A stretch of 35,440 nt of DNA from an uncultured Lachnospiraceae bacterium (GTDB lineage Bacteria; Bacillota; Clostridia; Lachnospirales; Lachnospiraceae): assembly GCA_947174665.1 (NCBI GenBank), contig CAMWJV010000022.1:1-35440 (forward strand), in the 5' to 3' direction. The stretch's first letter is position 1, and the number at the start of each line of letters is the position of its first letter. Under the pieces are notes generated by a model. The model ran no database searches, was not told the DNA's origin, and saw only the letters and a list, made by a program, of their open reading frames with translations. Position numbers and translations under genes: made by a program. Below are positions 1 through 35,440 of the stretch, piece after piece.

Positions 1-420
1 ATACTCGGAATTAGAAACGGAGGGAAGAGCGCTGTAATCGCTCCCTGGCCCGAAGTTAATGCCTGAAATAAACGAAAAATCCATTGCAAAGACGCTGCCA
101 TCACCTATACCGTTATAGTCACGGATACCTTTGACGCTCATGACCTTTTCAATATCTGCGTCAGTGATCGGCGTACCTGTGTAGCCTACCAGCACACCGC
201 CAATGCCCTGCTGGTATGTCCAGTTCCGGCTGTTGTCCTTATCCCGTTCCAGCTTGATACTCCCGCCTACGGACTGCCGCAGGCTCAATGCAGACTGGTC
301 TGTTGCCGCCAGAATGGAAAGCCCAGTCAGGACAAATGTTGAGATAATAAACAGGGTCAGAAGCAGGATGATTGTTTTCCCCCTTTTCCTGATTGTGTAA
401 AGAAATGCTCTTTTTATCAC
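1..420 (-). CDS. FtsX-like ABC transporter permease, N-terminal part (runs off left edge)
   Basis: The minus strand is open from a GTG at 418-420 to the window edge, giving about 140 residues. It begins VIKRAFLYTIRKRGKT, which aligns with the start of the next permease (434-1639), then a hydrophobic helix and a polar extracytoplasmic stretch. This is the MacB/FtsX permease layout: a cytoplasmic basic start, a first membrane helix, then a large outside domain. The start is chosen because AAGGAG (430-435) lies 9 nt upstream and overlaps the stop of the upstream permease, which suggests translational coupling. The two permeases probably form one transporter with an ATPase encoded outside the window. 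The C-terminal three helices are not visible. Confidence 0.85.
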   Translation of the reverse strand, partial: MIKRAFLYTIRKRGKTIILLLTLFIISTFVLTGLSILAATDQSALSLRQSVGGSIKLERDKDNSRNWTYQQGIGGVLVGYTGTPITDADIEKVMSVKGIRDYNGIGDGSVFAMDFSFISGINFGPGSDYSALPSVSNSEY

Positions 421-433
421 GTCTGTATTCTCC

Positions 434-1639
434 TTAACTTATTTTTGATAAAATATCTTTGGGATGAAGCCGGAAAACCGGGTATACAGCTATCATCACA
501 CCAGCAATCACAACGAAAGTTTCAATCCCATATTGCAAAAGCAGTTTCCAGATTGGAAAGTCCACACTGACTGCACCAACCATATCCCGCAGGAATGCCC
601 CAACCTGCATAATGGCAAAATAACCAATGGGACAGGAAAACAGGAGTGTCAAAAGCAGGATAGCTGTTGTTTCAACAACAAACTGTGTTATGATATGCCC
701 TTTTGAAACCCCGATTGCCAGCAGGACACCTACTTCATGGACACGGTCCCGGATACGCATGGCAAGTATCAGAAAAAGGACAACCGTGCTGACCGAAATT
801 ACAGAGATTATCAAAACTGTTGTGAGCCGTCCAATGGCAGAGAGCTGATATGCAATGGCGTCATACCCCGCTGTATCCTCCGAAAGCTCGTAGTCCTCCC
901 ATTGAAGCGGTACATTCTGCCTGACCTGCTCCATGATATTTTTAAGCCCGGCCGGATCAGTGACGAAGAAATCCACCCGTCCTGAATAGCTTCCGGCTGT
1001 GCTTCCTGTCAATGTCCAGAAAGTATCATAGTCAGTAAAAATCGTGTCAGTATCGAACTCCATACCTGCATCACTTTCATAAATGCCGACAACCTCTACC
1101 GTTACCGCCGGATCTTTGAACAGTAATTCACAGCCAACCTGCAGTCCATTTTCCTCTGCCAGTTCCCGGCTGATCAGGGCAGCATATTGATCGTCCCCGG
1201 CAATATGCCGCCCCTCGGTCAGCATCAGAATCCCGCTGGTAAAGTCCTGGTTCCATGCTGATGATGTATTGACAGAAATAGCGCCGGATGGCATACCAGA
1301 CGGAAGGATAAAGTTGCCGGCCGCTGCGGAGGCTGACTGCCGGGCATTCCAGGCTTTAATTCCACTGTTGTCTGCAATCAAGTCAATGTCCTTCCGGAAA
1401 ACAGGGACAAGCTGCATGGCATAATCGGCGGTCTCTTTGCTAAACTCCATCGGCTTTCCATACAGGGAAAAGGACGCGCCCACCGTTTCCCGCAAATTAG
1501 CGGCTGCAGTCTGTGCTGCGCCCAACACATAAAAGCTGACTGTGAGAGATAGCGTGATCAGAACAAAGAGCAAAAACAGCGTCAGGCTTTTCCCTTTCTT
1601 CCTTGTGTCATATAGATAAGCTCGTTTCAGAACATTCAA
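434..1639 (-). CDS. FtsX-like ABC transporter permease
   Basis: 401 residues. A first membrane helix lies near residues 18-42, a large extracytoplasmic domain covers about 43-265, and three C-terminal helices lie near 272-298, 322-345 and 370-392. This is the FtsX/MacB permease layout, used in peptide or lipid efflux and antimicrobial-peptide resistance. The family acts in the cytoplasmic membrane with a separate ATPase, and none is visible here. The start is a TTG at 1637-1639, placed by a GGAGGT site about 8 nt upstream. The upstream two-component genes (1734-3808) are on the same strand, 94 nt away, so regulation by that pair is likely. The ribosome site is inside a strong hairpin (1642-1675). 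The substrate is unknown. Confidence 0.88.
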   Translation of the reverse strand: MNVLKRAYLYDTRKKGKSLTLFLLFVLITLSLTVSFYVLGAAQTAAANLRETVGASFSLYGKPMEFSKETADYAMQLVPVFRKDIDLIADNSGIKAWNARQSASAAAGNFILPSGMPSGAISVNTSSAWNQDFTSGILMLTEGRHIAGDDQYAALISRELAEENGLQVGCELLFKDPAVTVEVVGIYESDAGMEFDTDTIFTDYDTFWTLTGSTAGSYSGRVDFFVTDPAGLKNIMEQVRQNVPLQWEDYELSEDTAGYDAIAYQLSAIGRLTTVLIISVISVSTVVLFLILAMRIRDRVHEVGVLLAIGVSKGHIITQFVVETTAILLLTLLFSCPIGYFAIMQVGAFLRDMVGAVSVDFPIWKLLLQYGIETFVVIAGVMIAVYPVFRLHPKDILSKIS

Positions 1640-1641
1640 AA

Positions 1642-1675
1642 AAGATACCTCCTGTCAATGTGATGGAGGTATCTT
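1642..1675 (-). promoter_or_regulatory. 11-bp hairpin covering the permease ribosome site, followed by a T tract
   Basis: AAGATACCTCC (1642-1652) and GGAGGTATCTT (1665-1675) are perfect inverted repeats around a 12-nt loop. On the minus transcript the 3' arm contains the GGAGGT ribosome site of the TTG-start permease and is followed by six T residues. It can act as an intrinsic terminator between the two-component genes and the transporter, as a lid on the ribosome site, or as both. Confidence 0.65.
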
Positions 1676-1733
1676 AGCATCCCTATGTGGAGCTATTATG
1701 GGCGGCATATGAATCTAATATGGAATTTGATGA

Positions 1734-3146
1734 TCAGAAAGAAATTTGAAAGGACATCCCGTTTATGTCCCCGGATGGGATAAACTTATAGGAAATATTA
1801 AGTGACTTCAAAATCGTGGCAACGAGATACAGCCCTAACCCATTCCCTCCTGCCCCACGGTCACGGCCATAGTCAGACCGGTAAAATGGCTCAAAGATAT
1901 GAGCGAGGTGCTCTGGCGGAATCGGAATACACTCATTCTCTATGATAAGCTGCCGTCCCTTACATGAAATAGCGATCATGCCATCTAGCTTTGTATAGGA
2001 AACCGCATTTGCCAGGATATTGGAAATCGCTTTTTCAATCATACCCTGCGGCAGATGAACAGCAAAAGATTCACTTACGTCAACAGAGAGCGAAATGCCC
2101 CTGGCCTTTGCAATGATCTGATATGGCTCTATGACAGCTTCCAGCGCATCTGTTATCAGAAAATCAGTCCGCTCCTGTTCTCCGGCGAACTCCGCCCTTG
2201 ATGTGTCGAGGATTTCCTTTATCATTTGGGCAAGCCGGTCTGTCAGGACCTTACACCTGGCAAGATAGGTATCTCTGTCCTTGTATTTCCCTATGCCGAG
2301 GATCATATTCTCCAGCATGGCGCTGACAGCAGTAACAGGTGTCTTTAGCTCATGGGATGCGGCCCGCAGGAAATTCGACTTCTGAATATCGGCAGCTTCC
2401 ACCTTTTCAATCTCCTGTTCCAATTTCTGAATGGTTGACAGCAAAGTCTGATAAAGACTGTTTACATTATCAGCTAATATTCCAATTTCATCCTGGGTAT
2501 CATTGGCACAGCAGGCGGCAGGCTCCAGCTCCCTCATCTGTTCTGTTGCTGCACTGATCCGCTTGATAGGTCTGGTGAACATTTTAGAGTAGACCAGTGC
2601 AAACAGAATGGAAATTACCGTGCAGAGTATAGCCGTAAATGGGAGTATCATCAATACCGCACTGACGGCATCCTCAATATGCTGGCGGGAAACGACGGCA
2701 GTGATGCTTCCTGTCCCATTGGCAAAGCCCCGTTCTACTTTGAAAAAGTCCGTGCCGCCTTTCGGATTTTCGGCCAGGGAAATTTTTATCCCATCCTCTG
2801 TGGTGCTTGTAATGATAGTCACATCCACTTTACCATCCGGAGAAGGAACCGTATCGGCCTCAGCATCAAGCAAATCCATATGGTAAGAAAAACCATCATA
2901 TAAGACAGAAATGTCCGCATTCCATTTAGCGGCAAAGACTGTCACATAATTCAGCCGTTCTTCCGGCAGAGCCGTAGTAATCTGCTGAACCAGCCGAACG
3001 GCATCTGCCTCCAGCGCCTTTTTCTGCTGATAATCATATGCCTGCGGCAACAGGAAGTAAATCAGCGTATGGGACAACAGGACAATGATCAGCATCAGGC
3101 TCAAGGTATAGAGAAATGTTTTTGGAAAAATTTTCAATCTTCTCAT
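1734..3146 (-). CDS. Sensor histidine kinase (HAMP, HisKA, HATPase)
   Basis: 470 residues. Membrane helices lie at about 10-33 and 162-187 and flank an extracytoplasmic sensing domain of about 125 residues. A HAMP linker follows (about 188-240), then the HisKA dimerisation helix with the phosphoacceptor in SHELKTP (His265), an N-box-like EKAISNILANA, and the ATP-lid motif GNGLGLYL near the C-terminus. It should autophosphorylate and pass phosphate to the response regulator encoded just upstream; the two genes overlap by 4 nt (ATGA). The downstream FtsX permeases suggest it senses the transporter's substrate or envelope stress. The ligand cannot be read from sequence. Confidence 0.93.
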   Translation of the reverse strand: MRRLKIFPKTFLYTLSLMLIIVLLSHTLIYFLLPQAYDYQQKKALEADAVRLVQQITTALPEERLNYVTVFAAKWNADISVLYDGFSYHMDLLDAEADTVPSPDGKVDVTIITSTTEDGIKISLAENPKGGTDFFKVERGFANGTGSITAVVSRQHIEDAVSAVLMILPFTAILCTVISILFALVYSKMFTRPIKRISAATEQMRELEPAACCANDTQDEIGILADNVNSLYQTLLSTIQKLEQEIEKVEAADIQKSNFLRAASHELKTPVTAVSAMLENMILGIGKYKDRDTYLARCKVLTDRLAQMIKEILDTSRAEFAGEQERTDFLITDALEAVIEPYQIIAKARGISLSVDVSESFAVHLPQGMIEKAISNILANAVSYTKLDGMIAISCKGRQLIIENECIPIPPEHLAHIFEPFYRSDYGRDRGAGGNGLGLYLVATILKSLNISYKFIPSGDINGMSFQISF

Positions 3147-3808
3147 CGGCTGGCCTCAAGTTTATATCCGATTCCCTTGACCGTTTTAATACAGTCAAGG
3201 TGTAACTTCTTCCGCAGGTTTTTGATATAGGTATCAACCAGCCGATCAAGTACATAGGAGTCATCACCCCATACTGCATCCAGAATCTGTGTGCGGGATA
3301 GCACCAACCCCTGATGTTCAACCAGCAATCTGAGCAGGTCAAGTTCCTTTGCAGTCACCTCCAGTTCCCCACTTGCATCATGGGCCGAGTAGCCGGAGAA
3401 ATTGACGATCAGATTGCCCCATGTCCAGACATCTATCTTTTCCGGGTGATAGCTCCGGCGCAGCAAAGCCGTGATACGTTTCCCCAGGATGACCATAGAA
3501 AAAGGCTTTGTTATATAATCATCAGCCAGGCCGTCAAAGCTGGTAGCCTGTGTATCTTCATCCTCTAAAGCTGTCAGCATGAGTATCGGGACCTGGCTCG
3601 TTTTCCGGATGGAATTTAAGACAGCCAATCCTGTGACAGTGGGCAGCATGATATCCAGTACAACAAGGTCTATTTTGTGTTCAGAGAACAATGTAATTGC
3701 TTCATCTCCATCAAAAGCAGAAACTGTGTTATGCCCGGCTTCCTGCAGATATTCACAAACAGCTTCGTTGGTGTCAATATCATCCTCAACAATCAATAAT
3801 GTTGCCAT
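3143..3808 (-). CDS. OmpR/PhoB-family response regulator
   Basis: 221 residues. A receiver domain (1-120) has the acidic pair EDD near residues 8-10, the phosphoacceptor Asp52 in VVLDIMLP and the conserved Lys101 in TKPF. A winged-helix DNA-binding domain (about 125-220) has the family signature around ELDLLRLLVEHQG and ends in IKTVKGIGYKLE. The start has a strong AAGGAGGTG upstream. It is the first gene of the regulator-kinase-permease series and probably controls the permeases at 1-1639. No well-formed operator repeat was found in front of it. Confidence 0.94.
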   Translation of the reverse strand: MATLLIVEDDIDTNEAVCEYLQEAGHNTVSAFDGDEAITLFSEHKIDLVVLDIMLPTVTGLAVLNSIRKTSQVPILMLTALEDEDTQATSFDGLADDYITKPFSMVILGKRITALLRRSYHPEKIDVWTWGNLIVNFSGYSAHDASGELEVTAKELDLLRLLVEHQGLVLSRTQILDAVWGDDSYVLDRLVDTYIKNLRKKLHLDCIKTVKGIGYKLEASR

Positions 3809-3956
3809 TGGAACACCTCCTTCTGTCTTAAGTTTACCATATCAATGTGGAATAAATATGAAATCATACGATTTAGGAAAATATTTTTTATCTCTATTAC
3901 TGCTCACAGCAGATGCCATTTCGGAACATGAAAAAGTGGTATTACGCCATAACATG

Positions 3957-3981
3957 AAAAAGGAGCCTGCACAGCTCCTTT
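3957..3981 (-). terminator. Intrinsic terminator downstream of the 4122-4550 transcript
   Basis: AAAGGAGC (3959-3966) and GCTCCTTT (3974-3981) form a perfect 8-bp stem with a 7-nt loop. On the minus strand it is followed by five T residues. It lies past the small ORF at 4031-4093 and before the response regulator gene, so it probably ends that transcript. The plus-strand side also has three T residues. Confidence 0.6.
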
Positions 3982-4030
3982 CCCTTGTCTTATCATTTAC
4001 CCATTTAATTTTTACTGCTATACTCATACA

Positions 4031-4093
4031 CTATTTTGCGAAAGTACCAACTTTTGCAGCAGTTTTACAATTTTTTTTCAAGATATTGCTCAT
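4031..4093 (-). CDS. Possible 20-residue basic peptide
   Basis: A 20-codon ORF begins at an ATG preceded by AAGGAGG (4098-4104), a near-perfect ribosome site only 4 nt from the ATG, and ends in TAG. The peptide, MSNILKKNCKTAAKVGTFAK, is strongly basic with one Cys. It starts 28 nt after the stop of the 4122-4550 gene and is followed by a terminator hairpin, which is where a co-transcribed short peptide gene would sit. Its amphipathic beginning recalls AgrD-type autoinducer leaders, but the Cys-ring and acidic tail of AgrD are absent and no agrB is nearby. It could be a truncated remnant or chance. Confidence 0.35.
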   Translation of the reverse strand: MSNILKKNCKTAAKVGTFAK

Positions 4094-4121
4094 AGAGCCT
4101 CCTTAATTTAATTGTGATTCC

Positions 4122-4550
4122 CTACTTATTCTTTACAACATGCGTTACAATGCTATATTTAGGATTATCTATCGTCTTTTCATAAACCGCTGCTGTCTTG
4201 AAATACTGTGATCCAGAAAACTTACCAATTCTCATTTGGAGTGGTTCTTCCTTTTTTGGTGTATAACCAAATTCTCTCATGATATACCTGATCATCCACC
4301 CAATATTACGACGATTTGGTGCATTGGCACCAGGACCTTTATGATGAAGTGGAAAATCAGATTGCGCAAAGTTATCTTCCAAAACCTTCACAACCCCAGA
4401 TAAAGCCGGCTGCTCCAAGTCCGTCATAAGAATCATAGCTTCAACTGATTCAGGACTTGTAAGTAGCTCCATAATCTTTCTTACAGTTCCTTTTGGTGTT
4501 TCCTGAATATTTGTAGTGCTCATAAAACTATTGATAATATCTTTACTCAT
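4122..4550 (-). CDS. Uncharacterised 142-residue protein
   Basis: 142 residues, soluble, with no signal peptide or membrane segment. I do not recognise the family. An acidic helical N-terminal half (about 1-70) is followed by a basic region around PNRRNIGWMIRYIMREFG and a C-terminal SGSQYFKTAAVYEK segment. The arrangement could suit a small nucleic-acid-binding or regulatory protein, but that is inference. The start is placed by CGGAGG about 8 nt upstream. The gene is followed by the short ORF at 4031-4093 and a terminator, and is separated from the tRNA genes by their terminator, so it appears to be its own unit. No convincing promoter was identified. Confidence 0.75.
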   Translation of the reverse strand: MSKDIINSFMSTTNIQETPKGTVRKIMELLTSPESVEAMILMTDLEQPALSGVVKVLEDNFAQSDFPLHHKGPGANAPNRRNIGWMIRYIMREFGYTPKKEEPLQMRIGKFSGSQYFKTAAVYEKTIDNPKYSIVTHVVKNK

Positions 4551-4728
4551 AATATGCCTCCGATCTAATATATGTTTTTGTCTATTAGTTACATTGTCAT
4601 ATTAACAAATAAAAACTTGCCCGATCGCAAAACTAAAGAGGAATTGATGAGTGTAAACCTTCCAGCCATAATGGATTTTAACAGGAAGATTTCTTCTGCC
4701 AATGCAATTATAGGGATATTGAGCAAAG

Positions 4729-4769
4729 AAAAAGAATCCACCTCAGCTCCCAACTGAAAATGTGGATTC
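4729..4769 (-). terminator. Intrinsic terminator of the tRNA transcript
   Basis: GAATCCAC (4734-4741) and GTGGATTC (4762-4769) are perfect 8-bp inverted repeats with a further small inner stem (TCAG/CTGA). On the minus strand they are followed by five T residues (4729-4733). It lies 15 nt beyond the 3' end of tRNA-Leu, as expected for the end of the Tyr-Leu tRNA transcript. Confidence 0.75.
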
Positions 4770-4783
4770 CAAATAAAAACTAA

Positions 4784-4867
4784 TGCTGGTAGCCGGACTT
4801 GAACCGGCACGGAGTCGCCTCCGAGAGATTTTAAGTCTCTTGTGTCTGCCTATTCCACCATACCAGC
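4784..4867 (-). tRNA. tRNA-Leu (anticodon UAA)
   Basis: 84 nt. The acceptor arms GCTGGTA and TACCAGC pair fully and the discriminator base is A. The anticodon loop reads CTTAAAA in an AGAGA/TCTCT stem. A long variable arm (CGGAGGCGACTCCG) marks it as a class II tRNA, and the T arm carries GGTTCAAGTCC. The 3' CCA is not encoded. It lies 65 nt after tRNA-Tyr on the same transcript. Confidence 0.96.
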
Positions 4868-4932
4868 AGGACACATGCGCGTCAGTCTCTTCAAAGCCTT
4901 ACGCCCTGACAAGCCCCTCCGCGCATATGATA

Positions 4933-5014
4933 TGGATGGGGGTGGATTCGAACCACCGAAGCAATTTGCAGCAGATTTACAGTCTGTCCCCTTTGGCCAC
5001 TCGGGAACCCATCC
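4933..5014 (-). tRNA. tRNA-Tyr (anticodon GUA)
   Basis: 82 nt. The acceptor arms GGATGGG and CCCATCC pair fully with discriminator A. The anticodon loop is CTGTAAA in a GCAGA-type stem. The variable arm is long, as in bacterial tRNA-Tyr, and the T loop reads GGTTCGAATCC. The 3' CCA is not encoded. It is the first gene of the two-tRNA unit and has its own promoter about 50 nt upstream. Confidence 0.96.
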
Positions 5015-5062
5015 ATGTTAGAACCATGTATGACTCAGCATCATTAATCCTGACAATGTGAA

Positions 5063-5091
5063 ATTTTATCACAGTTCAACACGAATTGCAA
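5063..5091 (-). promoter_or_regulatory. Sigma-A-type promoter of the tRNA-Tyr/tRNA-Leu unit
   Basis: On the minus strand TTGCAA (5086-5091) and TAAAAT (5063-5068) are separated by exactly 17 nt, with TG two bases before the -10. The predicted start is about 40 nt before tRNA-Tyr. Confidence 0.7.
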
Positions 5092-5122
5092 GCCCCGAGT
5101 TTTTCTTGAGTCCCCTCTTTGT

Positions 5123-7135
5123 TTACTTCGCATCAAAAACTCTTCCTGTGGGTATCAGGGTCTCTTCGTCACCGGCATAACCTGTCTGTATATATTCCAC
5201 CATGTGATCTTCGCCCAGATATTTATACAGCAGATATCTTCTTTCCCTGTAATCGCCTTCCTGATATTCAAAACAATCATCAGACAGATTTCCTTCCAGC
5301 AATTTATAATATGCCTCCACAAGGTCTTCATAGGAAATCGGTGCGCCGGATATTTTCAGATCATGACTTTCGTTCAATCCCTTGACAAACAAAATAGGAT
5401 GCTGTCTGCCGTTCTGATTTTCGTCACGCTGAGGAATGCGGACTGCATCACCGGAAATATTATACCCATGGTCGGACAATACAAAGATAATAGAATTATC
5501 ATATACACCCGCTTCTCTGAGTTTATCCAGATATGCCATTGTAACAGTCATGGAGGACTCAATACAGGTAAAATAGTCTGCATCTTCAATTTCGTTCACG
5601 TATTGGTCATATCTGAAAGGAACGTGGGCACCCATAAGATGAATCAATTTGAATCTTTTTTCATCGACACAGGTTATGCTCTCCTTTTTTACATCATCAT
5701 AAAAAGCGCCATTGTTCCATACAAATAATTCCGCATCCTTTGAACCCAACTGTTGATGATTAAGCTTGTTGGGATCAAACCAGCAATAGGGTTTCATAAA
5801 ATACGGTGCATATTTGACGCCTGTCATTTTGATAATACGTGTATTGAACAATTGTGGATCCAATAAGGTCGACTTTGCATATGTCATATTTGCAAATTCA
5901 CCGTCCATAACACCCGTTTCAAACTGAATCTCATCATCATAAAAGCTCAGGGAATATCCTTGCTCCTCAAGAAAATTAAAAAAAGGTGAATCCCGGTAGA
6001 TTCTGTCGATGTAATCCTCATAAGGTTCCTCATTTTCAAACCATTCTCCGGAAATCATAAGCGGGAGGGAATGATCTGTATAGGCATAGCCCGACATAGC
6101 ATTATAGGGTTTCATAAAATACGGTGCATATTTGACGCCTGTCATTTTGATAATACGTGTATTGAACAATTGTGGATCCAATAAGGTCGACTTTGCATAT
6201 GTCATATTTGCAAATTCACCGTCCATAACACCCGTTTCAAACTGAATCTCATCATCATAAAAGCTCAGGGAATATCCTTGCTCCTCAAGAAAATTAAAAA
6301 AAGGTGAATCCCGGTAGATTCTGTCGATGTAATCCTCATAAGGTTCCTCATTTTCAAACCATTCTCCGGAAATCATAAGCGGGAGGGAATGATCTGTATA
6401 GGCATAGCCCGACATAGCATTATTGTAAAATGTAAAATCAGCCATGGCTTCCTCATATTCGGGATGCCGCTCCCATATTTCCCAGAAACATGCCTCATCA
6501 ATCGCATCCAATAATAATATAATGAAATTTGTATCAGAAGACATCTCAAACTGATCGTTTTTTGTAAATTTGACAAACTGCTTTTGTTTCAGCAATCCTC
6601 CGTTTACACCAAGCACTGTAAGAGTGCTGCCCAGCATCAAAAAGAAGAAAATGCTTGCACAAAACACCAAAGTCAGAAATTTTCTGCTTTTCAGGATAAG
6701 CAGAACTGCCAGGATAACGATTGCGATCACAAGCCAGATAATCACATCCCAAATAGTTTCAGAGCGATACATATCCCAGTTGACATCTGTCCCGTCAAAA
6801 GGGGGCAGTCCGCTAACCAGGTAATTCCCCTGAATATAGCAGGCAATAAAGCATGTAAAATAGCAATACACCGCAGCCGTATAAAAAAAATTCCCCAGCA
6901 GATAAGCAGCAATGAATCCGCAAAGGCTGACAGCTGAAGCAATAAGAAAATCCTTTATCAGAAACGGCATCAGCATATAGCTGTCATACCAGAATTCATT
7001 CTGATTGCCGAGATATATTTCTAACGGAGCAAAAATAAACAGCATAAAGCAGGAAACTATCGTCAGGAAAACAGCCGGTTTCAGACCCGAAATCATTTTC
7101 CCTTTATCCCATCTCTGTTTTATCCATGTGCTCAT
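5123..7135 (-). CDS. Alkaline-phosphatase-superfamily (sulfatase/LtaS-like) membrane enzyme with internal duplication
   Basis: 670 residues. About five membrane helices occupy residues 15-180, and the rest is a large extracytoplasmic domain of the sulfatase/LtaS superfamily. Metal-binding features are LLLDAID near 208-214 and VLSDHG near 560. The nucleophile position appears to be the Thr of YAYTDHSLP, so a phospho-transferase or hydrolase is more likely than a Cys/Ser sulfatase. A 106-residue block that starts NAMSGYAY and contains this Thr occurs twice in perfect tandem; without it the protein would be 564 residues. The start has AAGGAGG 10 nt upstream. It is the last gene of the operon with the YidC-glycerophosphotransferase fusion, so a role in modifying or polymerising a glycerophosphate polymer is plausible. 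Whether the duplicated enzyme is active is unknown. Confidence 0.85.
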   Translation of the reverse strand: MSTWIKQRWDKGKMISGLKPAVFLTIVSCFMLFIFAPLEIYLGNQNEFWYDSYMLMPFLIKDFLIASAVSLCGFIAAYLLGNFFYTAAVYCYFTCFIACYIQGNYLVSGLPPFDGTDVNWDMYRSETIWDVIIWLVIAIVILAVLLILKSRKFLTLVFCASIFFFLMLGSTLTVLGVNGGLLKQKQFVKFTKNDQFEMSSDTNFIILLLDAIDEACFWEIWERHPEYEEAMADFTFYNNAMSGYAYTDHSLPLMISGEWFENEEPYEDYIDRIYRDSPFFNFLEEQGYSLSFYDDEIQFETGVMDGEFANMTYAKSTLLDPQLFNTRIIKMTGVKYAPYFMKPYNAMSGYAYTDHSLPLMISGEWFENEEPYEDYIDRIYRDSPFFNFLEEQGYSLSFYDDEIQFETGVMDGEFANMTYAKSTLLDPQLFNTRIIKMTGVKYAPYFMKPYCWFDPNKLNHQQLGSKDAELFVWNNGAFYDDVKKESITCVDEKRFKLIHLMGAHVPFRYDQYVNEIEDADYFTCIESSMTVTMAYLDKLREAGVYDNSIIFVLSDHGYNISGDAVRIPQRDENQNGRQHPILFVKGLNESHDLKISGAPISYEDLVEAYYKLLEGNLSDDCFEYQEGDYRERRYLLYKYLGEDHMVEYIQTGYAGDEETLIPTGRVFDAK
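5786..6423. repeat. Perfect 318-bp in-frame tandem duplication
   Basis: Positions 5786-6105 match 6104-6423 base for base as far as I can compare by eye, with a period of 318 bp (106 codons). Identity ends abruptly on both sides. The two copies share a 2-nt AT at the junction, consistent with microhomology or slippage. No substitutions are visible, so it is very recent, or an assembly or strain-level artefact. Confidence 0.95.
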
Positions 7136-7216
7136 TCTACCATTTCCTCCTTGCGCACTAACCCCAAAAAATTATGTAATGCATCTGAGAGCTTCTTATT
7201 ACTTTCTTCTCCGGCA

Positions 7217-7738
7217 TTATTTGATCACTTTTCCCTTTATTTCCTTTCTGTTGATCAATCCAATTTCCTCATAACGGCTGTCTATGCTCTCCTGCAGATT
7301 ATCGCCCAGCACAAAATATCTGTCTTCTCCAAGGAAAATCTCTTCTTCCGCAATACCGGCAAAGTCAATTCTCTGCTGAAGATCACTTCGAACTTCTTCA
7401 TTGACATATAAAACACCATCTCTGATACAGACCAGATCTCCCGGTACGCCGACAATTCTTTTTACCACATAGCCGCTGATACCCTCCTTTTTAATTGCAA
7501 TGACATCTCCGTAAGTATAATCTTTCGAATACTTATCCAATATCAGAAATTGACCGTTATGATAAGCCGGCTCCATAGAATTTCCCTGCAGCAGCATAAG
7601 TTGAAAATAATTGGCGGACACATACCCTGCAATAATAAACAGGAAGATAATTCCCAACAGAAGTTTACTCTTTATAAACTTCAATATCGTCAGATTCAAC
7701 TTCCTTATTTTTATTTTCATCGATATCAAATTTTTCAT
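7217..7738 (-). CDS. Type I signal peptidase (S26 family)
   Basis: 173 residues, the usual length for a Gram-positive SipS/SpsB enzyme. One N-terminal membrane helix (about 25-45) is followed by the catalytic Ser54 in GNSMEP, substrate-binding residues around YGDVIAI, the catalytic Lys93 in VVKRIVGVPGD, and the closing box GDNLQESIDSR. It cleaves signal peptides on the outer face of the membrane. Its first codons overlap the end of the upstream small membrane protein gene by 74 nt at this start. An ATG at 7720 shortens the overlap, but neither start has a good ribosome site. In Staphylococcus aureus the LTA synthase is cut by a type I signal peptidase, so the next gene's product is a possible substrate (inference). 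Confidence 0.93.
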   Translation of the reverse strand: MKNLISMKIKIRKLNLTILKFIKSKLLLGIIFLFIIAGYVSANYFQLMLLQGNSMEPAYHNGQFLILDKYSKDYTYGDVIAIKKEGISGYVVKRIVGVPGDLVCIRDGVLYVNEEVRSDLQQRIDFAGIAEEEIFLGEDRYFVLGDNLQESIDSRYEEIGLINRKEIKGKVIK

Positions 7739-7967
7739 TTAATTTTTTCTTAGCTCTCCTCCAGTAAATGCCGGCTACAGCGCCAATTGCGATCACTATT
7801 CCCGACACAGCCTGAATCACATAGGTCATGACAGAAGGGTCAATATAAGCATAGCCGTTTGCCCCGAATAAAAGCATTCCGGCAATAAAAAAATAGAAAC
7901 CCGCACCAACTGCAACCGCAAAATTCTTTATTGATCTTTTAACTGAATCTTTCTTAAAATGATGCAT
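7665..7967 (-). CDS. Small membrane protein (two helices, YIDP motif)
   Basis: 100 residues. A basic start is followed by a membrane helix at about 15-38, an outside loop with YAYIDPS, a second helix at about 47-67, then a charged cytoplasmic tail rich in Lys, Asp and Glu. Short proteins with a YIDP loop between two helices occur in cell-surface polymer clusters, but no biochemical role is assigned here. AAGGAG overlaps the last codons of the upstream fusion gene, and the start lies 2 nt past that stop, so the genes are co-translated. The 3' end overlaps the signal peptidase gene. It is probably an accessory subunit of the polymer machinery. Confidence 0.8.
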   Translation of the reverse strand: MHHFKKDSVKRSIKNFAVAVGAGFYFFIAGMLLFGANGYAYIDPSVMTYVIQAVSGIVIAIGAVAGIYWRRAKKKLNEKFDIDENKNKEVESDDIEVYKE

Positions 7968-7969
7968 GT

Positions 7970-9865
7970 TTATTTTCTCCTTTTCGCTATTTTTTCCTGT
8001 AATGAACTGATTATATATCCCGCGCCCGTTTCTGCACTGCTGCCGGGATTGTATACATATTCTTCCACAAAAGAATGAATACGTTCTTTATAAAACGACT
8101 GCATTTTTATAAGCCTGTCTACCGTTTCCGGAATTTTGCCCATTTCATCTAAATTGAGTGAACAGCCTATTTCCTCCCTCAGCAATATATTAAGCGGAAC
8201 CGTATCAATCTTGTTATATTCCGGATTCATGACTTTCATGGGCGTATTGATAAACAGCACCGGCTTTTCAGTAGTATAAGCATATTCATAGGCGATTCCG
8301 GACCAATCCGTTATCATAACATCCGCTTCGAACACAGTTTGATTCGATGAAAAATCTGTCTGAATTTCAATATTGTCCCGGTTGCTGTATTTCTGCTTCA
8401 AAGAATTCATAAATACTTTTTTTTGTCTTACATGCTGCGGATGCGGCCTTACAATAATCTGATAAGGCCTGTGGACTAAACTGTCCAAAATCTCTTCAAG
8501 GCAGCTGTCAACAATATTATCCGGCTGCCATGAGGGTGCGATCAGGATCGTAGTTTCCTTGCTTCCGGAGGAATGCGCACTGTAACTTTCTTTCATGTCA
8601 TCCAGCAATCCGTACCCCCATTCCACCAGTTTCTTTTGGGGCAGATCATATACCGCCTCTGTTTTCTCAATTTCTTCCTTCTGATGCTTTCCGACACAAA
8701 ACACAGTGTCATAATGATTCATGGAACCGGTGCGCATCGTCAGGTTTAAGCTGTCCATACCATGAGGAATATAAATGTATTCTATATCATCCCGCACATA
8801 ACTTCTTTTTATGTGGAAATTATCAAGATCCGGCATTGTCATAACCACAATATCCGCATCCATTTTCATCATCATTGTGATCAGGCGCTTTTCACCAATA
8901 TAATAAGCCTTCAGCCTGCTGTTGCTTTTTTCCAGTTGGAAAATATTATCATCAGGGTCGCTGGTAATATAGTGAATAATAATATTTGTCCTGCTCAACA
9001 GGTATTCGATGATTCCGCGATAATATTTATAAAAGCCGCTGCCTTCCGAATAAAAGACAACATGCTTATTTACCACAGAAAAAAATCTTTTATAATCTGC
9101 TCGTTCTCTCCTTGCCAGGACAGATCCAAAACTATTTTTCCCTGTTTTACCAATTCCCTCCAGCTCACTCAGCTTCTGTTTGCTGTCATTCAGTTTTTCA
9201 TAGTCAATATACTTGCCGGGATTAATGGCAATGTTAAGCGCAAAAAGCAACACTATGGCAAATAAGTTGCTTGCCGTCCAATAGACAGCTACTCCGACAG
9301 GTACAAACCAGCCGAGCCAGAGAGACAGGGCCACTGAAAAAATCAGCACGCCGTATTGACTCCTCTTTGATTGTTCCATTTGCAGAACATTTGCGGCGTT
9401 TTGGGCAACACCAAGAAGCCATGCTGAAACACCTGCAATGACAGGTGAAAAGATCAGCATGCCCCCTTTCTCCGAAGGCACAAGGCTTAGATCGATCCCA
9501 AAAAAGTCCATGGATATCTCCGGATCTCCGATACCGGCTTTAATAACTTCAATCACTCCCAGCAACAACAATATCTGAAGTATCATAGGCACCACAGAGG
9601 CAAAAGGATTATATTTTTCCCGTTTGAATATTTTGGCCTGTTCTTCAGCAATCAGATCCTTGTCACCAAAAAGGCGTATCTTCATGTAATTTATTTCGGG
9701 CTGCATCTTTACCATCTTAATAGAGTTTTTTTGTACCCATACAGATACGGGTAACAAGATTATTTTGCTTAACAAGGTAAAAAGGATGATTGCAAACCCA
9801 TAATTGTTAACCAAAAAATAACAGCCGCTCATTATCCATGTAAGTATATTTACAAGAATTTTCAT
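7970..9865 (-). CDS. YidC/Oxa1-like insertase fused to CDP-glycerol glycerophosphotransferase
   Basis: About 631 residues from the ATG at 9863-9865. The first 225 or so are a YidC/Oxa1 core: NNYGFAIILFTLLSKIILLP, then MQPEI, a cytoplasmic hairpin with a KYNP segment, and three further helices. The positively charged groove residue, usually Arg in Gram-positive YidC, is Lys here. After a charged linker comes a TagF/TagB-type domain with IPHG, RPHPQ and ITDWSGIAYEYA, which would transfer glycerol phosphate from CDP-glycerol to a membrane acceptor. The start is chosen because AGAGG lies 6 nt upstream, and because the longer TTG-start frame (9913) would begin inside the promoter. It is the first gene of the envelope operon. 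The fusion suggests polymer priming linked to membrane insertion or export (inference). Confidence 0.9.
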   Translation of the reverse strand: MKILVNILTWIMSGCYFLVNNYGFAIILFTLLSKIILLPVSVWVQKNSIKMVKMQPEINYMKIRLFGDKDLIAEEQAKIFKREKYNPFASVVPMILQILLLLGVIEVIKAGIGDPEISMDFFGIDLSLVPSEKGGMLIFSPVIAGVSAWLLGVAQNAANVLQMEQSKRSQYGVLIFSVALSLWLGWFVPVGVAVYWTASNLFAIVLLFALNIAINPGKYIDYEKLNDSKQKLSELEGIGKTGKNSFGSVLARRERADYKRFFSVVNKHVVFYSEGSGFYKYYRGIIEYLLSRTNIIIHYITSDPDDNIFQLEKSNSRLKAYYIGEKRLITMMMKMDADIVVMTMPDLDNFHIKRSYVRDDIEYIYIPHGMDSLNLTMRTGSMNHYDTVFCVGKHQKEEIEKTEAVYDLPQKKLVEWGYGLLDDMKESYSAHSSGSKETTILIAPSWQPDNIVDSCLEEILDSLVHRPYQIIVRPHPQHVRQKKVFMNSLKQKYSNRDNIEIQTDFSSNQTVFEADVMITDWSGIAYEYAYTTEKPVLFINTPMKVMNPEYNKIDTVPLNILLREEIGCSLNLDEMGKIPETVDRLIKMQSFYKERIHSFVEEYVYNPGSSAETGAGYIISSLQEKIAKRRK

Positions 9866-9901
9866 GCCGAACCTCTGATACCAGTATTTTACATATTTTT
9901 C

Positions 9902-9931
9902 AGTATATGACAACTACTTACGAAATGTCAA
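9902..9931 (-). promoter_or_regulatory. Promoter of the YidC-glycerophosphotransferase operon
   Basis: On the minus strand a consensus TTGACA (9926-9931) and TATACT (9902-9907) are 18 nt apart. The predicted start near 9895 leaves a leader of about 30 nt before the ATG at 9865. This rules out the upstream TTG at 9911-9913 as a start codon. Confidence 0.75.
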
Positions 9932-9975
9932 GAACATAACCTCCCTTGTGTTTCCGCAGAAATGCTGTTCACATA

Positions 9976-9996
9976 AGTCTCCCGGGTACGGAGACT
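9976..9996. repeat. AGTCTCC palindrome, possible transcript-end hairpin
   Basis: AGTCTCC (9976-9982) and GGAGACT (9990-9996) pair around a 7-nt loop. The same core with a nearly identical loop occurs in the terminator at 15402-15458. Here it lies between the end of the DUF2812 operon and the promoter of the envelope operon but lacks a T tract, so termination is uncertain. Confidence 0.5.
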
Positions 9997-10013
9997 ATAT
10001 ACCGGATTTTAGT

Positions 10014-11561
10014 TTATCTCTTATACACAAGCCTGTAACTGCCCGTAACAGTGGAAGTCCCATCGGGCTGCCAGGGGAAATCCTCTATAACGCTTGCTTC
10101 CACTCCGACGAGCCCGGAATATTCCAGCCAATCCTCCTCACAGTTTAAGACATAGAAAGAAAGGTTATAGCTGCCGCTGTCCAAATGAAAGGGGAAAGAT
10201 TCCACATCCAGATATGTGGCGCCCGTTGTGTCAAAGTATATCTCATCCTCATCTTTAAGCACCACTGCTGCAATGACCCCTTCCCGGTCAACCTCCCATT
10301 TGGCATAAAAAATGTATTCTCCCGCCTGCGAAATATCAATGTCGAACTCCTCCCACAGTATGGAATCCCGGCTGCTCTCGGCCGTATATTGAAAATTTCC
10401 TTCCGCTGAAATATTGTTGCGTGTAAAAAGCAGAAGCAGACCAAACACCTGGCCGATAACGGCCACGGACGTAACCAGAATAATGATTTTCCTGCCCACA
10501 GAGTTACTGAAATTGTCGAACATTCCCAATATTCTTTTGGCGAATAATAGGACCATGGATACAAAAACAAGGGTCGCACACAGTGATACTGCAATCGGAT
10601 GAAACCCGGTATTATCTATAAATTTAACAAGATCATCACCCGGATTGGCAAGATTCATCAGACAGCATAAAGGACCCACAATCCATGAAATGATCGAAAG
10701 CAGAAATTCCCCTGACATTATAACCAGTGAAATGTTCAATAGGGAATGCTTTTTCGACCCTCTGCAAAGCAGGAGAACTGCCGCCGCTGTTATAAGCGGC
10801 AATAACACTCCTGCCACATCAACGAATGCCAATGATAAATTTCCCACAACCCCTTTATATGTCATATGCGCATCCGAACCAAAGGGCTGGAATCCCGTAA
10901 CAGTTCCGCCGCAGATCCATACAGCGATACAATGCCCCAGCTCATGCAGAAAAGAATACAGGAAGGGCGCACAGCAGATCAGACATATGGCAATACCTAC
11001 TGTATGCATTCGCGGCCCGGATACAGAAGACGCCATGCCCTGTCCATGCTCCCGCCTGTTCTTCAGCTCTGCCAGTATTCCGTTCAGGCGCAGGATCTGC
11101 CCAAGAAATACTGCCAGAAAGACCGCCGCCAGCAAGGCGGACACCCAGCCCACAGCATTTTTCAGCATCACAGCGGAAGTAACTCCATAAAACAAACCTA
11201 CTCCTTCTATCATGCTGACTGCCTGGAACATATTTCTGATCTTCCTATAGTGCTCATAGGTAGACTCCGCATCCGTATACAATTCAAAAGGCCCTTCCTC
11301 CGCCTTTCTGCGCAGAATAACCCAGGGGCCCCAAAGGCACACGATCTCCACCCCCATCTCACACATAAACTGCCGGTAACTCTCCGGCACACTGAACATT
11401 TTTTCTGCAATATCAACCTGATAAATGTATTCCCCCGGCTCACATTCAGCAAAACGGTAAAAGCCGAAGAAAAAGCCTGTCAGTGCCTTTCCCTGTTTTG
11501 CCATGCTGTTGAGCCACTCCGTCGTCTCATTTGTGTTGAAACTCCATCGAAATTTAACCAT
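10014..11561 (-). CDS. DUF2812 domain fused to a membrane zincin (HELGH), second paralogue
   Basis: 515 residues. A DUF2812-type N-terminal domain covers about 1-115 and is rich in aromatic residues (GFFFGFYRF, CEPGEYIYQ). Two helices follow near 120-170, then a membrane segment containing FLHELGHC near 205-213, whose HExxH is the zinc-protease signature of site-2-protease-like and related membrane zincins. More helices run to about 375, and an outside beta-rich domain (about 385-510) with WEEFDIDISQAGEY completes the protein. DUF2812 genes usually accompany PadR regulators, as here. It is a paralogue of the protein at 11634-13178, 72 nt upstream, so a gene duplication is evident. The start has AAGGAAAA upstream. 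The substrate is unknown and protease activity is inferred from one motif. Confidence 0.82.
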   Translation of the reverse strand: MVKFRWSFNTNETTEWLNSMAKQGKALTGFFFGFYRFAECEPGEYIYQVDIAEKMFSVPESYRQFMCEMGVEIVCLWGPWVILRRKAEEGPFELYTDAESTYEHYRKIRNMFQAVSMIEGVGLFYGVTSAVMLKNAVGWVSALLAAVFLAVFLGQILRLNGILAELKNRREHGQGMASSVSGPRMHTVGIAICLICCAPFLYSFLHELGHCIAVWICGGTVTGFQPFGSDAHMTYKGVVGNLSLAFVDVAGVLLPLITAAAVLLLCRGSKKHSLLNISLVIMSGEFLLSIISWIVGPLCCLMNLANPGDDLVKFIDNTGFHPIAVSLCATLVFVSMVLLFAKRILGMFDNFSNSVGRKIIILVTSVAVIGQVFGLLLLFTRNNISAEGNFQYTAESSRDSILWEEFDIDISQAGEYIFYAKWEVDREGVIAAVVLKDEDEIYFDTTGATYLDVESFPFHLDSGSYNLSFYVLNCEEDWLEYSGLVGVEASVIEDFPWQPDGTSTVTGSYRLVYKR

Positions 11562-11633
11562 TTCTGTTTTCCTTTCACTCTGTTGTCAGAAACTTGTTTT
11601 GTCTCTTTTACTCTTCACTTTTACTCTTATAAG

Positions 11634-13178
11634 TCAATTCCGGTTATAAACCGGCGCTAGACTGTAGCTTCCCGTGACAGTGGCTGCCCCGTCGGGCTGC
11701 CAGGAATAATCCTCCAACCCGCTTGCATCCCTTCCGGTAATCCTGCAATATTCCAGCCAGTCCTCTTCACAGCTCATAAAATAAAACGATAGGGTATAGC
11801 TGCCGCTGTCCAAATAAAAAGGGCCGGATTCCAGGGTTAAATACGATGCGCTGGCGCCGTTGTATATCCCATCCTCATCTTTCAATATCACTGCCGCAAG
11901 GACTCCTTCCCGGTCAATCTCCCATTCGAGATAAAAGCTATAGTCTCCCGCCTGTGAAATATCAATATCTAATTCCTGCCACAGTATGGAATCCTGCCTG
12001 CCCTCAGCCGTATATAGAAAATTACCTTTCGCAGGAACTTTTCCGAATGCAAAGAATAAAAAAAACATATCCATGGCAGCGACTATGGCTGTGACCAGAA
12101 TAATATATTTCCTGACCGCAGATCTGCTGAAATCGTCGAACATTCCCAGCATCCTTCTGGCAAATAAAAGGACTATGGACACGAAAACAAGAGTTGCACA
12201 GAGTGCCACTGCCGCCGGATGAAATCCTGTGTCATCAATAAAGTGAATAACATCCTCACGCGGATTGACATAGTTCAACAGACACAATAAGGGTTCTATT
12301 ATCCAGAGAATAACCGGCGAAATGAAATTCGCTGACATGATCAGCAGTAACATATTCAGCAGCGAACGTTTTTTCGAATTTCTGTAAAACAGGAGAACTG
12401 CCGCCGCTATCATAAACGGCAGTAAAGCTCCTGCCACATGAACGAATCCCCTTGATAAACTTTCGACAACCCCTGTATATGTCATATGGGCGTCCGAGCC
12501 AAAGGGATGGAATCCCGTAACGGTTCCGCCGCAGATCCACACAGCGATACAATGTCCCAGCTCATGCAGGAAGGAATACAGGAATGGCACACAGCAGAGA
12601 AATACGGCAATGCATCCTCCATGCTTTCGCAGCACAGATGCGGAGACTGCCTCTCCCTGCCCGGGCTCCAGCCTGCTCTTCAGGTCTTTCAGTATTCCAC
12701 TCAGGTGCATACTCTCCTTCAAAAATGCCGCCAAAAAAACCGCTATCACCAAAGCAGTCACCAGACCTGAAGCACCTTTAAAAATCTCACCATAAATAAC
12801 CATATTAAGCAGACCGGCAGCTGTTATCATACTGGCTACCTGAAACATATTCCTGATCTTTACATAGTGCTCAAGTGAAGACCCTGCATCCGTGTACAGT
12901 TCAAAAGGCCCATCCTCCGCCTTTTTGCGCAGAACAACCCAGAACCCCCAGATGCACACGATCTCCACTCCCATCTCACACATAAACTGCCGATAACTCT
13001 CCGGCAAGCTGAATATTTTGTCCACCATATCCAGCTGATAAATATACTCTCCCGGCTCACACTTTGTAAAACGGTAACCTCCGAAGAAAAAACCTGTCAT
13101 GGCCCACCCCTGCTCTGCCATCCGGTTGAGCCATTTTGTCTCTTTATCACTGTCAAAGAACAGTCTAAACTTAACCAT
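11634..13178 (-). CDS. DUF2812 domain fused to a membrane zincin (HELGH), first paralogue
   Basis: 514 residues, with the same domain order as its neighbour: DUF2812-like 1-115, helices, FLHELGHC in a membrane segment near 205, the shared GGTVTGFHPFGSDAHMTY stretch, more helices, and an outside beta-rich domain from about 385. The two proteins are clearly homologous throughout, and the zincin motif and GSDAHMTY are fully conserved between them, so both are probably functional. The start has GAGGG a few bases upstream and lies 33 nt after the DUF6440 gene, so one transcript from the PadR promoter is likely. What it cleaves, or whether it cleaves at all, is not visible. A role in envelope stress or signalling is only suggested by the PadR context. 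Confidence 0.82.
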   Translation of the reverse strand: MVKFRLFFDSDKETKWLNRMAEQGWAMTGFFFGGYRFTKCEPGEYIYQLDMVDKIFSLPESYRQFMCEMGVEIVCIWGFWVVLRKKAEDGPFELYTDAGSSLEHYVKIRNMFQVASMITAAGLLNMVIYGEIFKGASGLVTALVIAVFLAAFLKESMHLSGILKDLKSRLEPGQGEAVSASVLRKHGGCIAVFLCCVPFLYSFLHELGHCIAVWICGGTVTGFHPFGSDAHMTYTGVVESLSRGFVHVAGALLPFMIAAAVLLFYRNSKKRSLLNMLLLIMSANFISPVILWIIEPLLCLLNYVNPREDVIHFIDDTGFHPAAVALCATLVFVSIVLLFARRMLGMFDDFSRSAVRKYIILVTAIVAAMDMFFLFFAFGKVPAKGNFLYTAEGRQDSILWQELDIDISQAGDYSFYLEWEIDREGVLAAVILKDEDGIYNGASASYLTLESGPFYLDSGSYTLSFYFMSCEEDWLEYCRITGRDASGLEDYSWQPDGAATVTGSYSLAPVYNRN

Positions 13179-13211
13179 TTTTCCCTCTCATTCCGCCGCT
13201 CAGGCAGCATT

Positions 13212-13385
13212 CTATTTTCTACCTGTTACAATGGGCTTTCCTTCATTGTCAAGCAGCGGCGTAAAGCCTCCTGCATATCCGAAACGGTAAAACACATAAT
13301 TAACACCTGTTTCTGTATCAATCCAAATTTCAGTTCTGACAACGAATCCCTGACTATAAACCCTTACAAAACGATTCATAAACAT
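13212..13385 (-). CDS. DUF6440-like small protein
   Basis: 57 residues. The sequence MFMNRFVRVYSQGF followed by TGVNYVFYRFGYAGGFTPLLD and GKPIV matches the small DUF6440 family, whose hallmark is a TGVNY(L/V)F...GYAGG.TPLLD core. The function is unknown. The first ATG overlaps the PadR stop (TAATG), and GGAGG lies 4 nt before it. A second ATG at 13379 gives a 10-nt spacing and is equally possible. The tight coupling with padR and the position just before the DUF2812 genes make it part of the PadR operon. Confidence 0.8.
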   Translation of the reverse strand: MFMNRFVRVYSQGFVVRTEIWIDTETGVNYVFYRFGYAGGFTPLLDNEGKPIVTGRK

Positions 13386-13696
13386 TATTCCTCCTCAAAA
13401 ATTGCAGCATTTGCCAACAGTTCCTCCAGGCGCATCTTTTCCTCGCGAAACATGCCAACGCCCACATCTGTAATGATATACAGCTTCTTTTTTCGAGAAT
13501 CCGTCTCCTCGCTGTAAATACGTATCCAGCCCTTCTCCATCATGGTCTGAATAGCTCCGTACAGTGTGCCCGCCCCCAGCACTACTCTGCCCTTTGTCAA
13601 CTCCTCCACCTCACGAATGATACCGTATCCGTGGTTTGGCTTCCGCAGTGACAAAAGAATATAAAACAGTGCCTCTGTCAGTGGAATGTTTTTCAT
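13385..13696 (-). CDS. PadR-family transcriptional repressor
   Basis: 103 residues, typical of the short PadR subfamily 2. A winged helix covers about 5-80 with LTEALFYILLSLRKPNHGYGI and GRVVLGAGTLYGAIQTM, then the wing around KKLYIITDVG and a short C-terminal dimerisation helix. PadR proteins repress their own operon and respond to small molecules, often antimicrobials or lipids. GGGAGG lies upstream of the ATG. The promoter region carries palindromic CGATATAT sites, which fits autoregulation. It heads the operon DUF6440 - DUF2812-zincin - DUF2812-zincin. Confidence 0.95.
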   Translation of the reverse strand: MKNIPLTEALFYILLSLRKPNHGYGIIREVEELTKGRVVLGAGTLYGAIQTMMEKGWIRIYSEETDSRKKKLYIITDVGVGMFREEKMRLEELLANAAIFEEE

Positions 13697-13709
13697 ATAT
13701 GTCGCCTCC

Positions 13710-13755
13710 CGATATATCGTATTCTAAATATATCGCCGTCCGATATATTTGTCAA
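13710..13755 (-). promoter_or_regulatory. PadR operon promoter with palindromic operator sites
   Basis: On the minus strand TTGACA (13750-13755) and TATATT (13727-13732) are 17 nt apart. A perfect inverted repeat, ATATATCG (13728-13735) with CGATATAT (13741-13748), fills the spacer and -10. A second palindrome, CGATATATCG (13710-13719), lies next to the ribosome site. The layout is that of an autoregulated repressor; that PadR binds here is inference. Confidence 0.78.
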
Positions 13756-13766
13756 GATAGAAAATT

Positions 13767-13802
13767 AAAAAAAGTGCAAACCGAAATATTACAGTTTGCA
13801 CT
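13767..13802 (-). terminator. Intrinsic terminator of the MATE gene
   Basis: AGTGCAAAC (13773-13781) and GTTTGCACT (13794-13802) form a perfect 9-bp stem with a 12-nt loop. On the minus strand a T-rich tract follows (complement of 13760-13772). It lies 70 nt past the MATE stop and just before the PadR promoter. Confidence 0.85.
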
Positions 13803-13872
13803 CCAATATTATTAAGATAGGTATATTGCTCCGTTTATCAATTATCTACACCGTTTGCTTGCCGGAATAGTC

Positions 13873-15237
13873 TTATGTCGCCGTTTCGCAGGACTGTGCA
13901 GCTTCCTCTGCGTCCTTCCACGGGCCCCGGCTGAAAAACAGCACCGACAGCACTGTCCCCAGCACCCAGCCTACGGGCCACGCGCACCAGATTCCGGTGT
14001 CATCGAAGGGAATGGAAAGCAGGAACGCCAATGCCACCCTCAGGATCAGATCCGTAAACGTGGAAATCATGAATCTTCCCATCAACCCGGCCCCCCGGAG
14101 CACGCCGTCTGCCACCAGCTTTACGGATATAACAAAGTAGAAGGGAGACACGATCCGCAGAAACATTACACCTGTGTCAATGGCAGTACCCGTAATGTCC
14201 TCCATAAAGATGTAAACCAGAAAACGTCCCGCCAGCAGATAGAGCAGCACCAGCGGCACACATAACATCCACACCATCTTCCGGCCGGCGCGAAAGCCCT
14301 GTTTTACCCGGTACAGCTTTCCTGCACCGATGTTTTGTGATGTAAAGTTGGAAATACCGTTGCCCAGAGTTGTCAGGGAAGTGATCACCAGATTGTTCAG
14401 CTTGATAGCTGCAGAATATCCTGCCATGACAGAGGGACCAAAGCCGTTTATCACACTCTGAAGCACAATGTTGCCTACGGAGACAAAGCTCTGCTGCAGA
14501 ATGCTGGGAACCGCGATCATCGTAATTCTGCCCAGCAGAGGCCAGGAAAAGATTTTCACCTTTCCCTCCGTCTTAACAGAGGCCAGCCTCTTCAACACTA
14601 CCACCACGGCCAGCACACAGCTGACTCCCTGGCACAGGAATGTAGCCCAGGCCACGCCCGCCACACCCATGTCAAAGGTTTTTACAAATAGAATGTCCAT
14701 TACAATATTCGACAGAGAAGAACATGCAAGAAAAATAAAGGGTGTTCTGGAGTCTCCCAGAGCGGAAAAGATACCGGTACACACATTGTAGAAAAACAGA
14801 AAGGGCAGCCCCCACACATAAATATCCAGATAGAGGGCGGAGTCCGCAAAAACTTTTTCCGGGGTATTGATGAGATGCAGCAGCCAGTCACATCCGAAAA
14901 TGCCGAATACCATCAGTACGGCGCACAGGACACCTGTAGCAATCAGGGAGGTGTACACCGCTGTTTTCATCTCCCCGTAATCCTTTGTCCCAAAGAGACG
15001 GGAAACAATGACGGAACAGCCAATGTTGCACCCAAAAGCGAATGCAATGAAGATCAGCGTGATCTCATAGCTGTTTCCCACTGCCGCCAGGGCGTTCTCC
15101 CCTACAAATTTCCCCACCGTGAAGCTGTCTGCAATATTGTACAGCTGCTGGAAGATAATGCTGCCAAACAGCGGCAGACAGAACTGCCACAAAACCTTCC
15201 CGGGTTCTCCCACAGTCAAATCCTTATTCCTGCTCAT
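13873..15237 (-). CDS. MATE-family multidrug/sodium antiporter
   Basis: 454 residues, about twelve membrane helices and the normal MATE length. The N-terminal half opens with LWQFCLPLFGSIIFQQLYNIADSF and contains GDSRTPFIFL, and the C-terminal half repeats the fold (SFVSVGNIVLQSVINGFGP). This is the DinF/NorM-like branch that exports cationic drugs or metabolites using Na+ or H+. It is a single-gene unit with a near-consensus promoter at 15284-15311 and a terminator at 13767-13802. The substrate cannot be assigned from sequence. Confidence 0.94.
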   Translation of the reverse strand: MSRNKDLTVGEPGKVLWQFCLPLFGSIIFQQLYNIADSFTVGKFVGENALAAVGNSYEITLIFIAFAFGCNIGCSVIVSRLFGTKDYGEMKTAVYTSLIATGVLCAVLMVFGIFGCDWLLHLINTPEKVFADSALYLDIYVWGLPFLFFYNVCTGIFSALGDSRTPFIFLACSSLSNIVMDILFVKTFDMGVAGVAWATFLCQGVSCVLAVVVVLKRLASVKTEGKVKIFSWPLLGRITMIAVPSILQQSFVSVGNIVLQSVINGFGPSVMAGYSAAIKLNNLVITSLTTLGNGISNFTSQNIGAGKLYRVKQGFRAGRKMVWMLCVPLVLLYLLAGRFLVYIFMEDITGTAIDTGVMFLRIVSPFYFVISVKLVADGVLRGAGLMGRFMISTFTDLILRVALAFLLSIPFDDTGIWCAWPVGWVLGTVLSVLFFSRGPWKDAEEAAQSCETAT

Positions 15238-15283
15238 GTTCTTTCACCTGACTCTCACCCTTTTATCATTTTGTCCATGTTGC

Positions 15284-15311
15284 ATTATACTCTATAAAGG
15301 GGTATTGTCAA
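15284..15311 (-). promoter_or_regulatory. Consensus promoter of the MATE gene
   Basis: On the minus strand a perfect TTGACA (15306-15311) and a perfect TATAAT (15284-15289) are 16 nt apart. The predicted transcript start lies about 40 nt before the ATG. Within the roughly 310-nt gene-free stretch 15238-15546 I see only this promoter and the hairpin at 15402-15458. Confidence 0.85.
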
Positions 15312-15401
15312 GTCTTCAACACTGCATTTATGCGCTTAGAATTATAGTTCAGCCTTGCCTGCTATCAACCGCCCGGAACAATGGACTCTTACAAAGACCG
15401 T

Positions 15402-15458
15402 AAAAAACGTCGGTACTTAGTCTCCGTACTTGGGAGACTTAGTACCGCTACGTTTTTT
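15402..15458. terminator. Long palindromic terminator after the amidase/deacetylase gene
   Basis: A 57-bp interrupted palindrome: AAAAAACGT (15402-15410) with ACGTTTTTT (15450-15458), GGTACT (15412-15417) with AGTACC (15441-15446), and AGTCTCC (15419-15425) with GGAGACT (15433-15439) around a 7-nt loop. Runs of A and T on the two sides allow termination in both directions. The inner core recurs at 9976-9996. Confidence 0.85.
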
Positions 15459-15546
15459 CTTGAGTGAGAACGTGTCTGAGCAAGAGTTCATTGCTCTGGG
15501 CGGCGTGACTTGCTGCAAGACTGAACTGTCAGCTGCATTGGCATAC

Positions 15547-17058
15547 TTAGAATTGTACGGGTTTCACATCCTCCGTCAGGGGTTCAAACTTATATTCCGG
15601 GAGGCTGTCTATGAGCTCCTCCAGACAGAGGGTAGTATTGTACACAATATCGTGAGCCAGCATTACCACCTTTTTCCGCCCCAGCGTGCTCTCCCTGGCA
15701 TTCTTTATCAGCTGTTCCGGGGTAGTCTTTGCAACGGCATCCTCCAGACAGCCGTTCCAGTCAAAGTAGATAAAGCCCCTCTCCGTCATCTCCGCAATAA
15801 TCTCCTCATACACATCCGCATTGTAGGCATTGATGCTGCCGCCGGGAAACCGGAACAGCTTCACCTCCACCCCGGTGATCTCATATATCGCATCATAGGC
15901 CGCCTGAAAATCCGCCAGGTAGCTTTCCACACTCTCATAGATCACATCATATTCATGCCGGTTGCAGTGAATGCCAATGGTGTGGCCCTCCTCCGCAATC
16001 CTGCGGGCAACCTCCGGGTGCTTCCGCACGTTTTCCCCCACCAGGAAAAAGGTGGCCTTAATATTATGCTCCTTAAGAATATCCAGCACTGCTGTGGTGT
16101 TGTCCTGAGAAGGCCCGTCGTCAAAGGTGAGATACATTGTTTTGGGATTGAAATAATAATTGATTCCATCCGCGATTCCCGCTGCAATCTTATCCTGATA
16201 AGCGGGATCACACAGCAGTTTTCTCTCCTCCCTGTTGGACAGAAAGCCTGTCTCAATCAAACAGGATGACATAGATGTCTCCCGAATCACATACAGTTCA
16301 TCCGTCTCACACAGCTCCCGCTCCTTTGCACCGGTTTTCCCCAGTACCCCCGTGTGTACCAGCCGGGCAAGACGCCTGCTGCCTTCCGAGTCATCACAGT
16401 ACCAGGTCTCAATTCCTTTTACAGAACTTTGCTTCTCCTCACAGGCATTCTGATGAATACTGACATAAATATCAGCTTCCGCTTCCTCCGCTATGGCGAC
16501 GCGCTCCTCCAGGGTCAGGTCGGTATCATTGTCCCCCCTTGTGAGCAACACATCAAAACCCATCTCGCGGAGCCTGGCAGCAGCGCGCATTGCTATTTTC
16601 AGATTGATTTCCTTTTCCAGGGCCTCCTCCCTCATGCAGCCTTCATCCTCTCCGCCATGCCCCGGATCAAGAACAATCAACGGTGTCTTTGGTTCCGGCT
16701 CCGATGTGGGTTCCGGTTCCACGTCCGCTGTGACTTCCTGCTGTGACATTTGTGTTGTTTCCATTTCGCTGCCATCGAAAAGGGGAGTGTTTCCGGACGA
16801 TGCTGCTGTTTTCTCCCCTTGGAAAGAGTCCGCAGGCAGAAGGCAAAAATAAAGTACACTCAGGCAGATAGAAAGCGTCAGCATTACGGTCATGAGCACT
16901 GCGGCAATTCTGCCTGCTCGGCTATTAGAGCACGCTCCGCTATTGGAGCCTGCTCTGCCCTGTATGCCTGCCCTGCTGCCGGCGCAAGTTCTGCTGTCCC
17001 AGGCGCTCACACGCACCAGCCTCACCTCATAGCCTTTTCCTCTTGCCCGCCCGTACAT
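15547..17058 (-). CDS. Secreted N-acetylmuramoyl-L-alanine amidase fused to polysaccharide deacetylase
   Basis: About 503 residues from the ATG at 17056-17058. That start is chosen because GGAGG (17068-17072) lies 9 nt upstream; the frame stays open to 17157 without another ribosome site. A short cytoplasmic segment with Ser/Ala/Gly repeats precedes a membrane anchor, then a Thr/Ser/Pro-rich linker. An Amidase_3 domain follows with zinc ligands in DPGHGGEDEG, EKEINL and SIHQNA and the catalytic Glu in IETGFLSN. A NodB deacetylase domain then shows TFDDGP, HCNRH, RFPGGS and LAHD. One enzyme can thus cut the stem peptide from muramic acid and remove acetyl groups from glycan. It is probably transcribed alone from the promoter at 17098-17127. 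Confidence 0.92.
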   Translation of the reverse strand: MYGRARGKGYEVRLVRVSAWDSRTCAGSRAGIQGRAGSNSGACSNSRAGRIAAVLMTVMLTLSICLSVLYFCLLPADSFQGEKTAASSGNTPLFDGSEMETTQMSQQEVTADVEPEPTSEPEPKTPLIVLDPGHGGEDEGCMREEALEKEINLKIAMRAAARLREMGFDVLLTRGDNDTDLTLEERVAIAEEAEADIYVSIHQNACEEKQSSVKGIETWYCDDSEGSRRLARLVHTGVLGKTGAKERELCETDELYVIRETSMSSCLIETGFLSNREERKLLCDPAYQDKIAAGIADGINYYFNPKTMYLTFDDGPSQDNTTAVLDILKEHNIKATFFLVGENVRKHPEVARRIAEEGHTIGIHCNRHEYDVIYESVESYLADFQAAYDAIYEITGVEVKLFRFPGGSINAYNADVYEEIIAEMTERGFIYFDWNGCLEDAVAKTTPEQLIKNARESTLGRKKVVMLAHDIVYNTTLCLEELIDSLPEYKFEPLTEDVKPVQF

Positions 17059-17077
17059 AACATCAAACCTCCATACT

Positions 17078-17117
17078 AAAAAATCCCCTGCAGCCACTAT
17101 ATATAGCTTACAGGGGA
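17078..17117 (-). terminator. Intrinsic terminator of the second two-component operon
   Basis: TCCCCTG (17084-17090) and CAGGGGA (17111-17117) pair around a 20-nt loop that holds a small AGC/GCT inner stem. On the minus strand six T residues follow (17078-17083). It lies about 75 nt past the stop of the 17192-18025 gene and directly abuts the amidase ribosome site. Confidence 0.8.
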
Positions 17118-17127
17118 ACTCCGTCAA
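17098..17127 (-). promoter_or_regulatory. Amidase/deacetylase promoter embedded in the upstream terminator
   Basis: On the minus strand TTGACG (17122-17127) is followed after 16-18 nt by TATATATA (17098-17105). The -10 lies in the loop of the terminator hairpin, so a transcript starting here would lack the 5' arm and could not form it. Confidence 0.5.
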
Positions 17128-17191
17128 ATATTCATAATTTTGGCATAAAATTTTCAAACTTTTTCCATAAAAGTTGCATCATCCCATTTCC

Positions 17192-18025
17192 TTACCTGGA
17201 AATCTTCAGGAAAAGCTCATTGATACCCTCATAAAAACCTACCGTCACAATCGTATTTTCTTCCTCCATACCGGTAAAGACATATTTTTTAAAGTAGGGT
17301 GTTGTCTCTGACAAAGGATTTGTACCCTCATATTCCCGGGGCTCCTCCAGACCCATATACTCCGCCCAGGCGGCAATGATTCCATCCGGATCCACATCCT
17401 CCCAGGAGAATACATTGGTTCTGACATAGAATTCATAAACCTTTCCCGTATCCGCGTCTATGTATGCATCCAGCAGTCGATTCGTCCTGTCTGCCGTCTG
17501 TATTCCCGTATCCAGAGAGATCTTCCACACCAGCACAATATTTCTCGGTTCCGGAACATCAATGGCAGAGTACCTTACCGCTGTGTATGCTTTTTCACTG
17601 ACAGATTTTACGGACTCCGGTATAATGCCCAGCTTCTTCAGCTCGTCCACCGCCCGGCCGCACAGTTCAATACCCTGATTTTCTGCAATCTCCTGTCCCG
17701 ATGAATCCTTGCGGTTCACCACAAGGGCGTAAGTTCCCGTCAGTTCCTGATAATCCAGATTCACATTTTCTTCCTTTGTCATGGCGCTCTGTTCACTCTC
17801 AGGCAGAATCTGATTATTCAGGCACTTCGACAGAATAAACAGCTTTTCGTTGCTGCTCAGGGAGTAGCGGTAGACCTCAGTCTCTGTTTCCACATCCTGG
17901 GTCTGAATCTGATTTAAAATATTGTTATCACGATACTTCGCAAGAGCCTCCGGACCCAAAACCGCCAATCCTGCGATAAGCACTGCAAGAGGCAGAAGCA
18001 ACAGACTTAACTTTCTAAACTTCAT
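17192..18025 (-). CDS. Membrane-anchored accessory protein of the second two-component system
   Basis: 277 residues. One N-terminal hydrophobic segment (about 5-28), either signal peptide or anchor, is followed by an exported domain. I do not recognise a named family. The AYIDADTGKVYEFYVRT stretch near 188-204 resembles the end of PepSY-like repeats. The gene overlaps the histidine kinase gene by 11 nt, so they are co-translated. By analogy with YycH/YycI-type partners it may modulate the kinase from outside the membrane, but that is inference from position only. It is the last gene of the operon, followed by the terminator at 17078-17117. Confidence 0.75.
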   Translation of the reverse strand: MKFRKLSLLLLPLAVLIAGLAVLGPEALAKYRDNNILNQIQTQDVETETEVYRYSLSSNEKLFILSKCLNNQILPESEQSAMTKEENVNLDYQELTGTYALVVNRKDSSGQEIAENQGIELCGRAVDELKKLGIIPESVKSVSEKAYTAVRYSAIDVPEPRNIVLVWKISLDTGIQTADRTNRLLDAYIDADTGKVYEFYVRTNVFSWEDVDPDGIIAAWAEYMGLEEPREYEGTNPLSETTPYFKKYVFTGMEEENTIVTVGFYEGINELFLKISR

Positions 18026-19448
18026 TTGCTTTCTCCTCCGTTGATCTTTCCGGCCCGTCCGGCAGGATAAAGCTCATGCAGGTTCCTTCACCCACCGTGC
18101 TCTCTATCCACAGTTCGCTTTCGTGAAGCCTCAAAACTTCCACACAGAGCGCCAGCCCCAGTCCGGCACCGTTTCTGCTGCGGGAGCGGGATTTGTCCAC
18201 CATGTAAAAGGCCTCCGTGACTCGCTGCAGCTCCTCTTCCGGAATGCCTACACCGTAATCCTGCACCCAAAACTCATAGCCGCCCTCCGCGACCCTTCCA
18301 GACACTTCCACCACGCCTCCCGGCTGGGAGGCCTTGCAGGCATTGTCCACCAGATTTGAGAGTACGGACTTGATCAGATTGATCTCGGCGTAAACCGTTC
18401 CCACTTCAAAAGAAATCTGCAGCCTCTGTTCCCTGTTCCCTGCAAACATATCTTCCAAATACCGGAAAAAAACTTCTGCGGAAACAGGCTGCGGCTCAAT
18501 CTGTTCACGCCTGGTGACAATTATATCCAGCAGACGGAATGACATGTTTTCCAGTCTCTTTCCTTCCGTGTAAATATAATTGGAGGACAGAAAATGCTTT
18601 TCTTCATCAAGCTCCCTGGAACGGAGCAAATCCGCATAACCTATGATGGCTGTCAGGGGCGTCTTCAGTTCATGAGCAAAAGCGGCAATGAAATCCTCTC
18701 TTGCCTGAATCTCGCCCTCCAGCTCATCAAAGGTTCCCTCCAGCACATTTGCCATGCTGTTAAAATCCTGGGTGAGCTGTCCAAGCTCATCATTGCTTAC
18801 CTGCCTTGCACGATATCCGTAATCTCCCACTGCCATTCTTCTGGTGGCCCTGGTAAGAAGCCGGATTGGCCTTGTGAGAAAGGTACATATCAGAAACATC
18901 ACCACCGCGCTGGCGCACAGCATGACCAGGGTAACATACCGATAGAGTTCAAATCCCATGGCCCTCTCCTCAAACACCTCCGTCACATCCTCCATGGTTT
19001 CCAGATACAGATTCCTGTCCATGGTATTCACCATAATCCCCGTCTGTACATAGTAGCGCTCACCCTGCCGGATGACCTGCCAGCTCCTGGAATTTTCGGT
19101 AAGGGTCTGCAGGAGCGTTGTGTCCTCTGTGAAACTAACGCTGACATACAGCGCCTCTTTGTTCTCGTCGGAAACACGCAGCAGACGTCCTGAACCCTGT
19201 CCGCCGCCCTCCAGCTTTGCCCCTATCTGTTCTACGGCAATATCCTGCAGCACACCGTATTTGGTCGGCACGTTCAGCGCTGCCGTCTCAAGAGCGAACC
19301 GGAGAATATTACTGCCGTCCAGGGCCTGGGCAACTTCCCGTTCCAGAGCCGTCTGGAACACAAAATTCACAAAGAAATACCCGCTCACCCCAAAGGCTGC
19401 AGCCATGATGATAATGGTCCACAGCAAAATTTTATACAGAAATTTCAT
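18015..19448 (-). CDS. Sensor histidine kinase (HAMP, HisKA, HATPase)
   Basis: 477 residues. Helices at about 8-32 and 170-192 bracket an outside sensing domain of about 135 residues. A HAMP domain follows (193-245), then HisKA with the phosphoacceptor His259 in AHELKTP, an N-box LSNLVDNACKAS, and ATP-lid motifs VQDYGVGIPEEE and GAGLGLALC. The layout is intact. AAGGG lies 8 nt before the ATG, 32 nt after the response regulator stop. The genes on either side (a calcium-loop surface protein upstream and an anchored protein downstream) suggest surface-stimulus sensing, but the signal is unknown. Confidence 0.94.
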   Translation of the reverse strand: MKFLYKILLWTIIIMAAAFGVSGYFFVNFVFQTALEREVAQALDGSNILRFALETAALNVPTKYGVLQDIAVEQIGAKLEGGGQGSGRLLRVSDENKEALYVSVSFTEDTTLLQTLTENSRSWQVIRQGERYYVQTGIMVNTMDRNLYLETMEDVTEVFEERAMGFELYRYVTLVMLCASAVVMFLICTFLTRPIRLLTRATRRMAVGDYGYRARQVSNDELGQLTQDFNSMANVLEGTFDELEGEIQAREDFIAAFAHELKTPLTAIIGYADLLRSRELDEEKHFLSSNYIYTEGKRLENMSFRLLDIIVTRREQIEPQPVSAEVFFRYLEDMFAGNREQRLQISFEVGTVYAEINLIKSVLSNLVDNACKASQPGGVVEVSGRVAEGGYEFWVQDYGVGIPEEELQRVTEAFYMVDKSRSRSRNGAGLGLALCVEVLRLHESELWIESTVGEGTCMSFILPDGPERSTEEKANEV

Positions 19449-19480
19449 ATATACCCTTCCACAGAATCCGCTTGCGGACT

Positions 19481-20134
19481 CTAAATTTCCAGGCGGTATC
19501 CCACCTTATACACCGCCACCAGATTGTCCTCCCAGCCCATCTTGCGGCGCAGCCTCTGCACATGCAGGTCCAGCGTCCGACTGTCGGCCAGATACTCATC
19601 GCCCCAGACTTTTTCATAAAGGTTTTCCCGAAAAAGCGCGATGTTCTTATTCCGGATAAAAAGCACCAGAAGGCCGTACTCCTTGTTGGTCAACACCACC
19701 GGCCGGCCGCTCCTGGTCACCTTCCTGGCCTCCACATCCACCGTCACGTCCCCTGCGGTCAACACTGTTTCCGTCTTGTTATAACGGCGCAGAACCACTT
19801 CCACCCGGGCCACCAGCTCCACCACGTCAAAGGGCTTCACAAGATAATCCTCAGCTCCCAGCTTCAACCCTTTTACCCGGTCCTTCACCTCATGCTTTGC
19901 CGTTATAAAGATCACCGGAATTTTTAAAGGTCTTATGTACTCCATGATGTCATAGCCGTCCGCGCCCGGAAGCATGATATCCAGCAGAATCAGATCGAAG
20001 GGCTCCGACTCGATCAGATCGATAGCCTTCAGCCCGTCCTGAACGGATTTGCAGTCATAACCCGCCGCTGACAGATTAATATCTATCAGGTCGCAGATCG
20101 GTTTTTCATCATCCACAATCAGTATCTTAATCAT
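19481..20134 (-). CDS. OmpR/PhoB-family response regulator
   Basis: 217 residues. The receiver has the acidic pair DDE, the phosphoacceptor Asp52 in ILLDIMLP and Lys100 in LVKPFD. The winged helix (about 125-217) contains LTNKEYGLLVLF and the ending YKVGYRLEI. The gene overlaps the upstream 376-residue gene by 8 nt and is followed by its kinase. It probably controls this four-gene operon or envelope genes nearby; no repeated operator was identified. Confidence 0.94.
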   Translation of the reverse strand: MIKILIVDDEKPICDLIDINLSAAGYDCKSVQDGLKAIDLIESEPFDLILLDIMLPGADGYDIMEYIRPLKIPVIFITAKHEVKDRVKGLKLGAEDYLVKPFDVVELVARVEVVLRRYNKTETVLTAGDVTVDVEARKVTRSGRPVVLTNKEYGLLVLFIRNKNIALFRENLYEKVWGDEYLADSRTLDLHVQRLRRKMGWEDNLVAVYKVGYRLEI

Positions 20135-21257
20135 TTTCTACCGTCCACCCCCAGTATCCCCGAATCAGCTCCACCAGTCCGCTCACCGTATCCTCCGAGG
20201 TACACTGGTGATAATCGCTGAATTCTTTATCCTCCTCAAAACCGTCTGTTCTCTGATAAAAAATAGAACATTTTGTATCCACCTGCAGCTCGCCCTCCGG
20301 GCCTGCATAACTGTATCTGGCAAGGATCACAATATCCTTCATGCCGTCTCCGTCCATATCCCGGCAGGTCATCCCCTTCATAGAATACAGATTGTCATAG
20401 TCCTCCATGGTCTGAAAGCTCCAGACAATATATCCCTGTTCGTTTATCAGGTATATCATAAATATATTGTATTCCGCCATTTTAATCACGCCCGGGACCA
20501 CACGCAGATACCCCTGCTTCTCAAAGCTGCGCCAGTAACACTGCTCCTGTATGATCTGAAAGCCGTTGTTCAGCAGTTCCTCCAGGGTTGTCGCTGTGTA
20601 CAGCACTTCAACGGAGATACCGTCCCTCACATAAGTTGCAATGAAATCGATGCTTTTGTTCATGCTGAACCTGTTTATTTTGTCGGAAATCCGCCAATCT
20701 CTGTAAAAATCACCCTGACCCTGAAACAGCACATCTCCTGTCTTGTAGATTCTGCCTTCGTACTCACCCGTCTCGTTCTCGCAGTCGGTAATCAGGATAA
20801 TATCCGTCAGCCCATCCCCGTTCAGATCCTGAAATGACACCGCCGCAATGTCTTTTGTGGGCTGTTTCAGCTCTCCCAGCCTCCTGTTGTTGGTCTCCAG
20901 CCGGTTTGTCTTATAAAGGATATTTCCCTCACTGTCTGCAATCAGGACTGCCATCCGGCTGTACTCCTCATCCATGACAGGCAGGAAGGTCACTTCCTCC
21001 TCTCCAAAAGATTCCATAATGACCGGGAAACTCTGTTCCTCAATGGCAAGAAAACCTTTCTCTTCAATATCCGAAACATTTTCAATAGCTGCAAATCTGG
21101 CTTCGTATTCGTTGTACAACTTTATCAGCTGTTCCAACGCCTCTTTATCTTCCTGTATCTGCTCTGCCTGTACAACAGGCACGGGCTGCAGCGTCAGAAC
21201 ACACACCGCCAGAATGCCTGCCGCCATCAAAATTCCTTTTCTTGTTTTCCCCATCAA
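20127..21257 (-). CDS. Exported protein with two calcium-type DxNGDG loops (FG-GAP/VCBS-like)
   Basis: 376 residues with a signal peptide (about 1-32, cut after VQAEQ or nearby). Two segments, DLNGDGLTDI near 144-153 and DMDGDGMKDI near 305, are EF-hand-like calcium loops as found in FG-GAP/VCBS beta-propeller repeats. Between them lie beta-rich stretches. The N-terminal 45 residues after the signal are a charged helix. Its place as first gene of the two-component operon suggests an extracellular sensor or ligand-binding partner of the kinase (inference). The start is TTG at 21255-21257 or the adjacent ATG, with GGGAGG 7-10 nt upstream. No confident promoter was found. Confidence 0.78.
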   Translation of the reverse strand: MMGKTRKGILMAAGILAVCVLTLQPVPVVQAEQIQEDKEALEQLIKLYNEYEARFAAIENVSDIEEKGFLAIEEQSFPVIMESFGEEEVTFLPVMDEEYSRMAVLIADSEGNILYKTNRLETNNRRLGELKQPTKDIAAVSFQDLNGDGLTDIILITDCENETGEYEGRIYKTGDVLFQGQGDFYRDWRISDKINRFSMNKSIDFIATYVRDGISVEVLYTATTLEELLNNGFQIIQEQCYWRSFEKQGYLRVVPGVIKMAEYNIFMIYLINEQGYIVWSFQTMEDYDNLYSMKGMTCRDMDGDGMKDIVILARYSYAGPEGELQVDTKCSIFYQRTDGFEEDKEFSDYHQCTSEDTVSGLVELIRGYWGWTVEND

Positions 21258-21350
21258 TTCACCACCTCCCGGACAAAAGTACCGGCTCTACACAGGCTGC
21301 CGCCGGTATAAAGCCAGTATAATCCCAGATTGCATCATTTTTGCTAAACA

Positions 21351-21554
21351 GTTCACACGTCAGACTGTCCTGGCTCAAATTGCATGCTGGCATGAAAATT
21401 TGAGCTGGCAGGCTGACGAGAGGAACGCCATCATATGAGCAAAAATAGCTGCGAAGCAGCGGTAAAGCGCCGCAGGCGTTTTTTGCGAATGGCGTGGATG
21501 TGAACTGTCAGTTCACACGTCAGAATGTGGGGGCTTGTCATCCCACACGTCAGA
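21351..21554. repeat. Cluster of palindromes and direct repeats in the roughly 300-nt gene-free gap
   Basis: The word ACACGTCAGA occurs three times (about 21355, 21515 and 21545). CGTCAG (21358-21363)/CTGACG (21413-21418) enclose GCTCAAATT/AATTTGAGC (21373-21405). ACGCCAT (21425-21431)/ATGGCGT (21489-21495) enclose two small stems, one followed by six T on the plus strand. AGTTCACA pairs with TGTGAACT at 21499-21517, and TGTGGG (21526-21531) with CCCACA (21542-21547). This looks like a compact intergenic repeat element and may end the GH13 transcript. A 22-codon plus ORF (21435-21503) lies inside but is probably incidental. Confidence 0.6.
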
Positions 21555-21555
21555 C

Positions 21556-23670
21556 TCAGGCCTCCTTGACGAACTTCAGCACCATCGCGCTGGTCTTCGG
21601 CAATTCAACCTTAATTTTTCCACCCTCAATCTCATATTCCTGCCCGGCACTGTATCCGTTTTCATCTGTCCGAATGAGCGTCCGCATCTTACCATGCTTC
21701 GCCGTCCCCAAATCCCAGACAAAAATCAGTTTTTCTATGGGGTGGTTATTATTATTCACCAGTATAAGACACTGACCTTTTCTGTTGAAACGGCCATAAG
21801 CCAGGAAATTGTAATCTCTGTCTATGTACTTGATGGAGCCCGTCCGCAGCTCCGGGTTCTCCCTGCGGAGACGGATAATATCCTTGTGAAACTGAATCAG
21901 CTCTTTGTCCTCATGACCCCAGGGATAGGTCCGCCTGCTGTCAGGGTCCGTAAACCCGCAGACTCCCGCCTCATCCCCGTAATAGATGGTGGGCGCACCC
22001 ACCCACGTCATCTGTATGACAACCGCCTCTCGAAATACGGCCTTATTTATGCCCTGTTCCGCAGCCTGAGGTCCCGCACTGTCGGTTCTTCCCACCTTGT
22101 GATTCGTACGTGTCAGGAATCGGGAGTGATCATGATTGGAGAGTTCGTTCATTGCCACCTGCCAGCTCGGCATGGAAAAGCTGGCGCTGTGGTGCTGCAT
22201 GGAACCCCAGAAGCTGTCCGCATTTCCCATAAGATCTTCCCTGAAATCGTCACTGTGCTTCTCCATACCTGTCAGGAACCAGGTCACCGGCTCCATAAAG
22301 GCATCATAGTTCATAACGGTATCCCACTCATTTCCCTGAAGCCAGTCCTTTGTATTTCCGTAGTGCTCCGCCAGAATAATGGCTTCCGGATTGGCCTCCT
22401 TCACAGCCTTCCGAAACTCCTGCCAGAAGCGATGGTTAAAGTCCTGGCTGCGACCCAGATCCGCCGCCACATCCAGTCTCCAGCCGTCCGCATTAAAAGG
22501 CGGTGACACCCACTTTTTTCCTATTCTCAACACATAATTCATCAGCTGTTCAGAGTCTTCATAATTCAGTTTTGGCAGAGTATCATGTCCCCACCAGCCG
22601 TCATAGGACTTGTTGTAAGGCCAGCTGTTCTGATTTTGAAACGCAAAATAGCTCCTGTAAGGGCTCTCCGCGCTGACATACGCCCCCTTCTCATACCCTT
22701 CCGCTTCTTCGTAAATGCGCTCCCGATCCAGCCACTTGTTGAAAGAGCCGCAATGGTTAAACACACCGTCCATAATGACACGCATGCCGCGCCTGTGGGC
22801 TTCCTCAACCACCTTGATAAACATCTGGTTGCTGGCCTCCAGATTTGCAGGATTCGTCACACGGTTAATATACCTGGACGCAAACCGATTCTCCCTCTGC
22901 TCCTCAGGCAGCAGTTCGCCCTTTTCGTCCACAATTTTCCCAAGATGAGGGTCAATATAATCATAGTCCTGAATATCGTATTTGTGGTTGGAGGGAGATA
23001 CAAACAAGGGATTGAAATAAATGACCTCTACTCCCAAATCCTGCAGGTAGTCCATCTTGTCCAAAACACCCTGTAAGTCACCACCGTAAAACTCTCGGAC
23101 ATCCATAGTCGCCGGATAACGATTCCAGTCCTCCACCCGGCGCACAGGCTGATTGATATAACAGTATTCGTTGGTCAGCACGTCATTGGTCAAATCTCCG
23201 TTATAGAAGCGATCCACAAATATCTGGTACATAACCGCTCCCTTAGCCCACTGAGGTGTCTTAAAGCCGGGCAGAATCACAAAATCATAATATACGTTCA
23301 CATCATGCACCAGACCTCTGGTGTCATAGTACGCCCGCAGGACTCCCGACTGTATCTCAAAATGGTAAGTCATCTTTTCGCTTCCAAGCTGCAGCTCGCA
23401 GGCATAGAAGTCAAAATGCTTATCGCTTTCCACTTTCGTCATAATCTGGCTTGTTTCCCCGCAGAACAAAACCACACGATCCACGTTGTTCCTGGCGGTG
23501 CGGAACCTTACTGTCACCTTCTCGCCCGCAGCCGGCTCCTCAGGTATCAGGTAGTCACCGGTAGTATCCGTAAAGAGCGCTCTCCTGTTAAAGACCGGGC
23601 GCATAGTCGCAATGTACCGCTTGTTGTTTTCCAGACGCTTGATGTTTTCCAGATTCAGTTTTTCTTCCAC
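21556..23670 (-). CDS. GH13 family alpha-amylase/neopullulanase-like glycosidase
   Basis: About 704 residues from a GTG at 23668-23670. An N-terminal beta-sandwich domain (about 20-140), as in neopullulanase and cyclomaltodextrinase, leads into the (beta/alpha)8 barrel from GAVMYQIFVDRFYNGD. The four GH13 regions are present: MDGVFNH, GWRLDVAAD (nucleophile Asp), ILAEHYG (acid/base Glu) and LSNHDHSRF (stabilising Asp). A C-terminal beta domain ends the protein. There is no signal peptide, so it acts on imported maltodextrins in the cytoplasm. The start is chosen because GGGAG lies 7 nt upstream and a promoter 34 nt upstream fits. An in-frame ATG at 23691 has no ribosome site. Confidence 0.94.
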   Translation of the reverse strand: MEEKLNLENIKRLENNKRYIATMRPVFNRRALFTDTTGDYLIPEEPAAGEKVTVRFRTARNNVDRVVLFCGETSQIMTKVESDKHFDFYACELQLGSEKMTYHFEIQSGVLRAYYDTRGLVHDVNVYYDFVILPGFKTPQWAKGAVMYQIFVDRFYNGDLTNDVLTNEYCYINQPVRRVEDWNRYPATMDVREFYGGDLQGVLDKMDYLQDLGVEVIYFNPLFVSPSNHKYDIQDYDYIDPHLGKIVDEKGELLPEEQRENRFASRYINRVTNPANLEASNQMFIKVVEEAHRRGMRVIMDGVFNHCGSFNKWLDRERIYEEAEGYEKGAYVSAESPYRSYFAFQNQNSWPYNKSYDGWWGHDTLPKLNYEDSEQLMNYVLRIGKKWVSPPFNADGWRLDVAADLGRSQDFNHRFWQEFRKAVKEANPEAIILAEHYGNTKDWLQGNEWDTVMNYDAFMEPVTWFLTGMEKHSDDFREDLMGNADSFWGSMQHHSASFSMPSWQVAMNELSNHDHSRFLTRTNHKVGRTDSAGPQAAEQGINKAVFREAVVIQMTWVGAPTIYYGDEAGVCGFTDPDSRRTYPWGHEDKELIQFHKDIIRLRRENPELRTGSIKYIDRDYNFLAYGRFNRKGQCLILVNNNNHPIEKLIFVWDLGTAKHGKMRTLIRTDENGYSAGQEYEIEGGKIKVELPKTSAMVLKFVKEA

Positions 23671-23711
23671 AATTAATCTCCCGTATCGCATATATTGCAG
23701 TTCACCACTAT

Positions 23712-23740
23712 ATTTTACTGAATATGCGGCCTTAATTCAA
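23712..23740 (-). promoter_or_regulatory. Promoter of the GH13 gene
   Basis: On the minus strand TTGAAT (23735-23740) and TAAAAT (23712-23717) are 17 nt apart. The predicted transcript start near 23704 leaves about 34 nt of leader before the GTG start. Confidence 0.6.
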
Positions 23741-23759
23741 TAGTTTCCTTGAAAAAAGT

Positions 23760-23792
23760 AAAAAGGACAGCCATGGGGTGACTGTCCTTTTT
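23760..23792. terminator. Strong bidirectional terminator after ftsH
   Basis: AAAAAGGACAG (23760-23770) and CTGTCCTTTTT (23782-23792) form an 11-bp perfect stem with an 11-nt loop and T runs on both strands. It lies between ftsH and the GH13 promoter. The interval 23793-23967 holds an A/T-rich stretch with a short direct repeat (TTCACAAAA twice) and no gene I can support. Confidence 0.9.
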
Positions 23793-23967
23793 AGAGAAGG
23801 TATTTCTTTCTTATGGGGTATAGCAAAAACTATACAATGTATTGGGGGGTTACGCATATTATAATAGCATTTGTAATCTCATTTGGCTATTTCAAAAATT
23901 CACAAAATTCACAAAACCGGTTCTTGAATTTTGTATATTTTCACCAAATCTTTGGCCCTGATTACTC

Positions 23968-25812
23968 TCATAGTGATTCTGCAGGTCCGGCAGCCCCTGT
24001 AAACAGTGCTTCAAATTCTTCCCTGCTGATCTTCTCCTTCTCCAGCAGAAGTTTTGCACAGTTATGGAGCACCTGCTCATTCTCCTTAATGATCATTTTT
24101 GCTCGGGAATAGCACTCTTTGATGATTGCCTTCACTTCCCGGTCTATCTCCCCGGCCACCGCCTCACTGTGAGACTTTGCATGGGCAAGATCCCGGCCGA
24201 TAAACACTTCGTCATCATCGTCATCATAGCATATAACACCAATATTCTCTGACATGCCAAAGCGGGTCACCATTCTTCTTGCCACCTTAGTTGCCCTCTT
24301 GATGTCGCTGGAGGCGCCCGTGGTAATATCCTTGAAAATAATCTCCTCGGCAATTCTTCCGCCCAGGGACACCATGATATCCTGAAGCATCTGCCCCTTT
24401 GTCAGGTAGATCTCATCCTTTTCCGGCAAGGGCATGGTATAGCCCGCTGCCCCCTGGCCCGTGGGGATAATGGATACCGTATATACCGGACCCACATCCG
24501 GCAGCACATGAAACAGAATTGCATGCCCGGCCTCGTGATAAGCCGTAATCCTTTTCTCCTTGTCAGAAATAATGCGGCTCCTTTTCTCCGCGCCGATTCC
24601 CACCTTGACGAATGCCTTGCGTATATCATCCTGACACAGGTACGCCTTACCGCCCTTCGCAGCGTTAATGGCAGCCTCATTCAGCAGATTTTCAAGGTCA
24701 GCGCCGGTAAACCCTGCAGTAGTCTGGGCAATCTGCTTCAGATCAACATCCTCGGACAACGGTTTGTTCCGGGCATGAACCTTCAGGATTTCCTCTCTGC
24801 CGCCTACGTCGGGAGTACTCACAGCCACCTTTCTGTCGAAACGCCCGGGCCGAAGAATAGCAGGGTCCAGAATGTCCACCCTGTTGGTGGCTGCCATGAC
24901 AATGATTCCCTCATTGATGCCAAACCCGTCCATTTCCACCAGCAGCTGGTTCAACGTCTGCTCACGCTCATCATGTCCACCGCCCATGCCGGTTCCCCTG
25001 CGTCTGGCCACAGCGTCAATCTCGTCAATAAACACGATACATGGCGCGTTCCTTTTCGCCTCCTCAAACAGATCACGGACCCTGGATGCGCCCACGCCCA
25101 CATACATCTCTACGAAATCCGAACCGGAAATACTGAAAAAAGCAACGTTCGCCTCTCCTGCCACGGCCTTTGCCAGCAGCGTCTTACCTGTTCCGGGAGG
25201 CCCCTCCAGCAGTACACCCTTGGGTATTCTGGCTCCCATTCTGTTGTATTTTCCGGGCTCCTTCAGAAAGTCCACGATTTCCTGAAGATCCTCCTTTTCC
25301 TCACTCAGTCCCGCCACCTGCTCAAAAGAGATAATCTTATCCCCCTTGAACATCTTGGCCCGGCTTCTGCCAAAGTTCATCATCTTGGCATTTCCCGCGC
25401 TCGCCCCGGCATTCTGAGCATTAATCATCATAAAGAGGAAAATTCCCACCACGATTACGATCACCATCGGCACCAGGGTAGTCAGCACCCAGCTCTGGCG
25501 CGGCACATCGCTGACCATGGGGTCGAACCCGTATGACCGGATAAGCGCCTCCATCTCGATCACATCCGTCACATACAGCGTCTTGTTCTCCCCGCTCTTC
25601 AGCACAATATCCAGCGCACCTGTGGGAGTCTCACCGTTCAGCTTAATCTGCACGCCGGTAATATTGCCGGCCTCCAGATCCGCAAAAAATTGCCCCTTGG
25701 TGTAGTCCTCCTCTATCTTCCGGCTCACAATATTAAAAACCAGAACGATCGACAGCATAAAAAGAATAAAAACAAAAAAAGAATAAAATCCTCTGCCTTC
25801 TCGCCTCAACAT
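23968..25812 (-). CDS. ftsH: ATP-dependent zinc metalloprotease FtsH
   Basis: 614 residues. Membrane helices at about 8-30 and 108-130 flank the periplasmic-type domain. The AAA domain has Walker A GPPGTGKT (204-211), Walker B IVFIDEID (about 259-266) and the second region of homology RPGRFDR. The M41 protease zinc site is HEAGH (426-430), with the third ligand expected in the later SSDI.RAT region. It degrades misfolded membrane proteins and regulatory substrates at the cytoplasmic membrane. AGGAGG overlaps the stop codon of tilS-hpt 10 nt upstream, so the genes are co-transcribed, matching the conserved tilS-hprT-ftsH order of Bacillota. Nothing is missing. Confidence 0.97.
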
Positions 25813-25822
25813 TTAAAGCCTC

Positions 25823-27805
25823 CTATTTGTCAAATTCCACTACTCCGATATACGGCAGATTGCGGTACATCTGGTCATAGTCCAGGCCATATCCCACCAC
25901 AAACTCATCAGGAATTTTAAATCCTGTGTAATCCACCTTCACATCAATGACACGTCTGTCAGGTTTATCCAGTAAGGTACAGAGCCGCAGGGATGCCGGC
26001 CCTCTGTCATGCAGCATCTCCATCAGATAGCTCAGCGTCCTGCCGCTGTCCACGATATCCTCCACCACCAGCACATCCTTGCCTTGCAGAGATTCATCCA
26101 AATCCTTCACAATCTTCACCACTCCACTGGATTTGGTATCACTTCCATAGCTGGATACCGACATAAAATCAAGAGATACGGGAACAGTAATTCGCTTTGC
26201 CAGTTCACACATAAAAAAGCTGCCGCCCTTCAGCACGCACACCATATGAACGCTTTTCCCTGCATAGTCTTTGCTGATCTGTTCCCCGATTTCCCTGATT
26301 CTCGCCTCCACCTCTTCTTCCGACAAAAGAACTCTGATATGCTCTGACATTTTCTCCTCCGTTTCACTGTCTGCGCAGTTTCCTTTTAATTTTACCTGTA
26401 AAATACGTTTTGTATTCCTGTCAGCCTTATAATATTCGCTGCTTCGGTATCCGATCAGCCACAGAACATGGCTGCCCTCCGCCAGCACAGGAATCCGGTC
26501 TCTCATCTCTCTGGGTATCTTCTCCCCGATCATGTACTCCTTTAAAGACTTATGGATCGTATTCCCTCTGCCGTCCGACAGGGTGAGATAATCACCTGTC
26601 TGCCGAAAACGGAGAACCGGAGATTCTTTTATTTTATCACAGTCAAACCGTTTCGTATACCGATTTTCGGGAACTTCCTCTGCATCATTGACAAAAAAAC
26701 GGGCAATTTCCAGTTCCGGCAGCTCTTTCGGCTGCTGTTCCTGCTGCTCTGCCTCCCGTCGTCCGGCAGCCACCTTCCCATAACGCCTGCGGAAACAGAT
26801 GCCAAAGGGCAGGCTGATACTGCGGTTTCCTTCCTTTTCAAACAGGCTTAAAATTTCTTCCACATGCACCGCGGAAATATCCTTTCCCGTGGGTGAAAGC
26901 CCCTCGGCAAGAACAAGGATCATTCTCTTCTGCAGGACAGGATGACAGGCAAGAAATCCGGCAATATCAATTTCCAGCTCCTTCCCCCTGCATCCGGATG
27001 CACGGATCGTACAGTGTTCCAGCGCCTCAAGAGTCTGCTGCCGCAGATAGTCCTCCGTCTCGGACAAAATGTCCGCCGTCCTGCACATATGACTCACCAC
27101 CCCGGCGGAAACTTCCTGCTCCGCCCAGGGCAGAAGATGATGTCGGATACGGTTTCTGGTGTATCCGTCCTCCCCGTTGGTGGCGTCCGTCCGCCAGGGA
27201 ATCCGCCTCTCCTCCAGATATTCCTCTATCTCCCGGCGCTCCAGGCAGAGCACAGGGCGGACTATCTCCGCCCGGCGGACTATCTCCGCCCGGCGGACTA
27301 TCTCCTCCCGGCAGTCAATATCCGCCCTCACCGGCTCTATGCCCCGCAGGCCTTTCAGGCCGCTTCCCCGAAACAGATGGAGCAGTATGGTCTCTGCCCT
27401 GTCGCCTGCATTGTGAGCCACCGCGATCTTTGTTCCGCCAAACTCCTCTGCCGCCTTCTGAAAAGCTTTATAGCGCAGACGCCTCCCCGCATCCTCCTCG
27501 GAGCATTTCTCCCGAGCTGCCAGCTCTCTCACATCCGCAGACTCCAGCCGAAAGTTAAGTCCCTGCTCCCGGCAAAGCGCCTCCACCCAGGCGGCATCCT
27601 CCGCCGCAGCATTTCCACGAATACCATGGTTCACATGAACCACTGTCATTTCAAAGGGCACTCTTTTTCTGTATTCCAACAACAGAAACAAGAGGCAAAC
27701 AGAGTCTGCCCCTCCTGAAACCCCGAGGATAAGCTTATCCCCGGGGTTTATCATCCCATGTTTTTCCACAAAGGAAAAAACCTTTTCTTCCACCTGCTTT
27801 ACCAT
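25823..27805 (-). CDS. tilS-hpt: tRNA(Ile)-lysidine synthase TilS fused to hypoxanthine phosphoribosyltransferase
   Basis: 660 residues. TilS (about 1-475) has the PP-loop SGGADS (30-35), VHVNHGIRG and AHNAGDRAET. It attaches lysine to cytidine 34 of tRNA-Ile(CAU) to switch its decoding from AUG to AUA. The C-terminal 175 residues (from Met486) are a complete Hpt with the PRPP motif VVEDIVDSGRTL and VLKGGSFF, for purine salvage. No stop separates them, yet GGAGGAG (26354-26360) sits just before the Met486 codon, so a free Hpt may also be made. A comparable TilS/HprT fusion is known in Listeria. An 18-bp repeat expands a TilS loop. A TTGACA/TACCAT pair lies just before the start but would give almost no leader. 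Confidence 0.93.
   Translation of the reverse strand: MVKQVEEKVFSFVEKHGMINPGDKLILGVSGGADSVCLLFLLLEYRKRVPFEMTVVHVNHGIRGNAAAEDAAWVEALCREQGLNFRLESADVRELAAREKCSEEDAGRRLRYKAFQKAAEEFGGTKIAVAHNAGDRAETILLHLFRGSGLKGLRGIEPVRADIDCREEIVRRAEIVRRAEIVRPVLCLERREIEEYLEERRIPWRTDATNGEDGYTRNRIRHHLLPWAEQEVSAGVVSHMCRTADILSETEDYLRQQTLEALEHCTIRASGCRGKELEIDIAGFLACHPVLQKRMILVLAEGLSPTGKDISAVHVEEILSLFEKEGNRSISLPFGICFRRRYGKVAAGRREAEQQEQQPKELPELEIARFFVNDAEEVPENRYTKRFDCDKIKESPVLRFRQTGDYLTLSDGRGNTIHKSLKEYMIGEKIPREMRDRIPVLAEGSHVLWLIGYRSSEYYKADRNTKRILQVKLKGNCADSETEEKMSEHIRVLLSEEEVEARIREIGEQISKDYAGKSVHMVCVLKGGSFFMCELAKRITVPVSLDFMSVSSYGSDTKSSGVVKIVKDLDESLQGKDVLVVEDIVDSGRTLSYLMEMLHDRGPASLRLCTLLDKPDRRVIDVKVDYTGFKIPDEFVVGYGLDYDQMYRNLPYIGVVEFDK
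26348..26360 (-). promoter_or_regulatory. Internal ribosome site and ATG for stand-alone Hpt
   Basis: Within the fused frame GGAGGAG (26354-26360) precedes an ATG at 26348-26350, where the Hpt homology begins. It could allow reinitiation or internal entry giving a 175-residue Hpt, or be a relic of separate genes. Confidence 0.6.
27258..27311. repeat. Three tandem copies of an 18-bp unit inside tilS
   Basis: CGGACTATCTCCGCCCGG occurs at 27258-27275, 27276-27293 and, with one change, 27294-27311. It is in frame and encodes the hexapeptide IVRRAE/IVRP series between the GIEPVR and RPVLCL segments of TilS. Copy number could vary without breaking the frame. Confidence 0.9.
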
Positions 27806-27837
27806 ATAAAAAATGGTATCCTATTCTAAAAAAAATG

Positions 27838-29715
27838 TCAAGCATCTACCATCTCAAGCAGTTTCCCTGTAATATCCGCCATGTCTGAGGATACCTGCTT
27901 TGTGTCATGGGAAATCTGTACATTTTGCTCCACTACATTGGAAATTCTCCCAATCTGACTGACCGCATTGGTTACAGTGTCCACGTTACGCCGTACCATT
28001 TCGGTAATTTCCGTAACATCCCGATTGGCCCTCTCAATGTTTTCTACTACAACATCAAAGGCTGCCACCGTCTGATCCGTAATTTCCTGTCCGCTTTCCA
28101 CTGCCTTTATAGAATTCGTGATCAGTTCCGTAGTTTCTTTTGCCGCAAGTGAGCTTCTGTTGGCAAGTTCGCCGACCTGAGTCGCCACAACCGCAAATCC
28201 CCGCCCCATTTCACCGGCTCTTGCTGCTTCTATGGAAGCATTCAGAGAGAGCATATTAGTCTGCTCTGCAATGGAATTTATTTCGCCGATGATCTTCTCA
28301 ATAGCCGCGGACATATCACTGATGTTCTGCATGGATTTTTTCAGCAGCTCCATCTGCGATTGTGTCTGCTGAATCTCCTGTACGGTATTTCCCGTTTCCT
28401 CCGTGATTTTTACAGAGACATTTACACTGCTGTTCAGTTCCTGTGTCAATTGGGACATAATCTGCTCCAAATCGGCTACAGCCTTTTCCTGCTCGCCTGT
28501 ACCACGATATATGCTGTCCGCATTTGTCAAGGTTGCGCCGGATGCCTGGTTTAACTCAGAACACGCACTTTTGACATTTTGTATCAGCAGCCTGTTTTGT
28601 TCTACGTCCTCCTTCTGCCGTTCCACCAGCAATTCGTTTTCATTGATCTTCTGACAAATACCGGCCACCATTTTATTAATGCTCTCGGAAAGCTGCGTAA
28701 ACTCCGAATTTCCCTGCTCATTTACGGTAATCTCAAAATCGCCTTCCGAAATTTTTTTCATAGAGTCGGTAATACGGTTGATGCCCTGTACAATCTTTCC
28801 GTCCACCATTCTGCTGATCATAAACAGCAGGATTCCGAAAATAATGATCATGCTGATGGAAACAACCAGAGTCTGGCTGTTCCGATCGCTGTAATACTCG
28901 CCGGATGGCATAAAAGTACCTATGACCTGACCGTTGTATTCGGATGCAACATAATATCCCCTCACGCCGTTAATTTTAGCACTGCCTTTTCCCGTAAAAT
29001 TTGACGGGAACCCGGCACTAACAGCAGAAGTCCCGATGAGAGCAGCATTCGGGTGAGCCAGGATCATTCCGCTCTGTGGGTCAATTGCATAAATATATCC
29101 GCTGTCACCAAAATCAATGTCCCGCAAAACAACGGAAATTTCAGTTCCCGCAAGCATGCTTTCCAATACTTCAGGACGTACACCGACCTGTACAAATCCC
29201 TTCGCGTCCTTCCTCGCCACGCCGATATACTGCATCATAATTCCTTCAGCCACGTTTTGCTGCGGCTCCTGCACGATTTCTATGGAAGGGTCATCCACGA
29301 TCACCATAAAAGCATTGGACTGTTCGCCGCTCTTCATATCAAAACCGATATAAGCCTCAATCGTACTGCTGGTAATGATTCCGTCTTCATCAATAATATG
29401 TAATTCATTCACCATCAGCCGTTCCTTGATTTCGTTTAGTTTAGCAGCATTGCCATAGATGGTGTCATCAGCAGCCAGCATATCTGCGAAGGCCCTTGAT
29501 TTGGCAAGACTGTTTTCACCTAAATTTGCCGTGAGCTGAGCTATATTCTCTTCGTTGCCGGCAAGCCGTTCCTTAACCTCCTCCAGCTTGTCCAGGCTGC
29601 TGGCGGTATTATTATTCCGGTTTACAACAGTCTGCAGCACAAACACAGCGGTAATCGTAAAGAGAAGCGCTACCAACATGTAAATAAACAGACGCCGGGT
29701 AAAAATTTTTTTCAT
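27838..29715 (-). CDS. Methyl-accepting chemotaxis protein
   Basis: 625 residues. Helices at about 7-30 and 283-305 surround an outside Cache-like sensing domain of about 250 residues. A HAMP domain follows (306-360), then a long coiled-coil signalling domain with the conserved hairpin tip [32 protein letters not shown] near 490. It detects small molecules and controls the CheA kinase at the membrane. GAGGGGG lies about 10 nt before the ATG. No flagellar or che genes are in the window, so it is an isolated receptor. It ends 33 nt before tilS with a T-rich gap but no clear hairpin. Confidence 0.95.
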
Positions 29716-29760
29716 TGACTCATGTCCCCCTCGTAAATTTATCTTTTTTATTGTAATAAA

Positions 29761-29964
29761 TCACTCTACACATAATATAGATACAGAAAAACCGAAAAAG
29801 GTTCCCGATATTTCTCTCATCTGTTTATTTACCATATTGATTGCATAATTTTGAAATATCTCTGTGCGATAATAATCCCCATTTGAACCATACAGATCAC
29901 TGTATACTCTAAAGAAAAGATATATATCTCCCCGGGAATTCACAAAATAATGTGTTTCCTCCAA
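29761..29964 (-). pseudogene. Out-of-frame C-terminal continuation of the 29940-30725 gene
   Basis: This 67-codon frame (TTG at 29962-29964, no ribosome site spaced for it) reads EETHYFVNSRGDIYLFFRVY and so on, well formed and rich in aromatic residues. It starts where the upstream frame ends abruptly in FWRKHIIL. A T run (complement of 29963-29967) marks the junction: one extra T would read YTDFLEETHYF continuously. A one-base deletion in a homopolymer is the simplest explanation. Sequencing error or two overlapping genes remain possible. Confidence 0.55.
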
Positions 29965-30725
29965 AAATCAGTATAATACTCAAATACCAAATCCAGAGCC
30001 TCTTTTTTCGTCAATTTATATTTTTCATGTCGCTCTTGTATATCTTCTGTTTTCATACTTTCGTATAAATTCAATCCGATTTCCACATCCATAAGTCCTG
30101 AACCGGTGCCGTGATGATAATATGTAATCCCCTTTCCTCTCTCCCATACAATGTGTTCATATTCTTTCGTTCCGCCAGTATAATCATTGTACATATGAAA
30201 TATTCTTTTTTCACCATCAACTTCTACATACTCATGCCAGCCTTCTTCATCTGCTATATTTTCAGTCCCCTCTTCCGAACAGACAAGACGACATCTCTCT
30301 AAGAAGTTCTCCTTGTCATTCTGTATCATTTGTATCACTTCGTCATCTCGCTCCTGACTATATCCATTCATATCCGGCAGGGGCATTTGATAAATTTTGT
30401 CTTCCATGACATAAAAATAGCCCGGATATTGTCCGCCCCTTCTGATCTCATCCTCCGGATCGGCCACATCTAATTGTTCTAATTCCAATGCCCAAAGAGT
30501 CGCTTCGTCAAATGCCATTACCTTTCTGATCTGTAACTCTATATTTTGTTTTATAATATTACAACTTAAAGGAAAAAATATACCCTCATATTCTACAGTC
30601 TCTAGTCCGTCTTTAAAGAAAAAACCATTTGTTCCTTCATTGCCTCTTCTCACCATGCAGATTATCATCAAAAGGGAAAACGCCACCACCACATAATAGA
30701 ATGCATTATTTCTTTTCTTTTTCAT
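29940..30725 (-). CDS. Uncharacterised membrane-anchored protein, probably frameshifted at the C-terminus
   Basis: 261 residues from the ATG at 30723-30725, which has AGAGGAA (30734-30740) 8 nt upstream. An earlier in-frame codon at 30758 lacks a ribosome site. A basic start and one hydrophobic helix (about 9-27) anchor an exterior domain rich in Glu, Tyr and Trp. I do not recognise a family. The frame ends in FWRKHIIL 25 nt after the neighbouring frame (29761-29964) begins, so a natural product of about 325 residues is likely. It is the last gene of the AT-rich accessory island and lies upstream of the chemoreceptor gene. Confidence 0.65.
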   Translation of the reverse strand: MKKKRNNAFYYVVVAFSLLMIICMVRRGNEGTNGFFFKDGLETVEYEGIFFPLSCNIIKQNIELQIRKVMAFDEATLWALELEQLDVADPEDEIRRGGQYPGYFYVMEDKIYQMPLPDMNGYSQERDDEVIQMIQNDKENFLERCRLVCSEEGTENIADEEGWHEYVEVDGEKRIFHMYNDYTGGTKEYEHIVWERGKGITYYHHGTGSGLMDVEIGLNLYESMKTEDIQERHEKYKLTKKEALDLVFEYYTDFWRKHIIL

Positions 30726-30810
30726 ATGAAAAGTTCCTCTCAAAGTTAATAAATGCAATTATTACATTTAATTTCCTGTCAGCACAAACCCATCCGGCTC
30801 CCGGTTTTCT

Positions 30811-31392
30811 CTAATAACTATTTTTCACTAATATTTTCACTCCAGCCATATTCTTTTCATCATAACCTTTTAACCCATTAATAAATTCAATATGTCTGCC
30901 TGGAATCCAAAACATTATATTTCGAGATTTTTGAATCATATCTATTATATTTCTGCTATAGTAAATATCTGTTTCTAATCCAATTCCTATAACTTCAAAA
31001 GCACTGTTAACTTTCTCTTTCGCTTTTAAAATCGCTTGAAAAATCCCTTCGTAAAATTTGCGATTTCCCGCATTTACCTTATCACAATCCAATACCGGAA
31101 AGCCTTCTGTATTCATCCACAATGTATAATGATAAAAATATTCGTTTTTTTCAATATATAAACCCAAATCTTTGATTAATGTGCGTTTTAATTTGATTAT
31201 CACAATCTGACCAGTATTTAATATTCTTCCAAGCTGCTCCCGGCATTTAACTTCCTTCTCATTTTCCCACATCCAATTGTCAATACTATGAATAGACTCG
31301 ATATTCACTTGATGCTCATTTAATAATTCCTCAACGATACTTATATTTAACATTTTATTACACAGGAAATTTATATCCAATACTATGGCCAT
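30811..31392 (-). CDS. Uncharacterised 193-residue protein, candidate immunity protein
   Basis: 193 residues, soluble, mixed alpha/beta, no signal peptide. I recognise no named family. AAGGAAG lies 7 nt before the ATG. The gene is preceded by a short coding tail (31449-31550) with no start of its own family, the arrangement seen when an immunity gene has been left behind a truncated toxin end. The AT-rich composition differs from the ftsH/tilS region and suggests horizontal gain. An immunity role is inference from context only. Confidence 0.7.
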   Translation of the reverse strand: MAIVLDINFLCNKMLNISIVEELLNEHQVNIESIHSIDNWMWENEKEVKCREQLGRILNTGQIVIIKLKRTLIKDLGLYIEKNEYFYHYTLWMNTEGFPVLDCDKVNAGNRKFYEGIFQAILKAKEKVNSAFEVIGIGLETDIYYSRNIIDMIQKSRNIMFWIPGRHIEFINGLKGYDEKNMAGVKILVKNSY

Positions 31393-31448
31393 TTGTACTT
31401 CCTTTCAACCTCGTTACCGAAATATAAAAATTTTCTTTTATACTTTTC

Positions 31449-31550
31449 TCATATATAACCGTTCAGATTCGTATAAATCACCAAATTGCCGGTACAGTAG
31501 TAATCGTAAAGGTCCTCGTACTTGCCCGGGTTGTTATAGTTCATCTTCAT
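31449..31550 (-). pseudogene. Possible remnant of a toxin C-terminus
   Basis: A 33-codon frame from ATG 31548-31550 to TGA, overlapping the CPCC gene by 17 nt, encodes MKMNYNNPGKYEDLYDYY and then CTGNLVIYTNLNGYI. It is too short for a domain, has no ribosome site, and ends 56 nt before the 193-residue gene. The protein-like composition (Tyr, Asn, Gly, Asp) suggests a real coding tail rather than chance. The identity of any parent toxin is unknown. Confidence 0.35.
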
Positions 31551-31770
31551 ACGGTGGACGAACTATATCTACGAAACGCTCTTCACATGCTCCAATCGCT
31601 TTATAATTTTTTCTGGCCATGTTCAAGGATACCTTATTGGGTCCTATACTTATATCCGGATAATCTTGAGACACTACATCGTACTGCCAAAAACAAACAG
31701 CACAAATATCCGTAATTACTTCATATGAATCATCAATAGTTAAATAACCACAACATGGACATCTTTTCAT
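31534..31770 (-). CDS. Cysteine-rich CPCC-family protein
   Basis: 78 residues. The start KRCPCCGYLT, the second pair CAVC near 23-26, and IGPNKVSLNMARKNYKAIGACEERF with a VRPP ending match the cysteine-rich CPCC family, small probable zinc-binding proteins often found beside polymorphic-toxin and immunity genes. The ATG at 31768-31770 is chosen because the family begins there and GGGAGGAGG lies upstream; an in-frame ATG at 31803 adds 11 residues. It follows the DUF1871 gene by about 80 nt. Its exact role is not established. Confidence 0.85.
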   Translation of the reverse strand: MKRCPCCGYLTIDDSYEVITDICAVCFWQYDVVSQDYPDISIGPNKVSLNMARKNYKAIGACEERFVDIVRPPYEDEL

Positions 31771-31796
31771 AAAATATGGTCCTCCTCCCACTGCTT

Positions 31797-31853
31797 TTAC
31801 CACTTGCCATTAAATATACGGTTCTGATATTTTCGAACAACTCCATAAGAAAA
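31797..31853 (-). other. 18-codon coding-like tail between the DUF1871 and CPCC genes
   Basis: Directly after the DUF1871 stop, and in the same frame, 18 codons read FSYGVVRKYQNRIFNGKW to a TAA 26 nt before the CPCC start. It could be a read-through extension, a toxin-tail remnant or chance. Confidence 0.2.
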
Positions 31854-32138
31854 TTATGCGCGATAATTATCGTATGCTCGTCCAGAATCCTTTTCATTCT
31901 TTAATATTTTTTCTGCAACCAATATACATTGATCTATATTTTCATCATAAACATCTGCACCAAATGCCTGCACAAATATTTTGTTTATTACTTCTGCCAA
32001 TGTTCTAGTTTTAAGGTTTTGATTTTTTAAAATATATTCATGAATCTTCTCTATTTCAATTACATATTCGTTTTTAGGCGCCATCGGAAAGAACCCAATA
32101 GGATCCCATTCATTGATGATTTTTGTTATTGTCTCCAC
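31854..32138 (-). CDS. DUF1871-like protein
   Basis: 94 residues. The N-terminal INEWDPIGFFPMAPKNEY with EIEKI matches the DUF1871 family, small all-helical proteins of unknown function that often sit in immunity or accessory clusters. The start is a GTG overlapping the 3' end of the lipoprotein gene by 29 nt; no in-frame ATG is available and the ribosome site (GGAG, about 11 nt upstream) is moderate. The overlap hints at translational coupling or that one of the two ends has drifted. Confidence 0.8.
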   Translation of the reverse strand: METITKIINEWDPIGFFPMAPKNEYVIEIEKIHEYILKNQNLKTRTLAEVINKIFVQAFGADVYDENIDQCILVAEKILKNEKDSGRAYDNYRA

Positions 32139-32784
32139 TGCTTCGCCTGCTCCCCAAATTATCTTTTTTAAACCGGCTGATAATATACGCCTGCTCTAAT
32201 AGTTGGTCCGTCTTATCTACTTCTGCTCTTTTACTCTGTTCCACATCCATCATTTTAGATGCAAGACCAATAAATAATTCAAATCTCCGGCCATCCTGAG
32301 CGTCGGAACAAAAACAATATTCCAGTTCACCGGATACAAATGATATCATATATCTTTTATAGCCGCCTGCCCGTTCCTTTGACTCCTCCACAGATGCCGT
32401 TCCCATAACTTCCATGATATCCTGAAAATTCATAGCACTATTTAATTGTAACATTTCCAGATATTTCTCCTCATCATCCTGATACAGCATAATATATATA
32501 GGAGTATATGTTGTATCCGTACTTCTGCAAATAATGAGAAAAGAATCCGTTTCTATATACGGAAAAAAGACATTGGGTTCAAATACCACGCTGCTGCTTA
32601 GCAGATCAATTTCTGCATTTGTCAGGTCAAGTATCTCCTGTACAGACATATTTAAATACTTGATCATTTCACCGTCAAAGCATGCTTTATCGTCAACTTC
32701 CATTTCCTTGCTGTTTCCATTTGTACAGCCTGCATTGCATACCATACACATTAGTACAGTAATCATTAAAACTATTCTTTTCAC
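32110..32784 (-). CDS. Uncharacterised lipoprotein
   Basis: 224 residues. The start MKRIVLMITVLMCMVCNAGC is a lipoprotein signal with a candidate lipobox Cys at 20, so the protein would be anchored on the outer face of the membrane. The mature domain is acidic with several Tyr and Met and has no family I recognise. The last 25 residues are basic and polar and overlap the DUF1871 gene. GTG is the start (32782-32784), 4 nt after the previous gene, with GGGAGA upstream. It forms a pair with the anchored 180-residue protein before it. Confidence 0.75.
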   Translation of the reverse strand: MKRIVLMITVLMCMVCNAGCTNGNSKEMEVDDKACFDGEMIKYLNMSVQEILDLTNAEIDLLSSSVVFEPNVFFPYIETDSFLIICRSTDTTYTPIYIMLYQDDEEKYLEMLQLNSAMNFQDIMEVMGTASVEESKERAGGYKRYMISFVSGELEYCFCSDAQDGRRFELFIGLASKMMDVEQSKRAEVDKTDQLLEQAYIISRFKKDNLGSRRSSGDNNKNHQ

Positions 32785-32788
32785 TACT

Positions 32789-33331
32789 TCATTCTCCCAT
32801 CCTATTTTGCATTGAATATAGTCCTCCCGTCATTAAATCACGGTAGTATACCTGCCCATCCTCGCCAATATGAATCCAAAATCTGCCTTTATTAGTTGCA
32901 GAAGAAAATGCAAGTATGATTTGCTCTCCTAATCGTTCTGCATCTCCTGCAATGTAACCACTCCCCAACGCAATATCAATGCCCATTACTAATATCTCAT
33001 CCTGTTCCACCTGATAATTTTCATCCATATATATTGCAGTACCATCCGGCCGTATCTCAACCTTTCTGCCTATATAGAAGTCATCTTGCTCGCACCAGTC
33101 CTGATTATAACCATATCCCCGCCACTGAACACTCCACTCCACAAGTTCCCATTCACCAATCAGATTCAATATCTGCTTCTGCCGATCTAAAGACAGGCTA
33201 TTAAAATTCTCTATATTTTCAAAACCTTTTTCTTCTCCGATATCAAATTTACGACCTATTAAAAACATTATTATGGCAATACAGAAAACAATGATACTAC
33301 TTGCTATAATAATTTTGAGATATATCTTCAT
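32789..33331 (-). CDS. Uncharacterised membrane-anchored protein
   Basis: 180 residues from the ATG at 33329-33331. An in-frame codon at 33367 is less well supported. A hydrophobic helix (about 4-26) anchors a domain with ILNLIGEWELVEWSVQWRG, a lipocalin-like opening, followed by beta-rich segments (KVEIRPDGTAIYMDE, GRFWIHIGEDGQVYYRDL). The fold may be a small beta-barrel, but this is only suggested by pattern. AAAGGA lies 12 nt upstream, rather far. It is probably co-transcribed with the lipoprotein gene 4 nt downstream from the promoter at 33400-33428. Confidence 0.7.
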   Translation of the reverse strand: MKIYLKIIIASSIIVFCIAIIMFLIGRKFDIGEEKGFENIENFNSLSLDRQKQILNLIGEWELVEWSVQWRGYGYNQDWCEQDDFYIGRKVEIRPDGTAIYMDENYQVEQDEILVMGIDIALGSGYIAGDAERLGEQIILAFSSATNKGRFWIHIGEDGQVYYRDLMTGGLYSMQNRMGE

Positions 33332-33399
33332 TATGTTATTATATCCTTTCTGCAAAAGCCAGGGCATCCTGTCTCTATCTTATCCTGTCTGTATCCAAT

Positions 33400-33428
33400 A
33401 TAGTATAGGAATGCATAATTATTGCAAA
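33400..33428 (-). promoter_or_regulatory. Possible promoter for the 33331-31854 genes
   Basis: On the minus strand TTTGCA (33423-33428) and TACTAT (33400-33405) are 17 nt apart, about 65 nt before the start of the 180-residue gene. Matches to consensus are partial. Confidence 0.35.
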
Positions 33429-33489
33429 TAATTTGCCCTACCCATACTTTAAGCACAGGCAGGACTTTTATAATACTCCCTTTTCGGAA

Positions 33490-33518
33490 TTGTGTACCTG
33501 TTAAAAACATGTTATAAT
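33490..33518 (+). promoter_or_regulatory. Plus-strand promoter pointing into the inverted-repeat segment
   Basis: TTGTGT (33490-33495) and a perfect TATAAT (33513-33518) are 17 nt apart. The predicted start falls at the left inverted repeat (33526-33539). No plus-strand gene lies behind it in the present orientation. Confidence 0.5.
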
Positions 33519-33525
33519 TGTATTT

Positions 33526-34069
33526 ACAAACCGGAATTTATGGAACAAATAGAAAATTTCAAAGTTCCTTTTCAATTAGCGAAATGTCAATTTTATCTCC
33601 TACAAAATAAACAACATCTTCATGACACTCACTTATAAGCCATTCAAATTTTTTTGAAACAATATAAAAATCATCCGGACTGGGAATGCTTTCGCTTATT
33701 ACTGTGATAATTTCATTTGGAAACATTTCATACACCCAATACTTAGTATGAAAATTTACAGTATCTTCAAAAAGCACATAATGAAGCGTGTCCGGAATTA
33801 TTTTTACTAATGACTGATACCATAATCTATTATTTCCAATGTACTGTGTCTTTAGAGTAAAAGAAGGATTGAATCTGTTTTCTATGTTAGACCAATGCAA
33901 TACCCCTCCATTTTTTATAAATGTTTTCTCAATTTTCTTTATTACATCCGCATATTTCAGATGAGATACTTCAAATATTCTTGACCTGTCCAGATTAAAA
34001 TCTTTGATAACATTTTCTACAGCCTCTCGTATTTTAACATTATCCCTTCCAATACAAATTCCGGTTTGT
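33526..34069. repeat. 14-bp perfect inverted repeats enclosing a 516-bp segment
   Basis: ACAAACCGGAATTT at 33526-33539 is matched by AAATTCCGGTTTGT at 34056-34069. The segment between them holds one minus-strand gene without a usable start. The repeats could be ends of a small mobile element or sites for inversion. No transposase or recombinase is nearby. Confidence 0.55.
33559..34040 (-). pseudogene. Immunity-like gene (possibly DUF6756) with a disrupted start
   Basis: The frame is open from a TAA near 34076 to the TGA at 33559. From about 34036 it encodes VKIREAVENVIKDFNL and later FWISE-like segments including KTQYIGNNRLWYQSLVKIIPD and DDFYIVSKKFEWLISE. The pattern recalls small DUF6756-type immunity proteins of about 160 residues, with low confidence. 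There is no in-frame ATG, GTG or TTG until a TTG at 33900, which would lose a third of the protein. An ATG at 34038-34040 with GGAAGGG just before it lies one base out of frame, so a single-base deletion after the start codon would explain the damage. It sits between inverted repeats. Confidence 0.5.
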
Positions 34070-34293
34070 CTTAGTTATTCTGTAAAAACCATGTAATTTC
34101 AAGGCATTTCGCCAGTCAAATGCTCAAACCTTATATATTTTCCCTTATTTTTGCCCTTATGAGCCGAAACAAGGGAGACTTTATTTATCCAAATACCTAA
34201 CTGCTTTCTCGAAAAGTAGAAGTTCTCAGCGCTTGAGAGCGAAATACCTGCCCAGCACAAGTCTAACGACTTATACTGGAGGGGTTTCTCTTT
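34070..34293. other. Gene-free interval with two hairpins after the XRE-PurM gene
   Basis: No ORF is supported. CCAG-AAGTC...GACTT-CTGG (34252-34279) and TCTCA...TGAGA around AGCGCT (about 34224-34238) form two hairpins, without a T tract, just past the stop of the XRE-PurM gene. The rest is AT-rich with no recognisable site. Confidence 0.4.
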
Positions 34294-35440
34294 TCACCAA
34301 GTAATATTATTTTTAAAATTTACTTTTTTGCTCCCAGTTTCAATTATACCAATTTCGTAGCAATCATAATGATTTTTGATAAGTTCTTCTACCCTCTTTG
34401 CATGTTGTCTTTCTACAACAACAATCATGCCAACACCACAATTAAATGTAGAGAGCATTTCAGGTTCATCAATATTTCCAACTGCCTTGATATAAGAAAA
34501 TATGGGCAATGGTTTTACCTGATCCAAATATATTTTAGCACATAACCCATTCGGAATGATCCTGCCTAAATTTCCTTCTATACCACCACCGGTGATATGC
34601 GCCATACCGTGAACGCTACTATCAGAAAATAGATATTTTATTGACTTGTAGTATGGCGTGTGTGGTTTCATAATTTGTTCAATAAAAGTTTCTCCACCTA
34701 TCTTGTCCAGTTTTATTTGTGGCATTTTTTCCATCAACAACCGAACTAATGTATAACCGTTTGTGTGAAGGCCATTCGAGGCTATTGCCAGCACAATATC
34801 TCCTTCGTGAATATCGGTGCCATCAATAACTTTACTTCTGGAAACGATACCTGCAATACTGGACGTGAGTATATATAATCCACTACTGACAACATCCGGT
34901 TGGATGGAAGTTTCTCCACCAACCAAATTACATTCGTTTTCCTGACACGCTTCGGATATGCCTTTCACAAAAGACTTTATTGTTTCTTTTTCTGCCTTTC
35001 CGCACACAATAGTGTCAAGTACTGCAAGCGGTTTCGCTCCCATTACTGCAATATCATTTACCAAATGATTTATCATATCATGACATATCGACTCACTGTA
35101 TCCGTACTCCATAGCTAATTTTTGTTTAGAACCAGGTTCTTCTGATTTTAAAACCAATATAGGATCTTCTATATTTGAAAATCCTATATCGTATAGAGAT
35201 GCAAAAGGACCTACGCCATTTAAAACGCGTTCGTTATCCGTTTTCAGATATACCGCCATTTCCTTTTTGATAGTGTCCGTATAGGAAATATCCACTCCGG
35301 CTTTACTATATGAAAAGGTTTCGGTGCTCTTATCCCTCCCCACAAGAATCTCGTCAACCGTCGTATTCAAAACTTTAGCAAGTTCTACTAAAACTTCCAC
35401 ATTCGGCAACGTACCATTTTCCCATTTTGAAACAGCCTGA
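34294..35440 (-). CDS. XRE helix-turn-helix fused to PurM-like AIR synthase domain (5' end beyond right edge)
   Basis: The frame is open to the window edge, giving at least 381 residues. The visible N-terminal part, QAVSKWENGTLPNVEVLVEL and then LNTTVDEILVG, is the recognition-helix end of an XRE/Cro domain. A full-length PurM-like domain follows: AGVDISYTDTIKKEM, VGPFASLYDIG, VNDIAVMGAKPL, LVGGETSIQPD, SNGLHTNGYTLVR and HITGGGIEGNLGR. The usual TDGVGTK loop that binds ATP and phosphate reads KSEEPGSK, so catalysis is doubtful while nucleotide binding may remain. PurM normally makes aminoimidazole ribonucleotide in purine synthesis; here it may act as a ligand-sensing domain of a regulator (inference). 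No other purine genes are adjacent. Confidence 0.88.
   Translation of the reverse strand, partial: QAVSKWENGTLPNVEVLVELAKVLNTTVDEILVGRDKSTETFSYSKAGVDISYTDTIKKEMAVYLKTDNERVLNGVGPFASLYDIGFSNIEDPILVLKSEEPGSKQKLAMEYGYSESICHDMINHLVNDIAVMGAKPLAVLDTIVCGKAEKETIKSFVKGISEACQENECNLVGGETSIQPDVVSSGLYILTSSIAGIVSRSKVIDGTDIHEGDIVLAIASNGLHTNGYTLVRLLMEKMPQIKLDKIGGETFIEQIMKPHTPYYKSIKYLFSDSSVHGMAHITGGGIEGNLGRIIPNGLCAKIYLDQVKPLPIFSYIKAVGNIDEPEMLSTFNCGVGMIVVVERQHAKRVEELIKNHYDCYEIGIIETGSKKVNFKNNITW

Follow-up and report, generated by a model that had tools for sequence, protein, structure and literature searches.

What could a membrane-protein insertase domain be doing in the same polypeptide as a transferase of the teichoic-acid type? 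The question is raised by one gene of the window, that is, the whole stretch of 35,440 nucleotides analysed here, from an uncultured Lachnospiraceae bacterium. The first-pass annotation had read this gene as a YidC insertase fused to a CDP-glycerol glycerophosphotransferase, heading an operon that would make and place a glycerophosphate polymer or decorate membrane proteins. The fusion itself is real: a single unbroken open reading frame runs from 7970 to 9913 on the minus strand and encodes 647 residues if translation starts at a TTG, or 631 if it starts at the ATG at 9865 (the latter form, P0001, gives the numbering used below). At an E value of 0.01 its Pfam matches are confined to PF02096 (60KD_IMP, residues 38-224, 101.1 bits against a cut-off of 35) and PF04464 (Glyphos_transf, residues 280-555, 38.8 bits against 22.1), the same search returning no LicD domain; TIGR03592 (yidC_oxa1_cterm) is reached with 91.8 bits against 84.3. 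The same architecture was recovered elsewhere: all 120 listed database matches carry both Pfam domains in precomputed annotation, and a near-full-length fusion is present in 18 of 294 genomes of the order, which leads us to reject a chance or misassembled junction. Where the databases name the listed proteins, they call them YidC insertase. A viral origin was likewise rejected, one single-protein scan of viral contigs having returned no relative of the fusion. The features of the region are the following.

9902..9931, minus strand: promoter-like TTGACA-18-TATACT, 11/12, just upstream of the fusion ATG (sequence scan)
7970..9865, minus strand: YidC::PF04464 fusion coding sequence, 631 aa from the ATG, extendable to the TTG at 9913
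9242..9802, minus strand: YidC/Oxa1 insertase-family domain (PF02096), aligned with E. coli YidC 3wvf/5mg3
8249..9076, minus strand: PF04464 phosphotransferase domain, divergent (Pfam match)
9764..9766, minus strand: lysine aligned with the E. coli YidC arginine that we take to be Arg366
8762..8764, minus strand: invariant histidine of an IPHG motif, aligned with the WHG histidine of a canonical TagB/F-like protein
8441..8443, minus strand: invariant histidine of an RPHP motif (83/83)
8300..8311, minus strand: TDWS motif, matching by alignment the TDYS of canonical PF04464 proteins
7665..7967, minus strand: YIDP-motif membrane anchor, 100 aa, with a leader, a predicted mature Tyr-Ile-Asp-Pro N-terminus, one helix and a basic then acidic tail
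7217..7738, minus strand: type I signal peptidase (TIGR02227, 107.5 bits, cut-off 47), start uncertain, overlapping the anchor gene
5123..7135, minus strand: LtaS-like membrane enzyme of the sulfatase superfamily (PF00884, 54.4 bits, cut-off 25), with an in-frame repeat in this copy
5786..6403, minus strand: repeat within the LtaS-like gene, 300-base copies at 5786-6085 and 6104-6403, 100% identical

The promoter-like site is weak alone, the region holding 23 such sites against a shuffled mean of 17.3. The signal peptidase, the small membrane protein and the LtaS-like enzyme lie beside the fusion as annotated; the small protein, described as two-helix, does span 100 residues and belongs to the membrane, and a cleaved leader followed by one helix is the more likely layout. 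The repeat of the LtaS-like gene, whose copies are 318 bases apart and in frame, was not found in the five relatives aligned with the window's copy and is perhaps an assembly error. In the LtaS-like family D213, T250, H405 and D458-H459 are invariant over 27 rows, the window's copy not among them, and we take these residues to be the metal ligands and the threonine nucleophile. The best PDB match of the family profile is LtaS (2w5q, E 3e-8), with choline-sulfatase and phosphonate monoester hydrolase chains close behind.

This neighbourhood is conserved. A collection holding one genome per species yielded 309 relatives of the fusion, and among the best 80 loci, which are near kin, the YIDP anchor lies beside the fusion in 70 and the LtaS-like enzyme in 50, many of the other 30 being stretches that end early. 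At L119 one open reading frame matches both the anchor and the LtaS-like profiles. Such an operon looks like a membrane machine with a task of its own at the cell surface, in keeping with the dedicated machine that had been proposed.

The residues of both halves are also retained. The groove cation of the YidC domain is lysine in 81 and arginine in 2 of 83 fusions, so that the degenerate YidC half, named beforehand as the evidence that would count against the reading, is not borne out at this position, the sole one checked. A positive charge there is not a universal mark of YidC, since the ordinary YidC of the same genus at L021 carries asparagine, and the idea that its loss would betray a non-insertase was dropped on that ground. 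In the PF04464 domain, which, to judge by the families, would lie on the cytosolic side and have a GT-B fold, H368, H475, D520 and S522 are kept in 83 of 83 fusions and T519 in 79; we take the histidine pair and the TDxS residues to be the catalytic positions of TagF. The stretch that follows the first histidine, whgtplkrl in TagF, is aligned with PHGMDSLNLTMRTG in the fusions, and the domain scores 39 bits where the canonical L143 protein scores 207.3.

The genes around the fusion bear on the donor that such a divergent transferase would use. Donor-type genes, those expected to make a CMP- or CDP-activated donor, occur in 42 of the 53 loci that have 4 kb on both sides (out of the best 80 of 309): 16 with an NTP-transferase::CobD-like fusion, 13 of aminoethylphosphonate type, 6 with an aminotransferase and a nucleotidyltransferase, 5 with a LicC-like gene only and 2 of choline-kinase type. 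Ten of the other 11 have no donor gene and one has a TagD-like gene only. The donor genes lie within 1.5 kb of the fusion in 37 loci, on the same strand in 36 of these, and were found in none of the control loci (0/20 around housekeeping YidC, 0/21 around TagD). For PEP mutase, phosphonopyruvate decarboxylase and AEP aminotransferase, representative proteins pass the equivalog cut-offs, and the LicC/PntC-like and PntC-AEPT-like identities come from PDB matches. At least one of PepM, Ppd and AepZ is present in 17 of the best 80 loci, and L126 and L127 hold all three together with a PntC-like gene, the latter by custom HMM only. Choline-type genes adjoin the fusion at L130 (choline kinase and BCCT transporter, by Pfam) and at L028 (choline-kinase, LicC-like and BCCT-type look-alikes, read by eye); LicD, present in 6 of 80 fusion loci, was not found above threshold in these two stretches.

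The NTP-transferase::CobD-like fusion (NTP::CobD) resembles Tde PntC (6pd1) in its N-terminal half. It was rejected as the known PntC-AEPT, the C-terminal half matching the threonine-phosphate decarboxylase-like 6oux and not a class V transaminase; that match points to a phosphoserine-decarboxylase-like role, and the protein would make CDP-ethanolamine. Judged from these gene assignments, the donors at fusion loci should mostly be aminoethylphosphonate or, more indirectly, phosphoethanolamine, with putative CDP-choline donor genes at rare loci. On the fusion tree the donor type swaps between AEP and CobD at least 13 times over 49 rows, which is what near-isosteric donors would lead one to expect.

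The same association appears genome by genome: among the 294 genomes, PepM and/or NTP::CobD occur in 14 of 18 with the fusion and in 45 of 276 others (p=7e-8). TagD above its cut-off is found in one fusion genome (G131) out of 18 and in 25 of the 276 others, in none of the 6 genomes having the stand-alone transferase only, and not in G000, where the best score is 111 bits against a cut-off of 165. The fusion is absent from all 21 TagD loci, at least 15 of which contain TagB/F-like genes (one-query search). These counts and the control loci are the reason for which we reject a CDP-glycerol polymerase as the main reading. That the fusion polymerises or transfers glycerophosphate in the teichoic-acid manner would agree with the above-cut-off PF04464 match, the retained histidine pair and TDxS motif, the LtaS-like partner, a TagD-like gene in the L099 operon, TagD in G131 and a TagD-like::oxidoreductase fusion in 6 of 80 loci (112 bits at L064 against the TagD cut-off of 165). 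The replaced segment after the histidine and the low family score, set beside the near absence of TagD, make it very unlikely. The CDP-glycerol donor and the glycerophosphate polymer are thus the unsupported parts of the annotation, and genome context points to CMP-AEP, CDP-ethanolamine or CDP-choline-type donors instead; use of a different nucleotide donor had been named beforehand as evidence against the reading.

A second domain arrangement bears on the role of the YidC half. In 9 of 11 loci a stand-alone transferase adjoins a YidC::sulfatase-like (LtaS-like) protein; L140 and L141 showed no such neighbour among the proteins tested. In all 10 read, this transferase starts with the YIDP motif, the anchor being fused to it, and 13 of 13 YidC::sulfatase-type proteins read have asparagine or glutamine at the groove position. 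At L133 a six-gene run adds PntC-like, AepZ, PepM and Ppd genes to the YidC::sulfatase protein and the YIDP transferase. This suggests that the YidC family was recruited for an enzymatic job in two domain arrangements.

The model we propose, and consider probable, puts the fusion at the centre of a membrane-spanning machine by which zwitterionic amino-alcohol phosph(on)ates would be carried from CMP/CDP donors to the envelope; its activity, its acceptor and the part played by YidC are putative. The cell would produce, to judge by the linked genes, CMP-aminoethylphosphonate, CDP-ethanolamine or CDP-choline. The cytosolic PF04464 domain, as its family and histidines suggest, would transfer the amino-alcohol phosph(on)ate from the nucleotide to a membrane-held acceptor. 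YidC proteins form a polar groove that is open to the cytosol and reaches into the bilayer. The YidC-like domain would keep the transferase and a lipid-linked acceptor at the membrane and aid the crossing of the product, assisted by the YIDP anchor, from which the signal peptidase of the operon may cleave the leader. The external LtaS-like enzyme would finally pass the group to its last acceptor. The conserved neighbourhoods and the reciprocal domain fusions suggest that these four parts form one assembly.

Simpler roles for YidC have to be weighed against this model. The YidC half might be a membrane anchor only, the transferase using an ordinary acceptor of the cytosolic leaflet and the LtaS-like enzyme working independently; the second arrangement does anchor its transferase by the YIDP helix, and in 30 of the 80 loci the fetched stretch lacks an LtaS-like gene, many of these stretches ending early. 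Yet that arrangement still keeps YidC, on the adjoining LtaS-like enzyme, in 9 of 11 loci, and the groove cation is kept in every one of the 83 fusions. Since YidC is present in both arrangements, which is more than simple anchoring needs, we consider an anchor-only role unlikely. It might instead be an insertase dedicated to placing the YIDP anchor, the multi-helix LtaS-like enzyme or both in the membrane beside the transferase, as the passed YidC family cut-offs and the anchor gene of 70 loci would allow. A second, ordinary YidC accompanies the fusion in 8 of 9 genomes of one check and in 4 of 7 of another, the three genomes without one being 82-85% complete, and would leave the fused copy free to specialise. 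In the second arrangement, however, the anchor belongs to the transferase and the LtaS-like part to the YidC protein, so that no separate client of this kind is left; we find a dedicated insertase unlikely.

A bolder form of the proposed machine, which we regard as speculative and improbable, would make the YidC-like domain a dedicated lipid translocator. In a bacterial Kennedy-type step the PF04464 enzyme would take aminoethylphosphonate or phosphoethanolamine off its CMP/CDP donor and load it onto a lipid carrier, diacylglycerol perhaps; YidC would pass the charged lipid across the bilayer, and the LtaS-like enzyme would discharge it onto surface glycans, the carrier being returned. An insertase family would then have become a flippase serving head-group transfer. 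Passages of a preprint (PMC10491306) describe lipid scrambling by E. coli YidC in vitro.

The proposed machine shares parts with several known systems. In the Pnt pathway, as presented in passages of Rice et al. (2019; PMC6697681), CMP-AEP destined for the cell surface is produced by PepM, Ppd, an AEP transaminase and a cytidylyltransferase of the LicC/PntC type. Genes of this kind adjoin many fusions, whereas those passages name LicD-like phosphotransferases or glycosyltransferases as the neighbours. What follows PEP mutase in tailoring is termed enigmatic there, and its main text does not contain the terms yidc, glycerophospho and sulfatase at all. The operon is a candidate for the step that transfers the group in phosphonyl tailoring and for its crossing of the membrane. 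With the Lic pathway (LicA, LicC, LicD, choline transporter) it shares the activation of a zwitterionic amino-alcohol phosphate by cytidylyl transfer, with choline-kinase, LicC-like and BCCT-type genes at L130 and L028, but the fused domain is PF04464 and not LicD. TagB/TagF/TarL (3l7i, 8va1) share family, aligned histidines and TDxS motif, and differ in score (207 bits against 39), in the segment after the histidine and in TagD, which scarcely co-occurs with the fusion. The LtaS-like partner has LtaS as its top structural match and the same Asp, Thr, His and Asp-His pattern, but is distant, linked to amino-alcohol donor genes and YidC-fused in one arrangement. Compared with YidC/Oxa1 insertases, whose family models and groove cation it keeps, the window protein has an enzyme at its C-terminal end and sits in an operon. 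An interaction of zwitterionic surface groups with the immune system of mammals is mentioned in the abstract of PMC11982090.

The donor genes also occur apart from the fusion: 22 of 28 NTP::CobD genomes and 27 of 36 PepM genomes are without it. In the window's own genome, where no PF04464 match other than the fusion was found, PepM, Ppd and NTP::CobD are clustered on another contig, C25, unlinked to the fusion and near a flagellin-like gene and glycan-type genes, and may serve something else. Completeness of at least 90% and contamination of at most 5% are listed for 15 of the 18 fusion genomes, the others being G000 (82.7% complete), G145 (6% contaminated) and G252 (9%). The fusion, carried by some bacteria of the gut and the rumen, is listed under titles of Lachnospiraceae, Oscillospiraceae, Bacilli and Saccharibacteria; the analysis also suggests that Saccharibacteria acquired the machine from Bacillota.

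The fusion is a real, conserved protein and a member of a recurring gene set. Positions 7970-9913 of the window (reverse strand) form one unbroken open frame, which encodes 631 amino acids (P0001) when started at the ATG at 9865; a Pfam search detects the YidC/Oxa1 domain PF02096 at 101.1 bits (cut-off 35) and the transferase domain PF04464 at 38.8 bits (cut-off 22.1), and no further Pfam family at E 0.01. Searching 5.8 billion proteins gave 8000 scored candidates, of which 7048 passed E 0.001, and both domains are present in all of the best 120, the hits listed; three of these (P0042, P0097, P0119) carry a source name, YidC insertase each time. A fusion spanning most of our 637-position model occurs in 18 of 294 genomes of the order. 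A collection of one genome per species holds 309 fusion loci, the best 80 of which make up our named set, under titles that include Lachnospiraceae, Oscillospiraceae, Eubacteriales, Solobacterium, Bacilli and Candidatus Saccharibacteria, among others. The two collections are not independent, since same or near-copy genomes are common to both (identical rows L039/L118, L060/L120 and L072/L119). The joining of YidC to a PF04464 domain, proposed in the first-pass annotation together with a search for it elsewhere, is thereby confirmed. Degeneracy of the YidC half, which that annotation had raised as an objection, is not observed at the one position compared: the groove cation is kept in 83 of 83 fusions, as lysine (81) or arginine (2), where E. 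coli YidC has arginine.

The annotation had further taken the transferase for a CDP-glycerol enzyme making a glycerophosphate polymer, and here the gene neighbourhoods point elsewhere. Neighbour clustering and family searches of representatives identify, beside the fusions, PEP mutase (PepM; TIGR02320, 404-418 bits in four proteins, cut-off 320), phosphonopyruvate decarboxylase (Ppd; TIGR03297), 2-aminoethylphosphonate aminotransferase (AepZ; TIGR03301) and LicC/PntC-type nucleotidyltransferases, whose best PDB match is CTP:phosphocholine cytidylyltransferase 1jyk. In the NTP::CobD fusion, such a nucleotidyltransferase, which also matches the PntC-AEPT protein 6pd1, is joined to a CobD-like PLP enzyme (best match threonine-phosphate decarboxylase-like 6oux). 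Loci L126 and L127 carry on one strand the LtaS-like gene, the anchor, the fusion, AepZ and PepM, then PntC-like and Ppd genes in either order; at L130 the fusion adjoins a choline kinase, a BCCT transporter (both by Pfam) and a LicC-like gene, and by eye the neighbours at L028 resemble this set. Among the 53 of 80 named loci with at least 4 kb on both flanks of the fusion, 42 contain a donor-type gene, distributed as follows:

NTP::CobD: 16 loci
Aminoethylphosphonate (AEP) genes: 13 loci
Aminotransferase plus nucleotidyltransferase: 6 loci
LicC-like gene only: 5 loci
Choline-kinase-like gene: 2 loci

One other locus has a TagD-like gene alone and ten have no donor gene. The nearest donor gene lies within 1.5 kb of the fusion in 37 of the 53 loci, on the same strand in 36 of these 37. 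Under identical HMMs and donor thresholds, neither the 20 housekeeping-YidC control loci nor the 21 TagD control loci yielded a donor gene; the latter contain a TagB/F-like gene in 15 cases (one-query search) and LicD in three. Two housekeeping-YidC loci matched other HMMs, L155 that of the fusion at more than 100 bits, probably through the ordinary YidC itself, and L164 that of the LtaS-like family.

The same association appears across the 294 genomes, in tests that assume independent genomes, which related genomes are not. PepM is found in 9 of 18 fusion genomes versus 27 of 276 others (Fisher p=5e-5; the match in G188 reads through one stop), and PepM or NTP::CobD in 14 versus 45 (p=7e-8; 28 NTP::CobD genomes counted, G013 with the N half only). 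TagD is found in 1 versus 25 (p=1; 26 matches counted, G242 below cut-off). Four fusion genomes lack both PepM and NTP::CobD: choline-type genes adjoin the fusion in G058 and G092, two nucleotidyltransferase-like genes below our threshold adjoin it in G111, and G131 has TagD and its fusion on a 6-kb contig. To account for the 49 rows with a label, the fusion tree requires at least 13 AEP/CobD switches, against a mean of 16.6 when labels are shuffled (5 of 200 shuffles gave so low a count); the donor association is therefore not one inherited linkage. The labels include AEP for L022, assigned from genes about 15 kb away, and CobD for L023, whose gene lies on a different contig. With TagD in a single fusion genome and amino-alcohol-type donor genes at 42 of 53 loci instead, the most likely donor, rather than CDP-glycerol, is an amino-alcohol phosphate or phosphonate activated with CMP or CDP. 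Near the fusion in L064, L065, L070, L074, L081 and L084 lies a TagD-like cytidylyltransferase::Gfo/Idh/MocA oxidoreductase, which could be the source of some further CDP-activated donor.

The 83 fusions all have the two histidines; in the TDWS motif Asp, Trp and Ser never vary, and Thr is present in 79. Aligned with L143, a canonical TagB/F-like protein of the order (PF04464 at 207 bits, best PDB match TagF 3l7i), the fusion shares the histidine and TDxS positions; L143's second motif (WHL) is less surely aligned, and the stretch following the first histidine differs.

The window's operon runs on one strand through the fusion, the anchor gene (after a gap of 2 bases), a signal peptidase gene that overlaps the anchor gene, and the LtaS-like gene. 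A promoter-like site (11/12 match) occupies 9902-9931; sites of this kind are only slightly more numerous in the surrounding region than the shuffled mean. Of the 80 named loci, many of them truncated at a contig end, 70 match the HMM built in this analysis for the anchor, 50 that for the LtaS-like gene and 32 that for the signal peptidase. All 84 anchor-family sequences contain Tyr-Ile-Asp-Pro or a motif very like it. Since in 71 of them it directly follows a signal-peptide-type pattern (a small residue at -1 and either a small or an aliphatic one at -3), the anchor is more likely a leader, one helix and a basic tail than the two-helix protein first described, the annotation's signal peptidase and LtaS-like neighbours being retained. 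It would be an obvious candidate substrate of the operon's signal peptidase. All 27 rows of the LtaS-like family have the Asp, Thr, His and Asp-His that were expected, and LtaS is the family's best match among PDB chains. Within the window's copy, 5786-6403 comprises two exact, in-frame 300-base copies 318 bases apart that contain the Thr predicted to be the nucleophile; an assembly error or a very recent duplication is the probable cause.

Eleven stand-alone relatives of the transferase domain (ten from the order scan, one from L029) present another arrangement. Nine of their loci (L029, L133-L139, L142) encode a neighbour of 861-964 amino acids with N-terminal PF02096 and a C-terminal sulfatase-like domain (PF00884 below its cut-off in L029 and L135); among the proteins tested, L140 and L141 have none. 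All ten stand-alone transferases read (L142's left out) bear YIDPGTGSMLF near the N-terminus, and a 756-amino-acid ORF of L119 matches both the anchor and LtaS-like HMMs. YidC is thus joined to either the transferase or the LtaS-like enzyme; the YIDP helix is either separate or part of one of the enzymes. Mainly because of this reciprocal shuffling, we infer that the transferase, the YidC domain, the anchor and the LtaS-like enzyme would be parts of one assembly. PepM occurs in four of the eleven loci (L133, L136, L139, L140).

In the window's own genome the donor genes are unlinked to the fusion: Ppd (over cut-off), PepM (414.6 bits) and NTP::CobD (1027 bits) lie within about 8 kb on contig C25, and by linkage in relatives they would feed the fusion. 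Glycan-type genes are also nearby, as is, a few kb away, a flagellin look-alike by eye (L111, 9833-12955); on contig C109 (L116, 3302-8424) two LicD-like genes adjoin a TagD-like::oxidoreductase gene. These surroundings make a role in modifying surface glycans or flagella possible. The assembly contains no TagD over cut-off, no other PF04464 match and no housekeeping YidC, absences that are weak since it is 82.7% complete. A second PF02096 match was present in 8 of 9 fusion genomes in one check and 4 of 7 in another.

In a quick, midpoint-rooted tree of 103 fusions, 14 Saccharibacteria-titled rows (L061, L062, L065, L066, L070, L073, L076, L077, L081, L083, L084, L086, L089, L099) form one strongly supported clade within Bacillota, for which a single lateral transfer would be the simplest reading. 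Six of these genomes, of 0.7-0.9 Mb each, were checked; all have an ordinary YidC, in five on the fusion's contig, which argues against mis-binning.

No full text in the open-access library searched joins YidC, CDP-glycerol glycerophosphotransferase and fusion, and an earlier description in subscription papers, outside this scope, is possible. Nor does any join phosphonate, YidC and PEP mutase; YidC with aminoethylphosphonate returned nothing besides one Streptomyces genome paper, and further open-access searches gave no description of the YidC-transferase architecture among the records listed.

Other features of the window are the following:

10014-13178: two tandem DUF2812 proteins, an odd duplicated pair with weak M50B-like matches (below cut-off), downstream in the sense of transcription of a PadR regulator at 13385-13696
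15547-17157: a single ORF with N-acetylmuramoyl-L-alanine amidase (Amidase_3) and polysaccharide deacetylase matches
25823-27805: a phosphoribosyltransferase domain joined to a TilS-type protein
23968-25812: an FtsH-like protease adjoining this TilS-phosphoribosyltransferase fusion gene
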